From the NCBI GenBank assembly GCA_020845895.1, contig JADLEX010000007.1:1-64000 (forward strand): a stretch of DNA of 64,000 nucleotides, read 5' to 3'. This stretch comes from Deltaproteobacteria bacterium. GTDB taxonomy: Bacteria > Lernaellota > Lernaellaia > JACKCT01. The position numbers and the translations under genes are program-made. Of this stretch, positions 1-64,000 are shown in pieces. Under the pieces are notes generated by a model. It was not told where the DNA came from, did not search any database, and worked only from the letters and a program-made list of their open reading frames with translations. Each line of letters starts with the position of its first letter. Position 1 is the first letter of the stretch.

Positions 1-1216
1 ACCAGAACGGCAGCACCTCGCGATAGAACCGGAGCCGGTCTTCGCGCGAGCACCGGAACGCCACCGGCTGCTGCCGGTTTAGCTTGTGCAGAATCGTTCC
101 GAACAACGCGCCCGAATATTCCTCCCACACCTGCGCGCCGCGCCGCATGGACGTGAAATTGCCGACGATCAGCTCGTCGGGCCAGATCGTCACCTTTTTA
201 CGTTCCAGCACGTACTCCAGCCGCCGCGCCCGGTGGAGGGGGGTGGGCTCGGCGAAGCCGTTTCGTTTGTAGAACTCGGTTTTCAGGAAGGCGACTTCGA
301 AGCAGAAGTTGTATCCGTCGGCGCGGATCGCGTTCTGGATGTCGTACACGCGCGCGGGAAACTCGGCGTGGTGCCGCGCCGCGTCCAGATCGAGGCAATG
401 CGCGCGCACGCCGCCCGTCGCAAAGGTCTTCACCGCCTTGCGCACCGCGGCGACGGCCTGCTCGTTGGTGATGGAGAGCGCCGGGCACTCCAACCCGAGG
501 CGCCGAGCCTTGTCCACGTACATGTCGTGATACTTGAGCAGCTCGATCTCGTGGTGACCCACGGAGCGCACGAACTCGGCCGCGGCCCGCAGGTGGCGCG
601 GTCGGTCGTTGTGCCCGGGGACGATCACGGTCCGGAACCGGACGTGCGCGCCTTGCGACACCAGCCGCAGGGTGTTCTCGCGGATCAGCCGGTCGTGCTG
701 CCGGGTAAACTTGCGGTGGGCCGCGTCGTCGCCCACCACCTTCAGGTCGATCAGGAACAGATCGACGAAAGGCGCGACGCGCTCCACGTGGTCCCACGGC
801 ACGTGCAGCGACGTTTCGACCGTGACCGGAATCGCCATCGCGCGCATGCGCTCGAGCAGCGGAATCAGCGCGTCGGGCGATTGGAGCAGCGGCTCGCCGC
901 CGCTGAGCGTCACGCCGCCGCCGGTCTCGCCGTAGTAGTCCCTGTCGCGGCCAACCATCTCCGCGATGTCGTCGAGCGAGTATTCGGCGCTCGGCGTCGC
1001 ATCCGAATCGAAAGCGATCGCCTCGGGATTCTGGCACCACAGGCAGTGCAGCCCGCAACCGCGGAAAAAAATCGTGGTGCGGATGCCGGGGCCGTCGTGG
1101 ACGCACGTCCGCTGGATCTTCAGAATCCGCAGCCGCGCCGCGTCCGTCCGCTTTCGCTCATCGTTCGAGGGACGAGTTTCGTCCTCAATCCAGTTTTGGC
1201 GGATCGCGGTGACCAT
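1..1216 (-). CDS. Glycyl radical enzyme activase fused to a glycyl radical enzyme (3' end outside window)
   Basis: The reading frame is open from an ATG at 1216 (GGAGG six bases upstream) to the left edge, 405 codons. Residues about 30-285 are a radical SAM activase. They contain the cluster motif GCGLHCLWC (C-x3-C-x2-C) and then GGGVTLSGGEPLL. The short gap between these motifs leaves no room for the extra ferredoxin insert of many activases, so this part is of the pyruvate formate-lyase activase type. From about residue 288 the same frame becomes the N-terminus of a pyruvate formate-lyase-like enzyme, with ARRLEYVLERKK, then PDELIVGNFTSMRRGAQVWE. I read the frame codon by codon and found no stop between the parts. 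The catalytic Cys and glycyl loop lie beyond the edge, so the substrate cannot be named. The two proteins are normally separate genes; an assembly artefact joining them is possible but no frame change is needed. Confidence 0.85.
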   Translation of the reverse strand, partial: MVTAIRQNWIEDETRPSNDERKRTDAARLRILKIQRTCVHDGPGIRTTIFFRGCGLHCLWCQNPEAIAFDSDATPSAEYSLDDIAEMVGRDRDYYGETGGGVTLSGGEPLLQSPDALIPLLERMRAMAIPVTVETSLHVPWDHVERVAPFVDLFLIDLKVVGDDAAHRKFTRQHDRLIRENTLRLVSQGAHVRFRTVIVPGHNDRPRHLRAAAEFVRSVGHHEIELLKYHDMYVDKARRLGLECPALSITNEQAVAAVRKAVKTFATGGVRAHCLDLDAARHHAEFPARVYDIQNAIRADGYNFCFEVAFLKTEFYKRNGFAEPTPLHRARRLEYVLERKKVTIWPDELIVGNFTSMRRGAQVWEEYSGALFGTILHKLNRQQPVAFRCSREDRLRFYREVLPFW

Positions 1217-1677
1217 GCGGCCCTCCGTCGAGAATGTGCCTGCGTCAGGCGACGACGCGGCGCCCGGCCTTCGGCACGACCGGTCATTCCCATGTTAAAC
1301 GATACGGACGGACGCGTCAATCTCGTTATGAGCCGTGTGACAGCGGACTGTTTTTCGATGCCTCGTCGTGACCGATCGCGGAGAGTTCGTCGACGTCGAG
1401 TGCGCTCGCGGCGTCGCGATGTGCGTGCCGCAAGCAACCCACCCCGAGGATCGTCAAGAGGTAGCGCGCGGGCGACGTCGAGGGATAGCGTGCGGGCGTT
1501 GCGCCGATGCGCTTACCCGATAGCGAGGCGCGGGCCGTCTTCGTTATCCGAATCGAGCAAGTAAGTCCGCTGGCGGCGATTGCAGCGCTGTGTGACGTGG
1601 TGGGCCATGCCGGGAACGACGACGAGAGCGATGCGGGGCCTAGGGCGATCCTTGTCCGAAAGGGGTTCAAAGGGAGG

Positions 1678-1701
1678 AGATCGGTATTATGTCTCCGGAA
1701 C
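1678..1701 (+). repeat. Degenerate copy of the GATCGGTATTGTGTCC repeat
   Basis: The sequence reads AGATCGGTATTATGTCTCCG followed by GAAC. It matches the tandem pair at 1872-1932 with two substitutions. The same core recurs at 2582. The function is unknown. Confidence 0.7.
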
Positions 1702-1723
1702 CGCGGAACCGCGGCGATGGAAG

Positions 1724-1766
1724 AACCGGGGACATGCAGCGCGCCTCGCGATGCGTGTCCCCGGTT
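1724..1766. repeat. Inverted repeat with GGGGACA arms
   Basis: AACCGGGGACATGC at 1724-1737 pairs with GCGTGTCCCCGGTT at 1753-1766 (13 of 14 positions), leaving a 15-base loop. The GTCCCCGG core is also part of the neighbouring direct repeats, which suggests one repeat family. Confidence 0.65.
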
Positions 1767-1871
1767 TCTACGATGCGATCTCGACCAGTCCTTCACCGTC
1801 CGCGTTGCCCATTGCGTTGATGGCCCCCCGTTCTCTCCCCAGAGGGGGCGACTCAGACCGCTCCGGCAGCC

Positions 1872-1932
1872 GAGATCGGTATTGTGTCCCCGGAACTCCC
1901 TCCGAGATCGGTATTGTGTCCCCGGAACTCCC
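1872..1932 (+). repeat. Tandem pair of a 29-bp repeat
   Basis: Two identical 29-base units (1872-1900 and 1904-1932) begin GAGATCGGTATTGTGTCC and end CCGGAACTCCC. They are separated by TCC, giving a 32-base period. Degenerate copies lie at 1678 and 2582. Confidence 0.85.
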
Positions 1933-2100
1933 GTCGCTCGCCGCACGCGTCGCCACTCGCGATGCCGCGTGCCCGCCCCCCGAAAAGCGGCGACAATCTG
2001 GCGCGCGCGAGAGCGGGTTGTCAAGGTTGGAAGGGCGTGCGAGCGTGCGCGTCCGACATGCGTGGACGAATTTTCGGCGCGGCTCGGTGGTCGCAGCGCG

Positions 2101-2201
2101 CGACGTCATTCCGAGCGATTCGCCGAAGCGAAATCGAAGGCTGTGAAGCGGTCGCCGCCTGCGATGTCATTTCAAGCGATCCGCCGAAGCGAAAGCGAAG
2201 G
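2101..2201 (+). repeat. Pair of 40-bp imperfect direct repeats of a GTCATT...GAAGCG family
   Basis: Units at 2101-2140 and 2162-2201 match at 35 of 40 positions; both contain GTCATT, AGCGAT and CGCCGAAGCGAAA. The second runs on into GAGAAATCC. About 50 bases later an oppositely oriented GGGATTCC...GGTCGGAA segment follows, giving a fold-back layout like that at 8985-9087. Confidence 0.7.
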
Positions 2202-2581
2202 CGGAGAATCGAGAAATCCATTATGCCGATCGCGATCTGTGGGATTCCCCCGTTGCGCTCCGGTCGGAACCACAGCCGAATCGATCCGCCCAAACTGCCC
2301 ACTACCCGCCCGCACGCCCTCTTGACAGCCCGACCCCAAATCGAGCATCTTCATTAAACTGAAGAACCGAACCGGCGATGTCACCAGCACGAGGTGTCCG
2401 GCGAAATGAACGGCACGCGAGCATTCAAAACAGACCGGCAGAGACAACCCGGATTGCCGTCATGCCTTTTGCCGATTGGAAGCGAACGTCGTGGCGTAGC
2501 TCCCGCGAAAGTCAGCTCTTGTCTGTTGCCAGCGGAGGTTTCCTACCGCGAGGGAAGGAGACTCGAACGAGAGGGGCGTTA

Positions 2582-2596
2582 AGATCGGTATTGTGT
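2582..2596 (+). repeat. Partial copy of the GATCGGTATTGTGT repeat
   Basis: AGATCGGTATTGTGT matches the first 15 bases of the core of the tandem units at 1872. It lies directly before a hairpin upstream of the A+T-rich gene. Confidence 0.6.
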
Positions 2597-2600
2597 TACA

Positions 2601-2623
2601 GAAAATCCATCGGATGGATTTTC
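2601..2623. repeat. Perfect 10-bp inverted repeat with 3-base loop
   Basis: GAAAATCCAT (2601-2610) and ATGGATTTTC (2614-2623) are exact complements separated by CGG. The hairpin sits about 40 bases upstream of the start codon at 2664 and could be an operator or an attenuator. No role can be shown from sequence alone. Confidence 0.6.
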
Positions 2624-2663
2624 GAAATGGCGCAATGTGCCTCTGAATTACTAAGGAGTCAAC

Positions 2664-3069
2664 ATGAGGCCGAAACAAGTAGTAGAAATTCTTGAAACGG
2701 TAATTGCGACGATCGGGGAATCCGAGAAATTTTTCGAGTACTTTGCTCGTGGAATGCACGCGCCAGAGGAAAAAGAATCAAGCGCACTAATTGCGGCAGG
2801 TCTAGATTTTGCCCAAAAATGTGAACGTTTAAAGGACATAGAAGCCGTCGAGCCGGTGCTTCGTAGTTTTGGATTGGATTTGTTGATACACTCCGATCAA
2901 TTAAACCGGGAAATCGGTTCGCTGTATTTTAAAGGAAATAGACCAACAGGTGACGGCCCGCTATTCGCCTGCTATTGGGCATGGGGGACAATGAAGCGTT
3001 CACTTTCATCTTGGAAACATCTAATTATTCCAAGTCATTCTAAACATGAAGAGAAATATGAATTTTTTA
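2664..3069 (+). pseudogene. 5' part of an A+T-rich hypothetical gene interrupted by a transposon
   Basis: This is the N-terminal 135 codons (plus one base) of a gene of unknown function. It starts at an ATG with AAGGAG correctly spaced upstream. Its composition is clearly richer in A+T than the flanking chromosome, which suggests acquisition from elsewhere. The predicted chain is mostly helical and soluble, with no motif I recognise. The frame does not stop at the insertion. It runs through the left inverted repeat to 3299, adding about 75 foreign residues that are antisense to the antitoxin gene. Joining base 3069 directly to 8085 continues the frame exactly to the stop at 8677, giving a 332-residue protein. 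I infer that the intact gene was cut by the transposon. Confidence 0.8.
3062..3069. repeat. Left copy of 8-bp target-site duplication (ATTTTTTA)
   Basis: ATTTTTTA immediately precedes the left inverted repeat and recurs exactly at 8077-8084 after the right one. An 8-bp duplication is the length expected for the IS1595 family. Confidence 0.9.
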
Positions 3070-3092
3070 GGCGATTATGCACTTGGCAAACC
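3070..3092 (+). repeat. Left terminal inverted repeat of the transposon
   Basis: It begins GGCGATTATGCACTTG and ends CAAACC. It matches the reverse complement of 8054-8076 except at its 17th base (G here, A at the right end). Confidence 0.92.
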
Positions 3093-3134
3093 AAGGCCGA
3101 AAACGCGCACGCGGCTCGGTCGCCCGATCTTATC

Positions 3135-3293
3135 TTAGCGCGCCCGCTTCGACTTGCGCTTGCGGCTCGTAGAAGCCCTGCGCGCCTTTGTTTCACGCTC
3201 CGGCCCAACGCCCATCGCTCGGCGCATCAGCGCGTCGAACTCGCCGGGGCCGATCTTAAGGGCGTCACCCTTCTCGGTTTTCTCGGTCTTCAT
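3135..3293 (-). CDS. Small putative antitoxin downstream of a RelE-type toxin
   Basis: This 52-residue protein starts at an ATG that overlaps the toxin stop codon as ATGA, so translation is probably coupled. Its central segment, IGPGEFDALMRRAMGVG, looks like a short amphipathic toxin-wrapping region. The C-terminal third is extremely rich in Lys and Arg (KARRAS...KRKSKRAR). There is no recognisable DNA-binding fold. The role is inferred from order (toxin first, then a small charged protein), overlap and size. It is the last gene of the transposon operon, ending about 40 bases inside the left inverted repeat. It may instead be only a remnant of a longer antitoxin. Confidence 0.65.
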   Translation of the reverse strand: MKTEKTEKGDALKIGPGEFDALMRRAMGVGPERETKARRASTSRKRKSKRAR

Positions 3294-3565
3294 CGGTAGG
3301 CGTCCTTCCTGTTGTCGATGTCCAAGATGACGACCTCCGGAGGGTTGTCGCGGACCTCGTAGATGATCCGATAGTCACCTTGGCGCACGCGGCGCGCTCT
3401 GCCCTCTGCGAACTTCTTGCCTTTGAGTTTTCTGTTCCCCGGCGGGAACGGATTTTTTGCGAGCGCGCGTGCCCTCCTTGATATCTGAGCCCTCATTTTT
3501 CCGGGCTCCATCTTATCCAAAAATGCCTTCGCGGATGGACCGAAGGAAAACCCACAAACCGGCAT
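3290..3565 (-). CDS. RelE/ParE-superfamily toxin
   Basis: This 91-residue protein has the compact RelE-like fold pattern: an N-terminal strand, two helices (SAKAFLDKM...QISRRARALAKNP), then the strand block KLKG...RARRVRQGDYRIIYEV and a final VVILDIDNRKDAY. Members of this family are mostly ribosome-dependent mRNA endonucleases, while the ParE branch poisons gyrase; the sequence alone does not decide. It begins 4 bases after the specificity subunit stop and overlaps the antitoxin start by ATGA. Linkage to a restriction module on a transposon suggests a role in stabilising the element. Confidence 0.85.
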   Translation of the reverse strand: MPVCGFSFGPSAKAFLDKMEPGKMRAQISRRARALAKNPFPPGNRKLKGKKFAEGRARRVRQGDYRIIYEVRDNPPEVVILDIDNRKDAYR

Positions 3566-3569
3566 TTTT

Positions 3570-5105
3570 CTACGACAACCACTGTTTCATGCTCTCTTCA
3601 AGGGCCGGTCCGCGTAATGTCGAATCGGGATCAGCCTCCGCTTCGACGATCCGCAAATCGGCAAGGGCACCGTCGATGTCATCCTCGGAGCCGTCACCTA
3701 TTGCGTTTGCGATGATCGCTTCCATGTAAACGGTAGCGGCGTTTTCGAGATCGTCAGCGATGGCGCGCAATGCGACGGCGCGCTCGGATTTATCCGCGAT
3801 AGCATCCTCGTTTTCTCTTGTGAGCCGTACAACGGGAATTCCGCAAACGTCAGATGGTTCAATATGCGGGATGGACGTTCCGTAACTTGCACGCAAAACC
3901 AGCGGTCGGCCTAAATCCGGGTGCCCCAAGACTGTGAAAAGATAGCCAGGGCGAATTTTCGAGACGTCAGGGATAATGCGGATCAAGTCATCAGAAAAAA
4001 ACGGTGCTTCGTGTGCCTTGGTTGTTAAAACGACACTCCCATTAAGACCATAAATTTGTCCAGACCGGGCCATAACTATCCATCCGGCCTTTACGAAAAA
4101 ACCAGAGACATGAGGACTATTTTTTAGATCGACGCGTTTCTTTACCGGCGGATTTACGGAGAACAGTTCGTTGGCACTAAAATACGCAGTCTCGCCGTCC
4201 TTCGGTGTGCGACTTAGGCGCAAGGGCATCCAAATGCGATCTGTCACGGATTCAAGCGTCTGCGTCTTCAAACCGGCCCTTTCCACTGCCGAGAGAATGG
4301 CAGCGGCCAATGGATTGTAGGAATACGCATCTAATCGACGAGAACCGTGGAAAAGATCACGCCCACGTGCCGGGAAGCCGCTTTCTACAGCCGTAGGATT
4401 GACAGCACCGATCTTATCCGCGTACTGCATTTCCGAATCTAGCAATAGATCGTGTGCCTCATTGCGCAAGGCAAAACAACGACTTACAGCTGCGTTCAAC
4501 ATGTCCCGAACCGTAGATCCAACGGTAATTACAGGAACGTCTTGCAGGTGTTCCACCTCAAGGTGCTTAATCACGTTTCCGTACTTCGTAGATCGCATCA
4601 TTCGACGTGCGAAGTTCGTCCGTAAATAGGCGTACAAATAGCCACAATTTTCGTCTTGCATAGCCACGACACGAAGAAGGTCATGCGAAATAACAATTTC
4701 GTCAAGCGGGCGATACGACATGATCGCATCGCCGACGCTGCCTGAACAGGTTACGAGAATCCACCCGCGTTCAACAAACCGACTAGCCGCGTTCGGCGTG
4801 TGGTCTAAAGCGAGCCATTTCCTAGGGCGCGGTCGAATATCGAAAACCTGCGTCGCTGCAAGGAACGGTTGTCCGTGTTTTTGTGAGACCTGAATTCCTT
4901 TAAGGCGGTCCGGCTGCCAAACCCTTGCAAGCTGGCCTAGCGGCACGCTCCCGATGCGTTCAATTCGACTGCGAAGTGAATACCCTTCCGACAAGTAGTT
5001 TTCGGCCTCAAGCCGCCGACTTCCCCTCAAGATCGAAGACAATGGAATGATGGAAATTTCCGCCTTTGGCGGGACCGTCAACAGTCTTTCGGCGCGCTCG
5101 GTCAT
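3570..5105 (-). CDS. Restriction-modification DNA specificity subunit (HsdS-like)
   Basis: This 511-residue protein has two target-recognition halves. Each carries the typical 'GWI(L/V)...SG' strand: first GWILVTCSGSVGDAIMS with ISHDLLRVV, later GWIVMARSGQIYGLNGS with FSDDLIRII. Each half closes with a conserved-turn segment (YGNVIKHLEVEHLQDVPV; YGTSIPHIEPSDVCGIPVV). The two domains should each read one half of a split recognition site and dock onto the methyltransferase partner. I chose the ATG at 5105, which overlaps the partner's stop as ATGA and has AGGA immediately upstream, over an earlier in-frame start at 5123. The length is somewhat above the usual 400-450 residues of type I S subunits. 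The target sequence cannot be predicted. Confidence 0.88.
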   Translation of the reverse strand: MTERAERLLTVPPKAEISIIPLSSILRGSRRLEAENYLSEGYSLRSRIERIGSVPLGQLARVWQPDRLKGIQVSQKHGQPFLAATQVFDIRPRPRKWLALDHTPNAASRFVERGWILVTCSGSVGDAIMSYRPLDEIVISHDLLRVVAMQDENCGYLYAYLRTNFARRMMRSTKYGNVIKHLEVEHLQDVPVITVGSTVRDMLNAAVSRCFALRNEAHDLLLDSEMQYADKIGAVNPTAVESGFPARGRDLFHGSRRLDAYSYNPLAAAILSAVERAGLKTQTLESVTDRIWMPLRLSRTPKDGETAYFSANELFSVNPPVKKRVDLKNSPHVSGFFVKAGWIVMARSGQIYGLNGSVVLTTKAHEAPFFSDDLIRIIPDVSKIRPGYLFTVLGHPDLGRPLVLRASYGTSIPHIEPSDVCGIPVVRLTRENEDAIADKSERAVALRAIADDLENAATVYMEAIIANAIGDGSEDDIDGALADLRIVEAEADPDSTLRGPALEESMKQWLS

Positions 5106-7072
5106 TCCTGCCCCGCCAGCCAAGAGCGAAATGCGTTTGCAATCTCGCGTGTGTTATCGTCTTCTACCTTGTTCATAGTTTTCTGGCGACGATAAACCGG
5201 ATGCCCGTTGCCGTGTTCCTTGATTAATTCATCCTCCTCTCGAACGATTTCATTCCCATCCGCATCACGAACATAGGTTGTATTTCCGCGCTTGTCATGA
5301 CCTACGTGATTCGCGAGCGACATGAAGACGCTATAGTCGTTCTTTTCCCCTGTTGCGCGTTCCAATGCAATCTCGTCAAAGCGCTTTCGCTGGAGAACAA
5401 GGACGCTCGTTTGCGTCGAATTTCTCGGCTGAAACGTGTCAGGATGAAGGTCGATACTTGCAAGAACTCGCGTATTTGTCAGTATCCATTCACGCACATA
5501 TCCAAGACCCGGAGCCCCTAGAATGCCGTCCGGCAAAACAATGGCGACACGCCCAGTCCCCGGCTTGAGAAAACTCACGCAACGCTCTATCGCCAAGATC
5601 TCCGGTGGTAGCGCTCTTTGGAGCGCAACGGGATTGCGCGGAGAGAATGTGTCAGCGTTATCGTCGTAATCATAAACCTTCGCTATTTCGTACTGTTCAA
5701 GTATCGCCGGGTCGTCTATACGAATTTTGGACCCAAATGGAGGATTGGTGAAAATCAAATCGACTCGCCCCAGAAGATTTCGGCTCCTAAGCTTCTCTTC
5801 CCAGAGAACTGGATTGCCAAGAGAGTTGGCTTGGTACAGCCCCCCCTCTCCGTCATTGTTCATTACCATATTCATCTTTGTTGCGCGTACTAGATTCGGA
5901 TTGAAGTCAAGTCCTACTATTTTCGCATCGCAGTATTCTTTGATGCGTCTAAGTAGTTCCGTTTGCTCCCTTTCTGTTGGGTGTTCCTTGTCACGCCATT
6001 TGCGTGCTTCGGTCACGCGAATTTTTTGAATAACGTGGTTCAGTGCAATAGTGAGAAAGCCGCCTGTCCCGCAAAATGGGTCGAGGATTAAATCGCGCGG
6101 GTCTGGGTCGAGCATTTCGACGGCCATGCGACAGATGTTTCGGGGTGTAAAAAATTCGCCGCGATCCCCGCGCAAATTCGATCCGACGATTTCCTCGTAA
6201 GCTTTCCCCTTTACGTCAATATTCGTATCCAGAAGAAAATACGATTGAAGTTGCGATACGATGTATGCCAAGACGAGCGGAGCCAATTCTATAACTTCAT
6301 TTGGTTTAAAAATCGTACTGTACTTTTCGCGTACGATCGCGAAAATCCCATCGAGCCGTTTTTTTACTTTGAGTTGCCCATTTAAGTTCTGGCGCTCTTG
6401 TGATGTCGCGTAAAACTCAATCTGCTCTGATCGCTCGTCCATGATCTTGCAGAATATAATTTTCAGAAGCTCCCAGAACGCCTCTGGCTTCTGTAGCCCC
6501 TGATTACCGGCGATGTAGTTGTGGCAACGCCGAAACGCAAAAAGAAGGGCGTCACTATTCGCCGGGGAAAGAGATGCCAGCGACGGACGCTCTACGTCAT
6601 CAATGGATCTCCCCTTGGCCGGAATATCGTCAATTGGAGCAAACTCAAACCCTTTGCCGTTTGACACCTTTCGGAAACATTCCCGATTCCCACCATGACC
6701 GTTGGTCCACATCCCGAATTCTGCATTAAGCGACGCCGCAAGATAGCTTTTCAGCTGCTCCACGCCGTCCTCTTTGTCGTTCGGTGAGACGGTTGCGGCC
6801 TTGCATTCTATAAGCGCCCAAGCAGTCTCTTGGCGGTGTGCAGAGCCTTCTGGAAAAACTGCCAAATCAACGCGTTTATTTTTCGACCCTATTTTGATCG
6901 GGAATTCTACCGCGATTTCCTCGCGCAAATACTTGTATTCTCTGACAAGAGACTTTTCGATCTCTTGGCGGACGTACTCCTCCGGTGTTTCCTTGCGAAA
7001 TTTCCGGTCAATAAAGTCAACGACCTTTCCATGTGGAACGATGACCGCTGTGATGGCGGGCGCAGATCCCAT
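5102..7072 (-). CDS. Fused HsdR-N-type nuclease and N6-adenine DNA methyltransferase
   Basis: This is a 656-residue two-domain protein. Residues about 15-150 match the N-terminal nuclease domain of type I R subunits, with a D/E-x-K site visible as VDLAVF (D69) and LIECKA (E89, K91). From about 200 to the end it is an HsdM-like gamma-class N6-adenine methyltransferase. Motifs are FFTPR near 308, the SAM-binding loop DPFCGTGGF near 331, and the catalytic NPPF at about 443-446. No helicase/translocase gene is present. With the adjacent S subunit this resembles type IIB (BcgI-like) enzymes, in which one chain cuts and methylates. I chose the ATG at 7072 because it overlaps the transposase stop as TAATG and places the nuclease domain at the N-terminus; an in-frame ATG at 7102 adds ten residues. 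Whether it cleaves DNA is inferred. Confidence 0.88.
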   Translation of the reverse strand: MGSAPAITAVIVPHGKVVDFIDRKFRKETPEEYVRQEIEKSLVREYKYLREEIAVEFPIKIGSKNKRVDLAVFPEGSAHRQETAWALIECKAATVSPNDKEDGVEQLKSYLAASLNAEFGMWTNGHGGNRECFRKVSNGKGFEFAPIDDIPAKGRSIDDVERPSLASLSPANSDALLFAFRRCHNYIAGNQGLQKPEAFWELLKIIFCKIMDERSEQIEFYATSQERQNLNGQLKVKKRLDGIFAIVREKYSTIFKPNEVIELAPLVLAYIVSQLQSYFLLDTNIDVKGKAYEEIVGSNLRGDRGEFFTPRNICRMAVEMLDPDPRDLILDPFCGTGGFLTIALNHVIQKIRVTEARKWRDKEHPTEREQTELLRRIKEYCDAKIVGLDFNPNLVRATKMNMVMNNDGEGGLYQANSLGNPVLWEEKLRSRNLLGRVDLIFTNPPFGSKIRIDDPAILEQYEIAKVYDYDDNADTFSPRNPVALQRALPPEILAIERCVSFLKPGTGRVAIVLPDGILGAPGLGYVREWILTNTRVLASIDLHPDTFQPRNSTQTSVLVLQRKRFDEIALERATGEKNDYSVFMSLANHVGHDKRGNTTYVRDADGNEIVREEDELIKEHGNGHPVYRRQKTMNKVEDDNTREIANAFRSWLAGQE

Positions 7073-8034
7073 TATTTGCTCCCGACTTTCGGCGCGCGCC
7101 ACATGAGGCGCTTGCCTTCCGATTTTTGAATCCCGATCACCGTCCGCTGTCCGTCGCTCATCTTGCGGGTGTTGTATTTGTGGTCGATCTCCGCAAGGTA
7201 GAGCGAAAGGTGCTGTCGGGAGACGTGGTGGTGCGTCCCGTCCAAGCTCCGCTTCGTGTTCCCGAAAAACCCTTCAACGGTGTTCGTCGTCGCGTGGCGT
7301 CCGGTCTCTGGGTCGCGGCGCGAATACTCTTCGGCTGAATGGTTCACGGTGTCGTGGGACGCGAAGCGCCAAGCAGACGCGAGGTAGGCCGCAGATTCGT
7401 CGGTGTTCAGGTTCGCCGTTGTCGCGACGTGCGAGCGGAGAATCCTGTCCAGCACAGTGCCGGTCACTTTCGGAACGACTTGGGAGCGCACGCGACCTCC
7501 ACGCTCGACAAGCGAAACGACGGCGGTCTTGTTCCCGGTGTAGCGTCGCCCCTTGCCGCGAACCTTTCCGCCGATATAGGTCTCGTCGGCCTCGACCGTG
7601 GCGGATAGCTTATCGACAGGCTCGGCGTCTTTCAAGGCGTAGCGGACCCGGTGGCACAAAAAAAGCGCGGTTCTGTAGGAACCCAACTCCAACTGTCGCT
7701 GAAGCTGGAGCGCCGCGACCTGCGTCTTGCTCGCGCACATCATGTAAAACGCGATGAGCCACTTGTTCAGCGGGATATGGGAGTCTTCCATGACGGTCCC
7801 AACCGTGACCGTGAATTGCTGGCCGCATTCGACGCATTTGCGCAGTCCGGCGCGGACCTTTTTTTTGGGATTGGCTTCGATGTCGTAGATCCGCTTTCTG
7901 TCGTCGTTGCCGCAATGCGGGCAAACCGGGCCGTTCGGCCAGCGGATTTTCTCGAAGTAATCCCGTGCGGCTTCCTCGGTCGAAAACCGCGCCATGATCG
8001 ACATGAGGGTGAGTTCTTCGTTCTTCATCCTCAT
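7072..8034 (-). CDS. IS1595-family (ISXO2-like) transposase
   Basis: This is a 320-residue transposase. The N-terminus has the family zinc ribbon, with C38-x2-C41 (VCPHC) and C67-x2-C70 (KCVEC). It is followed by a helix-rich region and the catalytic core: D150 in EADETYIGG, D212 in NTDESAAY, and E254 in NTVEGFFGNTKR, then HHVS and YN near the end as in ISXO2 proteins. It looks intact and of normal length. The start at 8034 is the longest form, but the likely promoter overlaps it, so initiation at 8028 or 8004 is also possible. It is first in the cargo operon and its stop overlaps the methyltransferase start. Confidence 0.93.
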   Translation of the reverse strand: MRMKNEELTLMSIMARFSTEEAARDYFEKIRWPNGPVCPHCGNDDRKRIYDIEANPKKKVRAGLRKCVECGQQFTVTVGTVMEDSHIPLNKWLIAFYMMCASKTQVAALQLQRQLELGSYRTALFLCHRVRYALKDAEPVDKLSATVEADETYIGGKVRGKGRRYTGNKTAVVSLVERGGRVRSQVVPKVTGTVLDRILRSHVATTANLNTDESAAYLASAWRFASHDTVNHSAEEYSRRDPETGRHATTNTVEGFFGNTKRSLDGTHHHVSRQHLSLYLAEIDHKYNTRKMSDGQRTVIGIQKSEGKRLMWRAPKVGSK

Positions 8035-8063
8035 TTTCTAGCAAAACGCGAAAGGTTTGTCAA
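8035..8063 (-). promoter_or_regulatory. Sigma-70-type promoter inside the right transposon end
   Basis: On the minus strand a consensus -35 TTGACA (8063-8058) lies within the inverted repeat. A 17-base spacer precedes TAGAAA (8040-8035, 4 of 6 to TATAAT). Transcription would start near 8028 and run through transposase and cargo. The only mismatch between the two terminal repeats falls in this -35 box (TTGGCA at the left end). Confidence 0.6.
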
Positions 8064-8076
8064 GTGCATAATCGCC
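8054..8076 (-). repeat. Right terminal inverted repeat of the transposon
   Basis: Read on the minus strand it begins GGCGATTATGCACTTG and pairs with 3070-3092 at 22 of 23 positions. Confidence 0.92.
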
Positions 8077-8084
8077 ATTTTTTA
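8077..8084. repeat. Right copy of 8-bp target-site duplication (ATTTTTTA)
   Basis: ATTTTTTA directly follows the right inverted repeat and is identical to 3062-3069. Confidence 0.9.
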
Positions 8085-8677
8085 AGCTGACAGTTGGTGT
8101 TTCAGAAGATAAATTTGTCACGGTTGTCGATTTCAAGATCGCACTTGAGTCGTTGGAAACAATATATCAAGTATTGTCGAAGCTTTCGCCGACTCAACAT
8201 GTGGAGAATTTCGACATATTTTATGTCGAAAGTGGTTCTAGGATAGAAATTTCACTAAGAGGCCTCAAAGGGGTAGTCGCAGAACTTTCTAAGTTGATTT
8301 TGGATTCGTGGATTAGGATTCGGCACCGAAAGATCGAAGATTCACTTGCAAAAAATGAAGCAATATTAGGCAGTCTTGCTGTTATCGAAAAAATAGATGA
8401 CATGCAACAAAAGGGAAAATTAGAACATGAATCAGCTTTTCAGATGAAGCACGCAATTATAAAGAGCGTGCTTGCGCTATTTGAGGCCGGCGTACTTCCA
8501 AGAGTGGCAAGTGGAAATGAATTGATTGATAACAGAAAATTACTTGAATCGAATAAACCAAAGTTGTTGAATGCGGCACCGCCGGACGGTGACGAAAATA
8601 GTTTAAATAATATTAAGGCAAGCGCAAAATCTCTTCGACGAGGAAAAAAGAAAGCAACGAGTGAAACTATGGAGTGA
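8085..8677 (+). pseudogene. 3' part of the transposon-interrupted A+T-rich hypothetical gene
   Basis: This segment continues the frame broken at 3069. Joined there it reads EFF-KLTVGVSEDKFVTVVDF and runs 197 further codons to the TGA at 8677. Composition matches the 5' fragment. The chain is helical and ends in a Lys/Arg-rich tail (KSLRRGKKKATSE) after a stretch rich in Asn and Lys. A TTG at 8153 could allow a shorter product, but I regard it as the tail of a split gene. The fold and function are unknown to me. Confidence 0.8.
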
Positions 8678-8984
8678 AGTGGCCAGTAGGAGTTATAAAT
8701 TCGTAGAATGAAAAAGGATTTCTCGACTCCCCCCGTTTCCGCAAAGACCACTTTGGATCGCTAGAAGCGACCGGCGTTGCGTTTCCAGAGATGTTCCCCG
8801 ACGCTGACAGTTGGACGGTCGGGATTCCGCGGGCGCGCGCCATTACGACGTTCGGGCCCCTTCGCGAAAAGACGCGCGCTCGTCGGCGGGCGCCCGTTTC
8901 CCCTCGATGGTTTTTGGACCTGCAACGTGGTAAAAACATGGGTCGCGATAACGGGAGTCGAGAAACAGTCGGGAGTGCGTCCGT

Positions 8985-9087
8985 TCTGTCATTTCGAGCG
9001 AGGCCGACAGGCCGAGTCGAGAAATCCCTTTGGAGTTCGGGAATTGAGGGATTCCTCCGCTCCGCTTCGCGTCGGTCGGAATGACAG
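8985..9087. repeat. Fold-back dispersed repeat (GTCATTTCGAG ... GGTCGGAATGAC)
   Basis: The left half reads TCTGTCATTTCGAGCGAGG and continues to GAGAAATCCC. The right half is its approximate inverse, GGGATTCCTCCGCTCC through GGTCGGAATGACAGA. Such an element could form a long imperfect hairpin. Confidence 0.7.
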
Positions 9088-9120
9088 AAGGCGCGACTCG
9101 TCGGTCGGAATGACAGAAGG
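9070..9120 (+). repeat. Tandem 22-bp duplication
   Basis: A 22-base unit containing GTCGGTCGGAATGACAGAAG occurs exactly at 9070-9091 and 9099-9120, a 29-base period. It extends the right end of the fold-back repeat. Confidence 0.8.
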
Positions 9121-9260
9121 CTCTACTCGAATTGCTTTGCGACATGGCGACAAAGACGCGGGGTGAACGCATGAGGTTGTTCCAGACGGCATTCCTGTGG
9201 TGCGTCCTGAAAGCGGCGGTGTGGTGCGGAAACGGCGAATCCTCGACGGATTCGACCGGC

Positions 9261-11423
9261 TCATAACCCCCGGATTGCCGCGACCTCGGCGGCCAGTCTG
9301 CCCTTTCGCACGAAGACCGCCGGCTCGCCGATCGGCGCGTCCACGCTCACGATCCGCCGCCCGTCGAAGGTTTCGCCCGTGAACAGATGCTCCCATTCGC
9401 CGTCGGGCAGCGATACCGTGACCGTTAACGCGCCCTTCGCGACGACGGGTGCGATGAGCAGGTCATCGCCGAGCATCCACTGGCGGTGCGCATCGTACGC
9501 GGCGTCCCAATCGGGATCGACCAGCGCCGTGTGGCGAACGATCGGCAATCCCGCGACCGTCGAATCCGCCGCGAGCGTCTTCCAGTAATCGCCGAGCGCC
9601 GCGTGGATCTTCGCGCAGCGCGCGAAGTGGGCGAGCGTTTCGGCGTCGGAATCGAAGTGATGGTTGTCGAGTTTCTTGAGGCCGTCGTGCGTTCGCATGA
9701 CGGGTGTGAACGCACCGAGTTCGATCCAGCGCAGCATCAATTCCTTTTCGCGCGGCCCGCCGGAGAACCCCCCGATGTCGTGCGTGAAATACGGGATGCC
9801 CGCGAAGCCGAGGGAGAGTCCCGCCGCGATCACGGTCGGCAGCCCGTCCGTAACGGACCAGTCCGTTTCCTGATCGCCGGCCCACACGACCTGGGCGACG
9901 CGCTGCTCGCCGGTGAAACCGCTGCGCGTGAGCAGCACGAAGTCGTCGTCGTGCGCCGCTTCGAGCAATTCGCGGTTCGCGGCGTGCCAGCGGGTGGGGT
10001 ACAGGTTGTGCTCGGCGCTCGATCGGCCGTTCGCGAGATGGCTGAAAAACGGCAACCACTCGCCGAAATCCGCCATCCAACCCTTCATGCCGAGTTCCAG
10101 CGCGTCGCGCGCGTAGCCTTGGAACCACGCGATGGCGTCGTCGTTCGTTACGTCGAGCAGGCCGCCGAAAAACGTGCTGATGAGAAAGACGATGGGCGTT
10201 CCCGAATCGTCTTGCACGACGAAACCGTTTTCGACACCGTCGGCCCAGTGGTCGTAGCCGGGCACGACGAAGGGGTTGAAGTAGCCGAGGAACCGAATGC
10301 CCTGCGCGCCAAAATCCGCGATCAGGTCGTCGAGGTGCGGGTAGAGCGCCTCGTCGTGCACCCAGCGGTATTTCACGCCGAAGTTTTCGAGGCCGAAATC
10401 GCGCAGGCCGACCCAGTCCTGCACCCACACCGCCGAGATCGGCACGCCCGCATCGAGCGCGTCTTCCACGCGGTCGCGCACGGCGTCGGTGCCGCCCTGC
10501 GCGGCGATCCACGCACCGTCGAACGCCCAATCGGGCGGCGGGACTTCGGGACGCCCGACCTCGTCCGTGAGCTGGCGAATGAGATCGGCGGGCTTTTCGC
10601 CGGGCACGACGACGACCGACGCGCGGCGTCCGTTCCAGACGTCGATGCTCCAGCTTCGCGCGTCCGTCGCCCTGAGATCGAAGACGCTGTACTCAGTGTT
10701 TTCGAGGAGCAGGCCCTTGCCTTTGCGTGGATCGAAGGTCCACGGCATGGGGAAGTAGGTGTTGGTGAGCGAACCTTGAAACGGCAGAACCGGCGACGCG
10801 GCGCGCCCGAGTCCCTGTTCCTGCACCCAGATGGGAACGATTTGCCCGCGCAGATCGAGGACGTTGTATTGCTCGCCGAACCCCCAGAACCGGTCGCCGG
10901 GCCACAGCGCGAAACGCAGCCGGATGCCCTGCGACTGCCGCGCCTCGGTGACGAGGACCTCCAGGCGAAGATTCCCCGCGCTGGTTCGCGACACGAGCAC
11001 CTGCCCGGCGCGCTCGCCGCCTTCGGTCAGCAAGAGGTCGCCGTCCATCACATCGAATCGCAGCTCTCGCGCGATTTCGTCCTCGCCCCACAGATGGAAC
11101 ACACCGAAGGTCATCGACGAGCGCGGAGTGAACTGGAGCGTATCGGCGCCCAGGAGCGTGTAGAGGACGCGCCCATCGTATCGAATCTCGACCGTGTCGT
11201 TCACGCGAACCACCGACCAACCGGGCTCGGGATCGTCGTAGATTGTCTCGCCCGGAACGGCGTCATCGTCACCGACGGTGTTGGAGTCGTCGTCGGCATC
11301 TGCCTGCCCTGAGCCTGACGAAGTGTCGTCCGACGCGCACGCGACCAGCAGACAAGACGACAAGACGATCAGCAGCGCGAGTCGAGCAGCCGTCGTGATG
11401 GGATATTGGCAAGGTCTGAGCAT
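9261..11423 (-). CDS. Secreted GH31-family glycosidase lipoprotein
   Basis: This 720-residue protein has a lipoprotein signal peptide (hydrophobic stretch ending LLVAC) and then an acidic Asp/Ser linker, so it is probably anchored in the envelope. Residues about 70-290 form the N-terminal beta-sandwich and about 290-620 the (beta/alpha)8 barrel. The nucleophile is Asp452 in GWMADFGEW and the acid/base Asp517 in VWAGDQETDWS. The WMADFGEW form and the VQDWVGLR segment resemble sulfoquinovosidase-like GH31 members (YihQ group), but other alpha-glycosidases remain possible. I chose the ATG at 11423 because it places the signal peptide at the N-terminus; a GTG at 11462 is an alternative. It is divergent from the metal operon and has no saccharide-uptake partner in view. 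Confidence 0.88.
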   Translation of the reverse strand: MLRPCQYPITTAARLALLIVLSSCLLVACASDDTSSGSGQADADDDSNTVGDDDAVPGETIYDDPEPGWSVVRVNDTVEIRYDGRVLYTLLGADTLQFTPRSSMTFGVFHLWGEDEIARELRFDVMDGDLLLTEGGERAGQVLVSRTSAGNLRLEVLVTEARQSQGIRLRFALWPGDRFWGFGEQYNVLDLRGQIVPIWVQEQGLGRAASPVLPFQGSLTNTYFPMPWTFDPRKGKGLLLENTEYSVFDLRATDARSWSIDVWNGRRASVVVVPGEKPADLIRQLTDEVGRPEVPPPDWAFDGAWIAAQGGTDAVRDRVEDALDAGVPISAVWVQDWVGLRDFGLENFGVKYRWVHDEALYPHLDDLIADFGAQGIRFLGYFNPFVVPGYDHWADGVENGFVVQDDSGTPIVFLISTFFGGLLDVTNDDAIAWFQGYARDALELGMKGWMADFGEWLPFFSHLANGRSSAEHNLYPTRWHAANRELLEAAHDDDFVLLTRSGFTGEQRVAQVVWAGDQETDWSVTDGLPTVIAAGLSLGFAGIPYFTHDIGGFSGGPREKELMLRWIELGAFTPVMRTHDGLKKLDNHHFDSDAETLAHFARCAKIHAALGDYWKTLAADSTVAGLPIVRHTALVDPDWDAAYDAHRQWMLGDDLLIAPVVAKGALTVTVSLPDGEWEHLFTGETFDGRRIVSVDAPIGEPAVFVRKGRLAAEVAAIRGL

Positions 11424-11532
11424 GAAACGCCCCGTCGCTTCGAAGCGATGACGTTTTCGCACCCGCCGCGCGATGGGTCAACGAGCGAGGTGTTTCGCGC
11501 CGACCGGTCGGGTTGCGCCAGTCTTCGTCCTC

Positions 11533-11544
11533 ATGATAGATCAT
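11533..11544. promoter_or_regulatory. Short palindrome upstream of the metal uptake operon
   Basis: ATGATAGATCAT is a 5+2+5 palindrome in the divergent region between the GH31 gene and the first small gene of the zinc-type operon, 24 bases before the start codon. It may be a regulator site. It does not match the classical Zur box well. Confidence 0.25.
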
Positions 11545-11567
11545 ACATTGTAACACCGGGGCGAGGC

Positions 11568-11921
11568 ATGCGGCGTTTGCCGACACCATCAACGAAGCGC
11601 AGGGCGATTCACGTCGCCGTGTGTGTCGTTGTTCTCTTCGGCCTCTCGCTCGCGGCATGGCACCCGGGAGTTGCTCCCGGGGCCATTCCCGAACACGGCG
11701 ACGCCTTCGGCCAAAAGTCGACCGCGTGTTTCGATCACGCGCACGACGCGGACCGGTGCCCCCTGTGCCTTGCGGCGGCGCACGCACAAGCCATTGGCCA
11801 TTCGGCGGACGCCGTCCCGTCCTTTGCCGCGATTTCCGCTCAGACGCCGTCCGCCCAACGGCAATTCGTCGCTGAGCGTTCCGTCCGGCCGTCACTCCCC
11901 CGCGCTCCCCCGCAAGCCTGA
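11568..11921 (+). CDS. Small secreted protein with His/Cys metal-binding motif (DUF2946-like)
   Basis: This 117-residue protein has one N-terminal hydrophobic segment (AVCVVVLFGLSLAAW) and then a mature part carrying CFDHAHDADRCPLC. Two or three Cys and several His there could bind a transition metal. The arrangement resembles small DUF2946-type exported proteins found beside metal transport genes. It starts at an ATG with GCGAGG upstream and opens the operon that continues with the porin and ABC importer, so a role in periplasmic metal handling is inferred. An in-frame extension upstream to 11406 lacks a signal and is less likely. Confidence 0.6.
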   Translation: MRRLPTPSTKRRAIHVAVCVVVLFGLSLAAWHPGVAPGAIPEHGDAFGQKSTACFDHAHDADRCPLCLAAAHAQAIGHSADAVPSFAAISAQTPSAQRQFVAERSVRPSLPRAPPQA

Positions 11922-12068
11922 TCTCCTGAACGACGACACCGCGATCCGCGTGCCGAGAGGCGTCGCGGACGGTTCGAGTTCTCACCGCGCCCGCTGGGTG
12001 CGACCCATCTCTCACTCCCGATTCATCCACAAAATCCGCTGGCCCGGGAGCAGACTGAGAGACGGAGC

Positions 12069-13301
12069 ATGAAGCGATCACGAAGCACAGCTTTCGAATG
12101 CGCAATCGTTTTGACGGTGGTGCTATGGTCAATCGGGCAATCCTTTGCGGCGGACGACGAGGCCGCGGAAATTGAGAAGGCGCTCGCCGCCGATCAGGCG
12201 GAGTCGCCCGCACCCACGCCGGGGGTCGCGTCGTCGGCGGGCGCGATGATCCAGTCGCTCAACCCAGACCTCGCGCTGATCGGCGATTTCGCCGCCGCGT
12301 GGTTCAACACGACGGAACCGCAACAGGCGGGCGGTCACGATCCGCAGAAGACGGGTTTCAATCTCCAGCAACTCGAGATGGCGCTGGGGGCGACGGTAGA
12401 TACGTATTTCCGGTTCGACTCGAACATCGTGTTCAGCCAGTTCGGCGTCGAGATCGAGGAGGCGTATGCCACGACGCTCTCTCTGCCCGCCGGGTTGCAG
12501 GTCCGCGCGGGGCAGTTCCTGACGCGCTTCGGCCGCATCAACAACACGCACCCGCATTCGTGGGACTTCGTCGATCAGATGATCGTCGTCGGCCGATACT
12601 TCGGCGGCGAAGGCAATCGCGGGCTCGGTGTGGAGACGTCGATCCTGATGCCGCTGCCCTGGTACGTCGAGGTCGTCGGTTCCATGACGGAAGCGACCGG
12701 CGAGGCGAGCGCACGCAGCTTTTACGGCGCCGAGGATCTCGGCGTGCGCGACCTCGGCGACTTTCAGGATACCGCCGCCATCAAGCAGTTTTTCCCGCTT
12801 GGACCCGCCTGGTCGATGATGTGGGGGCTCTCCGGCGCGTTCGGTCCGAATCCCACCGGACGCGAAAACCGAACCGAGATCTACGGAACCGACCTGTACC
12901 TCAAATACCGTCCGATTTCGTCCAACAGCCCGCAAATGGTGGCGCTGCAGGTCGAGTGGATGCACCGCCGCCGGCAGATTCCCGATGACGTTCTGACCGA
13001 TCACAGCGGCTACGCCTACCTGACGTGGCGCTTCGCCAAGCGCTGGACGACCGCCGGTCGATATGAATTCGGCAGTCAGACGACAAATCAGGACGGCAAC
13101 GACGTGGTCGACCCGCTCGATCCGTTGTGGACCGATCCGCGCACGCGCGTCAGCGGTAACGTGACTTGGTGGCCGACGGAGTTTTCCCGGCTGCGTCTCC
13201 AGTATTCCCACGACATGGCCGTGTGGTTCGAAAAGGATCACGACGCCGTGTTTCTGGCCCTCGAAGTCGCAATCGGCGCCCACGGCGCCCACGCGTTTTA
13301 G
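12069..13301 (+). CDS. Outer-membrane porin of a metal uptake operon
   Basis: This 410-residue protein has a signal peptide ending near QSFAADD and then a short helical, Ala/Glu-rich segment. The rest shows alternating strands and aromatic girdles typical of a beta-barrel (FRFDSNIVFSQFGVEIEEAYATT, GRYEFGSQTTN, LRLQYSHDMAVWF). It ends in a phenylalanine, the usual signal for BAM-dependent insertion. Only 10 bases separate it from the zinc-type binding protein, so it probably lets metal or metal complexes into the periplasm. There is no plug domain, so it is not a TonB-dependent receptor. The substrate is inferred from context only. Confidence 0.8.
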   Translation: MKRSRSTAFECAIVLTVVLWSIGQSFAADDEAAEIEKALAADQAESPAPTPGVASSAGAMIQSLNPDLALIGDFAAAWFNTTEPQQAGGHDPQKTGFNLQQLEMALGATVDTYFRFDSNIVFSQFGVEIEEAYATTLSLPAGLQVRAGQFLTRFGRINNTHPHSWDFVDQMIVVGRYFGGEGNRGLGVETSILMPLPWYVEVVGSMTEATGEASARSFYGAEDLGVRDLGDFQDTAAIKQFFPLGPAWSMMWGLSGAFGPNPTGRENRTEIYGTDLYLKYRPISSNSPQMVALQVEWMHRRRQIPDDVLTDHSGYAYLTWRFAKRWTTAGRYEFGSQTTNQDGNDVVDPLDPLWTDPRTRVSGNVTWWPTEFSRLRLQYSHDMAVWFEKDHDAVFLALEVAIGAHGAHAF

Positions 13302-13311
13302 GAGCGAACCC

Positions 13312-14232
13312 ATGCGAAGGATCCTCCCCGGAATTCTGATGGTTGCGGCTCTCGTCGTGGGGATTTCCCCGGCGCGCGCGGACGTCACGGTCGTCGCGAC
13401 GGTGCCCGATCTCGCCGCCATCGTTCGCGAGATCGGCGGTTCGTCGGTCCGCGTGGTTTCGTTGGCCGCGCCGACGCAGGACCCCCACTTTGTAGATGCA
13501 AAACCCAATCTCGCGCTCAAGCTCGCGAAGGCCGACCTTCTCGTGTACGTGGGGCTTGACCTCGAGGTCGGCTGGCTGCCGACGCTCATCGTGGGATCGC
13601 GCAACGCGTCGATTCAGGCGGGCGCGAAAGGGAATCTCGACTGCTCGAAGTTCGTGGAGTTGCTCGACGTGCCCGCGCAGAAGATCGAGCGAAGCATGGG
13701 GGACATCCACCCCGGTGGAAATCCGCATTATCTCCACGACCCGCGCCGCGCCCTCGCCGTCGCCGCGGGCATCGCCGCGAGGCTACAAGAGATCGACCCT
13801 GTGAACGCGACGGCGTACGCATCCGGGCTGGAGTCGTTTCGCGGGAAGCTCGGCGCGCGGATCGCCGGCTGGGCGAAGCGCATGGAACCGTGGAAGGGAA
13901 CGCGCATCGTCACCTATCACAAATCCTTCGTGTACGTGGAAAACTGGCTCGGTTTGCAGACGGTGGAGCACGTGGAGCCCAAGCCCGGCATTCCCCCGAA
14001 TCCACGGCACGTCCTCGACGTGATTCAGGCGGCGAAGACGAGCGGCGCGAAGGTCCTGTTGCAGGAGACTTACTACCCCGCTCAGACGTCGATGACGATC
14101 GCGGAAAAGTCGGGCCTGCGCGTCGTCGCCGTGAGCGCGGGCGCGGACTCTGAGGGCGGCCAAAGCTACGGCGACCGCGTCGAAGCGATGGTGAACGCGT
14201 TGGAATCGGCGCTGAAAGGAGGCGGAGCATGA
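13312..14232 (+). CDS. Metal ABC transporter substrate-binding protein (ZnuA-like)
   Basis: This 306-residue periplasmic protein of the cluster A-I metal-binding family has a cleavable signal peptide ending SPARA. Candidate metal ligands are His59 (QDPHF), His139 (GNPHY) and His203 (TYHKSF), with a C-terminal acidic ligand likely near AGADSEGGQSYG. The His-rich loop common in ZnuA is absent. It should deliver zinc or manganese to the permease encoded four genes downstream. Its stop overlaps the next start by ATGA. Confidence 0.9.
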   Translation: MRRILPGILMVAALVVGISPARADVTVVATVPDLAAIVREIGGSSVRVVSLAAPTQDPHFVDAKPNLALKLAKADLLVYVGLDLEVGWLPTLIVGSRNASIQAGAKGNLDCSKFVELLDVPAQKIERSMGDIHPGGNPHYLHDPRRALAVAAGIAARLQEIDPVNATAYASGLESFRGKLGARIAGWAKRMEPWKGTRIVTYHKSFVYVENWLGLQTVEHVEPKPGIPPNPRHVLDVIQAAKTSGAKVLLQETYYPAQTSMTIAEKSGLRVVAVSAGADSEGGQSYGDRVEAMVNALESALKGGGA

Positions 14233-15095
14233 GGCGGACCGCAATTCTTATCGCGGTGATTCTTTCGGGCATCGCCGCCGCCTCGTGCACGTTCGAGGAC
14301 GGCAAGGGGTTTGCGACACTGAACGCATCGATGATCGCGTCGTGGACCGTGCCGGCCGATCGCGACGCGGGCAACGGCTGGCAGCGTCTGAACAACAGTT
14401 ACGAGATCCGCCTCGTCGATGCGACGTTCACATTTGACCACATCGCCCTGGAGGCACTCGCGTCGTCCGATTCCGGCGACTCGACGACCTTCGATCCCGC
14501 GAATCCGCCCGCAGGATACTCGTTGTGCCACGGCGGACACTGTCACAGCGCGGAGGGCGAACTCGTGTCGTACGAGGACATCCAGGCGGAGATGGACGGC
14601 GGCGGGGGAAGCTCGGCTTACTCGGCGGTCGTTGCGTTACCGGTCGGCGAGTTCGATCTGGAGTCGCCGGCATCCCGGGATCTCGAATGCGACGCCGGTT
14701 GCGAACTGCCCGCAGCGAGCATCTCCCGGCTCAGAATCTCGCCGACGCGGCTGCGTCTCGCGGGCGACGTGCGCGGCGGCGCGGGCGGCGAAGCGCTTGC
14801 CGAGCCCGTTCGATGGTTCATCGACGTCGAACTCGCGCCGGACGACGCGATCGTGCACGCGGTGGACCTCGTCGTCGATCGCGACAAACGACCGAACATC
14901 GACCTCGCGATTGCGATCGTTCTCGGCCCCGATCTGCTCGACGATCTGGACTGGGCGGCGTACGCCGTGACCGACGGCGCGATCGATCTGGGCGCACAGC
15001 CGTCCGAACATGAAGGCGAAACCCTCGCCGATCACCTCGGCGAAAAGATCGTCGAACTGGAGCCCGACATTGACATCGAACGCACCGCCGACTGA
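14229..15095 (+). CDS. Lipoprotein with Cys/His motif in the metal uptake operon
   Basis: This 288-residue protein has a lipobox (IAAASC). A cluster YSLCHGGHCHSAEG near residue 100 offers three His and two Cys, a likely metal site. The remainder is an all-beta, Asp-rich domain with a second Cys pair (LECDAGCELP). It overlaps the binding-protein gene and the ATPase gene by ATGA and 26 bases, so it belongs to the same transcript. I infer a periplasmic metal chaperone or sensor; I do not recognise a named family. Confidence 0.7.
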   Translation: MRRTAILIAVILSGIAAASCTFEDGKGFATLNASMIASWTVPADRDAGNGWQRLNNSYEIRLVDATFTFDHIALEALASSDSGDSTTFDPANPPAGYSLCHGGHCHSAEGELVSYEDIQAEMDGGGGSSAYSAVVALPVGEFDLESPASRDLECDAGCELPAASISRLRISPTRLRLAGDVRGGAGGEALAEPVRWFIDVELAPDDAIVHAVDLVVDRDKRPNIDLAIAIVLGPDLLDDLDWAAYAVTDGAIDLGAQPSEHEGETLADHLGEKIVELEPDIDIERTAD

Positions 15096-15855
15096 CGCCG
15101 CACCGCTCATCGCGTGCCGCGGACTGCGCATTGGTCACGGCGGCCGGGCTCTATTGCCGCCGATCGATCTCGACATCGGCGCGGACGAGTTTTGGGCGGT
15201 CATCGGGCGCAACGGCTCGGGCAAGAGCACGTTCATGAAGACGCTGCTCGGACTTCTGTCGCCCGTCGGCGGCGCGGCGCGACGAGGCCGCGACGACGTG
15301 CGTCTCACCTACATGCCGCAGGTGATGAGTCTGGAGCCGATGCTGCCGATCCGCGTCGACGATCTGGTGTTGTGGGGGCGTTTGCGGGGTTGGAATTTCC
15401 GGCGCCCAACGGCGTCCGCCGGCGATCGGCGCGCGCGAGATGAGGTGCTCGCGGAAATGGAGGCCGCGCATCTGGCGCATCGCGTATTTCGCGATCTTTC
15501 AGAAGGACAGAAGCAGCGCGTGCTCTTCGCGCGGCTGCTCGCATCGGGCGCGCACGTGGCGTTTCTCGACGAGCCCACCGCCGCCATGGACGCCGTCGCC
15601 GAGCGCGAAGCATTCCTGCGGCTTCGAGACTACGGACGGCGGCACCACGTGACCATCGTCGTCGTCAGCCACTTCATGGGGGTCGCGCGGGAGTGCGCGG
15701 ACCAGGTGCTGTTTCTCGATCCCGACCACCAGGCCGTGGTGCAAGGCCCACCGGAAGACGTGCTCGCCTCGCCCGAATACCAACGGCGCTACGGGTCCGC
15801 CGAAATCGTCGACGAGAACGGCGGAGGAGAGATCGACGCGGGGTGCGCGTCATGA
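15070..15855 (+). CDS. Metal ABC transporter ATP-binding protein (ZnuC-like)
   Basis: This is a 261-residue ABC ATPase. The Walker A motif is GRNGSGKST, the signature is LSEGQKQR (Glu in place of the usual second Gly), and Walker B is VAFLDEPTAAMD, followed by the switch His in VVSHF. I chose the TTG at 15070, with GGAG seven bases upstream; it overlaps the lipoprotein gene. Longer in-frame starts read through the preceding gene out of phase. Its stop overlaps the permease start as ATGA. Confidence 0.9.
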   Translation: MTSNAPPTDAAPLIACRGLRIGHGGRALLPPIDLDIGADEFWAVIGRNGSGKSTFMKTLLGLLSPVGGAARRGRDDVRLTYMPQVMSLEPMLPIRVDDLVLWGRLRGWNFRRPTASAGDRRARDEVLAEMEAAHLAHRVFRDLSEGQKQRVLFARLLASGAHVAFLDEPTAAMDAVAEREAFLRLRDYGRRHHVTIVVVSHFMGVARECADQVLFLDPDHQAVVQGPPEDVLASPEYQRRYGSAEIVDENGGGEIDAGCAS

Positions 15856-16700
15856 GTGCCGCACAGATGTTCGAGGCATACGGTGTCTTTCGCGAATCGA
15901 TCCTGTGCGCCGCCATTGCCGGGGCGACGCTCGGTTTCCTCGGCGTTTACGTCGTGCTCCGGCGCGTCGTCTTCGTCAGCGCGGCGGTGACGCAGTCCGC
16001 GGGGCTGGGCGTCGCGCTCGCGTTCTTCGCGGGAATCCACCTGGGCGTCACGATCGACCCCATGGTGGGCGCGACCGTGCTCGCCCTGCTCGCGACGTTT
16101 GCACTCGCGATCGACACGTCGCGCCTGCGTCTGTCGCGCGAGAGCGTCGTGGGGCTCGTATACGCGGCTTCGGGCGGGATCGCGGTGCTGATCGGCGATC
16201 GCATCACGCAGGAAGCCCACGACATCCACGCGATTCTTTTCGGCAGCGCCGTGCTGGTGCGTTCGGTGGACCTGACGGTCGTCGCGGCGGTCGCGGGTGT
16301 GCTGCTCGCGGTCCACGTCTGGTGGTTTCGCGGCATCACGTTCGCGGTCTTCGATCCGATCACCGCACGTGTGCACGGTCTGCCCACGGGTCTGCTTTCG
16401 TTTCTGGTGCTGGTGTCGGTCGGCGTCATGGCGGGCGTGAGTGCACGGGCGCTGGGCGCGATGCCGGTGTTCGCGTTCTCGACGCTGCCCGCGATGGCGT
16501 CGCTGATGCTCGTCGATCGGCTCTCGGTCAATTTCGCGCTCGCCGCGCTGATCGGCGCTGCTGCGGGCGTCGCCGGATTCGCGTTCGCCTTCGTCACGCA
16601 GTTTCCCGTCGGTGCGTCGCAAACTGCGACGGCGGCCGCATTCACGGCCGCCGCGTTCGTCGTGGCGCTCGTTCGCAGGGCGGCGGCGACCCGCCGGTAG
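15852..16700 (+). CDS. Metal ABC transporter permease (ZnuB-like)
   Basis: This 282-residue integral membrane protein of the ABC-3 family has about eight hydrophobic helices and conserved features such as LGFLGVYVVLRRVVFVSAAVTQSAGLGVAL near the N-terminus and GAMPVFAFSTLPAMAS in the middle. It would form the inner-membrane channel for zinc or manganese with the ATPase and binding protein encoded upstream. The start overlaps the ATPase stop. It is the last gene of the operon and converges on the DUF3347 gene. Confidence 0.9.
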   Translation: MSAAQMFEAYGVFRESILCAAIAGATLGFLGVYVVLRRVVFVSAAVTQSAGLGVALAFFAGIHLGVTIDPMVGATVLALLATFALAIDTSRLRLSRESVVGLVYAASGGIAVLIGDRITQEAHDIHAILFGSAVLVRSVDLTVVAAVAGVLLAVHVWWFRGITFAVFDPITARVHGLPTGLLSFLVLVSVGVMAGVSARALGAMPVFAFSTLPAMASLMLVDRLSVNFALAALIGAAAGVAGFAFAFVTQFPVGASQTATAAAFTAAAFVVALVRRAAATRR

Positions 16701-16705
16701 GGGCG

Positions 16706-17200
16706 CTACTTACCGACGATCTCGCCGCAGGTGAGCATTTCGGCGCCGTAGTACGGGTTGCGAATGTCCTTGCCTTTTTGCAGCCACGAACCCGGGTACA
16801 TGGAGCAATAGACGACCGTCGCCGGTTTCGTGGACTGGTGCTCGACCCACATCACCATCGGCTTCGAAAGCTCCGCGAACGCCTTTCGTGCCGTCTTGAT
16901 ATCCGCCGCGGCCTGAATCTTTTTCGCCGCGTCGGGCACCTTTTGCGCGATCCCCTGATAGTGCTTCGCGTGCTCGGGAGCGGCATTCGATGCATCGAGC
17001 TTGGCCGACAGCGTAACGATGGCTCCCGCCGCTGCCGCGACGCCGTCCATCTTGTCCGACGCCAGTGTGTCGCCGATCTTCAGGTACTCGGCGAGGACGA
17101 GGTTCATCTGCTGATCGAAAGATTCCTGCGACGCGAAGCCGGGGGTCGCGAACGAGGCGACCAGCGCGAGCGCCGCGACCGCGAAGCGTGCGAATTTCAT
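16706..17200 (-). CDS. Periplasmic DUF3347-type metal-associated protein
   Basis: This 164-residue protein has a clear signal peptide (VAALALVASFATPGFAS). The mature helical domain ends with YCSMYPGSWLQKGKDIRNPYYG and MLTCGEI, the hallmark of the DUF3347 family found with copper-type efflux systems. Met, Cys and His residues there may bind Cu(I)/Ag(I). A sigma-54 promoter and an inverted repeat shared with cusC lie upstream, which places it in the efflux regulon rather than with the converging uptake operon. Confidence 0.85.
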   Translation of the reverse strand: MKFARFAVAALALVASFATPGFASQESFDQQMNLVLAEYLKIGDTLASDKMDGVAAAAGAIVTLSAKLDASNAAPEHAKHYQGIAQKVPDAAKKIQAAADIKTARKAFAELSKPMVMWVEHQSTKPATVVYCSMYPGSWLQKGKDIRNPYYGAEMLTCGEIVGK

Positions 17201-17251
17201 GGAGACTCCTTTCGGCGAAAGCGCCCGGGTCGGGTGTCGCGTGAATCTTTA

Positions 17252-17265
17252 GCAGGGATCGGGCC
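17252..17265 (-). promoter_or_regulatory. Sigma-54 promoter of the DUF3347 gene
   Basis: On the minus strand TTGGCCCGATCCCTGCTA keeps the invariant GG and GC with ten bases between (consensus TTGGCACG-N4-TTGCT). It lies about 50 bases before the start codon at 17200 and roughly 80-110 bases from the shared inverted repeat. Confidence 0.65.
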
Positions 17266-17341
17266 AACTGGCGTATCCCGCGATTCGCCAAGGATTTCGG
17301 CCGTGTTCGAGACGGATCGGCCGGGTGATCGTGTGCGTGGC

Positions 17342-17374
17342 GAAGAATATTGCTCGGACTGTGCAATATTCTAC
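17342..17374. promoter_or_regulatory. Candidate enhancer site of the NtrC-type regulator (copy 1)
   Basis: The half-sites GAAGAATAT and ATATTCTAC face each other across 15 bases; the inner ten-base arms AGAATATTGC/GCAATATTCT are perfect. The site lies between the DUF3347 gene and the regulator gene. A very similar site precedes cusC at 20006-20037. Confidence 0.65.
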
Positions 17375-17454
17375 AGCGCGCGGGTCGGCCACTGGCGACC
17401 TCCCGCGAACCGGTGTATGCGTAGCGAACCACCCCAGCGCGAGGGACACTTTTC

Positions 17455-18849
17455 GTGAGTGAGACGGTCCTCCTCATCGATGATGACGAGAGCTTTCGCG
17501 AGGTGACGCGTTTTCACCTCGAGGAGGAGGGCTACGTCGTTCGGGGCGCGGCCGACGGCGAGGTGGGGCTGCGTTCCTTCGAAGAGAGTCCGACTGCCGT
17601 CGTCATCACCGACCTGAAGATGCCGAAGATCGACGGGATGGAACTGTTGCCGCGCCTGCTGGCACGCTCGCCGGAAGTGCTCGTGATTGTGGTCACGGCG
17701 TTCGGCGATGTGGCCTCGGCGGTGGCGGCGATGAAAGCGGGCGCGTTCGAGTTCCTTCCCAAGCCCTTCGATCGAGATCACCTGAAGCTCACGGTGCGGC
17801 GCGCCTTCGAGCACGCGGCGCTGCGTCGCGAGGTGCGCGAACTGAAAGGGCGGCTCGGCGACAGCGCGGGAAAGGAACTGCTCTTCCGATCCGACGCGAT
17901 GGAGCGCGTGGTCGAGGTCGCCGACCGCGTGGCCGGGGCGGACGTCACCGTGCTGATCCTCGGCGAAAGCGGCACGGGCAAGGAACTCGTGGCGCGGCGC
18001 ATCCATCGCATCAGCCCGCGCGCGGCGGGACCCTTCGTCGTCGTCAACTGCGGAGCGATCCCGCGCGATCTGCTCGAGGACGAGCTTTTCGGCCACGTCA
18101 AGGGAGCATTCACGGGTGCGACGCGCGACCGGCGCGGGCGTTTCCTGCAGGCCGATGGCGGCACGATCGTTCTCGACGAAATCGCCGAATTGCCCGCGGA
18201 TCTTCAGACGCGGTTGCTGCGCGTGCTGCGGGAGCGCGTGGTCGACGTCGTCGGCCGCGACGCCTCGGTGCCGGTGGATATCCGCGTCATCGCGGCGACG
18301 AACCGCGACCTCGAACACGCGGTGGCCGAGGGGACGTTTCGCGAGGACCTCTTCTACCGCCTCAACGTGTTGCCGCTACGCATCCCTCCGTTGCGCGAGC
18401 GTCCCGAGGATATCCTGCTGCTCGTGCGGCACTTCCTTGCCCGATACGGCGGATCGACGGAGTGGACGATTCCGGCGGGAGCGACGGCACGACTCGAGTC
18501 GCTGCCCTGGCGCGGCAACGTGCGCGAACTCGAAAACCTCTGCCAGCGCGTCGCGCTGCTCTCGCCGGGGCGCGAGATGAGCGAGGAGTTTCTGCCACCC
18601 GCGCCCGAGTCGGTGCGTGTTCGTGGCGACTCGGACCTGGCGATGATCGCGGCGGGGCGGATCGAGTTGCCGCCGGGCGGGGTGTCGCTCGAAGCGCTCG
18701 AGCGCGACATCATCGTGCACGCCTTAGAACTGAACGGCCACAACCAGAGCCGCACGGCGCGATTCCTGCAAATCCCGCGTCACGTGCTGCTGTACCGAAT
18801 CGAAAAATTCGGGATCGCGTCGCCGCCCGGCCGCGAACCGGGAGCGTAG
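17455..18849 (+). CDS. Sigma-54-dependent two-component response regulator (NtrC/ZraR type)
   Basis: This 464-residue activator has a receiver domain with phospho-acceptor Asp53 (VITDLKMPK). An AAA+ domain follows with Walker A GESGTGKE (about 170-177) and the sigma-54 contact loop GAFTGA (217-222). A C-terminal Fis-type helix-turn-helix ends it (NQSRTARFLQIPRHVLLYRI). It starts at GTG. The kinase gene follows after 4 bases. The genes around it and two matching inverted repeats suggest it activates the DUF3347 gene and cusCBA in response to envelope metal. Confidence 0.92.
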   Translation: MSETVLLIDDDESFREVTRFHLEEEGYVVRGAADGEVGLRSFEESPTAVVITDLKMPKIDGMELLPRLLARSPEVLVIVVTAFGDVASAVAAMKAGAFEFLPKPFDRDHLKLTVRRAFEHAALRREVRELKGRLGDSAGKELLFRSDAMERVVEVADRVAGADVTVLILGESGTGKELVARRIHRISPRAAGPFVVVNCGAIPRDLLEDELFGHVKGAFTGATRDRRGRFLQADGGTIVLDEIAELPADLQTRLLRVLRERVVDVVGRDASVPVDIRVIAATNRDLEHAVAEGTFREDLFYRLNVLPLRIPPLRERPEDILLLVRHFLARYGGSTEWTIPAGATARLESLPWRGNVRELENLCQRVALLSPGREMSEEFLPPAPESVRVRGDSDLAMIAAGRIELPPGGVSLEALERDIIVHALELNGHNQSRTARFLQIPRHVLLYRIEKFGIASPPGREPGA

Positions 18850-18853
18850 GGAG

Positions 18854-19975
18854 TTGGCCTTGCTGTCACGCGTCGATCGGGTGGGGTGGCGAGCGCTCGT
18901 GTCGGCGCGGGCGTGGATGCTGCTGTGGATCCCCATCGCACTCGTCTCCGCCGCGCACTACACGACGGGTACCTCGTTTCACTGGCTGCACGACATCTTC
19001 CGCCGGCTCTACTACATCCCCATCATCCTCGGCGCGTTCGTCTTCGGGCGACCGGGAGCGCTGGGGGCCTCGATCGCGGCGTCGATCGCCTACGCACCGC
19101 ACGCCTTCACCACGTTTTTCGTGCAGGACCCCGCGCACGGCACGGAGAAAGTGCTCGAGATCCTGCTCTACAACGTCGTCGCGTTTATCACGGGAACGCT
19201 GGCCGATCGCGAGCACCGCGAACGAGTGCGTCAGGAGGAGACGGCACACAGGCTTCGGGAATCGCTCGAGGATGTGCGTCTCATGGAGCGGCAACTCATC
19301 CGCGCGGGGCGCTTGCAGTCGCTGGGTGAGATGACCGCCGGGCTCGCGCACGAGATCAAGAATCCGCTGGCGTCGCTCAAGGGTGCGGTCGAAATCATCT
19401 CCGACGAAATTTCCGAAATGTCGCCCCGGCGGAAGATGGTGGAGATCCTGCGCAAGGAAATCGACCGCCTCAACGATCTGCTGGAGAGGTTTCTCAGTTT
19501 CGCGCGGCCCTCGGGACTCCATCGCGCGGATGTGCCGCTCGCGGAGGTGGCCGCGCACGCCATCGCGCTCGTCGAATCGACCTCGCGAGTTGGCGGCGTC
19601 ACCGTTGCGCTGGCGCCCGGCGAGGATTCGGTCGTCGTATCGGGGGATCGCGACAAGATCGCGCAGGTGGTCTTCAACCTGCTCATCAACGCGGTACAGG
19701 CGACCGTGAGCGGCGGCACGGTCAGGGTGCGCTGCGAACGCGCCACACGCGCGCGTCGCAGTTTCGGGGTACTGGTGGTCGAAGATACCGGTCCGGGTCT
19801 CGCCGAGGAAATCCGCGAAAAGATCTTCGATCCGTTTTTCACGACGAAGGAAGACGGAACCGGTCTCGGTCTTTCCATCGCGGCGCGCATCGCCGACGAG
19901 CATCAGGGATTCATCGAGGCCGACAACCGGCCTGAGGGCGGCGCGGTCTTTCGTCTCCTTCTCCCGCTTTCTTAA
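18854..19975 (+). CDS. Membrane sensor histidine kinase partner of the NtrC-type regulator
   Basis: This is a 373-residue kinase. The N-terminal 115 residues hold three or four hydrophobic helices with little periplasmic sequence, so sensing may be within the membrane; several His residues lie there (FHWLHDIF). A coiled linker leads to the dimerisation domain with phospho-His166 in GLAHEIKNP. It ends with ATP-binding N, G1 and G2 boxes (NLLINAVQA, VEDTGPGL, GTGLGLSIA). It begins at TTG four bases after the regulator stop. Confidence 0.88.
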   Translation: MALLSRVDRVGWRALVSARAWMLLWIPIALVSAAHYTTGTSFHWLHDIFRRLYYIPIILGAFVFGRPGALGASIAASIAYAPHAFTTFFVQDPAHGTEKVLEILLYNVVAFITGTLADREHRERVRQEETAHRLRESLEDVRLMERQLIRAGRLQSLGEMTAGLAHEIKNPLASLKGAVEIISDEISEMSPRRKMVEILRKEIDRLNDLLERFLSFARPSGLHRADVPLAEVAAHAIALVESTSRVGGVTVALAPGEDSVVVSGDRDKIAQVVFNLLINAVQATVSGGTVRVRCERATRARRSFGVLVVEDTGPGLAEEIREKIFDPFFTTKEDGTGLGLSIAARIADEHQGFIEADNRPEGGAVFRLLLPLS

Positions 19976-20005
19976 GGCGGATTGCTGACGGGCCATGCGT
20001 CCCGT

Positions 20006-20037
20006 GAAGCATATCCTTCAACTGCCGAATATTCTTC
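20006..20037. promoter_or_regulatory. Candidate enhancer site of the NtrC-type regulator (copy 2)
   Basis: GAAGCATAT and ATATTCTTC face each other across 14 bases, matching the site at 17342-17374. It lies about 80 bases upstream of the -24 element before cusC, a usual distance for a sigma-54 enhancer. Confidence 0.6.
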
Positions 20038-20101
20038 AGTGTGCCACGCAACTCGCGGACTGTCGATTTCCAACTTAGTGAATTCATTAGACTTACTCTG
20101 C

Positions 20102-20115
20102 GGCACGGGGGTTGC
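20102..20115 (+). promoter_or_regulatory. Sigma-54 promoter of the metal-efflux operon
   Basis: CGGCACGGGGGTTGCA carries the -24 GG and -12 GC with the required ten-base gap and matches the consensus closely (GGCACG, TTGCA). It is 47 bases before the start at 20163. Confidence 0.8.
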
Positions 20116-20162
20116 ACTTCATTTTCTAGGGTCGGCGATCCGGTCCGACAGGGAATCGCGAA

Positions 20163-21422
20163 ATGATTCACAAATCCGTCGTCTGGACCGTGGTCATCGC
20201 CGGCCTCGCATTCGTTGCAGGCGGATGGGCTTCCGCGGATGAATCCGCGCCGCCGATCGAAGAACTGGTCGCAGCCGCGCTCGCGAACTCGCCCATGATT
20301 GCGGCGCAGCGTGCGCGACTCGGCGCGGCGCTCGAATTCGTCTCCCCCGCGGGTGCGCTCGAAGATCCGATGCTCGAGACTGGGGGGGCCTTTGCGGTGA
20401 TGGACGGCGAGCCGGAATTTTCGACGGCGACGCTGGAACTGAGCCAGGAGATTCCGCTCGGCGGTCAACGCGGAATGAGGCGGGACGCGGCCTCCGCCGA
20501 CGCCGATGCGCGGCGCGTCGCTCTCGTGCGCACCGAGCGCGAGATCGCCATGAACGTGCGCATGGCCTACGCGGAACTCTACGAACTCGACCGCGAGATC
20601 GCGTACCTCGCGGCCGCGCGCGAACACCTGAAACTGATTTCGGCCGCCGCCGCCGCGCGCTACGCCGCGGGCGAGTCCGATCAGGAGGCGCTGCTCAAGG
20701 CGCAGATCGCCGTGTCGCGGTTGATGGAGCGCCAGGCTGAGCTCGACTCCGAACGCGCGGTGCTCGTCGCCGAAATGAACCGCCTGCTCGACCGGTCCGG
20801 CGACGCGCCGCTCGGAACCGTCGCCGGGCTTCCCGAGATCGAGTGGCCGGCGTGGGCCGACGAGAGTGTCGCTCCGACCACTCCCGACGTGCGCGAGCGC
20901 GAGGCGGGGATTGAGGCTTCGGAGCATCGGCGCGACGCGGCGAAAAAGGATCTGTGGCCCGATCTGATCGTCGGTGTGGGCGGCGGTGTCGAGCGCAACT
21001 GGGTGGACGGCGGGCAAATGCCGATGGGCATGGCACGGCTCGGCATCACGTTGCCGATCTGGCAGGCCGCGCGGCAGCGTCCCATGATCCGCGCCGCCGA
21101 GCAGGAGCGCGCGATGGCCGCGGCCGAAAAACGCGACGCGGAGGCCACGGCGCGATCAGCCCTGACGAGGCTTCGCGCGGGTTGGCAGAAGACGAATCGC
21201 CAGGTGACGCTCTTTCGCGAGGCCATCGTCCCGCAGACGCACGCCGCTCTCGACGCCGCTCGCGCGGCTTATCTGGCGGGGCGCGGCGATTTTTCGATGG
21301 TCGTCGAAGACTTCAACATGTGGCTCGACGCCCGCGTGGAACTCGCGGGCCGGGAAGCCGAGCGCTATCGGATCTGGTCGGAGCTCGACGCGCTGCGCCC
21401 CATGGATGCGGGCGGGAAATAG
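20163..21422 (+). CDS. cusC: Outer-membrane efflux channel of the TolC/CusC family
   Basis: This 419-residue protein has a signal peptide and two long alpha-helical repeats rich in Ala, Glu and Arg. Segments include EDPMLETGGAF, LELSQEIPLGGQRGMRRDAA in the first repeat and LGITLPIWQAARQRPMIRAAEQE in the second. It would form the trimeric outer-membrane exit duct for the CusBA pump encoded immediately downstream. The nearby sigma-54 promoter and enhancer indicate metal-induced expression. The symbol is assigned by operon position and family. Confidence 0.88.
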   Translation: MIHKSVVWTVVIAGLAFVAGGWASADESAPPIEELVAAALANSPMIAAQRARLGAALEFVSPAGALEDPMLETGGAFAVMDGEPEFSTATLELSQEIPLGGQRGMRRDAASADADARRVALVRTEREIAMNVRMAYAELYELDREIAYLAAAREHLKLISAAAAARYAAGESDQEALLKAQIAVSRLMERQAELDSERAVLVAEMNRLLDRSGDAPLGTVAGLPEIEWPAWADESVAPTTPDVREREAGIEASEHRRDAAKKDLWPDLIVGVGGGVERNWVDGGQMPMGMARLGITLPIWQAARQRPMIRAAEQERAMAAAEKRDAEATARSALTRLRAGWQKTNRQVTLFREAIVPQTHAALDAARAAYLAGRGDFSMVVEDFNMWLDARVELAGREAERYRIWSELDALRPMDAGGK

Positions 21423-21431
21423 GAACGGCAC

Positions 21432-22826
21432 ATGAGTCGACGAACAACCTTCATTCTTTTCGCATGCGTGCTGCTCGTCGCGGCGGCGCTCGTCGCCGGG
21501 TGCGGTGCGTCGAGCGATACGGCGAAAAAGTTCCACTGCCCCATGCACCCAACCTACATTTCCGATCGCCAGGGCGATTGCCCGATCTGCGGAATGCGCC
21601 TCGTACCGATCGAAAGCGAATCGGACCACGTGAGCGCCACCCCCGCGCCCGCGACGCACGACGTGTACACTTGCCCGATGCACGCGCAGGTCGTTTCGGA
21701 CGAGCCGGGCGAGTGCCCCATCTGCGGTATGGATCTGGTGAAACGCGAAAGCGCGCCGGACGCCCACGCCGGCCACGACGCGGCGGGCGGGGTGGACGGC
21801 ATGTCGACGGTAGAACTCGCGGGAACGGCGCTGAACCTTTCGGGAATCAAGACCGCCATCGCAAGACGCGATCGCCTCGCGGGGTCGGTGCGTGCGGTGG
21901 GAACGGTCGCGGCCGACGAGCGGCGCGTGCGCGTCGTGCACACCAAGGTCGAGGGCTACGTCGAGAAACTCCACGCAAATTTCACGGGCGGGCAGGTGCG
22001 CCGAGGCGATCCGATCATGGCGATCTTCTCGCCGGAACTCCTCGCCACGCAGCAGGAATACCTGCGCGCGTACAAGACGGCGCAGCAGTTCGCGGCGTCG
22101 TCCATCGAAGAGGTGCAGGAGGGCGGCAAGGAGCTCATCGCAGCGTCGCGACGGCGTTTGGAACTCTTTGACGTGCCCGAAAGCTTCATCCATCAACTCG
22201 AAACAACGGGCGAGTCAAAGCGCACCGTGACGCTCGTCGCGCCGGTGTCCGGTTACGTGACGGGCAAAGACGTCTTTGAAGGGCAACGCGTCGAGCCGGG
22301 GATGCCGCTGTACACGGTGACCGATCTGTCGCGCGTGTGGGTGGAGGTGGACATCTACGAGTACGAGGCGCGGCGGGTCACGGTCGGAGCGCCCGCGACG
22401 ATCGCGCTCGCCTTCGATCCCGACACGCGGATCGCGGCGAAGGTCGCGTACGTCAATCCGACGCTGAACGCCGAGAGCCGCACGCTGAAGGTGCGTTTCG
22501 ATGTGCCGAATCCCAAACTCGTTCTCAAGCCCGGGATGTTCGCAAACGTCGAACTCGAAACCGGCGGCGACGAGGGCATCGTGATTCCCGACTCGGCCGT
22601 GCTCGACACCGGCGCACGGCAGGTCGTGTTCGTCGAGACGGCGCCGGGCCAATACGAGCCGCGCGAGGTGAAGGTCGTCGCGAAGTCGAACGACATGGTG
22701 CAAATCAGCGAAGGCGTGCGCGACGGTGAGCGCGTCGTGACGACCGCGAACTTCCTGCTCGATTCCGAGTCGCGCATCAAGGCCGCCATCGCCGGATCGG
22801 GCGGCGATGCGAGCCATGCGCACTGA
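21432..22826 (+). CDS. cusB: Periplasmic adaptor of a heavy-metal RND pump with two metal-binding modules
   Basis: This 464-residue membrane-fusion protein is anchored as a lipoprotein (LVAGCG). Before the adaptor domains come two heavy-metal binding modules: FHCPMHPTYISDRQGDCPICGM (first positions about 37-58) and YTCPMHAQVVSDEPGECPICGM. Each has C-P-M-H and C-P-I-C-G-M. The rest follows the barrel-sandwich, helical hairpin and beta-barrel order of CusB. It probably collects Cu(I)/Ag(I) and passes it to CusA. Spacing to both neighbours is about 10 bases. Confidence 0.9.
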   Translation: MSRRTTFILFACVLLVAAALVAGCGASSDTAKKFHCPMHPTYISDRQGDCPICGMRLVPIESESDHVSATPAPATHDVYTCPMHAQVVSDEPGECPICGMDLVKRESAPDAHAGHDAAGGVDGMSTVELAGTALNLSGIKTAIARRDRLAGSVRAVGTVAADERRVRVVHTKVEGYVEKLHANFTGGQVRRGDPIMAIFSPELLATQQEYLRAYKTAQQFAASSIEEVQEGGKELIAASRRRLELFDVPESFIHQLETTGESKRTVTLVAPVSGYVTGKDVFEGQRVEPGMPLYTVTDLSRVWVEVDIYEYEARRVTVGAPATIALAFDPDTRIAAKVAYVNPTLNAESRTLKVRFDVPNPKLVLKPGMFANVELETGGDEGIVIPDSAVLDTGARQVVFVETAPGQYEPREVKVVAKSNDMVQISEGVRDGERVVTTANFLLDSESRIKAAIAGSGGDASHAH

Positions 22827-22838
22827 CGGGGCGGCATC

Positions 22839-25800
22839 GTGATCAAGCGGATCATCGAATTTTCCGCCACGAATCGCGCGCTGGTGCTGATCGGCGTGGG
22901 GACTCTCGTCGCGCTCTCGATCTACACCCTCAAGGTGATTCGGCTCGACGCGCTGCCGGACCTCTCCGACACGCAGGTCATCATCTACTCCAAGTGGGAT
23001 CGCAGCCCCGACATCATCGAGGATCAGGTCACGTATCCCATCGTCTCCGCGCTGCTCGGCGCGCCGCAGGTCAAGGCGATTCGCGGATTTTCGGACTTCG
23101 GTTTCTCGTACGTGTACGTGATCTTTCACGACGGCACCGACATCTACTGGGCACGCAGCCGCGTAATGGAATACCTGTCGAAAATTCAGGCGCGGTTGCC
23201 GGACGGCGTGCAGACGGAACTCGGCCCCGACGCGACCGGCGTCGGCTGGGTGTTTCAGTACGCACTTGTCGACAAGTCGGGCACGCACTCGCTCGACGAG
23301 CTACGTTCGTACCAGGACTGGCACTTGCGCTACGCGCTGCAATCTGTGCCCGGCGTGGCCGAGGTCGCGTCGATCGGCGGCTACGTGCGCCAATACCAGA
23401 TCACGGTCGATCCCAACCGCCTCGCGGCCTACGGCGTCATGATCGACGAGGTGATGATGGCCGTGAAGGCGTCGAACAACGAGGTCGGCGGGCGGCTGAT
23501 CGAGTGGGCCGGCGCGGAATACATGGTGCGCGGCAAAGGCTACGCAAAGAGCATCGCGGACTTCGAGCAGATCGTCGTCAAGGCGAACGGCGGCGTGCCC
23601 GTGCTGCTGCGCGACGTGGCGAACGTGGCGATCGGCCCGGAGATGCGGCGCGGCATTTCGGATCTCGACGGCCAGGGCGACGCGGTCGGCGGCATCGTGG
23701 TGATGCGCCACGGCGAGAACGCGCTGAACGTGATCGAGCGCGTGAAGGAAAAGATCGCATCGCTCGGGCCGGCGCTGCCGCCGGGCGTGGAGATCGTGAC
23801 GACCTACGATCGCTCCGACCTCATCCACCGGGCGATCGAGACGCTGCGCGACAAGCTGCTCGAAGAGATGATCATCGTCTCGCTCGTCATCATGCTCTTC
23901 CTGTGGCACGTGCCGTCTTCCATCGTTCCGATCATCACGATTCCCGTCTCGGTGATCCTCTCGTTCATCCCGCTTTATCTCATGGGGATCACGGTCAACA
24001 TCATGTCGCTCGCGGGCATCGCCATCAGTATCGGCGTACTGGTGGACGGCGCGATCGTCGAGGTCGAAAACGCGTACAATCGCATCTACCACTGGAAAAC
24101 CGATCGAAAACGCCGAATGGAAGCGGGCGAGCCGGTCGGCGACGAGGACGTCGAGTTCCACCACGTTCGTCTCGAAGCGCTGAAAGAAGTCGGCCCGTCG
24201 GTCTTCTTCTCGCTGCTCGTCATCGCCGTCGCGTTCCTGCCGATCTTCACGCTGGTCGATCAGGAAGGCCGGCTCTTCAAGCCGCTCGCGTATTCCAAGA
24301 ACCTCGCGATGGCGCTCGCGGCGCTGCTCGCGATCACGCTCGATCCCGCGCTGCGCATGCTTTTCGCGCGCATCCGCCCCTTCGAGTTTCGGCCGCGCGC
24401 GCTCGCCCGCGTCGCGTCAGCGACGTTCGTCGGCCGGTACCACTCCGAAGAGCAACACCCGATCAGCCGCGCGATCTTCCGCGTGTACGAGCCGGTCTGC
24501 CGAGCGGTGCTGCGTCATCCGTACAAGACGATCGGCGCGGCGTTCGGCCTCGTCGCGCTCAGCCTGCCGATGTACTTCCGGCTCGGCACCGAGTTCATGC
24601 CGCCGCTGCATGAGGGCTCGATCCTCTACATGCCCACCACGCTGCCCGGCATCTCCGTGACGCAGGCGCGCGAACTGCTCGACACGCAGGACCGTGTTCT
24701 CAAATCGTTCCCCGAGGTCGAGCGCGTGTTCGGCAAGGCGGGTCGCGCGGAAACCTCCACCGATCCCGCGCCGTTTTCGATGATGGAAACGACGGTGATC
24801 CTGAAGCCGGAACACGAATGGCGCGCGAAGCCGCGCTGGTATTCGCCGTGGGCGCCCGCGTGGGTTCAGGCGGTGCTGCGTCCCATCTGGCGCGACCGCA
24901 TCTCGTGGGACGAGCTGATCGACGAGATGGACCGCGCGATGCGCATTCCCGGCGTCACGAACGCGTGGACCATGCCCATCAAGGCGCGCATCGACATGCT
25001 CTCGACCGGCGTGCGCACGCCCATCGGCATCAAGGTCTTCGGTGACGACCTCGCCGAGATCGAACGCGTCGGCACGCGGCTCGAAGGCATTTTGCGCGAC
25101 GTGCCCGGCACGCGCAGCGTTTTCGCCGAGCGCGTGGCTGGCGGGTACTTCGTCGATTTCGAGCCGCGCCGCGACGAGATGGCGCGCCTCGGCGTGACGA
25201 TCGAGTCGCTGCAAACGGTCATCATGACGGCGATCGGCGGCGAGAATGTTACGACGACCATCGAGGGCCGCGAGCGCTATCCCGTCAACATCCGCTACCC
25301 GGCGGAACTGCGCGACGACGTGGACCAGCTCGGCCGCGTGCTCGTCGCTACGCCCACGATGGCGCAGGTGCCGCTGGCGCAGCTCGCCGACATCCGGCTC
25401 GTGCAGGGTCCGTCGATGCTGCGCAACGAAAACGGATTCCTCGCGGGCTACGTGTACGTGGACATCGAGGGCCGCGACATCGGCGGCTACGTCGCCGACG
25501 CAAAAAGGGCCGTGGCGGCGCATCTCGAGCGCACGCCGGGTGTATCGCTGCAATGGAGCGGTCAGTTCGAGAACATGCTACGCGTGCGGGAGCGGCTGCG
25601 GATCGTCGTGCCGATCACGCTCGTGCTCATCTTTTTGCTGCTGTATTTCAACACGCGCAGTGCGTTCAAATCCGCCGTCGTGATGCTCGCGGTGCCGTTT
25701 TCGGCGATCGGCGCGATCTGGCTTTTCTACCTGCTCGACTACAACGTCTCGATCGCGGCGTGGGTGGGCATGATCGCGCTGCTCGGCCTCGACGCCGAGA

Positions 25801-26153
25801 CGGGCGTCTTCATGCTGCTTTTCCTCGACCTGTCGTATGACGAGGCGAAGCGTCGCGGCGAATTGCGGAGCGAATCCGAACTCGACGAGGCGATCGTTCA
25901 CGGCGCGGTTAAGCGCGCCCGCCCGAAGATGATGACGGTAGCCTCCGCCTTTATGGGCCTACTGCCGATCATGTGGTCCACGGCGACCGGCACCGATGTG
26001 ATGAAACGCATCGCCGCGCCGATGATCGGCGGCCTCGCCACGTCATTCATCCTCGAACTCGTTGTGTATCCCGCCATCTACAAGGTGTGGAAGCAGCGGA
26101 CCGACATGAAACGGGCGGCGTTGCAATCGGGCTCTGTTTCCCCGGCGGCGTGA
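22839..26153 (+). CDS. cusA: Heavy-metal efflux RND pump (CusA-like)
   Basis: This 1104-residue HME-RND transporter has twelve membrane helices in the usual 1+5 and 1+5 arrangement and two large periplasmic loops. The methionines that bind Cu(I)/Ag(I) in CusA are present: Met587 (EFMPPLHEG), Met648/649 (DPAPFSMMET) and Met720 (RIDMLSTG). The proton-relay region reads VLVDGAIVEVENA. These favour a copper/silver pump over a CzcA-type zinc/cobalt pump. It begins with GTG and is the last efflux gene. Confidence 0.93.
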   Translation: MIKRIIEFSATNRALVLIGVGTLVALSIYTLKVIRLDALPDLSDTQVIIYSKWDRSPDIIEDQVTYPIVSALLGAPQVKAIRGFSDFGFSYVYVIFHDGTDIYWARSRVMEYLSKIQARLPDGVQTELGPDATGVGWVFQYALVDKSGTHSLDELRSYQDWHLRYALQSVPGVAEVASIGGYVRQYQITVDPNRLAAYGVMIDEVMMAVKASNNEVGGRLIEWAGAEYMVRGKGYAKSIADFEQIVVKANGGVPVLLRDVANVAIGPEMRRGISDLDGQGDAVGGIVVMRHGENALNVIERVKEKIASLGPALPPGVEIVTTYDRSDLIHRAIETLRDKLLEEMIIVSLVIMLFLWHVPSSIVPIITIPVSVILSFIPLYLMGITVNIMSLAGIAISIGVLVDGAIVEVENAYNRIYHWKTDRKRRMEAGEPVGDEDVEFHHVRLEALKEVGPSVFFSLLVIAVAFLPIFTLVDQEGRLFKPLAYSKNLAMALAALLAITLDPALRMLFARIRPFEFRPRALARVASATFVGRYHSEEQHPISRAIFRVYEPVCRAVLRHPYKTIGAAFGLVALSLPMYFRLGTEFMPPLHEGSILYMPTTLPGISVTQARELLDTQDRVLKSFPEVERVFGKAGRAETSTDPAPFSMMETTVILKPEHEWRAKPRWYSPWAPAWVQAVLRPIWRDRISWDELIDEMDRAMRIPGVTNAWTMPIKARIDMLSTGVRTPIGIKVFGDDLAEIERVGTRLEGILRDVPGTRSVFAERVAGGYFVDFEPRRDEMARLGVTIESLQTVIMTAIGGENVTTTIEGRERYPVNIRYPAELRDDVDQLGRVLVATPTMAQVPLAQLADIRLVQGPSMLRNENGFLAGYVYVDIEGRDIGGYVADAKRAVAAHLERTPGVSLQWSGQFENMLRVRERLRIVVPITLVLIFLLLYFNTRSAFKSAVVMLAVPFSAIGAIWLFYLLDYNVSIAAWVGMIALLGLDAETGVFMLLFLDLSYDEAKRRGELRSESELDEAIVHGAVKRARPKMMTVASAFMGLLPIMWSTATGTDVMKRIAAPMIGGLATSFILELVVYPAIYKVWKQRTDMKRAALQSGSVSPAA

Positions 26154-26215
26154 ACGGGCGCGCCCTTGCCCGAACTTCGCGTCGCATGGTAACGAGATCC
26201 GTCACGGGGGAGCCC

Positions 26216-27160
26216 ATGTCCGACTTCCGGACCATGCTGATCGTCAATCCCAACTCGGCCAACGGCGCGACGAAGCGCAACTGGACCCGGATCGAAACAG
26301 CCGTGCGTGCTCGCCTGCCGGTCTTCGATACCCGCATGACGGAACGCCCCGGCGACGCGACGACGCTCGCGCGTCGGGCCATCCACGATGGCTACGAGAT
26401 GATCGTCTCGGTCGGCGGCGACGGCACGAACAACGAGATCGTCAACGGGTTTATCGAGAACGACCGCGTCATCAATCCCGATGCCGTCTTCGCGACGATT
26501 CCGCAGGGCACCGGAGGCGACTTTCGGCGCACCATCGGTGTTCCCAAGGACTTTCGCGAAGCGGCGGCATTTCTTCCCGGCCGCGACGCGAAGCGCATTG
26601 ACGTGGGACGCATGACGCTCGTGAAGAAGAGCGGTGAGCCCGCAGTGCGTTACTTCATCAACATTGCGAGCTTCGGGGTCGGCGGGCTGATCGACGACAC
26701 GGTGAACCGCACGACGAAGGCTCTGGGCGGCTTCGCGAGTTTCCTCATGGGCTCGGTTCGCGCCATGGCGGCGTACAAGAACCAACGCGTGCGCATTCGC
26801 GTCGACGGTCGCGACATGGGCGAACGCACGATCTTTTCCGTTGCCGTCGCGAATGGCCGCTATTTTGGCGGCGGTATGATGGGCGCGCCGAGCGCCGAAA
26901 TCGACGACGGCCTGTTCGACGTGCTCTTCATGGGAGACCTGGGCGCGTACGACCGATACGTCCGGCTCATGTCGATCTACAGGGGCGAACACCTGAAGAT
27001 GACGAAGATCGAGACGCTTCGCGCCAAATGCGTCGAAGCCGAGGCCGACGAGCCCGTCTATCACGACGTGGACGGCGAGGGGCTCGGCACGTTGCCGTCT
27101 CGCTACGACATTCAGCCGTCCGCGATCCGACTCAAGCTGCGCGCCGGGAGCGGGGCATGA
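26216..27160 (+). CDS. Diacylglycerol/sphingosine-kinase-like lipid kinase (YegS/BmrU family)
   Basis: This 314-residue protein has an N-terminal kinase domain with LIVNPNSANG and the nucleotide loop VSVGGDGTNNEIVNG, then the beta-sandwich C-terminal domain with GRYFGGGMM and a late Asp/Glu-rich segment. It should phosphorylate a lipid hydroxyl at the membrane. The ATG at 26216 follows GGGGGAG. Its stop overlaps the amidase start as ATGA, although no functional link to polyamine synthesis is known to me. Confidence 0.85.
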   Translation: MSDFRTMLIVNPNSANGATKRNWTRIETAVRARLPVFDTRMTERPGDATTLARRAIHDGYEMIVSVGGDGTNNEIVNGFIENDRVINPDAVFATIPQGTGGDFRRTIGVPKDFREAAAFLPGRDAKRIDVGRMTLVKKSGEPAVRYFINIASFGVGGLIDDTVNRTTKALGGFASFLMGSVRAMAAYKNQRVRIRVDGRDMGERTIFSVAVANGRYFGGGMMGAPSAEIDDGLFDVLFMGDLGAYDRYVRLMSIYRGEHLKMTKIETLRAKCVEAEADEPVYHDVDGEGLGTLPSRYDIQPSAIRLKLRAGSGA

Positions 27161-28017
27161 CGATCGCGCGCGTCGGGCTCGTGCAGATGGAGTGCAGCGA
27201 AACGGTTGAAATCAACCGCGACCGCGCCGAGACGGGCATCCGCGAGTGCGTTGCGCGCGGTGCGAACGTCGTGTGCCTTCAGGAACTGTTCACCACGCCC
27301 TATTTCTGTCGCGAGCTTCGCGAGCGGTACTTCGACTGGGCCGAACCGCTGGACGGACCGACGACGGCGCGATTTATCGATCTCGCGCGCGAACTTGGTG
27401 TGGTGCTGGTGCTCCCATTTTTTGAGAAGCGCGCCGCGGGGCTCTATCACAACAGCGCGGTCGTGATCGACGCCGACGGCGCGGTGCGCGGCGCGTATCG
27501 CAAGATGCACATTCCGCACGATCCAGGATTCGAGGAGAAATACTATTTCTCGCCGGGCGATCTGGGCTTTCGCGTGTTCGACACAGCGGCGGGTCGAGTT
27601 GCCGTGCTGATCTGTTGGGACCAGTGGTTCCCCGAGGGTGCGCGCCTCGCCGCGCTCGCGGGCGCGCATCTCGTGTTCTACCCGACGGCGATCGGATGGA
27701 AGCCCGCGAAGCCCGACGAATACGCGGCGTACCTGGATGCATGGATGACCGGCATGCGCGCGCACGCGATCCACAACGGCCTCTTCGTCGTCGCCGTCAA
27801 TCGCGTCGGCATCGAGCACGAGGTGCGTTTCTGGGGCCATTCGTTCGTGGCTGATCCGCTCGGCCGCGTGATCGGCGTTGCGGGCGAGGGCGCCGAAAAC
27901 TCCGTGGTCGATTGCGACCTCGACCTCATCGAAACCACGCGGCGCGGATGGCCATTTTTGCGCGACCGGCGCATCGACGCCTACACCGATCTGACGAGAC
28001 GATTCATCGATGACTGA
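27157..28017 (+). CDS. aguB: N-carbamoylputrescine amidase
   Basis: This 286-residue nitrilase-superfamily enzyme carries the catalytic triad: Glu in LQELFTTPYFC, Lys in YRKMHIPHDPGFEEKYYF, and Cys in VLICWDQWFPEGAR. These segments are diagnostic for AguB, which turns N-carbamoylputrescine into putrescine, ammonia and CO2. The neighbouring agmatine deiminase supplies its substrate; the two genes overlap by 8 bases. Cytoplasmic. Confidence 0.93.
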   Translation: MTIARVGLVQMECSETVEINRDRAETGIRECVARGANVVCLQELFTTPYFCRELRERYFDWAEPLDGPTTARFIDLARELGVVLVLPFFEKRAAGLYHNSAVVIDADGAVRGAYRKMHIPHDPGFEEKYYFSPGDLGFRVFDTAAGRVAVLICWDQWFPEGARLAALAGAHLVFYPTAIGWKPAKPDEYAAYLDAWMTGMRAHAIHNGLFVVAVNRVGIEHEVRFWGHSFVADPLGRVIGVAGEGAENSVVDCDLDLIETTRRGWPFLRDRRIDAYTDLTRRFIDD

Positions 28018-29161
28018 CAAGACGAATCTTCGCACACCAAGCGAAATCGGATTCCGCATGCCCGGGGAATGGGAGACGCACGAGGCCACCTGGCTGACGT
28101 GGCCGCACGACCCGGGCACGTGGCCGGGCAAGGTCGAGATCGCGCGGCAGGTGATGGCGCGGTGGGTCCGTGAGATCACGCGCGTTCGCCCCGGCGCGAA
28201 ACGCCGCCAAGAGATCGTGAACGTGATCGCCCGCGACGACGCCATGCGCGGCGAGATCGAGACGACACTCGCCGATTGGGACATCGACGCGGCGGCGGTG
28301 AAGATTCACGCGATCCCCAACAACGATGTGTGGATTCGCGACTACGGCCCGATCTTCATCACGCGCGACGGCGACCCCGGCGACGGCCTCGGGTGTCTCG
28401 CGGTCGTCGATTGGGATTTCGATGCGTGGGGCGGCAAGGGCGAGAAGTACTACGGCGAATCGCTCGGCCTCGACAATCAGGTTTCCGCGAAGATCGCCGA
28501 TCTCGTCGGCGTACCGCGCTTCGTGCCGGGCGAGGTGCTCGAAGGCGGCGGCATCGAGGTGGACGGCGAGGGCTCGCTCATGGCGGCGACGCAGTGTCTG
28601 CTCGCCATGCGCGAGCGCACTGGCGGTTCGCTCGACGAACGACGAACGCACTTGGAGCGCGCGCTGAGCGAGTTTCTCGGGGTGCGTCATTTCGTGTGGG
28701 TGGACAACGTGGACTTCGAGGGCGACGACACCGACGGGCACATCGACAACCTCGCTCGCTTCGTCGCGCCGGGCCGGATTCTCACGGTGACGTGCGACGA
28801 TCCGAAGGACCCGCTGCACGATCCGCTCCGGCGGCATCTCGACGCGCTGCGCGCGAAGACGGACATCACGGGACGCCCCTTCGACATCGTCACCGTGCCG
28901 CTGCCCGCCGCGTTTCGCTACCGGTGCCTGCGCGACGGGGCGCGCGAGCGTTGGCGCTACCCCACGAGCTACGCGAATTTCTACATTGCCAACAACGTCG
29001 TACTCGTCCCGACCTATGCCGACGAAAACGACCGCCGGGCGCTCGACGCGATTGCCGCGTGTTTTCCCGACCGCGCCGTCGTCGGCATCGACTGCTGCGA
29101 TTACATCCTGGGGCAGGGCGCCATCCACTGCTCCACGCAGCAGCAGCCCGAAAGCTTCTGA
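28010..29161 (+). CDS. aguA: Agmatine deiminase
   Basis: This 383-residue member of the peptidyl-arginine-deiminase-like family has MPGEWETHEATWLTWP at the N-terminus, the active-site segments NDVWIRDYGPIF and EGGGIEVDGEG, an HIDN motif (DGHIDNLARF), and the catalytic Cys in GAIHCSTQQQP at the C-terminus. It converts agmatine to N-carbamoylputrescine. Together with AguB it makes the arginine-derived putrescine route. Agmatine source (arginine decarboxylase) is not in view. Confidence 0.93.
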   Translation: MTDKTNLRTPSEIGFRMPGEWETHEATWLTWPHDPGTWPGKVEIARQVMARWVREITRVRPGAKRRQEIVNVIARDDAMRGEIETTLADWDIDAAAVKIHAIPNNDVWIRDYGPIFITRDGDPGDGLGCLAVVDWDFDAWGGKGEKYYGESLGLDNQVSAKIADLVGVPRFVPGEVLEGGGIEVDGEGSLMAATQCLLAMRERTGGSLDERRTHLERALSEFLGVRHFVWVDNVDFEGDDTDGHIDNLARFVAPGRILTVTCDDPKDPLHDPLRRHLDALRAKTDITGRPFDIVTVPLPAAFRYRCLRDGARERWRYPTSYANFYIANNVVLVPTYADENDRRALDAIAACFPDRAVVGIDCCDYILGQGAIHCSTQQQPESF

Positions 29162-29174
29162 AGCACAAGAGAAA

Positions 29175-29196
29175 AGGACGGGCGAACCCCCGTCCT
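29175..29196. terminator. Hairpin terminator between convergent operons
   Basis: AGGACGGG (29175-29182) pairs perfectly with CCCGTCCT (29189-29196) across a 6-base loop. On the minus strand the stem is followed by TTTTC, as expected for rho-independent termination after the aldolase gene. It may also end aguA transcription. Confidence 0.7.
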
Positions 29197-29221
29197 CCTC
29201 TCGAAATGTTCATGGAATTGT

Positions 29222-30136
29222 TTACGCCGCGTAGATGTCCTGAATCTTTCGCAGCAGCGCGACGGCTTCGTCCATCGGGCGCTGGAACGCGTTGCGGCCC
29301 ATGATCGAGCCGAACCCGCCGCCGTCCTTGATGCCCTGGATTTCCTGCAGAATCGCCGCCTCGTCCTTGGCCTCACCACCGGAGAAGATGACCACGCGCC
29401 GCCCGTTGAACGCCGACTGCACGACGTGGCGGACGCGCTCGGCGAGCGTGCCGACGGGGATCTGGTACTTCTCGTAAACCTTGCGTGCCGCTTCCTGCTC
29501 GATGTGCGCCGTCGGCGGCTTCACCTTGATGACGTGCGCGCCGAGCTGCGCCGCGATTTGGGCCGCGTAAGCGATGACGTCGATTGCCGTCTCGCCCTGC
29601 TTCGACAGATTGCCGCCGCGCGGATAGCTCCACACGACCGTGAGCAGACCGACCGAGCGCGCTTCCTCGGTGAGTTCGCGCAGTTCCTCGAACATCGGAT
29701 TCCGCTCGCCGGAGCCGGGGTAGATCGTGTATCCGATCGCCGCGCAACCGAGGCGAAGCGCCTCGCCGACCGAACCCGTGACCGCGGAGCAGGGCTCGCC
29801 GCCGGTGGCGAGCGAGTCGGAATTGTTGAGCTTGAGAATCAGCGGAATCTGGCCCGCGAACTCCGCGGCGCCCGCCTGCAGGAAGCCCAGCGGCGCGGCG
29901 TAGGCGTTGCAGCCGGCCTTGAGCGCGAGCTTGAAGTGATACTCGGGATCGTAGCCCTCGGGATTGGGCGCGAAGCTGCGGTGCGGGCCGTGCTCGAACC
30001 CCTGATCGACGGGCAGAATCAGCAGTTTGCCGGTACCGCCGAGGCGGCCGTGCTCGAGCAGGCGATAGAGGTTGGCCAGGCAGCCGGGGCTTTCGCTGGC
30101 GTAATAACTCAGGATGCGTTTGGTATGACGGGACAT
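29222..30136 (-). CDS. Class I fructose-bisphosphate aldolase (DhnA/FbaB type)
   Basis: This 304-residue (beta/alpha)8 Schiff-base aldolase has LLILPVDQGFEHGPHRSFAPNP near the N-terminus, the conserved WSYPRGG, the likely Schiff-base Lys in HVIKVKPPT, and the phosphate-binding VIFSGGEAKDE and GGGFGSIMGRNAFQRP. It interconverts fructose 1,6-bisphosphate with triose phosphates. It is the last gene of the acyl-CoA cluster (12 bases after the hydratase), which may tie acetate assimilation to gluconeogenesis. The start has GGAGG upstream. Confidence 0.9.
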   Translation of the reverse strand: MSRHTKRILSYYASESPGCLANLYRLLEHGRLGGTGKLLILPVDQGFEHGPHRSFAPNPEGYDPEYHFKLALKAGCNAYAAPLGFLQAGAAEFAGQIPLILKLNNSDSLATGGEPCSAVTGSVGEALRLGCAAIGYTIYPGSGERNPMFEELRELTEEARSVGLLTVVWSYPRGGNLSKQGETAIDVIAYAAQIAAQLGAHVIKVKPPTAHIEQEAARKVYEKYQIPVGTLAERVRHVVQSAFNGRRVVIFSGGEAKDEAAILQEIQGIKDGGGFGSIMGRNAFQRPMDEAVALLRKIQDIYAA

Positions 30137-30148
30137 CGCTGACCTCCG

Positions 30149-31234
30149 TTACGAGTTGCGTTTTCGGATGAGGACCGTGCGGTCGATTTCGACGACTTTC
30201 TCCTTGACCTTGCCGTCCTTCTTGTCGCGCTCCGGCGTGAACAGATCCGCGCCCGCGTCGAGCAGTTCGGCGGGATCGACATTTTTCACGCCCACGAGCC
30301 GGAATGTGATCTTGCCGTAGCGTGCGTTGAAATTGTCTTTCGCGAGCACCTTCTGCGCGGCGCGGATCGTGTCGCCCGCGAGCACCGGCGCAGGGTGGGC
30401 GCCGTTGTCGAAGCCGAGATTCCACACGACCTGCCCGCCGGTGTCGCGCGCGGCCAGCGCGTGCGTGAAGCCGAGAACCAGCCCGCCGTACACCACGCGG
30501 TCCTTGGCGAAACTGCGCGTCTCGCAGTATTTGGCGTCGAAGTGCAGCGGGTGCGTGTTGCGGAAAATCGTTGTGAGCTGCATGTGCTCGCTCACGCCCA
30601 CCGTGCGGCCGATGTCGTGCACGATCACGTCGCCGACGGCGAAATCCTCGTAGTAGCCGCCGAAATACGCGGCGTTCGCGTTCGCGCCGAACTTCGCATC
30701 GTCCAGCAGGACGGGGTATCGCGTCACCGGTTGCGGGATTTCAAAGTCCTTTACCGGCGCGAGCGGCGAGCCCTCGACCTTTCCGTTCGGGATCAGCGCC
30801 ATGCGCTCGAACACGCACACCGGCACGTTGTCCTGATTCCAAAGCGTGGTGCGCACGTGGACGGTGCCGCGGTCGCCGCTGCCGGCGAGCTTGGTGCCCA
30901 GCACCTCGGTCGCCGCGGTGATCGTGTCGCCCACATATGCGGGATTCGGGTAACGCACGTCGATATACGCGAGATGCGCGATGGCCTGTTCCGAGACGTC
31001 GAGCACCGAGAACGACAGGCCGAAGTTGAGCAGCACGAGCGGATGCACAACGCGTCCCGTGAAGCCGAGCGACTGCGCGAACGGGTCGCTCGTGCACACG
31101 GGCATCGCTTCCATGAAGCTGGCCGCGCAAAACGCGATCACGCCGCCGTCGAGCGTCACATCCCACGGATGGCGGAAGATGTCGCCCGGGACGAAGTCCT
31201 CGAGCCTGCGACCATAAACGTGCCGAATCGCCAT
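30149..31234 (-). CDS. mch: MaoC-type dehydratase, probable mesaconyl-CoA hydratase
   Basis: This 361-residue protein has two tandem hot-dog (MaoC-like) halves, the size and layout of mesaconyl-C1-CoA hydratase (beta-methylmalyl-CoA dehydratase). The N-terminal half has GRRLEDFVPGDIFRHPWDVT and HPLVLLNFGLS; the C-terminal half has YYEDFAVGDVIVHDIGRT and FRNTHPLHFDAKYC. Context with the lyase, dehydrogenase and mutase supports the assignment. It should hydrate mesaconyl-C1-CoA to beta-methylmalyl-CoA. The ATG follows AAGGAGAGG. Confidence 0.8.
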   Translation of the reverse strand: MAIRHVYGRRLEDFVPGDIFRHPWDVTLDGGVIAFCAASFMEAMPVCTSDPFAQSLGFTGRVVHPLVLLNFGLSFSVLDVSEQAIAHLAYIDVRYPNPAYVGDTITAATEVLGTKLAGSGDRGTVHVRTTLWNQDNVPVCVFERMALIPNGKVEGSPLAPVKDFEIPQPVTRYPVLLDDAKFGANANAAYFGGYYEDFAVGDVIVHDIGRTVGVSEHMQLTTIFRNTHPLHFDAKYCETRSFAKDRVVYGGLVLGFTHALAARDTGGQVVWNLGFDNGAHPAPVLAGDTIRAAQKVLAKDNFNARYGKITFRLVGVKNVDPAELLDAGADLFTPERDKKDGKVKEKVVEIDRTVLIRKRNS

Positions 31235-31273
31235 GACCTCTCCTTTTCGTCGCGGCGCGCGCCGCGTTTCGTT

Positions 31274-32944
31274 TCAGTCTTCCAGCAGCCGCCGCGCGAT
31301 GACGTGCGCCTGAATCTCGTTCGCGCCTTCGAAGATCGAGAGCACGCGCGAATCGCAGAAGATGCGGCTGATGGGATATTCCTCGGCGTAGCCGTTGCCG
31401 CCGTGGATTTGCAGACCCGCGTCGGAAACGAAAAACGCCACCTTGGTCGCGAGCAGCTTCGCCATGCCCGCTTCGAGATCGCAGCGCTTGCCGCTTTCCT
31501 TCATGCGCGCGGCAAAATACGTGAGCTGGCGGGCGACCTGCGTGTCGACCACCATCCGTGCGATTTTTTGATGAACGCGGGGGAAGTCGAAAATCTGCCG
31601 ACCGAACTGTTTGCGCTCGGTGGCGTAACGGTACGCGAGTTCCATCGCCGCCCGCGCGAGGCCGATGCCGCGCGCCGCGGTCTGGATCCGCGCCGATTCG
31701 AACGTCGCCATGAGCTGCTTGAAACCGTTGCCTTCCTGCCCGCCGAGCAGAGCGTCGGCCGCGACGGGGTGGTCGTCGAAGCTGATCTCGTACTCTTTCA
31801 TCCCGCGATAACCGATGACCGGAATCTCGCTTCCCTCGATGGTTTTGTCGGGAAACGGATTGTCCTCGGTGCCCCGCGTTTTGGTCGCGAGGAACATCGA
31901 CAGACCCTTGTATCCCGGCGCGTCCGACGTGCGCGCAAGCACGGTCATCAGATCGGCGCGCGAGCCGTGCGTGATCCACGTCTTCTGGCCGGAGAGCCGC
32001 CACGAGCCGTCGGCCTGCTTCGTCGCGCGCGTTTTGACGCTCGCGAGATCGGACCCGACGTTGGGTTCGGTAAACACGGCGGTGGACATCACCTCGCCGG
32101 CCGCGAGGCGGGGCAGCCACTCGGCTTTTTGCTCCTCGGTGCCGCCGGTGATGATGAGCTCGCCCGCGATCTCGGCACGCGTGCCCAGCGACCCGACGCC
32201 GATATAGCCGCGCGAGAGTTCCTCGGTCACGATCACCATGCCCATCTTACCCAGTTCGGTGCCGCCGTACTGCTCGGGGATGGTGATGCCGAAAACGCCC
32301 TGTTCCGCGAGTTGCGAAACGATTTCGAGCGGGATCAGTTCGTCTTTGCGGTGCACGTGTTCGGCGATCGGCGCGACGACCTGATCGGAAAACTTCTGGA
32401 ACTGCGCCTGCACGTCGCGAAGGATCTCGTCGTCGATCCCGAAGTCGCCGAATGACCCGCGCGATTCCACCAGCTCGGCGATCGCCGACAGGATCGCCGT
32501 GCCGCCCGCGATCTCGATCAGTTTCACGCACTCCGGCGTGCGCAGAACCTCGCGCACGACCGCGTCGTCGATGCCGATCTCGGTCGCGGCGATCTGCTCC
32601 AGGCCGGAGATGTCCGAGCCGTACGTCCATCGACGCAGCGCCCCGGCCACGTATGCCGAGGCGATGAGAAGTTCCAGATCGCTCGGCTTTCCGGCGGCCC
32701 GGGTGCGTTTGGCGTATTCGACGATTTCGCGCGCGCCATACAGCTCGCATGCAAAGTACGCGAGGCCGTGCGCCGGTTGCTGATAGGCGTTCAGCAACTC
32801 GCCGTCGAGCGTTCCCTTCGCGCCCGTGACTCGCGGTTTGAGGTAGGCGCGCGCGCGATCGAACGCGGTCTGAAGCGCGGCCACGCCGGCTTCGAGGAGC
32901 GCAATATCTGGCGGCGACCAGGTGATGTCGGGTTTGCAGATCAC
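31274..32944 (-). CDS. mcd: Acyl-CoA dehydrogenase, probable methylsuccinyl-CoA dehydrogenase
   Basis: This 556-residue flavoenzyme carries an extra helical N-terminal domain of about 160 residues before the standard acyl-CoA dehydrogenase fold, which is the hallmark of methylsuccinyl-CoA dehydrogenase. The core shows IPEQYGGTELGKMGM, TAVFTEPNVGSDLASV, QKTWITHGSRADL, YRYATERKQFGRQIFDFPRV and the C-terminal LQIHGGNGYAEEYPISRIFCDSRVLSIFEGANEIQ with a candidate catalytic Glu. It would oxidise (2S)-methylsuccinyl-CoA to mesaconyl-C1-CoA. It starts at GTG with AAGGAG upstream, 10 bases after the lyase gene. Confidence 0.82.
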   Translation of the reverse strand: MICKPDITWSPPDIALLEAGVAALQTAFDRARAYLKPRVTGAKGTLDGELLNAYQQPAHGLAYFACELYGAREIVEYAKRTRAAGKPSDLELLIASAYVAGALRRWTYGSDISGLEQIAATEIGIDDAVVREVLRTPECVKLIEIAGGTAILSAIAELVESRGSFGDFGIDDEILRDVQAQFQKFSDQVVAPIAEHVHRKDELIPLEIVSQLAEQGVFGITIPEQYGGTELGKMGMVIVTEELSRGYIGVGSLGTRAEIAGELIITGGTEEQKAEWLPRLAAGEVMSTAVFTEPNVGSDLASVKTRATKQADGSWRLSGQKTWITHGSRADLMTVLARTSDAPGYKGLSMFLATKTRGTEDNPFPDKTIEGSEIPVIGYRGMKEYEISFDDHPVAADALLGGQEGNGFKQLMATFESARIQTAARGIGLARAAMELAYRYATERKQFGRQIFDFPRVHQKIARMVVDTQVARQLTYFAARMKESGKRCDLEAGMAKLLATKVAFFVSDAGLQIHGGNGYAEEYPISRIFCDSRVLSIFEGANEIQAHVIARRLLED

Positions 32945-32954
32945 GCGGTGCTCC

Positions 32955-34028
32955 TTATTCCACGACGACGCCGAGTTCGTCGATGATCGCCCGCTCGACC
33001 TGACCGCGCAGATAGGCCTGCTTGATCAGGGCGAGGTTGATGCGGTTCGTCGCGCGGTCGGCCATCTTGCCGTCGATCATGACCGCGCCCTTGCCTTCCT
33101 TTTCGGCTTGGTGGAACAAGCGAATTTCGCGGATCGCGCCGTCGAGCGTTTCCTGCGCGATGGCGAAGGTTTGAATCGCAATTTCCGTCTGGGCGGGGAT
33201 GCCCGTCCACTTGCCGGAGAATCCGTACAGGTACGCGAGTTCGGCGTCGCGGCGACATTCGTCGAGTGCGGCCTGCTTCTGCTCCTCGGTCTTTTCCTTC
33301 GTGGGGTAGTTGAGCGTCATCTCGGCGATGGCGGGAATGCCCACGCTCGCCGCGGCCTTGACGATGCGGCAACGCACGTCGTTCACGATCGGATGATCGG
33401 CGCGGTACAGGTGCGGCAGGAAACCGAGGCTGCCCCAGTAATCGAACGCGCCGAAAATCAGCGCGCGCAGGCGGCGGCTGGCCTTGGCGATCTCGAAGAC
33501 CGCGCGCTCGGCGTTGACCGACTCGATCAGCACCTGAAAGGTCAGCTTGCCGTGTGGCAGGTTGCCCGCGTACTCGAGTTCGGTCAGCACCTTGTCGATC
33601 GACTCGACCTCTTCGGGGCTTTCGATTTTCGGGAAAATGAGACCGTCGATATCCGCCCCGGCGTGCGAAACCACGGCGGCGATGTCCTCGAAGTCGGGGT
33701 CGAGTTCCAGTCCGCGCGGACGGAAATATTTGATCTTGCCGGCCCAGTCGAGTTCTTTGTACGCGCGGATGATGTTGGCGCGGCCCTGGACGAGGAGTTC
33801 CGTGTTGCCGCGCGGGATCGAATCCTCGAGATCCAGCATGACGAGATTGGCTTTGCCCTTGGCCGCGCCCTCGATGTATTTCCAGTTCGTGGCCGGGCAG
33901 GTCAGGTGCGCGTACTGCACGCGGTATTTCGGATCCATGGGGATGTGGAAATCTTCATAGGACTTCAGGAGTCTGCGGTTTCGCTCGCCGGCTTCCTTGG
34001 TGATGTCGGGGTTGAATCGAAATTCCAT
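32955..34028 (-). CDS. mcl1: HpcH/HpaI-family CoA lyase, probable L-malyl/beta-methylmalyl-CoA lyase
   Basis: This 357-residue TIM-barrel lyase has LVMLDLEDSIPRGN, KYFRPRGLELD, GLIFPKIESPEEVESIDKVL, FQVLIESVNAERAVFEI and ALIFGAFDYWGSLGF; Glu and Asp in these segments bind Mg2+. It would cleave beta-methylmalyl-CoA to glyoxylate and propionyl-CoA, and perhaps malyl-CoA to acetyl-CoA and glyoxylate. The ATG at 34028 with AAGGAG six to seven bases upstream is preferred to the one at 34043. It lies between the mutase and dehydrogenase genes. Confidence 0.82.
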   Translation of the reverse strand: MEFRFNPDITKEAGERNRRLLKSYEDFHIPMDPKYRVQYAHLTCPATNWKYIEGAAKGKANLVMLDLEDSIPRGNTELLVQGRANIIRAYKELDWAGKIKYFRPRGLELDPDFEDIAAVVSHAGADIDGLIFPKIESPEEVESIDKVLTELEYAGNLPHGKLTFQVLIESVNAERAVFEIAKASRRLRALIFGAFDYWGSLGFLPHLYRADHPIVNDVRCRIVKAAASVGIPAIAEMTLNYPTKEKTEEQKQAALDECRRDAELAYLYGFSGKWTGIPAQTEIAIQTFAIAQETLDGAIREIRLFHQAEKEGKGAVMIDGKMADRATNRINLALIKQAYLRGQVERAIIDELGVVVE

Positions 34029-34110
34029 GTCCGTCTCCTTCAATCGACGTTGTTGCTCTCGTCAGGTTCGCGTTTCGTCGCCCGCGTTTTCGGGCGTTTG
34101 TTCCAGTTCC

Positions 34111-35577
34111 TCAGATACCCGCCATCTCGTCGCCGAATCCCCCAAAAACCGATTTGAGCGCCCGCGTGATTTCCGCGACAGTCGCGTCGGCGTCCGTCGC
34201 GGCGATGATGGCGGGCATCAGATCGGCTTTGGGGCCTCGCGCCGCCTCGGCGAGGGCGCCCTGTGCCGCGCGGTGTGCCGAAGCATCCCGACTCGCCACG
34301 CGTTCGCGCAGCCGCGTCGTGTAAAACGCGCGGGCCGTCGCGGGATCGACCTTCGTTCTCGGCGCCGGAATTCGATCGTTGCTTATGGCCTCGGCAAAGA
34401 CGGTCTCGCCGACCTTGGCGAATCGCCCCGAATCCAACTGTGCGAAATGCGCGTCGGCAGCCTCGCCGACGTAGCGCTGCAACCGCCCCGATTCGATCGC
34501 CGCGAGAGCGCCGCCCCAACCGCGAATCTTCTCGACGACAGTGAGAGCTTCGGCTTCGACCGCCTCCGCGCGGCGCGTTGTTTCGTCCGAATCGAAAAAT
34601 CCACGAAGCTCCGCCGCTCCGGATTCGACGGCGAGGACGCGCTGCGTCTGGATGGCGATCTGCTGGGCGATGGCCGAGGGCAGCCCGCTCACGGCGTCGA
34701 AGGGTGCGACGGTGATGGTGTGCGCGCCGCCCGCAACGGCCGCGAGCGCCGCGAGCAGACCCCGCGCGATATTGATCTCAGGTTGCGCGCCGGTGTACGC
34801 CGCCGCGGAGGTCCGCACGTGGAGTCGGGGAAGGGGGACGTCCACGCCGAACGCGGCGCGCATCGCCGTCGCCCACACGCCGCGCAGCGCGCGAAACTTG
34901 GCGATCTCACCCGGCAGATCGGACGTCGCATTCATCAAGATCGCCATCGCGGACGCGGCTTCAGACGGCTCCACACCCTTTTTCCGCAAGGCGACGGCGT
35001 ACTGCTCAGCGAAGGCGAGGGCGATGCCGATCTCCTGCGCCGCCGTGCAGCCCGCTTCGCGGGCGTGAAATCCGGAGACCGTCAGCGGAACGATGCCGGG
35101 CGTCTCCCGCAGGGAAAACGCGATCATGTCGCACGCGAGACGCAGCGCGGCCGCCGGCGGGTAGATGAATGTGCCGTAAGCGACGTACTCGTTGAGGATA
35201 TCGCCCGCGAAAACGCCGCGAAGCCGCGAAGGATCCAGGCCTCGAGTTTTCGCGTGACGCAGAAACGCCGCGTAGATCATCGGAGCCGTCGGCGCTCCGC
35301 CGAACGAAACCTCGATTCGAGTGAGGTCGAGATCCGATAGAATTTTGTCGAGATCGGCGACGCACGAAAGATGAACGCCGACCTGTGCGACCTCGCCGGC
35401 CGTGAGTTCGTCGTCCGCTTCGAGGCCCATCTGCGTGGGAAGATCGAGGGGAATCCCGACCGCGTCGAGCCCGACTCGAACCGCGTCACGCAAGTTCGCG
35501 CGCACGTCCTCGGGGAGCGTCGCTCCTCCGGCTTGCCGGATCGTCCATCCGGTCGCTGGTTCGCTCGGCGCGGTCAT
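34111..35577 (-). CDS. B12-dependent acyl-CoA mutase catalytic subunit, possible ethylmalonyl-CoA mutase
   Basis: This 488-residue protein is related to the large chain of methylmalonyl-CoA mutase. It shows GIPLDLPTQMGLEADDEL, FAGDILNEYVAYGTFIYPP (compare QNDILKEF...TYIYPP) and the active-site His segment VSGFHAREAGCTAAQE. Two oddities stand out. The N-terminal R-x-Y-x-G motif is IRQAGGAT, without the usual Tyr. The chain also ends after the barrel, so the C-terminal cobalamin-binding domain must come from another gene, not in view. The neighbours make ethylmalonyl-CoA the likeliest substrate. I chose the ATG at 35577; the frame is open further upstream to 35706 without family-like sequence. 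Confidence 0.65.
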   Translation of the reverse strand: MTAPSEPATGWTIRQAGGATLPEDVRANLRDAVRVGLDAVGIPLDLPTQMGLEADDELTAGEVAQVGVHLSCVADLDKILSDLDLTRIEVSFGGAPTAPMIYAAFLRHAKTRGLDPSRLRGVFAGDILNEYVAYGTFIYPPAAALRLACDMIAFSLRETPGIVPLTVSGFHAREAGCTAAQEIGIALAFAEQYAVALRKKGVEPSEAASAMAILMNATSDLPGEIAKFRALRGVWATAMRAAFGVDVPLPRLHVRTSAAAYTGAQPEINIARGLLAALAAVAGGAHTITVAPFDAVSGLPSAIAQQIAIQTQRVLAVESGAAELRGFFDSDETTRRAEAVEAEALTVVEKIRGWGGALAAIESGRLQRYVGEAADAHFAQLDSGRFAKVGETVFAEAISNDRIPAPRTKVDPATARAFYTTRLRERVASRDASAHRAAQGALAEAARGPKADLMPAIIAATDADATVAEITRALKSVFGGFGDEMAGI

Positions 35578-35827
35578 ACTGCCCCGTGTCCCGATGGACG
35601 CGATAGGTCGCGTCGCGACGTCGGAAACGCGAAATCGTTCGCTCAATCGATGGAAAAAACCCGAGGATTCCCGAGAACGCTCGCGGCCGTGCCGCAGTGC
35701 GTCCAAATTTAATCGTCCCCGGCACGGTGGTCAAGCGGCGCGTGCGAAAAATGCCGATTTGTAGTCCGAAATTGCGGATTCAGAGGTCGAATATGCGATT
35801 TGTCGGTTCGGATGAAACGATTCGGCC

Positions 35828-36826
35828 TCAGTCCGTGATGACGCCCTGCTCGCGCATCCACCGGATCGACTCTTCGAGTGCGTGCTCGAATGGCGTGATG
35901 GTGTAACCGAGTTCGTTCTTCGCGCGGGTACTGTCGTACGCCCAGTTGTGGGCGAGCACGCCGACCTTTCCGCGCGTCAGCATCGGCGGCTTGCCGGTCA
36001 TGCCCGCGATCTTCTCCATGAAAAATGCCGAGAACGAGAGCAGTCCGAGCGGAATGTGCCGCTTCGGGACTTTTTTTCCGAGCCGCTCAGCGGCCAGATC
36101 GACGAGCATGTCGAGCGAGACGTTGTCGCCGCCCAAAATGTACGCGCGACCCACTTGGCCCTTTTCCATCGCGAGGACGTGCCCGGCGACCACGTCGCGG
36201 ACGAACGCGTAGGACCACAGCTTCTTTCCGTCACCGGGAATGCCCGGAAATTTCCCGGCCCACATATCCCGGATCATGATCAGCACGATGTTGCCCTCGG
36301 TCAGTTCGCCCGGTCCAAAAATGACCCCGGGCAAGACCGTGACGATGGGAGCGCCCTTGTCGAGGTAGCGCTTCGTCACGAGCGAGGCGAGGTATTTGGT
36401 GCGTTCGTAGGGATTATGGAAATGCTTCGGCTCGTGTTCCAGCGACTCGTCGGCGATCTGATTCGCGTCGGAGTGGCCGATCGCCATGAACGAAGACGTA
36501 TGGACGATTCGCTCGACCCCCGCCGCCATCGCCTTTTTCAGCAGGGTTTCGTAGGCATCGACGTTGACGCGGTCGAAGATCGACCAGTCGGTCACCCATT
36601 CCTTGACGACCGCGGCGACGTGATAGACGCGCTTCGCGCCGGCAAGCGCCAGATCGAGCGCCGCGTCGTCGCGCAGGTCGCCGGGAACGACCTCGAGCCG
36701 CTCGTGCGTCACGCCCAGCGCCTCGGGCGAGCGAACGAGCACGCGCACCGTCTCCCCGCGCGAAAGGAGTTCGCGAAGCAGGTTCTTTCCCAGAAATCCG
36801 GTCGCGCCGGTCAGAAGTGTCGTCAT
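35828..36826 (-). CDS. NAD(P)-dependent epimerase/reductase of the extended SDR family
   Basis: This 332-residue Rossmann protein resembles dihydroflavonol-4-reductase-like enzymes. The nucleotide motif is TGATGFLGKNL, the catalytic pair sits in YERTKYLAS, and Ser residues lie in HTSSFMAIG. The substrate could be a sterol-like, flavonol-like or sugar compound; the sequence does not settle it. The ATG at 36826 begins exactly at the fold; the longer open frame upstream is a shadow of the neighbour. It follows the hypothetical gene by 23 bases and may be the last gene of the ispD operon. Confidence 0.82.
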   Translation of the reverse strand: MTTLLTGATGFLGKNLLRELLSRGETVRVLVRSPEALGVTHERLEVVPGDLRDDAALDLALAGAKRVYHVAAVVKEWVTDWSIFDRVNVDAYETLLKKAMAAGVERIVHTSSFMAIGHSDANQIADESLEHEPKHFHNPYERTKYLASLVTKRYLDKGAPIVTVLPGVIFGPGELTEGNIVLIMIRDMWAGKFPGIPGDGKKLWSYAFVRDVVAGHVLAMEKGQVGRAYILGGDNVSLDMLVDLAAERLGKKVPKRHIPLGLLSFSAFFMEKIAGMTGKPPMLTRGKVGVLAHNWAYDSTRAKNELGYTITPFEHALEESIRWMREQGVITD

Positions 36827-36849
36827 GGTGATGTCCCCGTCGCGTCGAT

Positions 36850-37809
36850 TCAGGCGCGGGCGCGCAGTCCCGCGAGCGCGTGTTTCACGCGATCCGTCAC
36901 GTCCTTGCCGCCGATCAAGTCGCACGTCAACTCGGTGTCGAAACTCCAGTTCGCGAAACCGGTCACGGCGACGCACACCGCGCGCGCCACGTCGTCCTTC
37001 TTCACCTGGCTGACCTCGTGCCCGGCAAGCAGGGATTTGCCGAAAGCATTGACCTCGCGTCCGGCGGCCTTTAGGTAAATCTGCGCGAAGCACAGCAGGG
37101 CGACGTCGATATCGCGAGCCGCCAGCACTTGCGTGCACGCGGCATCGTAAACCCACTTACGATCGGGGAGAAACACCGACCACCACTCGAACGCGGTGCG
37201 AAACGACGGCGCGTGACGGTACATGGACTCGGCCAGACGCCGGGCCATGTGCGACACGGCCCGCGCGGAGCCGAGCACACGCACCGCCAGATCATCGAGG
37301 GTTTCCCGGTTCACGGCTTTTTGAGCTTCGCCGAAGGTGGTCGCGACGCGAATCGCCGACTGGATACGCTCCGCCGTCTCCCGCAGGCCCAACAGACGCA
37401 CGATCAGCCCCAGATCCGGTCCCTCGAAGAGGCCGGTCAGGGCGACGCGGATCAGAGGTTCGGCGACGTTGGGCGCAATGCCCGAACGGGCGATCCCCGC
37501 CGCGAGCCCCGCGCTCGAGTCCACGTACGCCGATGTCTCGCCGGTGACGATGCCCTCGCGGATGAAGGCATCGAAAAACTTCGCGGACTCGGGATACGTC
37601 GCAACGAGGTGTTTGAGCTGCGCGGGCAATTCGAGACCGCCGGGAATCATCGGCGTGACGTACGCCCGCGCATCGCCGATGCTCTCGACGCGGTCGCCGA
37701 CCTGATCGAGGTACGCGGCCAGCTGGGGAGACTGCGTCTGCGCCTGCGACAGATAGAGCAGGGCGAGTTGGCGAATTTGTTCGGGATCGACGTTTGTTGT
37801 CGGAGCCAT
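36850..37809 (-). CDS. Conserved-looking helical protein of unknown function
   Basis: This 319-residue protein is predicted to be almost entirely helical, without signal peptide or membrane segment. It has segments such as IRQLALLYLSQAQTQSPQLAAYLDQVGDRVESIGDARAYV and AFEWWSVFLPDRKWVYDAA but no motif I can name. The ATG at 37809 lies one base after the gltX stop (TGATATG), so translation is likely coupled. Its place after ispD, ispF and gltX suggests a housekeeping link, but no function can be assigned. Confidence 0.75.
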   Translation of the reverse strand: MAPTTNVDPEQIRQLALLYLSQAQTQSPQLAAYLDQVGDRVESIGDARAYVTPMIPGGLELPAQLKHLVATYPESAKFFDAFIREGIVTGETSAYVDSSAGLAAGIARSGIAPNVAEPLIRVALTGLFEGPDLGLIVRLLGLRETAERIQSAIRVATTFGEAQKAVNRETLDDLAVRVLGSARAVSHMARRLAESMYRHAPSFRTAFEWWSVFLPDRKWVYDAACTQVLAARDIDVALLCFAQIYLKAAGREVNAFGKSLLAGHEVSQVKKDDVARAVCVAVTGFANWSFDTELTCDLIGGKDVTDRVKHALAGLRARA

Positions 37810-37810
37810 A

Positions 37811-39253
37811 TCAACCACGAAGGGAAATGAGGTTCAAAGTATTTCGTAAACGCGAGCGGACCTCGCCCTGGCCCAGGATCACCGCCGTGGGCGCGAGCTC
37901 GGGGCCGTGTGTTCGGCCGGTGAGCGCGGCCCGGATCGGCATGTAGAGGTCCTTGCCCTTTCGTCCGGTTCGTTCCGCCGTCACTTTTAGAACGGCCTGA
38001 AAGCGATCCATCGTCCAATCGGTATCGGCTTCGAGCAAATCCAGCAACGCCCGAACCACGGCCTCCCCGACCGGCGTGGATATCACATCCGCCGCGTCGG
38101 CGTCGAGCGGAGGCGCGCCCGGGCAAAAGATCCGAAATTTCTCCCGCAGGTCATCGACGGAAACGAGCTCCGGCTGAAGCAGTTTAAGCGCCGAAATGAA
38201 ACGGTCATGGTCCGGTGCAATTTCCGCGTGGTGCTCAGCGGCGATGAAGGCGACGAGCTCGGCCGGCGGGGCGGTCCGAAGCGCGCGGGCGTTCTCGTGG
38301 GTCAGACGCGGGGCGTCCCATCCGCAGGGCGCGGCGGAAAGATCCTCGACGCGAAACGACCGCGCATAGGTTTTCATGGGGTCCGGCGAATTGTCTTCCG
38401 GCGGCGACCAGCCCAGATGCGCCAGGGTCGCCACGACGGCGTGGGGTAGATATCCCGCCGCGCGCAACGCCTCGACGGAAAAGTCCCCTTCGCGCTTCGA
38501 GAGCGGGCGTCCGTGCTCGCCATGGATAAGTCCAAGGTGGCCGTAAGCGACCGGCGTGCGCCCCAGCGCCTCGAGCAGCAGAATCTGACGCGGGGTATTC
38601 GAAAGATGGTCGTCGCCGCGCAGGACATGCGTGATGCCCATGTCGGCGTCGTCCAGCGCGCTCGCAAGCAAAAACGACACCGCGCCATCCGAGCGCGCGA
38701 TGATGACGTCGTCGAGGTCGTCGCCCCTAAAGTGCACCTCGCCTCGCAGCAGGTCGCGCACGACCACATCGCGGTGCGGCGAACGAAACCGGATCGCCGG
38801 GCGCGCGCCGGACGCGATCATGACTTCTCGTTGCGCCGGGGTGCGTTCGCGGCAGCGGCCGGAATAGCGGGGCGCGCGATGCGAAGCGAGCGCCTCGCGT
38901 CGCGCGAGTTCGAGTTCCTCGCTCGTGCAGAAACACGGATACGCGTGGCCGGTTTCGACGAGCCGATCCACCGCCTCGCGATGCCGCGTGATTCGTTCCG
39001 ACTGGCGGTAGGGACCGAACGGACCCGGGCGGTCGGGGCTCTCGTCGGCGATGATGCCGAGCCATGCGAGATCGTCGGCGATGGCGCGCTCGAACTCGGG
39101 CCGCGAGCGCGCCGCGTCGGTGTCCTCGATGCGCAGGACGAACGCGCCGCCCGTCGAACGCGCGAGTAAATACGAAAACAGCGCCGTGCGGGCGTTGCCC
39201 AGATGCAGCCGACCCGTGGGGCTCGGCGCGAAGCGGGTGCGGATCGCGTTCAC
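37811..39253 (-). CDS. gltX: Glutamyl-tRNA synthetase
   Basis: This 480-residue class I aminoacyl-tRNA synthetase has the HIGH-type motif [14 protein letters not shown] near residue 11, LRIEDTD, the KMSKS-type PLSKREGD near 240, and an anticodon-binding C-terminal region. It charges tRNA-Glu (or, in some lineages, also tRNA-Gln). I chose the GTG at 39253, which overlaps the ispF stop; the longer open frame is a shadow. There is a short Cys pair (CFCTSEEL) in the usual place for the zinc-binding insert. Confidence 0.93.
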
Positions 39254-39735
39254 CTGACCGCCAGAAGTGCCACCGCCTGCACGGCGATTCCGAGTCGCGC
39301 TCCGGTAAATCCGAGTTCCTCTTCGGTCGTGGCTTTCACGTTGACGCACGATTCGCCAACGCCCAGCGCAGCGGCGAGGCGCGACGTCATGGCGCCGATA
39401 TGCGGCGCCATTTTCGGCGCCTGGGCGATGATGGTGGAATCGACGTTCACGACGGTGAAGCCCCGCTCTCGAACGAGGGCGACGACGCGTTCGAGCAGCG
39501 CGATGCTGTCGGCGTCCTTGAACGCGACGTCGGTGTCGGGAAAGTGCCGGCCGATATCGCCCAGTCCCGCCGCGCCCAGCACCGCGTCGGCGATCGCATG
39601 GGCGAGCACATCGGCGTCGGAATGGCCGAGCAGGCCGGATTCGTGTTCGATGCGCACGCCGCCGATGATGAGCGGGCGGCCGGGCACGAGGCGGTGCACG
39701 TCGTAGCCGGTCCCGATGCGAAAGCCCGCGCTCAT
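39250..39735 (-). CDS. ispF: 2-C-methyl-D-erythritol 2,4-cyclodiphosphate synthase
   Basis: This 161-residue enzyme is of typical length. It has the zinc-binding DVHR (GTGYDVHRL), [20 protein letters not shown] and [11 protein letters not shown]. It catalyses the fifth step of the MEP isoprenoid pathway. The start overlaps the ispD stop as ATGA and the stop overlaps the gltX start. Confidence 0.95.
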
Positions 39736-40460
39736 CGTTTCACTCCCCGCGCGGCGACCTTTCGCCGCCGCCAGATCACCTCGGCCAACTCCAAGTCGAC
39801 CGGATTCGTGATCTTGATGTTGTCGGCGTCGCCCTGCACCACGACCACCATGACGCCGAGCCGCTCCGCGAGCTGCGAATCGTCGGTTGCGCGGAAGTCG
39901 TCGCGCGTGGCGTCCTCGAAGGCGCGAAGGATCAGATCGTATCGAAACGTCTGGGGGGTCTGCGCCGCCATGAGCTTTCGCCGCTCCGGCGTGTCGACAA
40001 CGAATCCGTCGTCCGCGATTTTCTTGATCGTCGACGTAACCGGCGCGGCCACGATCGCCGCTCCAAAATGTCGCGCCACGTGGACGCTGCGCGAGATCTG
40101 CTCGGGCGTCACGAAAGGTCGCACGCCGTCGTGGATGGCGACCACGTCGCACGCCTCCTTGATGGCGCGCAGCCCGCAAAGAACCGAGTCCTGCCGTCGT
40201 TCGCCACCCTGGCAGACGGTGCGCACCTTGGCGAAACCGTACTTCTTCACGATATCCGCGCGTGTCGCCGCGACGTGCCCGCGCGGCACGACCACCACCA
40301 CGCCGTCGATCGCTGGAGTCTTCTCGAAGACCTCCAGCGTGCGCGCGAGGATCGGCCGCCCCGCCAGCAGCAGGTACTGCTTGGGGACGTTGCGCCCCAT
40401 GCGCCGCCCCACGCCGCCCGCGACAATCACGGCATAAGCCTTGCGAACCGGGTCTTCCAT
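39732..40460 (-). CDS. ispD: 2-C-methyl-D-erythritol 4-phosphate cytidylyltransferase
   Basis: This 242-residue nucleotidyltransferase has the N-terminal [43 protein letters not shown] and [14 protein letters not shown]. It transfers CMP to methylerythritol phosphate, the third MEP step. I chose the ATG at 40460, just before the conserved core. It heads the ispD-ispF-gltX operon. Confidence 0.94.
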
Positions 40461-40550
40461 GCGGCTTGGGTTTGGCACGGCGGTCTTTGCGGTGTCAAGG
40501 AGAAGAGCCGTCAACCGGGGACATTCGCCCAGGTTCGGTCTTCCTCGATT

Positions 40551-41720
40551 TCATTCTCCGGCGTCACAGCTGTCGGACGTTCTCTCGTCGCGCAGGTGCG
40601 CGCGGACATCACTCGGCATCTGCGGCGTCGTCCATGCGCCGTCGCGATAGACGGAGAAGAACGGCAGACGAACGGTCGATACCCTGCAGTCATCCTGTGA
40701 CGAATCGGCGTGGCGGGAACCGGCGATCCAAATGGCTCCGGAAGGGTCAAGCGCCGCGCGAGAGAACGACGGCCACTTCACCTCATCGAATGTCACCGTG
40801 CGCCAATCTCCGTCTTCGAAGACATCGAAAACGCCGTGACCATATGTCCGGCCCCCCAGCTCATCGTCTTTCGAGGTGTCGCCCCAGAGCACGCGCCGCT
40901 CGTGTCCGTCGGTCAGCACGCCGCGGATTCGAAAGTCGGTCTGGCGGATACGCGTCCAGGCAGCCCCCTCATGGCGATTCAGAAACCACGGATCGCCGTC
41001 CTGCACCGCATCGGCCGCCTGCGTCCACATCCAGTACTCACCGTCGCCGACGATCGCGAAACCGCGATACTGCTCGTCGTTCGGCATCTCGTACGCGGGG
41101 CCATCCTCCCACTCGCCTTGGCGCAGGACGAAGATCGCGCCCTCCGGATATTCCGTGATCAGCACCAGTGCGAGCAGGTCACCGTGGGAGGAAATCGACG
41201 CGTAATTCCAGGCGCCCTGCGGAAGTTCGATGATCTCAGTGTTCTCACCGTCGTATTTCAGTAGTCCGACGGGGTTATACGACCACGCTTCCGTGAGCAG
41301 GAAATAGACAACGCCGGTCGTCGTCACGAGCATGTCGCCGACGTGCCGGGGAGCGATCCAATCGCTGCGGTCGAAAAGCTCCCCCTTTCTCAGATGCGTC
41401 AGGCGCTCTATGTTCTGGTTCCAGATCCACACGTCTCCGGCTGTCGAGTAGGCCGTGCGATCATTACTGCTGTGTTGAGGATCGCCGCAACGATCGAGCC
41501 GCAGGCCGCCGTCCCGATACGTGAAGAAAAACTCCCCGCACGCGTGTGACGACGCAAACGCAAACACCCCCGTGCCCGCGCCGGTCTCAAACGTCTGTCC
41601 GCTGAGGGCCTTGGTATCGACGCAGGAATCTTCGTCGCTGTCATCGGCCGTGAAGCACGACGCGCTCGCGACGAGGGACGCGAGCGACAAAAGGAGCAGA
41701 AACGAACGCCGTGATTTCAT
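40551..41720 (-). CDS. Predicted lipoprotein of unknown function
   Basis: This 389-residue protein has a lipobox after a hydrophobic signal (LASLVASASC) and a Cys-containing acidic N-terminus. The body is beta-rich with many Trp, Asp and Gly residues and repeated short strands (DVWIWNQNIERL, GEYWMWTQAADA, GAIWIAGSRHAD), suggesting a beta-propeller-like fold. I recognise no family. Confidence 0.7.
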   Translation of the reverse strand: MKSRRSFLLLLSLASLVASASCFTADDSDEDSCVDTKALSGQTFETGAGTGVFAFASSHACGEFFFTYRDGGLRLDRCGDPQHSSNDRTAYSTAGDVWIWNQNIERLTHLRKGELFDRSDWIAPRHVGDMLVTTTGVVYFLLTEAWSYNPVGLLKYDGENTEIIELPQGAWNYASISSHGDLLALVLITEYPEGAIFVLRQGEWEDGPAYEMPNDEQYRGFAIVGDGEYWMWTQAADAVQDGDPWFLNRHEGAAWTRIRQTDFRIRGVLTDGHERRVLWGDTSKDDELGGRTYGHGVFDVFEDGDWRTVTFDEVKWPSFSRAALDPSGAIWIAGSRHADSSQDDCRVSTVRLPFFSVYRDGAWTTPQMPSDVRAHLRDERTSDSCDAGE

Positions 41721-41972
41721 GACGAACTCCTATTTGCCCCCTCAGCGGTATCGACCGGAAATCGCTTTTCACCAGCACGACAATTTCAAATGGCTTTCGC
41801 CCTCGACATCCCCAATACGGCCAATCAGGAATGTCACGGCGATCTATCCATGTCAATTCACCTTGAATAGACCTTCCCGCGAAATACGGCGGAGAGCGGA
41901 TTCGTGGATCTTCAAGAATCGACGGATGACGAACGGGGATTCCCTCGGTGGACGCGCGCGGGGCGAAATGGC

Positions 41973-43040
41973 ATGAATGGCTCGATGCATTTCCCCGGAA
42001 CCTCCGGAAGAAAGATTCTCGCCGCGATCGGTTTCGCGTGGCTGGCGGTTTCGTTGTCGCTCGCGAACGCGCAGGAAGGCCCGAGCGGGCGCGACGTCGG
42101 CGGTGCGACCCCCGCCGCGACCCCCGCACCGACGCCTGACCTGACCGAGAAGGCCCGTTCGAACGACAGGCGTTTTCTTTTTCGTCGCGACGACTTCTAT
42201 GTGGCTCGCGTCGTGGTCGACCGCAGCCTGCTCGCCTCGCTCATCGAACTCATGCCCGACAATGTGGGCCTCGCGCGGCAACTCGCGTCGTCGTCGCAGG
42301 AGATTCTTCGTCATGCACTCGACACGCAACGCCAGATGGCGCGGGGCGACGCGGCGATCATGGTCTTCAAGGACCCCGGCCAGACGCAGGCCGTGCGTCT
42401 GTACGGCCTTCGTTACGAGAGCGCCGCGCTCGGCCGCGCGGTGATGGGTTATTATTTTTGGGAGCCGAATCGAAGCGCCCCCGAATATTTCGATGAAAAC
42501 GGCAACGCATATCTGCCGCGCCTGCGCCGTTCGCCCATCGAGGGATACACGCGGCTCGGGCGTCTTTTCGGCCAGGGCAACGCGACCTTCACCGAAATCC
42601 TGGCCGACAAGGGGACGGAGGTGGTCGCGCCATTTCCGTCTCGCGTCGTGCGGGTCAACTGGCGACCGAAGGAGCAGGGCGACTGCGTGGAACTCGAATA
42701 CCTCGGCACCGGCGTTTTCGCGACCTTCGCGGGGCTCGAAAGCGTGTCGATCAAGGTGACGGCGGGCGCCGAACTCGACGCGGGCGCATTGATCGCCAAG
42801 GTCGGTGCGCTCGCCACGGGCCAACCGACGGGACTGCGTTACGAGCTGCGCTCCGCTCCCGGGGACGACGCCCCGCGCATCGATCCCTTCGCATTTCACC
42901 TGTCCGACCCCTATCGGATGAACGCGACGAATCTCGCGCTGTTTCGGATCGTGAAGACGAAAATCGACGAGCTGTTCGGCGCGGCGATCGACCGCGCGAA
43001 AGCGCCCGACGAGTCACCCACGCCCGCCGCCGCGGACTGA
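41973..43040 (+). CDS. Exported protein with a degenerate M23/LytM-like domain
   Basis: This 355-residue protein has an N-terminal signal (ILAAIGFAWLAVSLSLANAQ), a Thr/Pro/Ala linker, and a C-terminal domain whose strand pattern follows LytM peptidases (DKGTEVVAPFPSRVVRVNW, LGTGVFATFAGLESVSIKVTAGAELDAGALIAKVG, GLRYELRS). The expected zinc ligands H-x3-D and H-x-H are missing, so it is probably catalytically inactive, like EnvC-type amidase activators. The start at 41973 places the signal close to the N-terminus; an earlier ATG at 41904 is possible. Confidence 0.6.
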   Translation: MNGSMHFPGTSGRKILAAIGFAWLAVSLSLANAQEGPSGRDVGGATPAATPAPTPDLTEKARSNDRRFLFRRDDFYVARVVVDRSLLASLIELMPDNVGLARQLASSSQEILRHALDTQRQMARGDAAIMVFKDPGQTQAVRLYGLRYESAALGRAVMGYYFWEPNRSAPEYFDENGNAYLPRLRRSPIEGYTRLGRLFGQGNATFTEILADKGTEVVAPFPSRVVRVNWRPKEQGDCVELEYLGTGVFATFAGLESVSIKVTAGAELDAGALIAKVGALATGQPTGLRYELRSAPGDDAPRIDPFAFHLSDPYRMNATNLALFRIVKTKIDELFGAAIDRAKAPDESPTPAAAD

Positions 43041-43046
43041 GCGCGG

Positions 43047-45347
43047 TTAGACCTCCGGCTCGCGGTCGCGATGACGAATCTTCGGTTTCGCGAGCAGGAT
43101 GAGCGCGGGCGTGACGAACAGGTCGGCGAGCAGGGCGATGGCGATCATGAGTGCCGAGAGCCAGCCGAAATCGCGGTTCGCCTTGAAGTTCGACGTGACC
43201 AGCACCAGGTAGCCCATCACGAGCACAACCGACGTGAACACCATCGCGCGCCCGGTGCCGCGCATTGAGCGACGCACGGCATTCGCGTGATGCTCATCCT
43301 GCGCGTATTCGTACCGAAAACGCACGAGGAAGTGGATCGTGTCGTCGACGGCAATACCGAGAGCGATGCAGAACGTCACGGCGGTCGTGGGGTTTAGCGT
43401 GACCCCCGCGAAACCCATGAGTCCGGCGACATAGACCAGCGGGATCAGGTTGGGAATCATCGACAGGCCCGACAGGCCGAGCGAGCGGAACTCGAACCAC
43501 ATCATGAAAAAGATGATGCCGAAGGCCGACAGCAGGCTCGTCACCATGTCGATGACGAGGCGATCGACGAGCACCACGATCATCGGACCCGCGCCGGTGA
43601 TGTGAACGTCGAGATCGGGATCGATGTCGCTCGCGACAAACCGGCGCAGTTCCTTCGAGACGGCGTCGAAGCGCCGCTGGCCCATGTCAGGCGTACGCGC
43701 CGAAATCCGCGCCGTGGTCTCGTCGAACGTCATGTAGGGCGCGGTCGGATCGGGACTCGACATCGAGTAGAGCAGGAGCGACTGCGAGACGGCCTCGCGC
43801 GTTTCCGGGATGCGATACACGTCCGCGCCGCCGCCGCCCAACAGGCGCTGCATCTCTTTCACGAACTCCGCGAGCGACAGCACCTTTCCCATCTCCGGGA
43901 TCTCGCGCATGCGCGTCGCGATGCGGTCGATCTCGCGCAGGACGGCGGGATCGGTGACCGGCCGGCCGCTTCGGCTTTTCACGGAAATCTCGAATGGAAC
44001 CGCCGAACCCAGATGCCGGTCGAGGTATTCGTAGGATTGCCGGATTTCGGTTTCGGGACGCAGGTCCTGCATGAAATAATATTCGCGCTCGATCATCGCC
44101 GCGCCGAGCGCAGCGACGAGCATGAGCCCGACGCCGATGCCGACGATCGGTTTCGGTCGGCGGATCACGAGGTCGGTGATCCGGCGCAACATTTCGGCGA
44201 CCGTTCCGTGGTCGAAAGCGCGCGTGCGTTCCGGTGTGGGCGGCGCGATGCGCGAGAGCACCGCGGGTACGAAGACGACGTTGATGATATAGGCGATCAT
44301 CACACCGGCGGCGGTGATGAATCCGAACTCGCGCACGACCTTGTTGCTCGACGTGAAGAGCGAACCGAAGCCGACGGCCGTCGTCGCGCTGGTCCAGAAA
44401 CATGCGATCACGATTTTTCGCGTCGTGGAGATGAGCGCGCGCCTGCGGTCAGGGACCTGGGCGTACTCCTCCTTGTATTTGACCATCAGGTGGATCGCGT
44501 CGGAGATGCCGTACACGAGGATGATCGACGGAACGACGTTGGTGAGCAGATTGATCGTGACACCCGTCAGACGCATCAGCGCCACGGTCATCAGCGTCGC
44601 GGCCGCGACCGTGGCAAGCGGCAACAGGACGCCCGCCGCGCTGCGCTGCGTGAACCACAGAACGACGATCAACATCAGAATGACGAGCGGTGTGAAGATC
44701 AGGATATTGAGCTGCGCGTAGTGAATGTACGCGGTGCGCAGCACCGGCGTGCCGCCGAGGTGAAACGCTCGATCCGGTTTCGCGTACGCCGCCATGCGTT
44801 CGCGAAACCATGTCTCGAACTCGGCGCGGGCTTCGTGATTGTTGGATGTAGACCGAAGCCGCACGGCGATCGCGGTGGTTTTCGTGTCCTTCGAGACAAG
44901 GTTTTCGGGCAGAAACGGATTGGCGAGCGCCTCCGCCCGCAGCGTTTCCAGCGTCGCGGGGTCGTCGGGCACCACCTCGACGAACGGGCGGATGTCGATC
45001 TGGTCGCCCGCGACGCGGGGGAACATGAAGGTCGTGAGAGAGAGAACCTCCTCGACCGCCGGATGATTCCGGAATTCGAGGCTCAGATCGCGCACGTCGC
45101 GCAGCACGTCCGCGGCGAAGACGTCGGTCGCTTCGACGGCAAGCAGGTAGGTCGCGTCGTCCTCGCCGAACTGCTTCTGGAATTCCTCGTAGACCACTCG
45201 CTCGGGGTGCCGGTCGGGAAGCAGGTTCTCCATGTTGAAATCGAAGACGACGCCGGTCGCGGCGACGCACGACGCGATAGTGAGCGCGACCGTCGCCGCG
45301 ATCACCACCGGGGCGTTTCGCAGGATCCACTCGACCGGAAAACGCAT
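43047..45347 (-). CDS. MMPL/RND-superfamily exporter
   Basis: This 766-residue protein has the MMPL/HAE3-like layout of two 6-helix blocks with a large periplasmic loop each. Helix-region motifs include NVVPSIILVYGISDAIHLMVKYKEE and GVTLNPTTAVTFCIALGIAVDDTIHFLVRFRYEYAQ, with the paired GISD and VDDT acidic sites used for proton coupling. Substrates of the family are lipids or hopanoid-like compounds; this one is unknown. I chose the ATG at 45347, with GGTGAGG upstream. Confidence 0.85.
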   Translation of the reverse strand: MRFPVEWILRNAPVVIAATVALTIASCVAATGVVFDFNMENLLPDRHPERVVYEEFQKQFGEDDATYLLAVEATDVFAADVLRDVRDLSLEFRNHPAVEEVLSLTTFMFPRVAGDQIDIRPFVEVVPDDPATLETLRAEALANPFLPENLVSKDTKTTAIAVRLRSTSNNHEARAEFETWFRERMAAYAKPDRAFHLGGTPVLRTAYIHYAQLNILIFTPLVILMLIVVLWFTQRSAAGVLLPLATVAAATLMTVALMRLTGVTINLLTNVVPSIILVYGISDAIHLMVKYKEEYAQVPDRRRALISTTRKIVIACFWTSATTAVGFGSLFTSSNKVVREFGFITAAGVMIAYIINVVFVPAVLSRIAPPTPERTRAFDHGTVAEMLRRITDLVIRRPKPIVGIGVGLMLVAALGAAMIEREYYFMQDLRPETEIRQSYEYLDRHLGSAVPFEISVKSRSGRPVTDPAVLREIDRIATRMREIPEMGKVLSLAEFVKEMQRLLGGGGADVYRIPETREAVSQSLLLYSMSSPDPTAPYMTFDETTARISARTPDMGQRRFDAVSKELRRFVASDIDPDLDVHITGAGPMIVVLVDRLVIDMVTSLLSAFGIIFFMMWFEFRSLGLSGLSMIPNLIPLVYVAGLMGFAGVTLNPTTAVTFCIALGIAVDDTIHFLVRFRYEYAQDEHHANAVRRSMRGTGRAMVFTSVVLVMGYLVLVTSNFKANRDFGWLSALMIAIALLADLFVTPALILLAKPKIRHRDREPEV

Positions 45348-45541
45348 GCGCCTCACCGAAAGGAAGCGCGCAGAATGGGAACGGCGGCCGATCGTGTCAA
45401 TCGGCCGCCGTGCGGGCAAAGACGCCGGAATCGGCGGAGGTCGGGCCCGAGACCGATTCGTCGGACCAGGCCGGTCGTGGTCGGCCCGGTCCGGCGCGCG
45501 CGCCCGGCGGCGAACCGCCGGCAATCATCAGACGGCGGACG

Positions 45542-45625
45542 CTAGTTCCACCGCTTGCGGATGATGACGAGTGAGACCACCAGGAACGTGGCCATCGCGG
45601 CGTTCATCGCAACTTCGAGACCCAT
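45542..45625 (-). CDS. Possible 27-residue membrane microprotein
   Basis: A 28-codon frame starts with ATG after AGGGGGG about six bases upstream and encodes one hydrophobic helix followed by a positive tail (AMATFLVVSLVIIRKRWN). The strong ribosome site and the topology argue for a real product. Nothing is known of its role. Confidence 0.45.
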   Translation of the reverse strand: MGLEVAMNAAMATFLVVSLVIIRKRWN

Positions 45626-45821
45626 GTTGACCCCCCTGTTCCAACCGGCGCCATCCTTGAGCCGGTGCATCAACCGAAGGAACAGAAGAGCAAGGAGAGT
45701 GCCACACGTGCTCGTGCGCGTAACTTGTTGGAATATCTAGAAATAGTTCTATGCTGGGGGTTGCCGGAGGACTCGCTGGACCAGTCGAAGTTACTTCAAG
45801 TATTACGAAAAGTGCGGATGG

Positions 45822-47675
45822 CTATTGGATGTAGCCCAGGGAACGTAGCGCGTCCTTCGATGCGGCGTCGAGTTCCGCGGCTTCGCGGCGAACGCGGGGA
45901 TGGTCGCGGTCAAAGGCCCTCTGCAACTCGCCGAGCGACTCGCCCCAAGGTGGCCGTTGGTCCGTCAAATCGAACATCTCCCCGGGGTCGACGGCTAGAT
46001 CGTACAATTCGGTGCGTTCGCGATTTCGGTCGACCATGCGTTTTTGCATCCCTTGGCGAACGGAACTGAGCGCCACATCGATGCCGTGAAGATTCGCGTC
46101 GACGTCCGCGAATAACGCTCCCGGCGTCGCCGACTCGTCGGTTAGGCGCGCCCAATCGCGAGAGCCCTGCTTCGGGGCGACGCGGGCCAGTTCCTCAAAC
46201 ACCCCCGGCAGATCGACGAGGCTGATGGGACGATTGACGACCGCGCCCTGCGGCAGATCGGGACCCGTCACGATGAGCGGAATGCGGACCTCTTCCTGAT
46301 AGAGCGAATACCCGTGCAACAGGCCGCCGTGCTCGCGGAACTGCTCGCCGTGATCGGAGAGGAAGACGACGACCGTATTGCGGTCGAGACCGCGCCTGAT
46401 GAGCGACACGAACAGACGGCCGAGCTGGTCATCCAGATAACGCACCTCGGCGTCGTAGAGCGCTCGGTACGTGGCGAACGCCGCACGGTCCTCGGTGAGC
46501 TCGAGGTCGGTGCCGTCATATCCGTAGCGAAAGTGCGGAACGGGCGTGCGCACGAATTTTTTCTTGTACGCCTCGGGCGGACTATACGGTGCGTGCGGAT
46601 CGAAAAAATGTACCCAGGCGAGAAAGGGACGATCATTGGGGAGTCGCTCGAAAAAGCGATCGACGACCCGCGCGGCGCGATCGGAACGGATCATCGCGCG
46701 CTCTTGCGATACGCCGAGCGCGACCGCCGGCAGATACCCCGCCATGAAGTAGGCCGCGTCAGTGGCATGAGTTCGGTCGTCGAAGCTCGCGAATCCCTGT
46801 CCGAAGCCGAAGTGCTGCTTGAGAATCGGATTGGCGACCACGGCGAAAGTGTCGTAACCCATCGCGCGGAATCGTTCCGGGATGGTCTCGACGGACTCGT
46901 CGAGGTTGCCGACCAAGGCGTTGACGCCGTGTTCGCGTGGGGAGAGCCCGGTCCAGAGCGTCGCCATCGCGGGGCGCGTCCAGGAACTCGTCGAGGTCAC
47001 ATCCGCAAAACGCACCCCCCGCGACGCGAGGCGGTCGATCACCGGCGTTGGGTTGTCGGGATTTCCGTAGCAACCCAGCGCGTCGGCGCGCAGCGTGTCG
47101 GCAACGATCACGAGCAGGTTTCGCGCCCCGGGGGGCGGCGCGTTGCTCGACGGTGGGACGGCGGATTGGGGGTGATGCAGCGTGTAGTTCGCGCGGTAGT
47201 GGTGATCGCTCTCGTTATGCGTCTGCACCCAATGCGCCGTATAGACCGCGAACGGGATTAGCAGGAGTCCGGCCAAGCCCGAGCGCCGGCCCGACTTCGC
47301 GCGCATCGTGAAGGCAGTGAGCGCCGCGCAGGCGACGATCGACGCAACCACGACCGCGATCGACCGCACGTTCAGGTGCGTTCCGAGTCCGTGGCGATTG
47401 AGCAGCCAGCGCGAGCCCCACAGACCCCACTGGACGAAGGTGAGAATGCCGATCGGGAACAGAAAGCGGGAGAACGGAGGTCGAGTGACCAGGGCCGCGC
47501 CGAGGCCCGCGCCGATCACCATCTCCATCGCGATGGCCGCGAACGCGTGGCGCCAGACGAGATGGAACGCACCGGGGGGCGCGCCGGCGCGCGCGACGGT
47601 CAGTTCGATCGTCGCGAGCGTCAAAGCGGCCGCGGCGCCGATGGCCGCGGACGTCATGCCCGCCGATACGCGCAT
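45822..47675 (-). CDS. Membrane-anchored sulfatase-like hydrolase
   Basis: This 617-residue protein has four predicted N-terminal membrane helices (about 1-160) followed by an alkaline-phosphatase-superfamily domain. Metal-binding motifs are VIVADTLRADALGCYG near the domain start and VVFLSDHGEQFREHG later. The nucleophile segment reads SSWTRPAMATLWTGL, where S-x-T-R stands in place of the canonical C/S-x-P-S-R, so formylglycine conversion is doubtful. It may act as a phospho- or sulfo-group transferase in the envelope. It starts directly after the RNase G stop. Confidence 0.82.
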   Translation of the reverse strand: MRVSAGMTSAAIGAAAALTLATIELTVARAGAPPGAFHLVWRHAFAAIAMEMVIGAGLGAALVTRPPFSRFLFPIGILTFVQWGLWGSRWLLNRHGLGTHLNVRSIAVVVASIVACAALTAFTMRAKSGRRSGLAGLLLIPFAVYTAHWVQTHNESDHHYRANYTLHHPQSAVPPSSNAPPPGARNLLVIVADTLRADALGCYGNPDNPTPVIDRLASRGVRFADVTSTSSWTRPAMATLWTGLSPREHGVNALVGNLDESVETIPERFRAMGYDTFAVVANPILKQHFGFGQGFASFDDRTHATDAAYFMAGYLPAVALGVSQERAMIRSDRAARVVDRFFERLPNDRPFLAWVHFFDPHAPYSPPEAYKKKFVRTPVPHFRYGYDGTDLELTEDRAAFATYRALYDAEVRYLDDQLGRLFVSLIRRGLDRNTVVVFLSDHGEQFREHGGLLHGYSLYQEEVRIPLIVTGPDLPQGAVVNRPISLVDLPGVFEELARVAPKQGSRDWARLTDESATPGALFADVDANLHGIDVALSSVRQGMQKRMVDRNRERTELYDLAVDPGEMFDLTDQRPPWGESLGELQRAFDRDHPRVRREAAELDAASKDALRSLGYIQ

Positions 47676-49217
47676 CTACTGCGAAAACACCTCAAACTGT
47701 TCGATGTGGAAACTCGGCTGATCCTTGATGATGATCATCTTGCCGAGCTTGCGTTCCAGTTCCTCGACGCCGCTGCGTTCCTCTTCGTAGAACATGTCCG
47801 CGATGTCCGGATGCACGTGCACGACGAGCGACGGTTCGCCCGTTCGGCGCGCCTCGCGGTGCATGGCCCGGAAGACCTCGGAGCACACCGTGGCGCGGCC
47901 CTTGACGAATCCGCGCCCGTCGCAATACGGGCACGGCTCGGACAGCAGCCGCAGGATGTTCTCCCGGGTGCGTTTGCGCGTCATCTGCACAAGGCCCAGT
48001 TCCGAAATCTTCAGCACGTTGGTGCGGGCCTTATCGGCCTTGAGCGACTCCGCGAGGGCGTTGTAGACCTTCTCGCGGTTCAGTTCGCGGTCCATGTCGA
48101 TGAAATCGATGATGATGATGCCGCCGATGTTGCGCAAGCGGAGCTGATAGCAGATCTCCTTCACCGCTTCGAGGTTCGTCTTGAGAATCGTCTCCTCGAA
48201 GTTGTGCTTGCCCACGTAACGGCCCGTGTTCACGTCGATCGACGTGAGCGCCTCGGTGTGCTCGATGACGATGTATCCGCCGCTCTTGAGCCAGACCTTC
48301 TTTTGCAGGGCGCGGCTGATTTCGATCTCGAGATTGTAGCGGTCGAAGATCGGCTCCTCGCCCTCGACGAGCTCGATGCGCGAGTTGAGCCACGGCATGC
48401 GATCGCCGTAGATGCGCAGGATCTTCTCGTACTCCTCGCGGCTGTCGATCAGCACGCGCTCGACGTCGGTGGTCAGCAGGTCGCGCACGGCGCGTAGCAC
48501 GATGGAAAGATCGGAATGCACGAGCGACGGCGCTTTGTCGCGGTCTTTCTTGCCGCCGATTCGCTCCCACACGCCGACGAGAAACTCCAGATCGACGCGC
48601 AGCGTCTCTTCGTCCACGCCCTCGGCGGCCGTGCGGACGATGAACCCCATGTCGGATTGCGGACGCAGGCCCTCGATGATCGTCTTCAGCCGCGTGCGCT
48701 CCTCCTCGTCCTCGATGCGCCGCGAAACGCCGACGTGCGTCATCGTCGGCATGAGCACGAGGTAGCGACCGGGCAGGCTGATGTGGCTGGTCACGCGCGC
48801 GCCCTTGGTGCCGAGCGGCTCCTTCGCGACCTGCACGAGGATGTCCTGACCTTCGCGGATCAGTTGCTCGATCGGGACGGTTTCGGGCTCTGCGCCCGCC
48901 GCCTCGGGATCGTCGGAGTATCCCTCGCCCGCGCCGTTCTCGTACGAATCGCCGTCGCCGCCGGGCATGCGCATCCCGGCGTTCTTGTAGTGCCCGACGA
49001 TGTCGGCGACGTACAGAAACGCGGCGCGTTCGAGTCCCACGTCGACGAATGCCGCCTGCATGCCCGGCAGGACGCGCAATAACCGCCCCTTATAAATGTT
49101 GCCGACCACGCCGGCCTTGCGCCCCGGCTCGACGTGGAACTCCACGACCACGCCGTGCTCCAGCAGCGCGACGCGGGTTTCATGCTCGGTCACGTTGATG
49201 ATCAGTTCGCTCGCCAT
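47676..49217 (-). CDS. rng: Ribonuclease E/G family protein (RNase G)
   Basis: This 513-residue endoribonuclease has an S1 domain (GNIYKGRLLRVLPGMQAAFVDVGLERAAFLYVADI), a 5'-sensor region, the catalytic IIIIDFIDMDRELNREKVYNAL and the zinc-link motif CPYCDGRG. It lacks the long C-terminal scaffold of RNase E. It would mature 16S rRNA and turn over mRNA. The S1 domain carries an acidic insertion (about 80-110: GGDGDSYENGAGEGYSDD). The start at 49217 overlaps the upstream radical SAM gene. Confidence 0.92.
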   Translation of the reverse strand: MASELIINVTEHETRVALLEHGVVVEFHVEPGRKAGVVGNIYKGRLLRVLPGMQAAFVDVGLERAAFLYVADIVGHYKNAGMRMPGGDGDSYENGAGEGYSDDPEAAGAEPETVPIEQLIREGQDILVQVAKEPLGTKGARVTSHISLPGRYLVLMPTMTHVGVSRRIEDEEERTRLKTIIEGLRPQSDMGFIVRTAAEGVDEETLRVDLEFLVGVWERIGGKKDRDKAPSLVHSDLSIVLRAVRDLLTTDVERVLIDSREEYEKILRIYGDRMPWLNSRIELVEGEEPIFDRYNLEIEISRALQKKVWLKSGGYIVIEHTEALTSIDVNTGRYVGKHNFEETILKTNLEAVKEICYQLRLRNIGGIIIIDFIDMDRELNREKVYNALAESLKADKARTNVLKISELGLVQMTRKRTRENILRLLSEPCPYCDGRGFVKGRATVCSEVFRAMHREARRTGEPSLVVHVHPDIADMFYEEERSGVEELERKLGKMIIIKDQPSFHIEQFEVFSQ

Positions 49218-51822
49218 GCAGGCGCTCTCCCGATTTGGGCGGGGAACAGATTGGATTCGTTTCCAAGGGATTAAAGTAGGTCTTGGTCTTTGTCCACCGG
49301 GCCCGACGAACGGCCGTCTCATCGATCGCCAGGATCAGGGCCACTGCGCCCGCGGGACGGATGCCGCCCTCGTCGGGCCGGTGCCGGATGCGCAGCGCCA
49401 GATGGCGTTCGCCGACGAGTGACACGCGGTCGATCGCCTGCTTGGCGTCGAGTCGCCGGACGCCCTTCTTGCGGGGGATTTCGACCGGCCACGTCTCGGC
49501 GTTCGTGAAACGGTCCACCGCGCTCGTGAGCGTATCCGGGTCGAGCGCGCCGTCGTCGATGAGCCCGCGCAGATCGACGCGATACTCCGACGCGGCGATT
49601 TGCTGAAAAAGCGCTGCCTCGCGCAGAGCGAGTTGCCGGACGTCGAGAATCGGCATGCCCCCCGGCGCGTTCTCGCGAAGCCGCCGGAAAATCTCTTCGG
49701 ACCCGGTCGCGCCGAGCACAAACAGGTCGAGATACTCGTCCTCGCTCTCGATGCCCGCCGAGATCGGCGGCCCGAACGCGACACGGGGCTGCGGACTGAA
49801 GCCCTGCGTATAGGCCACGTCGATACCCGCGCGGCGCAGCACGCGATGGATGATCGGCATGAGTTCGAGGTGCCCCAGATGCCGCGTCTCGCCGCGAATC
49901 CCATAACGCACGCGGTAGCGCGAAACAACGGACTCGGCCGGCGGACGGGCGATCGGCGCATTCGGCGTCGTTTCGCCATCGCGTGGCGTGAAGACCACGG
50001 GGACGTGATCCTCGGCGAGCTGGTTTTTCACGTCGTCGAAATCGCACGACCCACACGCGGTACATTTGGCCCAGCGGCAGTCGTCGGTCGTCGCCGCCTC
50101 GAAGGCGAGCCGCCGCTCCTTGAGCAGAAACTTCTTTTCGAGCTGCGCGTCCACGCCGTCCCAGGGGAGCGGATCGTCCTCGGCGTACCCGGCCAGCAGC
50201 GCGTCGACATCGACACCCGCGAAGGCAAACGCCGCTTCCCAACGCTCGACCGAAAAATGCTCGGTCCAGCCGTCGAAGCCGCCACCGGTATCGACGACGC
50301 GCTCGATGGCGTCGGCCACGCGCCGATCGCCGCGCCCGATGATGCCCTCGATGAACGACATGCGCGCGTCGTGGCCCTTGAGCTCGACGCGCGTGCGCCG
50401 GGTCCGTGCCTTCAGATAATCCAGCCGCTCCCACGCCTCGCGGTAGTGCAGTTGCCGTTCCCAGGCGAAGGGCGTGAACGGCTTGGGCACGAAGGTGCCG
50501 ACGTTGACGTTCACCTGCGCGCGGTGCGCGTGACCGTGGCCGCGCATGACGGCCAGCACGCGGAAGCACAGATCGAGGATGGCGTCGAGGTCATCCTGAG
50601 TCTCTGTCGGCAAACCGACCATGAAATACAGCTTCGCGAGATACCAACCTTGAGAGTTCACGGCTCGGCACGCGTCGAGGATCTGCTCGTCGCTGATGGG
50701 CTTGTTGATCACCGCGCGCAGCCGTTCGGTACCGGCTTCGGGCGCGATGGTGAAGCCGCTCTTGCGCACGCGGCCGATCTTTTCGAAGACCTCGGCATTC
50801 ACCGCCTCGGCGCGCAGCGACGGAAGCGAAATCGAAATGTGCCGGTCGGCGTGGCGGTCCGTCAGTTCGGTGAGCAACGGCAGAATCTGCGTGTAGTCGC
50901 CTGACGAGAGCGACAGCAGCGTCACCTCGTCGTGCCCGGTCTTCGCCAGACCCTCCTCGATGATCTCAGTCAGGGCTTTGACCGAACGCTCGCGCATCGG
51001 TCGCGTCAGCATGCCCGGCTGGCAGAAGCGGCAGCCGCGCGTGCAGCCGCGCATGATCTCCACCGCGAGCCGGTCGTGCACGAGCGGCGTGTTGGGCAGC
51101 GTGGGGCAGGTGGTGTGCGGCACGTCGTCGAGGTTCATCACGATGCGCCGCTTCGCGGGCACGGCGCGCTCGTCACGGTCGAATCCGGCGAATTTCCCCT
51201 GGGCGTAACGCGGCCGCCAGTGGTGCGGCAGATAGATGCCCTCGATGCGCCCGATCGCTTCGAGGCGTTCGGCACGATCCGCGCCGCGCGTGCGGTCGAG
51301 GGCTTCGAGAATCTCGACGACGACCTCCTCGCCGTCGCCGATGACCAGCGCGTCGAAAAACGGCGCCCAGGGTTCGGGATTCGACGCGCAGTGGCCGCCC
51401 GCGATGACGAGCGGATCGCCGTTTTTACGCGCCTCGGCGCGGCGCGGAATTCCGGCGGCGTCGAGCATGAGCACGACGTTCGTGCACGCGAGTTCGTATT
51501 GAATCGACACGAGCATCACGTCCATGTGGCGCACGGGGGTCTTGGTCTCCAGACCATAAAGATCCACACCCGCGCGACGCATTTCGGCCAGCATGTCCTT
51601 GGCGGGCGCGAAGACGCGCTCGCAAAGCGCCCACGCATTCTTGTTCGCGATTTCCTGCAGGATGTGAAAACCCGTGCTGCTCATCCCGATCTCGTACAGA
51701 TCGGGGAACGCGAGCGCCATGTGAACGCGCACGTCGGCGGGATTCTTGCGCACCATGCCGACCTCGCCGCCCACGTAGCGGGACGGGCGTTCAACGCGGT
51801 CGAGGCGCAGCTCGTCGAACAT
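49180..51822 (-). CDS. TIGR03960-type radical SAM protein with C-terminal DUF2344 domain
   Basis: This 880-residue protein has an N-terminal B12-binding-like region (VHMALAFPDLYEIGMSSTGFHILQ...). A radical SAM core follows with the cluster motif CTRGCRFCQPG near residue 270. A Cys cluster (CTACGSCDF) precedes the C-terminal DUF2344 (TIGR03936) domain, which starts near YRVRYGIRGETRHLGHLELM. The pair with RNase G is a known conserved arrangement and the genes overlap by 38 bases. The reaction is not established. Confidence 0.9.
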   Translation of the reverse strand: MFDELRLDRVERPSRYVGGEVGMVRKNPADVRVHMALAFPDLYEIGMSSTGFHILQEIANKNAWALCERVFAPAKDMLAEMRRAGVDLYGLETKTPVRHMDVMLVSIQYELACTNVVLMLDAAGIPRRAEARKNGDPLVIAGGHCASNPEPWAPFFDALVIGDGEEVVVEILEALDRTRGADRAERLEAIGRIEGIYLPHHWRPRYAQGKFAGFDRDERAVPAKRRIVMNLDDVPHTTCPTLPNTPLVHDRLAVEIMRGCTRGCRFCQPGMLTRPMRERSVKALTEIIEEGLAKTGHDEVTLLSLSSGDYTQILPLLTELTDRHADRHISISLPSLRAEAVNAEVFEKIGRVRKSGFTIAPEAGTERLRAVINKPISDEQILDACRAVNSQGWYLAKLYFMVGLPTETQDDLDAILDLCFRVLAVMRGHGHAHRAQVNVNVGTFVPKPFTPFAWERQLHYREAWERLDYLKARTRRTRVELKGHDARMSFIEGIIGRGDRRVADAIERVVDTGGGFDGWTEHFSVERWEAAFAFAGVDVDALLAGYAEDDPLPWDGVDAQLEKKFLLKERRLAFEAATTDDCRWAKCTACGSCDFDDVKNQLAEDHVPVVFTPRDGETTPNAPIARPPAESVVSRYRVRYGIRGETRHLGHLELMPIIHRVLRRAGIDVAYTQGFSPQPRVAFGPPISAGIESEDEYLDLFVLGATGSEEIFRRLRENAPGGMPILDVRQLALREAALFQQIAASEYRVDLRGLIDDGALDPDTLTSAVDRFTNAETWPVEIPRKKGVRRLDAKQAIDRVSLVGERHLALRIRHRPDEGGIRPAGAVALILAIDETAVRRARWTKTKTYFNPLETNPICSPPKSGERLHGERTDHQRDRA

Positions 51823-51861
51823 GAAATCTCCAGCGAGGGAACAAAGGCGGGCCCGGCGGCG

Positions 51862-52281
51862 TCAGAACCGCGCGCCCAGCAACTCGACGTGGCCGCCGAT
51901 GCGGTCGGCGCGGTGCTCCGCGATCGTCGCGAGGCCGATCGTCGGGAACGATAGGGACCAACGGACCTGTCCGTCCGTGGTCACCGATACGACCGGGTCC
52001 TTTTCGAACGCGTCATCGGGCAGGCTGAGACCCCACAGGGTGCCGGCGGTCGCGCCGATGAGCGAACTGGAGACGAGGATCGTCGTGATGTTGCGGTCGG
52101 CATCGGGGTTGCGCCACAGGATCGTAATCGCGCCGCCCGCCACCAGCCCCGCGCTGGTGCCGATTAGAAATCCCACCAGCACCTCGTCGCCTTCGCCCGC
52201 GTTCGCCGGGCGCGAGCCCGCCGGGACCAGCAGAATGGACGCGGTCAGAACGGCGATGACGACGGGCGCGAAAGGGCGCAT
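51862..52281 (-). CDS. Small exported hypothetical protein
   Basis: This 139-residue protein has a signal peptide (VVIAVLTASILLVPAGSRPANA) and a glycine-rich hydrophobic stretch (VGFLIGTSAGLVAGGAITIL) that may be a membrane segment, with alternating strands toward the C-terminus ending in Phe. It might be a small outer-membrane or periplasmic protein. I recognise no family. Confidence 0.6.
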   Translation of the reverse strand: MRPFAPVVIAVLTASILLVPAGSRPANAGEGDEVLVGFLIGTSAGLVAGGAITILWRNPDADRNITTILVSSSLIGATAGTLWGLSLPDDAFEKDPVVSVTTDGQVRWSLSFPTIGLATIAEHRADRIGGHVELLGARF

Positions 52282-52475
52282 GAGACTCCCGAAAACGGCT
52301 CCCCCGAAACGGCGCGGAGCGTAACAATTCGCCCCCCGGGTGTCAAACCGGATGTACGATTATTTCGAGAATGAACCGCGCTGACGCATCTCATGGCCCG
52401 TTCGGAGGGCTTTATCGATAATCCGGCTTCACCCGTTTTTTTCAACCTCAACCGATCGCTTCGCGCGGAGGTCAC

Positions 52476-53183
52476 GTGTCGGGCATGAAAAATGTTGTTG
52501 TCACCGGGGCGAATCGCGGTATCGGTCTCGAATTCGTCCGGCAATGGCTGGCGGGCGGGCACCGGGTGATCGGCACGGCGCGCCGGCCACCCGAGGCGGC
52601 GGAGCTGGCGGCGCTGAAAAAGGCGACGGGGGACCGGCTCGAGGTGCTGGAACTCGACGCGGCCGACGACCGGTCCGTCGCGAAGTTCGCACGGGCGCTG
52701 CATTTCGAAGCCATCGACGTGCTCGTGAACAACGCCGGCGTGTTGCTCGACGAGGGGCGGTCCTGGACGCGACTCGATACCGGTCGGATGCTCGAAACCT
52801 TCAACGTCAATTCAATCGGGCCGCTGCGCGTGACGAGCGCGGTACGCCCGATGCTGACGGCTTCGGGCCGGGCACTCGTCGTCAACATCTCCAGCGGCGC
52901 GGGATCGATCGCCGGGGCCGAACCATCGGACACGATGGTCGCCTACCGCATGTCGAAGGCGGCGCTGAACATGGCGAACCGCTCGGTGGCGGAGGGGCTT
53001 GTCCGCGATCACATCGTCTCGGTCGCCATGTGCCCGGGCTGGGTTCGGACGGACATGGGAGGGCCCAACGCGAGTCTCGCGGTCGAGGAGTCCGTTGCGG
53101 CGATGATGGCGACCATCGCGCGGCTGACGCTTCGCGACGCCGGGAGGTTCATCGACCGAAATGGGACCGACATCGCCTGGTGA
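52476..53183 (+). CDS. Short-chain dehydrogenase/reductase
   Basis: This 235-residue SDR has the cofactor motif TGANRGIGLEF, NNAG at about 86-89, and the catalytic Ser (NISSGAGS) and YRMSK pair. The substrate is unknown; it resembles the C-factor-like/sniffer branch. A GTG start has GGAGG four bases upstream; an ATG three codons later is possible. It stands alone and converges on the radical SAM gene. Confidence 0.88.
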   Translation: MSGMKNVVVTGANRGIGLEFVRQWLAGGHRVIGTARRPPEAAELAALKKATGDRLEVLELDAADDRSVAKFARALHFEAIDVLVNNAGVLLDEGRSWTRLDTGRMLETFNVNSIGPLRVTSAVRPMLTASGRALVVNISSGAGSIAGAEPSDTMVAYRMSKAALNMANRSVAEGLVRDHIVSVAMCPGWVRTDMGGPNASLAVEESVAAMMATIARLTLRDAGRFIDRNGTDIAW

Positions 53184-53189
53184 GGAATC

Positions 53190-54608
53190 CTAAAGTCGGT
53201 CGGCGATGGCGCGGTAGACGGTGCGCACGCCCTCGCGGAACGAGAGCCGCCGCGAGCGCCGATAAAACAGCCAGAAATAACTCGCCCGGTAGATCAATCT
53301 GTACACGGCGCGGAACGGCCCGTGCGACAGTCGTTCGACGAAGCTCTCCATCCACGGATAGAAAAACAGGATGTAGGCGAACTTGTGCAGAATCTCGATG
53401 CGCCGCGCTTCGGGCGTCGTCAGCAGGCTGCGGTCGTGCGGGTTGATGTCGAGCACCTCGGGCCACAGGTTGTTGCCGACCATGCCCATCTCGATTGCGT
53501 CGTCGCCCAAATCCGTCTTGGGAAACGGCACGAAGAGGATGAACCAAGCCTGATCCGCACCGATCTCGCGGTTGAAGCGGATCGTTTCGAGCGCTTCCGG
53601 GTACGATTCGCCCGGCAAGCCGAGCATGTTGGTCGTCTGGACGTGGATGCCCACGTTGTGCAGGCACTTCATGGCGTGGAACAGATCCTCGTTCGTGATC
53701 TTTTTCTTGAGCGCCTTGCGCCGTTCCTCGCTGCCGGTCTCGAGACCCATCTCCACCGACTCGCATCCCGCGTTGATAAGGCCGCGCGCGACCTCGGGGT
53801 CGATCTGGTCCGCGCGTACGAAACACTTGAAGGGCGTGCGCAAATCGCGTTCATAGGCCGCCAAAAATTCGAGAAACCAGTCGCGGTGCAGCGCCAGCAG
53901 GTCGGAGTAAAACGCGAAACGCTTGATCCCCAGCTCGGCCACGGCGCGGCGCGTTTCGACCAGAATGTCGTCGATGGAGCGCTGCACGTAGAACTCGCCC
54001 ATGCCCTTGAACAGGCGCATCGAGCGGTGGTTGTGGCAAAACGTGCAGTGGTACGGGCAGCGGCGGCCCGACGCGATGAAAAAATGCCGTTTGTCGTAGG
54101 CCCCGGTGTCCTTGAGGATCTGCGTGTCGGGTTGCGGGATTTCGCTCGCGGTGAGCAGTGGCGCGAGATCGATGGTGTCGTAGGGATGAGCGCCATCGTA
54201 GATGTTTGGGATCGCATGGTCCGCGTCGTTCTCTTCGCGGCGCACCCAGTCGGCCACGGCACGCTCGCCCTCGCCGATGCACGCGCCGTCGAAGACCTTT
54301 GTGTCGATCTGCTCGGGGAAAAACATCGCGTGATAACCGCCGACGCACTGGCGGATGCGGTCGCCGAACTGTGCGCGCATGTTCGCGGCGATGTCGCGCA
54401 CGGGTCCGTATTCCGGGGTCATCGCCGTGTAGAGCACATAAGCGCGCCCGGAGTGTTCGCGCAGACGTTTCGTCAGCAGCGCGGGTTCGCCGGAGACCAG
54501 CTCGGTCGTCATGCCCGCGTCCTTGAGGACCGTCGACAGCGTCGTCATCGCGATCCGCTGCACGTGCATGCGCTGGTACATGAAGACATGCGGTGCGGTC
54601 GCGTTCAT
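53190..54608 (-). CDS. B12-binding radical SAM protein
   Basis: This 472-residue protein has an N-terminal cobalamin-binding-type Rossmann domain (QRIAMTTLSTVLKDAGMTTELV; CVGGYHAMFFPE) and a radical SAM core with CPYHCTFCHN (C-x3-C-x2-C). The C-terminal part is aromatic and basic (FFYPWMESFVERL; YFWLFYRRSRR). B12-dependent members methylate or rearrange unactivated carbons, often in lipid or natural-product pathways. The substrate is not identifiable. I chose the ATG at 54608. Confidence 0.86.
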   Translation of the reverse strand: MNATAPHVFMYQRMHVQRIAMTTLSTVLKDAGMTTELVSGEPALLTKRLREHSGRAYVLYTAMTPEYGPVRDIAANMRAQFGDRIRQCVGGYHAMFFPEQIDTKVFDGACIGEGERAVADWVRREENDADHAIPNIYDGAHPYDTIDLAPLLTASEIPQPDTQILKDTGAYDKRHFFIASGRRCPYHCTFCHNHRSMRLFKGMGEFYVQRSIDDILVETRRAVAELGIKRFAFYSDLLALHRDWFLEFLAAYERDLRTPFKCFVRADQIDPEVARGLINAGCESVEMGLETGSEERRKALKKKITNEDLFHAMKCLHNVGIHVQTTNMLGLPGESYPEALETIRFNREIGADQAWFILFVPFPKTDLGDDAIEMGMVGNNLWPEVLDINPHDRSLLTTPEARRIEILHKFAYILFFYPWMESFVERLSHGPFRAVYRLIYRASYFWLFYRRSRRLSFREGVRTVYRAIADRL

Positions 54609-54767
54609 GGCTCGGCCTCCCGGAACGCGCGGCAAATTGGGCGCGCCCGCCCGCATTTCGTCCGCGCTCGATCGATGGTTCAGGTCTAGCCGCCCCCCGT
54701 TGCCAAGGTCAAGGCAAAATCGCGCCAACATCGAATTGCGTCATCGCCCTGACAGGCCGCGTGTGAG

Positions 54768-56375
54768 CTACGGAGCGCTCGCGGCCGCGGCCGGTGGGCA
54801 TGCGCGATCGATCTGCTCCCAAACCCATTCGGGATTCTTGTTGCCGCACGCAATGCCCGCGTGAAACAACGCGCGCACGCGGCAGCGGTCGCGCTCGTCC
54901 GTCGCCCCGTCCGGCGCGAGACGCACGACCGCGTTTTCGTAGACGCGTTCAATTCGCCAGCCGGAATCGAAACGGTCGAGGAGGGGCGCGAGAAAGTCCT
55001 TCGGTTCTTGCCCATAGGGCGTGCAGTTGTTGAGATAGGTGTAGATCACGACGGCGGGAGGCCGCGCGTCCCATTCCCTCAGAAAACGGTCGATGACGAC
55101 GGGGGGCGCTGTCCACGGCAACAGGAATCCGTAGCGGCCCGGCGGTTGCCGATTCGCGTCGAAGTAATATGTCGGATCGTGCGGGAACGCGAAGACGGGG
55201 TCGCTCGGCGCGGTGGTGGCGACGAGGTCGGCGACGATTTCGCGGCGCGCGGCGATTTCGCCGGGATCGAGCCGGCGCTCCCATTGGAACAGCCCCGAAC
55301 TGATGGGACTCAGCGAGAACACCGCGAGGTTGACGCACCACGCGATCGTCGCGACGTAGCGCCGCTCCGTCCAATACCGCGCAATCGCCATCGCGAAGAG
55401 CCACGCGCCGACCGCGAGCAACGGCAGCAGGTGGTGCGCGAACAGCGACGGGTAGAGCAAGCCCACCGCGCCGAAGAGCGCGGCCGCGTGCAGCCGCCGG
55501 TCACCCGCGGGGATCGGTGTGCGCGTGCGGAGAGCCTCGACCGCGGCCGCGAGCACCATCAGCCAGATGGGGAGCTGAAAAAACCACTCGTCGAGCGAAG
55601 GCCAATAAACGTACGTGGATGTGCGGAATAGCCTCCACGGGAACGTGTAGCCCTCGAGAAAGTCGCTCCACGCACCGACGGAGGCGAACGCGGCGGCTTC
55701 GCCGAGCCACGGTAAGCCGAGCCCCGCCGCAAGCGCGACCACGTCTTTTCGTCCGACGCGTCCGGACCCCGGCCACAGCGTTGCGACGAATATCGCGAGG
55801 ACAGGCATCCATGCGGTCTGTTTCACGCACGTCGCAACGAAGAGCGCAACGCCCGCGAAAAAGAACCGGCGAACCGGAACGTACGTTTCGCCGTCACCGC
55901 GCGTCATGAGCCAGAGCGATGCCAGCAGTATCGGTGCCAGCACCGATTCCGACTGCCAGACATCGCCGAAGAAAAACGCATGGAGCGCCGCGTAGATGAG
56001 CGCGCCGAACGCGCCGGCCAGCGGCTTGCCGCGCCGGGTGCCCAGCAGCGCGATCAGAATCGCCGATGCGAGCACCCCGGCCAGCGCCGCGCCGCGCAGC
56101 ACGCTCCAGCCTTCGCCGAAGAGCACGAAGAGGCCCGCCGTGATCCGGTAGAGCCCGGGTCCCTTTTCGTTGAAGGCGTCGCGGTACATCACGCCGCCCG
56201 CGGCGAGCAGGCGTGCGGTGTTGGCGTGATCGCCCTCGTCCTGAAACGGGACCGCGCCCGCGAGAATGCGGTGCGTCATGATGACGACGCCGAGCGCGAG
56301 CGCGACGACGGCCAGCGACGCGACGAGGCGCGCCGGGGCCGGGCGGTCGTCGGGCGATGGCGATGCGTCGGTCAA
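54768..56375 (-). CDS. GT-C family membrane glycosyltransferase-like protein
   Basis: This 535-residue polytopic membrane protein has about ten helices. The first periplasmic loop carries an acidic pair (VPFQDEGDHANTARLLAAGG) and NEKGPGLY, as in PMT/ArnT-type enzymes that use polyprenyl-phosphate sugars. A large C-terminal soluble part has a Cys pair (CTPYG; DRCRVRALFHAGIACG). It probably modifies a surface glycan or protein. Unlinked neighbours nearby have similar topology (58392-60140). Confidence 0.78.
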   Translation of the reverse strand: MTDASPSPDDRPAPARLVASLAVVALALGVVIMTHRILAGAVPFQDEGDHANTARLLAAGGVMYRDAFNEKGPGLYRITAGLFVLFGEGWSVLRGAALAGVLASAILIALLGTRRGKPLAGAFGALIYAALHAFFFGDVWQSESVLAPILLASLWLMTRGDGETYVPVRRFFFAGVALFVATCVKQTAWMPVLAIFVATLWPGSGRVGRKDVVALAAGLGLPWLGEAAAFASVGAWSDFLEGYTFPWRLFRTSTYVYWPSLDEWFFQLPIWLMVLAAAVEALRTRTPIPAGDRRLHAAALFGAVGLLYPSLFAHHLLPLLAVGAWLFAMAIARYWTERRYVATIAWCVNLAVFSLSPISSGLFQWERRLDPGEIAARREIVADLVATTAPSDPVFAFPHDPTYYFDANRQPPGRYGFLLPWTAPPVVIDRFLREWDARPPAVVIYTYLNNCTPYGQEPKDFLAPLLDRFDSGWRIERVYENAVVRLAPDGATDERDRCRVRALFHAGIACGNKNPEWVWEQIDRACPPAAAASAP

Positions 56376-56508
56376 ACGAAACCCCGCGCGCGGGCCGGTT
56401 GCTCGCTGGTGCTTGCCAAGGTCTGCCTACGCTTGCGTTGTGGGCGTGTGTTCTCTATTAGCTGGTTTTCAGCGCTCGGACAAAGCTCCGCATGGATCGG
56501 TCGGCGAA

Positions 56509-58425
56509 ATGAACTATTTGCGCGCGTGGTGGCTTCCGATATTCGCGGTTTGCGTCGCCGCGTGCGCGCGCACGGCCGCGCCGCCGCCGCCGATCGTGAC
56601 GTGCGTCGATCCGCTCGCGGGGTCCGTGGGATCGCTCGACGACGCCGAAATCACACTGCGCTTCGCCGATCAGCCGTCCGGCGATGTGCTGGTCGTGCGC
56701 CTGCCCGGTGCGAAGTATCCGGACGAGGTCGATCCGCGCCCGCTCGTGTATGCGAACGTCGTGGACGGCGGCGAACTGACCGTCGGCACCGGCGACGCAA
56801 AGGGCGACTGCGGCTCGGAGTCGCGCTCGCGGTTCGATGTGCCGGTCGTGCTGGAAAAATCCGTGAAAGACCATGACCTGCGGATTCGCGTTCAGCAGTA
56901 TCGCCTGCCTTTGCGTTCGACCCCGGCGCTGCCCGTCGAGTTCGTACTGCGCGACGCGGCGACCAAGACTGAGACGACGATCGGCACGTGCAGCGGCGAG
57001 GTTCGCGCCGGCGCGCCGATCGCCGTGCGAGTCGTTGCGCCGTCTTACGCCCGCCTCGGCCAACCGATCGGCATTCGCATCGCGAGCCTCGATCGATGGG
57101 GAAATGCGTCGACCGACCCCGGCGAACTGCGTCTGGAGATCAACGGCGAACGACCGAATCTGCCGCCGCTGCGCACCGACGAAAACGGCGTGGCGACCAT
57201 CAACTGGTCGCCGGAAAAAAACGGCGTTTTCCGCTTCGGGATCATCCGGCGCGAAGGGGAACGGGAACTCGAGATCGGGCGTTCGAACCCGATCGTCGTG
57301 GACGACGCACTCCGCGAGGGCACGTTGCTGTGGGGAGATCCGCACAGCCACACCGGCTATTCCGACGGATTCACGACCGAAACGCCCGGCGGCGCATACC
57401 GCTACGCGCGCGACACGGCGTTTCTGGATTTTGCGGCGGTCACGGATCACGTCGAGGCCATCTGGGGTTGTGCGATGAGCCACGACCAATGGGAATCGTT
57501 GATGGAGTCGGCCGAGACGTGGAACGCGCCGGGACGATTTGTCGCTTTTGCAGGTTACGAGTGGACCGCGTCGTTTCCCTTCGGGGGGGTGAAATCCGAG
57601 GCGGAGGGCCACGCGCATTTGCTCTTCCCGGGCCGCGCCGTGCGCTGCGGTTCGAACCAGCCCGAGTGCGCGACTCTCGACGGTTTACTCGATTTCATGC
57701 GTCCGCATCAGCCGGTTGTGATTCGTCATCACACTTGCGCAAATTGGGCGCCCGCGGTTTTCTCGGGTCGCGTCGATTCGCAAACACCGGTCGTCGAAGT
57801 CACGTCGAGCCACGGCAATTGCGAGTGCGTGTCGTGCCCGGGACGCATGCCCGAGTCGTCGATGGACCCCAAGAACGACGTGCGCACGGCGCTGCTCTCC
57901 GGGCCGCACTACGGGCTTGTCGGGGGTTCGGACAATCACAACGCGCGGCCGGGGTCGACCAACTACTTCCGCAAACTGCCACTCATCCTCGACACCGGCG
58001 GCATCACGGCACTCAGCGCGCGGCGCTTCGACCGCGAAGGGATTCTCGAAGCCCTTCGCGCGCGGCGCACTTACGCCACCACGGGCGCGCGGATTGTCGT
58101 CGAGTTCACCGCGGGCGAAACTTCGATGGGCGGCGTGCTGCCGGCGGGGGCCGAGGCCAAGGGGCGTTTCACCGTGCACGGCACCAACGTCATCGGCGCG
58201 GCGACGGTTTTTCGCGGTGATCTCGACGATCAGTCCATTCGCGTCGTCACCGCCGAAGTGCCGGGCGTGTTGGATTTCGAGGCCGAGTGGCGCGATCCGT
58301 CGCCGCCCGCGCGCGGGTTCTACTATCTGCGTGTCGAGCAGGTGGACGGCGAGATGGCGTGGACGAGCCCGATCCGCATCGGGCCGGTCGATCAGGGCGA
58401 CGCGGTCGTCTCGCCGAGTTCGTAG
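56509..58425 (+). CDS. Lipoprotein with PHP-type metallohydrolase domain (DUF3604-like)
   Basis: This 638-residue protein has a lipobox (VCVAAC), an N-terminal immunoglobulin-like region of about 260 residues and a PHP/DUF3604 domain. Metal ligands are visible in LWGDPHSHTGYSDGF, DFAAVTDHVEAIW, FVAFAGYEW, HLLFPG, VIRHHTC and VGGSDNHNAR. Such domains hydrolyse phosphoesters or related bonds; the substrate is unknown. The ATG at 56509 puts the signal at the N-terminus. It overlaps the convergent gene end by 34 bases. Confidence 0.82.
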   Translation: MNYLRAWWLPIFAVCVAACARTAAPPPPIVTCVDPLAGSVGSLDDAEITLRFADQPSGDVLVVRLPGAKYPDEVDPRPLVYANVVDGGELTVGTGDAKGDCGSESRSRFDVPVVLEKSVKDHDLRIRVQQYRLPLRSTPALPVEFVLRDAATKTETTIGTCSGEVRAGAPIAVRVVAPSYARLGQPIGIRIASLDRWGNASTDPGELRLEINGERPNLPPLRTDENGVATINWSPEKNGVFRFGIIRREGERELEIGRSNPIVVDDALREGTLLWGDPHSHTGYSDGFTTETPGGAYRYARDTAFLDFAAVTDHVEAIWGCAMSHDQWESLMESAETWNAPGRFVAFAGYEWTASFPFGGVKSEAEGHAHLLFPGRAVRCGSNQPECATLDGLLDFMRPHQPVVIRHHTCANWAPAVFSGRVDSQTPVVEVTSSHGNCECVSCPGRMPESSMDPKNDVRTALLSGPHYGLVGGSDNHNARPGSTNYFRKLPLILDTGGITALSARRFDREGILEALRARRTYATTGARIVVEFTAGETSMGGVLPAGAEAKGRFTVHGTNVIGAATVFRGDLDDQSIRVVTAEVPGVLDFEAEWRDPSPPARGFYYLRVEQVDGEMAWTSPIRIGPVDQGDAVVSPSS

Positions 58426-60140
58426 ATCGAAATCACCGTATCCCACGCCCAAGGCGTAATTCGGTAGTTCGCGCGCAGGAACGCGTCGAGTTCGGCGAAG
58501 GTCTCCACGCGCGGGGGGCAATGCGCCATCGGGTCGCCCCAGATGTTGTAAGGCCAACTCGGCGGGACGCGTCCGCGACCGGGAAACGGCGCGTGTCGGC
58601 GGCAGTCCTGTGCGTAACGGAAGACGTAGCGCGGAGGGGAATTCGCGAAAGATGCCAGGAGATCAGCTCGCGTCCGCAGCACATCGACATCGGTGCGCAC
58701 GTGCCACAGCCCGTAATTGTGGAGCGTGTGCGAGAGGTCGTCCGCGGCGACGATCTCGAAGTTCTCCTGATGCCGCGTCGGCGCGAACGCGTCCAGAAAC
58801 AGGTACATCTCGGGCAGGTAGTCGTAGGTCCAGATCGTATCGCCGGGTGCGAGGCGCGGGCGGACAAACTCGGCGGCGGCGGCGAGCGTGGGCTGCCATT
58901 CCAGATGATTCGCCACCTGATTGTGCGCGGCGCGTTCAAACACGAAGTCGCGGTTTCGCCTCGCGATTTCGGCGGTGAACGGCGTCGATTCCTTCTCCAA
59001 CCCCCGCGCGGAGAGCGTTGCCCACGACAACTCCGTGCGCATGTCGAAACTGACAAGGGCGAAAACAACGACGCACATGGCGATTCGGATCCGTCGCGGG
59101 CGCGCGAGCGCGATCGGCGTGAGCCCCGCCGCGACCATCAGGCACGCCGCCGGAAACAGCACGACAAAATAGTGCCCGTACCAGTGACCGCCCATGAGGA
59201 GGGACACCAGAGCGGCGAGCGCGTAAAGCATCCATGCGCGCACCGGCGCGGCCGAGTTCCGCCACGAGGGTGCGGCGATGAGCATGGCAACGGAGGCCAC
59301 CGACGCCGTCAGGAGCGCGGGGCTCGATCGCCACAAACGCAGCCACTGGTTTGCGACGAGGCGCGAGGTGGTCGTCCAGTCCGCGCCCGTTCGGTACCCG
59401 AACATGCCGAAGGGATTGAGCTGGTCGGCGGCCGTGCCGATGCATCCGGTTACAGCGAGCATGGCGACGAAGGGCGCTGCACCGATGACCGCGCCGAGGG
59501 CGAACTGAGAAAGCGCGCGCGCCGACGAGGCGGGCGACCAACGCGCCCCGGTCGACCGGCGAAGGGCGATCTCGATCGCGCACGCGATCGCAAAGAACAA
59601 CGCGGACTGCTTCATCGCGATGGCAACCGCCATGGCCATGCCGGCGAGAACGTGGCGGCGCGCGCACGGCGGAACCGAGAGCGCGAGCAGCGCGACGAGT
59701 GATGGCGCAATCGTCCAGAATTCGAAGTTGGGGCAGGTTCCCGCGCTGACCATTTCGGCCTGGTACATCGCGTAGAGAATCGCCGCCACGACTCCCGCCG
59801 CTCTATGAATCGTCATCGCGAGAATCCGATAGAGGAGCGCGCAACTCGCCCATGCAAAAAGCGTCGCAAGCGCGTAGATCGGACGCATGTCGCGGCCGAA
59901 GAGGGCGAAACTCGCGGCGTAGAGCGCGAGCGTGCCGGGAGGTTTGGTCACCACCGCGTCGGAGTAGGCGCAGCGGCCTTCGAGGAAAAGGCTCGATGCG
60001 TACGCGGGCGTTCCCAGATCGGGGTCGCACAGCGTGTTGGACATCGTCGTGAGACGCAGGAACGCGATGACGGGCAGCAGCGCCAGCAAGATGGCCCAAT
60101 CAGCCCTGTGCACACCGCCAACTGCGATTGGACGTTCCAA
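58392..60140 (-). CDS. GT-C type membrane glycosyltransferase-like protein
   Basis: This 582-residue polytopic protein of the ArnT/PMT-like class has the first luminal loop motif LCDPDLGTPAYASSLFLEGRCAYSDAVVTKPPGTLALYAASF, with Asp-Pro-Asp replacing the usual Asp-Glu. About ten helices follow, then a soluble C-terminal domain (about 150 residues). It is likely a lipid-linked sugar transferase acting on surface glycans. Its 3' end overlaps the DUF3604-like gene from the other strand. Confidence 0.78.
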   Translation of the reverse strand: MERPIAVGGVHRADWAILLALLPVIAFLRLTTMSNTLCDPDLGTPAYASSLFLEGRCAYSDAVVTKPPGTLALYAASFALFGRDMRPIYALATLFAWASCALLYRILAMTIHRAAGVVAAILYAMYQAEMVSAGTCPNFEFWTIAPSLVALLALSVPPCARRHVLAGMAMAVAIAMKQSALFFAIACAIEIALRRSTGARWSPASSARALSQFALGAVIGAAPFVAMLAVTGCIGTAADQLNPFGMFGYRTGADWTTTSRLVANQWLRLWRSSPALLTASVASVAMLIAAPSWRNSAAPVRAWMLYALAALVSLLMGGHWYGHYFVVLFPAACLMVAAGLTPIALARPRRIRIAMCVVVFALVSFDMRTELSWATLSARGLEKESTPFTAEIARRNRDFVFERAAHNQVANHLEWQPTLAAAAEFVRPRLAPGDTIWTYDYLPEMYLFLDAFAPTRHQENFEIVAADDLSHTLHNYGLWHVRTDVDVLRTRADLLASFANSPPRYVFRYAQDCRRHAPFPGRGRVPPSWPYNIWGDPMAHCPPRVETFAELDAFLRANYRITPWAWDTVISIYELGETTASP

Positions 60141-60283
60141 ATTCGCCCCATTTCCTCGTGACAGCGGAGATTTCGGCGTGCGTGCGGCGAACTGTCAAGG
60201 ACGTGGCCGAAAATCATTAAGCCCGGAGCGTTTACGCCCGAAAAGAACACTGATATTGCGTGGGCCACGCACTCGACAGTCGA

Positions 60284-62827
60284 ATGATGACAAACGCGCC
60301 AACATCGATGCGCCGGATCGTGATCGTCCGCCGTTACGGGCTGGGCAATTTCATTTTGGCGTTGCCCCTCATCGAAGCGGCCCGGCAGGCAATTCCGGAA
60401 GCTGAAGTGATCCTGTTCGTCGACTCGCGTTGCGCGTCGATCGCCGAGATGACTTGCCCGGATCTTCGCCGCGCGGTTTACGAAAATCCCGAGCAAGCGG
60501 CGGCGTGGTTCGCGGACGTGCGCCCCGACGTCGTTTTGTTTACGTATCCCACCGTCGACGCGGCGCTGATTTCGGCGGCGAACGCTTCGGGGGCGAAGAC
60601 GGTTTGCCACAACGTCCCACGTCGCGAGAATCCGGCTGTCGTTCGATTGGCCGCCGATCCTGCGCGGACCGAGGCAGAACTGAATCTCGATCTGCTGCGC
60701 GCGATGGGAGCGGATGCGGAGTTCCGGCCGCCGCGTATCGACGTGACGGCGACGGGGCAGGCCGAGGCCGAGCGCGCGTTGCGTGAGCACGGCGTGCCCG
60801 ATCGCTTCGTGGCGTTGCATCCGGGCTGTCACGGCGACTGGGAGGCGAAGCGCTGGCCGGCGTCGTCGTTTGCGCGATTGATCGACATGATGGCGGAGCG
60901 CGGCACGCACGCGGTGCTGCTCGGCGGTCCGGACGAGGTGGACGTTGCGGACGACGTCATGCGCCACGTGACGACAGGACGTATCGTGAATCTCGCCGGA
61001 CGCACCTCGCTCGCGGGCGCGGCGGGAATTCTCGCGCGTGCGGTCGTGATGGTCAGTAACGATTCGGGACTCATGCACCTCGCCGCTGCGGTGGGCGCGC
61101 CGGTGGTCGCGCTGTTCGGGCCGACCTCCTGGGCGAAGAATCCCCCGCTGGCCGGGCGCAGCGCGATCGTGCGTCAACCGGTCGCGTGCTCGCCGTGCTT
61201 CGTGATGGGGGGTGGCCGTCCCCGGCGTGCTTGGTGCACGGAGATGCTCGCGCCCGCCAAGGTCCTGCGTGCGCTGGACGCCTTGCTCGTCAATGAATCC
61301 TACGTGCCCGCGCCACCGGAGAAACCGTTTGTGTCGGTTGTCGTGCCGACACGAAATCGCTCCGCCAAACTCGCGCCGACGATCGATTCGCTCCTCGGGC
61401 AGACCTACCCGAGGGATCGGTACGAGGTCATCGTCGTCGACAACGACTCGACCGACGATACGGCGCGGGTGATTCAGTCGTATCCGCACGTTCGTTACGA
61501 GTTCGTGAACCATCGCCATTCGAGCTACGCCGCGCGCAATCGCGGAATCGCCGTCGCGCGTGGCGAGGTGCTCGCGTTCATCGATGACGACGCCGTGGCG
61601 CACCCCGACTGGCTCGCGAACGGCGCGGAGTGGTTCGCGCACCCGCAGGTGGGGTGCGTTGCGGGCCGGACCGACGCGCTCAATCCGGACAGCGATGTGG
61701 CGCACTTTCAGGCGCGCTCTCCGCACCTGTTTCCGGGGCCCGAGGTCGAAACCGCGGAGGCATATGGAGTGCCGACGGTGAACTGTTTCTGGCGGCGCGA
61801 GACGATCGAGGCGATCGGGCCGTTCAACGAGGAATTGAAGTCCGGCGGCGATTTCGACCTGACGTTTCGACTGCGCAAAGACGGTCGGTGGTGCGTGCGA
61901 TTCGCAGAGTTCGCAGTCGTGCGTCACCGGCATCGCGAATCCGTCCAAGACCTGTTTCGCGTCTTCGCGCGCTACGGATACGGATCGACCTACGTGGCGA
62001 AGACGCATCATACGAGGTCCGTTTCCGCGCGGTGGAGCGAAGCACGCACGGAGTGGTCGGGTCTCGCGCGACGCGCGCGCGGCGTTTTGCGCGAGCGCAT
62101 GTCTTCACACGGGCGAGTTGTGCCGACGATGCACGCGCGCGAGTTCATCGACGAAAATGCCGTGCGTGTTTTCTCGGCGCACGGCGGTTCGCCCGCGAAA
62201 TCGGCATTTCCGATGAGCGATGCTGTTCAAATTCCTGTCGCGCCGAATCCCGATTATCTCGCGGCGGCTCTCGATGCGATCGCAACGCAAAAGCCGGGCG
62301 GCTGGTACATCTATGGGGCGGGGCAACATACGCGGCGCGCGGCGGGGCTGCTCGACCTGGGCGCTCTCGGCGTCGCCGGCATCGTGGACGACGACCCGGC
62401 GAAGTGGGGGCGACTTGGCGATCTTCCCATCGTCGGACGCGAATCCGCACTGTCCGCGGGCATGAAGACCATCGTCGTCTCGTCGGACTACTTCGAGTCG
62501 GCGCTTCTCGAAAAACTTCGCCCGCTTCGCCGACGCGGCATCGACGTGTGCGGTCTCTACGACGCCGACGCGTACGAGCGATACGGGCAGGCGGTGGCGA
62601 GTCGCCACGAGCGCGACGCGAATCGGGTATTGTACGTCCCGCGGGGAACGCTCGACCGCGCGCATCGGAACGCGCTCGCACTCGGTTTGGGTGCGCGGGC
62701 TGTCATCGTCGACGATGGCGAAGCACCTGGCGTTTACGACGACGAGTTTCTCGATTGGGTCTCGCGGCTCGCATTTCGAACCGGACGTCTCGCGGGATGC
62801 GTGCGTTATGGGTATTTTGCACCGTAA
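60284..62827 (+). CDS. Fusion of heptosyltransferase (GT9), GT2 glycosyltransferase and Rossmann-like domain
   Basis: This 847-residue protein has three domains. Residues about 10-340 are a GT9 (WaaF-like) heptosyltransferase with RRYGLGNFILALPLIEAA, ALHPGCHGDWEAKRWP and SNDSGLMHLAAAVGAP. About 350-620 is a GT-A fold GT2 transferase with VSVVVPTRNRSAKLAPTI, the DxD-like IDDDAVAHPDW and GGDFDLTFRLRKDG. The last 200 residues hold a nucleotide-binding Rossmann-type part (YIYGAGQHTRRAAGLLD; VDDDPAKWG). It probably adds two sugars in LPS or capsule synthesis, with the last domain perhaps anchoring or modifying the acceptor. The start is uncertain (60284, 60287 or 60308). Confidence 0.85.
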   Translation: MMTNAPTSMRRIVIVRRYGLGNFILALPLIEAARQAIPEAEVILFVDSRCASIAEMTCPDLRRAVYENPEQAAAWFADVRPDVVLFTYPTVDAALISAANASGAKTVCHNVPRRENPAVVRLAADPARTEAELNLDLLRAMGADAEFRPPRIDVTATGQAEAERALREHGVPDRFVALHPGCHGDWEAKRWPASSFARLIDMMAERGTHAVLLGGPDEVDVADDVMRHVTTGRIVNLAGRTSLAGAAGILARAVVMVSNDSGLMHLAAAVGAPVVALFGPTSWAKNPPLAGRSAIVRQPVACSPCFVMGGGRPRRAWCTEMLAPAKVLRALDALLVNESYVPAPPEKPFVSVVVPTRNRSAKLAPTIDSLLGQTYPRDRYEVIVVDNDSTDDTARVIQSYPHVRYEFVNHRHSSYAARNRGIAVARGEVLAFIDDDAVAHPDWLANGAEWFAHPQVGCVAGRTDALNPDSDVAHFQARSPHLFPGPEVETAEAYGVPTVNCFWRRETIEAIGPFNEELKSGGDFDLTFRLRKDGRWCVRFAEFAVVRHRHRESVQDLFRVFARYGYGSTYVAKTHHTRSVSARWSEARTEWSGLARRARGVLRERMSSHGRVVPTMHAREFIDENAVRVFSAHGGSPAKSAFPMSDAVQIPVAPNPDYLAAALDAIATQKPGGWYIYGAGQHTRRAAGLLDLGALGVAGIVDDDPAKWGRLGDLPIVGRESALSAGMKTIVVSSDYFESALLEKLRPLRRRGIDVCGLYDADAYERYGQAVASRHERDANRVLYVPRGTLDRAHRNALALGLGARAVIVDDGEAPGVYDDEFLDWVSRLAFRTGRLAGCVRYGYFAP

Positions 62828-62842
62828 TCGACAGGAGCGCGG

Positions 62843-63448
62843 ATGAGTGACGAATTCGAGTGCCCGCTGTGCGGCCACGTGGGGGCGTTTCAGGAGTATC
62901 GCGGCCGGGCACACGCGCGTTGCCCCGTCTGTCGATCGCTCGAACGCATGCGCCATCGGTGGCTCATTGCCCGCGACCGAGGTTTGCTCGACGGAGCAGA
63001 ATCCCGCGCGGTGCTGCACGTCGCCCCGGAGCCGTGCGTAGCGAAGTATCTGCGCTCGTTCGGGCGCTACATCGGCTTTGATACGGACGCCGCCCGCGAG
63101 ATCGACATCCAGGGCGACCTGTGCGCCATCGCGCTCGAAGACGCGTGCGTGAATGTGGTATGGGCGTCGCACGTGCTCGAGCACATCCGGGAGGTCGATA
63201 CGGCGATCGCCGAGATTCACCGCGTAATGAAGCCGGGCGGCGTGGCGGTCATCGAGATCCCGATCGTTGGCGAAAAAACGGTGCTCTTCGACACGCCGGG
63301 CGAAAGCGATCACTGGTGGGGACCCGGCGCGGATTGGTACGACAAATACCGCGAAGCGGGATTCACGGTGGAGGTCCTGCGCGCGGCCGATGCTCCGAAG
63401 AGATTCCGATGCGGCGGTGGTGAGGTCGCATGGTGCCTGAAGCCATGA
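62843..63448 (+). CDS. SAM-dependent methyltransferase with N-terminal zinc ribbon
   Basis: This 201-residue class I methyltransferase begins with a zinc ribbon (ECPLCGHVG... RCPVCRS), followed by SAM-fold segments ASHVLEHIREVDTAIAEIHRVMKPGGVAVIEIPIVG. It lies 15 bases after the glycosyltransferase fusion and overlaps the next gene by ATGA, suggesting methylation of a glycan or sugar intermediate. Confidence 0.85.
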   Translation: MSDEFECPLCGHVGAFQEYRGRAHARCPVCRSLERMRHRWLIARDRGLLDGAESRAVLHVAPEPCVAKYLRSFGRYIGFDTDAAREIDIQGDLCAIALEDACVNVVWASHVLEHIREVDTAIAEIHRVMKPGGVAVIEIPIVGEKTVLFDTPGESDHWWGPGADWYDKYREAGFTVEVLRAADAPKRFRCGGGEVAWCLKP

Positions 63449-64000
63449 CGGGTGACCCGAGCTTTCTCGTCTTTCTACCGTCGTTCAATCGACCCCGGTT
63501 TGCCGAGGCGTTGCTGCGCGATCTGGTTGAGCAGTCCGTCGGGCGGCGAGTGCGGATTCATTTTCGCGACGATTGTTCGGACTGCGACTACTCCGCCGTG
63601 CGCGACTTCGCGCGCGGTCACGGGGACACCGTCGTCTACGAACGTCATGCGCAAAATCGCGCGCGCGACGGGCTATGGAAAACCTACAACGAGATCTTCG
63701 CCGTCGCGCGCGAGGAACAGCCCGACTTTTTGATTGTCTTGCAGGATCACAGTCGCATCGTGCCGGGATTTTTCGACGAGCTCGCGCGTCTGTGGAACGC
63801 CATTCCGGACGCGAACAAAACGATCGTGAATCTGCCGCGCGACGCCAAGGCGCTTTACCGATGGTGGAGCCCTGTCTTTCACAGCGTTGTCGAGCATGAC
63901 GGCGTCGATTTTGTCACCTCGGGCTGGGTGGACGGGTCGTGGTTCGCGGGACGGCGGTTGTGGGAAACGATGGACCTCGATCTGTCGCCTCCGGGTGCGC
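63445..64000 (+). CDS. Glycosyltransferase-like protein, 3' end outside window
   Basis: An ATG at 63445 (ATGA overlap with the methyltransferase stop) opens a frame that runs to the right edge (185 codons). It begins SFLVFLPSFNRPRFAEALLRDLVEQSVGRRVRIHFRDDCSDCDYSAVRDF, the pattern of GT2-like enzymes, followed by VLQDHSRIVPGFFDELARLW. A nucleotide-sugar DxD-type site would be the LQDHS segment. The acceptor is not known. Confidence 0.7.
   Translation, partial: MTGDPSFLVFLPSFNRPRFAEALLRDLVEQSVGRRVRIHFRDDCSDCDYSAVRDFARGHGDTVVYERHAQNRARDGLWKTYNEIFAVAREEQPDFLIVLQDHSRIVPGFFDELARLWNAIPDANKTIVNLPRDAKALYRWWSPVFHSVVEHDGVDFVTSGWVDGSWFAGRRLWETMDLDLSPPGA

What the first reader, a model, noticed from the sequence alone, without database searches (positions are those of the whole stretch)
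3062..8084. IS1595-family transposon carrying a restriction-modification and toxin-antitoxin cargo
The element has 23-bp inverted repeats (22 matches) and an exact 8-bp duplication, ATTTTTTA. A complete transposase heads the cargo; the junctions are TAATG, ATGA, a 4-base gap and ATGA. A transposon that carries its own methyltransferase, nuclease, specificity subunit and a RelE-type toxin pair would be a portable, self-stabilising defence unit. The family is known to carry passenger genes in some members; I do not know of this exact set.
Basis: partly seen in the sequence, partly recalled or inferred. Interest (0 to 1): 0.9.

Follow-up and report, generated by a model that had tools for sequence, protein, structure and literature searches.

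The report
Transposon carrying toxin-guarded restriction enzyme
A jumping gene carries a DNA-cutting defence enzyme whose last few dozen amino acids look like an antidote to the poison gene beside it, so a cell that loses the enzyme should be poisoned; relatives of this unit recur in many bacteria with different enzymes plugged into the same slot.

Summary
Window 3070-8076 is a transposed element: 23-bp inverted ends (22/23), an exact 8-bp target duplication, an IS1595 transposase, and a 335-codon ORF that reopens when the flanks are joined. It is one of at least 16 related elements (Tnp 61-72% identical to this one). All carry one operon: transposase, N6-methyltransferase restriction-modification (RM), RelE toxin, small basic protein. 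The RM slot is exchangeable: elements with 83-91% identical transposases carry unrelated RM enzymes. What stays constant is a ~35-residue C-terminal tail on the RM or specificity polypeptide, directly upstream of the toxin. Non-transposon relatives of three RM types end where the tail starts. The tail follows the toxin, not the transposon: two RM-tail-toxin loci lack transposase, ends and small protein, while toxin-less RM relatives lack the tail. One locus has the tail on a free-standing 68-aa protein overlapping a family toxin. Best reading: RM-antitoxin chimeras whose loss or disabling frees a RelE toxin. Sequence evidence is strong; neutralisation and guarding are untested.

The parts
3062..3069 (.). 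left target duplication ATTTTTTA
8077..8084 (.). right target duplication ATTTTTTA
3070..3092 (+). terminal inverted repeat at the toxin end, GGCGATTATGCACTTGGCAAACC
   Evidence: same end found in relatives
8054..8076 (-). terminal inverted repeat at the transposase end, GGCGATTATGCACTTGACAAACC
8035..8063 (-). predicted promoter: -35 TTGACA inside the inverted repeat (8063-8058), 17-nt spacer, -10 TAGAAA (8040-8035) directly before the transposase start; same layout at the same position in most relatives
   Evidence: consensus match only
7072..8034 (-). IS1595-family transposase (320 aa; second ATG at 8028 matches the start position of relatives)
   Evidence: putative D150, D212, E254 invariant in the 15-row alignment
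5102..7072 (-). restriction-methyltransferase polypeptide, 656 aa: N-terminal HSDR_N_2 nuclease domain plus N6-adenine methyltransferase (DPFCGTGGF, NPPF); MAD2-like, BsaXI-like
3570..5105 (-). DNA-specificity subunit, 511 aa, MAD5-like up to about residue 465, then the tail
3570..3686 (-). antitoxin-like C-terminal tail of the specificity subunit (EDDIDGALADLRIVEAEADPDSTLRGPALEESMKQWLS)
3290..3565 (-). RelE/ParE-superfamily toxin, 91 aa
   Evidence: PF05016 E 9.8e-9; PDB relatives RelE/RelG
3135..3293 (-). small basic protein, 52 aa, motif ELRM..EFD.IM..AL in relatives; fused to the toxin in five of them; function unknown
   Evidence: no informative Pfam match
2664..3069 (+). 5' part of the interrupted host ORF
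8085..8677 (+). 3' part of the interrupted host ORF (in frame with the 5' part once the element and one duplication are removed)

Best explanation
Window 3070-8076 is a genuine transposition product of an IS1595-family cargo transposon. It belongs to a rare, widely scattered clade that nearly always pairs its transposase with a restriction-modification system and a RelE-type toxin in one operon, with a predicted promoter whose -35 lies in the inverted repeat. The RM polypeptide (here the specificity subunit) ends in a short module that is the toxin-neutralising segment of an antitoxin. While the intact RM protein is made, its tail holds the RelE toxin inactive. If the element is lost, or the RM protein is broken or degraded, the toxin is freed and stops translation. 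This makes the element addictive and makes the toxin a guard of the RM enzyme. Because the tail, toxin and transposase form the constant frame, the RM body between them can be swapped for unrelated RM enzymes, which changes the DNA specificity of the defence. Shown by sequence: transposition scar, operon, recurrence, RM exchange, tail as a separate module, tail tracking with toxin, tail on a free-standing protein next to a family toxin. Inferred: tail-toxin binding, toxicity, RM activity, guarding or addiction.
For: Ends plus exact 8-bp duplications also in L004, L005, L006, L008, L010, L015, L017, L019 and L028. Sixteen elements with Tnp-RM-toxin-small protein. RM exchange: L014/L028 Tnp 91%, toxin 80%, RM not related beyond 25% over 361 aa; L005/L028 Tnp 85%, toxin 83%, RM 25% over 310 aa. 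L014/L028 DNA identity runs 1-1026, stops across the RM, resumes at 3679, the first codon of the tail. Tail conserved across unrelated RM families; leave-one-family-out HMMs find it at the exact C-terminus of left-out families at 14.7-52.4 bits for 15 of 16 (L010 only 7.4), best decoys at most 9.0, none in five non-transposon homologues, which end where the tail starts. Three of the four curated families touched by the tails are antitoxins: PF09720, NF048017, TIGR02574 (E 0.028-0.079). On loci not used for training: RM with toxin has a tail in 5 of 5 (L108 only at 8.6 bits), RM without toxin in 1 of 25, Fisher p 4e-5, or 9e-4 if L108 is counted as tail-less. L104 and L108: RM-tail-toxin with no Tnp, ends or small protein. 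L106: same RM family next to an IS1595 transposase but no toxin, and no tail. L156: free-standing 68-aa protein with the tail (29.7 bits) overlapping a family toxin. Of 45 C-terminal tail hits (at least 12 bits) in 15,972 ORFs, 42 are followed by a toxin (training loci and duplicates included). Tnp, RM and toxin under purifying selection, pN/pS 0.10-0.34.
Against: No experiment. Matches of single tails to curated antitoxin models are below the cut-offs; a small Phd-tail HMM did not retrieve the tails above decoys, and hhalign gave P 0.002 but probability 13%. The window's own tail is among the more divergent (16.7 bits when left out). Only one clear free-standing antitoxin with the tail was found, and Pfam does not recognise it. 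L105 has a tail without a toxin, though its RM is frameshifted and it looks decayed. The small downstream protein is kept in all 16 elements and could be a co-antitoxin. L014, L016 and L018 lack matching duplications. Single copy in its genome, so current mobility is unproven. The Fisher counts treat related MAD-type loci as independent.
Confidence: 0.75

Rival explanations
1. RM and toxin-antitoxin are two independent passenger modules. The 52-aa downstream protein is the antitoxin in a reversed toxin-antitoxin order, and the RM tail has another role, such as subunit contact.
For: The small protein is present in all 16 elements, overlaps the toxin by 4 bp where it is separate, is basic, and is fused to the toxin in five elements. 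Reversed order exists in some known TA systems.
Against: Two loci keep tail and toxin but have no small protein (L104, L108). Free-standing relatives of the toxin have their antitoxin upstream and no such protein was seen downstream. The tail occurs on a free-standing protein in the antitoxin position (L156). The tail is absent from RM relatives without toxin.
Confidence: 0.15
2. The tail is only a conserved recombination boundary or translational-coupling segment: RM cassettes are exchanged at this homology, so it survives without an antitoxin role.
For: DNA identity between L014 and L028 resumes at the tail. RM stop and toxin start are a few bp apart in nearly all elements.
Against: The tail is conserved as protein between elements with no detectable DNA similarity there and is mostly under purifying selection, pN/pS 0.2-0.5. 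It occurs on a 68-aa protein without any RM. Curated families hit are mainly antitoxins.
Confidence: 0.07
3. The locus is a partial MADS (methylation-associated defence) system picked up by an insertion sequence.
For: MAD2-like 629.5 bits and MAD5-like 264.4 bits.
Against: Both are below the curated cut-offs (720 and 400). No other MADS gene is inside the element. Relatives on plasmids and viral contigs look like two-gene RM loci. The MAD5 model and the relatives end before the tail.
Confidence: 0.02
4. Assembly artefact or chance ends.
For: None found.
Against: Ends, duplications, operon and empty-site ORF agree, and the layout recurs in 15 other elements from unrelated contigs.
Confidence: 0.01

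Closest known systems
IS1595-family transporter elements (tISCpe8, MTnSag1; PMC5704250)
   Same: IS1595 transposase, inverted ends near 25 bp, target duplication, passenger genes between the ends
   Different: known passengers are lincosamide resistance and mobilisation functions; here RM plus toxin in one operon with the transposase
Tn3-family transposons with toxin-antitoxin pairs (PMC7157771)
   Same: a toxin-antitoxin pair as a constant part of the transposon while other passengers vary
   Different: unrelated transposase; conventional separate antitoxins, no RM chimera
RM guardians: PrrC with EcoprrI, and PARIS (PMC12707154)
   Same: a latent toxin that responds when an RM enzyme is inhibited
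   Different: PrrC is an anticodon nuclease in a type IC locus; here a RelE-fold toxin, with an antitoxin segment built into the RM polypeptide, carried by a transposon
CreTA, a toxin-antitoxin pair coupled to CRISPR-Cas (PMC12737573 found; mechanism from own knowledge)
   Same: a defence system that also keeps a toxin silent
   Different: RNA-based repression by Cascade, not a protein tail
RelBE / PF09720 addiction modules (1wmi, 9g12, 3g5o)
   Same: toxin fold; upstream antitoxin whose C-terminus neutralises the toxin
   Different: antitoxin segment is the end of an RM or specificity protein, not a small DNA-binding antitoxin
Type IIB RM enzymes such as BsaXI (8w0p) and MAD2/MAD5
   Same: nuclease-methyltransferase chain plus separate specificity subunit
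   Different: extra C-terminal tail and adjacent toxin
IS-linked RM movement, PaeR7I (PMC3031569)
   Same: RM genes moving with IS help, selection against cells that lose the RM
   Different: there the RM is external to the IS; here it is part of the transposon

Membership tests
IS1595 family | ISXO2-like DDE domain and zinc ribbon | tested here: met
   PF12762 E 1.7e-33, PF12760 E 3.4e-14; NF033547 over cut-off
IS1595 family | intact acidic triad | tested here: met
   putative D150, D212, E254 invariant in the 15-row alignment; assignment as the catalytic triad is inferred
IS1595 family | inverted ends and 8-bp target duplication | tested here: met
   repeated in relatives
IS1595 family | transposition activity | not testable with these tools
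   single copy in the genome
RelBE-type type II toxin-antitoxin | RelE/ParE-fold toxin | tested here: met
   PF05016; RelE and RelG in the PDB; fold of relative L020
RelBE-type type II toxin-antitoxin | cognate antitoxin encoded next to it | tested here: inconclusive
   tail: sub-threshold antitoxin matches, free-standing example L156; neutralisation not testable here
Type IIB RM (BcgI/BsaXI-like) | nuclease and methyltransferase on one chain plus separate S subunit | tested here: met
Type IIB RM (BcgI/BsaXI-like) | cleavage on both sides of the site | not testable with these tools
   needs biochemistry
MADS | MAD2 and MAD5 at curated cut-off | tested here: not met
   629.5 < 720 and 264.4 < 400 bits
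MADS | remaining mad genes in the locus | tested here: not met
   no other mad family matched by the element's other genes
RM guardian (PrrC-like) | toxin released on RM inhibition | not testable with these tools
   works-like inference only

The most novel reading that the evidence does not exclude
A class of restriction-modification enzymes that double as antitoxins. A portable ~35-residue antitoxin segment has been grafted onto the C-terminus of at least five unrelated RM architectures (several kinds of single-chain enzyme, the two-gene type IIB-like kind of the window, and an HsdM/HsdS-like remnant in L143), each next to a RelE toxin, so RM integrity is monitored by a toxin. An IS1595 transposon clade spreads this as a guard cassette with an exchangeable specificity module.
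Probability: 0.6. Interest if true: 0.9.

Novelty: new variant of a known kind. Interest (0 to 1): 0.8.

Why it matters
If true, loss or inhibition of the RM enzyme would automatically release a translation toxin: addiction and guarding built into one polypeptide. It would explain how a small transposon keeps its costly RM cargo, link RM and TA biology at the protein level, and give a direct test of toxin guarding in response to anti-restriction proteins. The constant transposase-tail-toxin frame with swapped RM bodies would also be a natural example of modular exchange of DNA specificity. I found no description of RM-antitoxin chimeras or RM-bearing IS1595 transposons in the open-access papers searched; subscription papers and preprints were not searchable.

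Tried and rejected
Second copies in the own genome: none. Close relatives on plasmids and phages: only 47% and 28-29% transposases. Sampling of 385 alphaproteobacterial, 396 acidobacterial and 388 verrucomicrobial genomes found no further elements beyond the genomes used as centres, so the element is rare (the acidobacterial search had no positive control). Tail profile against 240 genomes for free antitoxins: mostly noise. Phd-tail HMM against RM tails: not above decoys. PF09720 search in the seven genomes of the phylum: none. Structure of the toxin/small-protein fusion (pTM 0.54) gives the RelE fold but does not show how the small protein binds. Structure of the single-chain RM: modest confidence (pLDDT 69.8); best matches are type I M, BsaXI and BpuSI, and the tail is modelled as helix-loop-helix. 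PHROGs on flanks of viral contigs: few hits, so whether the elements sit in true prophages is open.

Full report
WHAT IS THERE. Window 3070-8076 (5007 bp) is bounded by 23-bp inverted repeats matching at 22 positions and an exact 8-bp duplication ATTTTTTA. The pattern search of the whole 4.98-Mb assembly finds only these two ends and only this one transposase. In 200 shuffles of the region only 2 pairs combined an exact 8-bp repeat with ends of at least 15/23. Joining the flanks over one duplication reopens a 335-codon ORF, 138 codons left and 196 right, against 38 for the next frame. The element has 53% GC, the window 64%, and the interrupted ORF 41%, so it landed in a gene that was itself probably acquired.

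GENES. All five genes lie on the minus strand in one tight operon. Transposase: IS1595 family. Next, a 656-aa chain with an HSDR_N_2 nuclease domain and an N6-adenine methyltransferase, closest to MAD2 (629.5 bits, cut-off 720) and in the PDB to RM.BsaXI. Next, a 511-aa specificity subunit related to MAD5 (264.4 bits, cut-off 400). Next, after 4 bp, a 91-aa RelE/ParE toxin (PF05016; RelG and RelE relatives). Last, a 52-aa basic protein overlapping the toxin. In nearly all relatives a -35 TTGACA-like box sits at positions 14-19 of the element, inside the inverted repeat, with a -10 box just before the transposase start; this is a consensus match, not proof of a promoter.

A FAMILY OF ELEMENTS. 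Scans of genome and viral contigs and the same phylum gave close relatives. Ends with perfect 8-bp duplications occur in L004, L005, L006, L008, L010, L015, L017, L019 and L028. Sixteen elements, counting the window, carry transposase, RM, toxin and small protein in the same order (L012 has only the end of its transposase, L009 and L012 one end each, L029 a decayed right end, L006 a split specificity part). In L009, L010, L018, L019 and L020 toxin and small protein are one ORF. L004 and L017 are derivatives without RM: L004 keeps only the end of the toxin plus the small protein and an NYN-domain gene; L017 keeps only a small-protein-like ORF. Record titles include Pseudolabrys, Acetobacteraceae, Acidocella, Erythrobacter, Verrucomicrobia and Sulfopaludibacter. 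The clade is rare: 1 of 385 sampled alphaproteobacterial genomes, the one used as centre.

THE RM SLOT IS EXCHANGED. L014 and L028 share 91% identical transposases and 80% identical toxins, but their RM chains align at 25% over 361 aa; L005 and L028 share 85% and 83% with RM 25% over 310 aa; the L029 transposase is closest to L007 (73%) while its RM is closest to the window's (59%). DNA identity between L014 and L028 is 84% to bp 1026, absent across the RM, and resumes at bp 3679, the first codon of the tail described next.

THE TAIL. The last ~35 residues of the RM or specificity polypeptide follow one pattern, D..IA..RL.EI...P...V.G..L..RL, in all sixteen elements, although the enzymes in front of it are unrelated. 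HMMs trained without a given RM family find the tail at the exact C-terminus of that family's members at 14.7-52.4 bits in 15 of 16 cases (L010 7.4), while the best of 1000 shuffled proteins per test reached 3.6-9.0 and five non-transposon homologues scored below zero or nothing. Those homologues (C. glutamicum, A. baumannii, Geobacillus, Paenarthrobacter, Tessaracoccus plasmids) end where the tail begins. Tail regions are mostly under purifying selection, pN/pS 0.2-0.5, against 0.10-0.34 for transposase, RM and toxin.

WHY AN ANTITOXIN. Position: directly upstream of the toxin, where free-standing relatives of this toxin have a Phd/YefM or other antitoxin. Curated libraries: the four families touched by tails are PF09720, NQRA_SLBB, RelB-like NF048017 and TIGR02574; three of four are antitoxins, E 0.028-0.079, all sub-threshold. 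Test on new loci from further RM and toxin scans: RM with toxin has the tail in L102, L103, L104, L108 and L143 (L108 only 8.6 bits but in register), while L106, L107, L111, sixteen MAD-type S subunits and the five plasmid homologues have neither toxin nor tail; L105 has a tail without toxin but is frameshifted and decayed. Fisher p is 4e-5, or 9e-4 with L108 counted against; related loci are not fully independent, and one of the sixteen S subunits (L188) is cut by its contig end. L104 and L108 lack transposase, ends and small protein, so the tail-toxin pair does not depend on them. L106 has the same RM family next to an IS1595 transposase, without toxin and without tail. In L156 the tail is the end of a free-standing 68-aa protein (29.7 bits) whose stop overlaps the start of a family toxin, with no RM beside it. 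Of 15,972 ORFs scanned, 45 carry a C-terminal tail hit of at least 12 bits and 42 of those precede a toxin (this count includes training loci and duplicates).

HOW IT PROBABLY WORKS. Shown: a transposed operon in which a toxin gene is paired with an RM protein that ends in an antitoxin-like module. Inferred: the module neutralises the toxin; RM protein is the antidote; loss of the element, or destruction or displacement of the RM protein, frees the RelE toxin. That would both stabilise the element and guard the RM enzyme, as PrrC and PARIS do by other means (PMC12707154). Consistent with this, L004 and L017, which lost RM, have no intact toxin. The 52-aa protein may modulate the toxin or bind nucleic acid; it has no informative Pfam match.

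COMPARISON. IS1595 elements with passengers are known (PMC5704250), toxin-antitoxin pairs are an integral part of some Tn3 transposons (PMC7157771), RM systems can move with IS help (PMC3031569), and RM guardians exist. I found no report of RM-antitoxin chimeras or of RM-carrying IS1595 transposons, within an open-access library only. I therefore rate it a new variant of a known kind, with a good chance that the chimera is a new class.

LIMITS. No binding, toxicity, methylation or transposition was measured. Tail-to-antitoxin homology rests on weak profile matches plus context. The window's tail is divergent (16.7 bits when left out). Many relatives come from metagenome-derived contigs.

Noticed in passing
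L012 3217-3603: A sister element carries an extra gene with a Development and Cell Death (DCD, PF10539) domain, an EVE-like modified-base-binding fold, between the small protein and the right end.
   Followed up: partly
L004 565-1155: In the same phylum a deletion derivative lost RM and most of the toxin but carries an NYN-domain gene (PF01936) and keeps the small protein; an RM start remnant suggests it once carried a single-chain RM.
   Followed up: partly
L046 7938-11383: A distant IS1595 element (33% transposase identity) carries an unrelated N4/N6 methyltransferase (PF01555) and a second ORF, possibly another RM cargo; its ends are weaker (14/20) and the duplication is low-complexity.
   Followed up: partly
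L106 1-3460: IS1595 transposase followed by an RM of the same family as the single-chain type but with a different C-terminus and no toxin.
   Followed up: partly
L143 2355-5494: HsdM-like ORF plus HsdS-type specificity protein ending in the tail, followed by toxin, small protein and right end; the left part of the element is missing.
   Followed up: partly
L030 2725-5962 and L031 1500-4543: More distant IS1595 elements (38-39%) with exact duplications and perfect 20-bp ends but other cargo.
   Followed up: no
L035 8891-9688 and L039 1755-2531: Small IS1595 elements whose second gene looks, by eye, like a PAPS-reductase-type protein; not tested.
   Followed up: no
window 1675-1932, 2089-2210: Dispersed and tandem short repeats upstream of the element, including two identical 31-nt units CCGAGATCGGTATTGTGTCCCCGGAACTCCC and a 61-nt tandem pair.
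   Followed up: no
L009, L010, L018, L019, L020: Toxin and small protein are fused in frame in five sister elements.
   Followed up: partly
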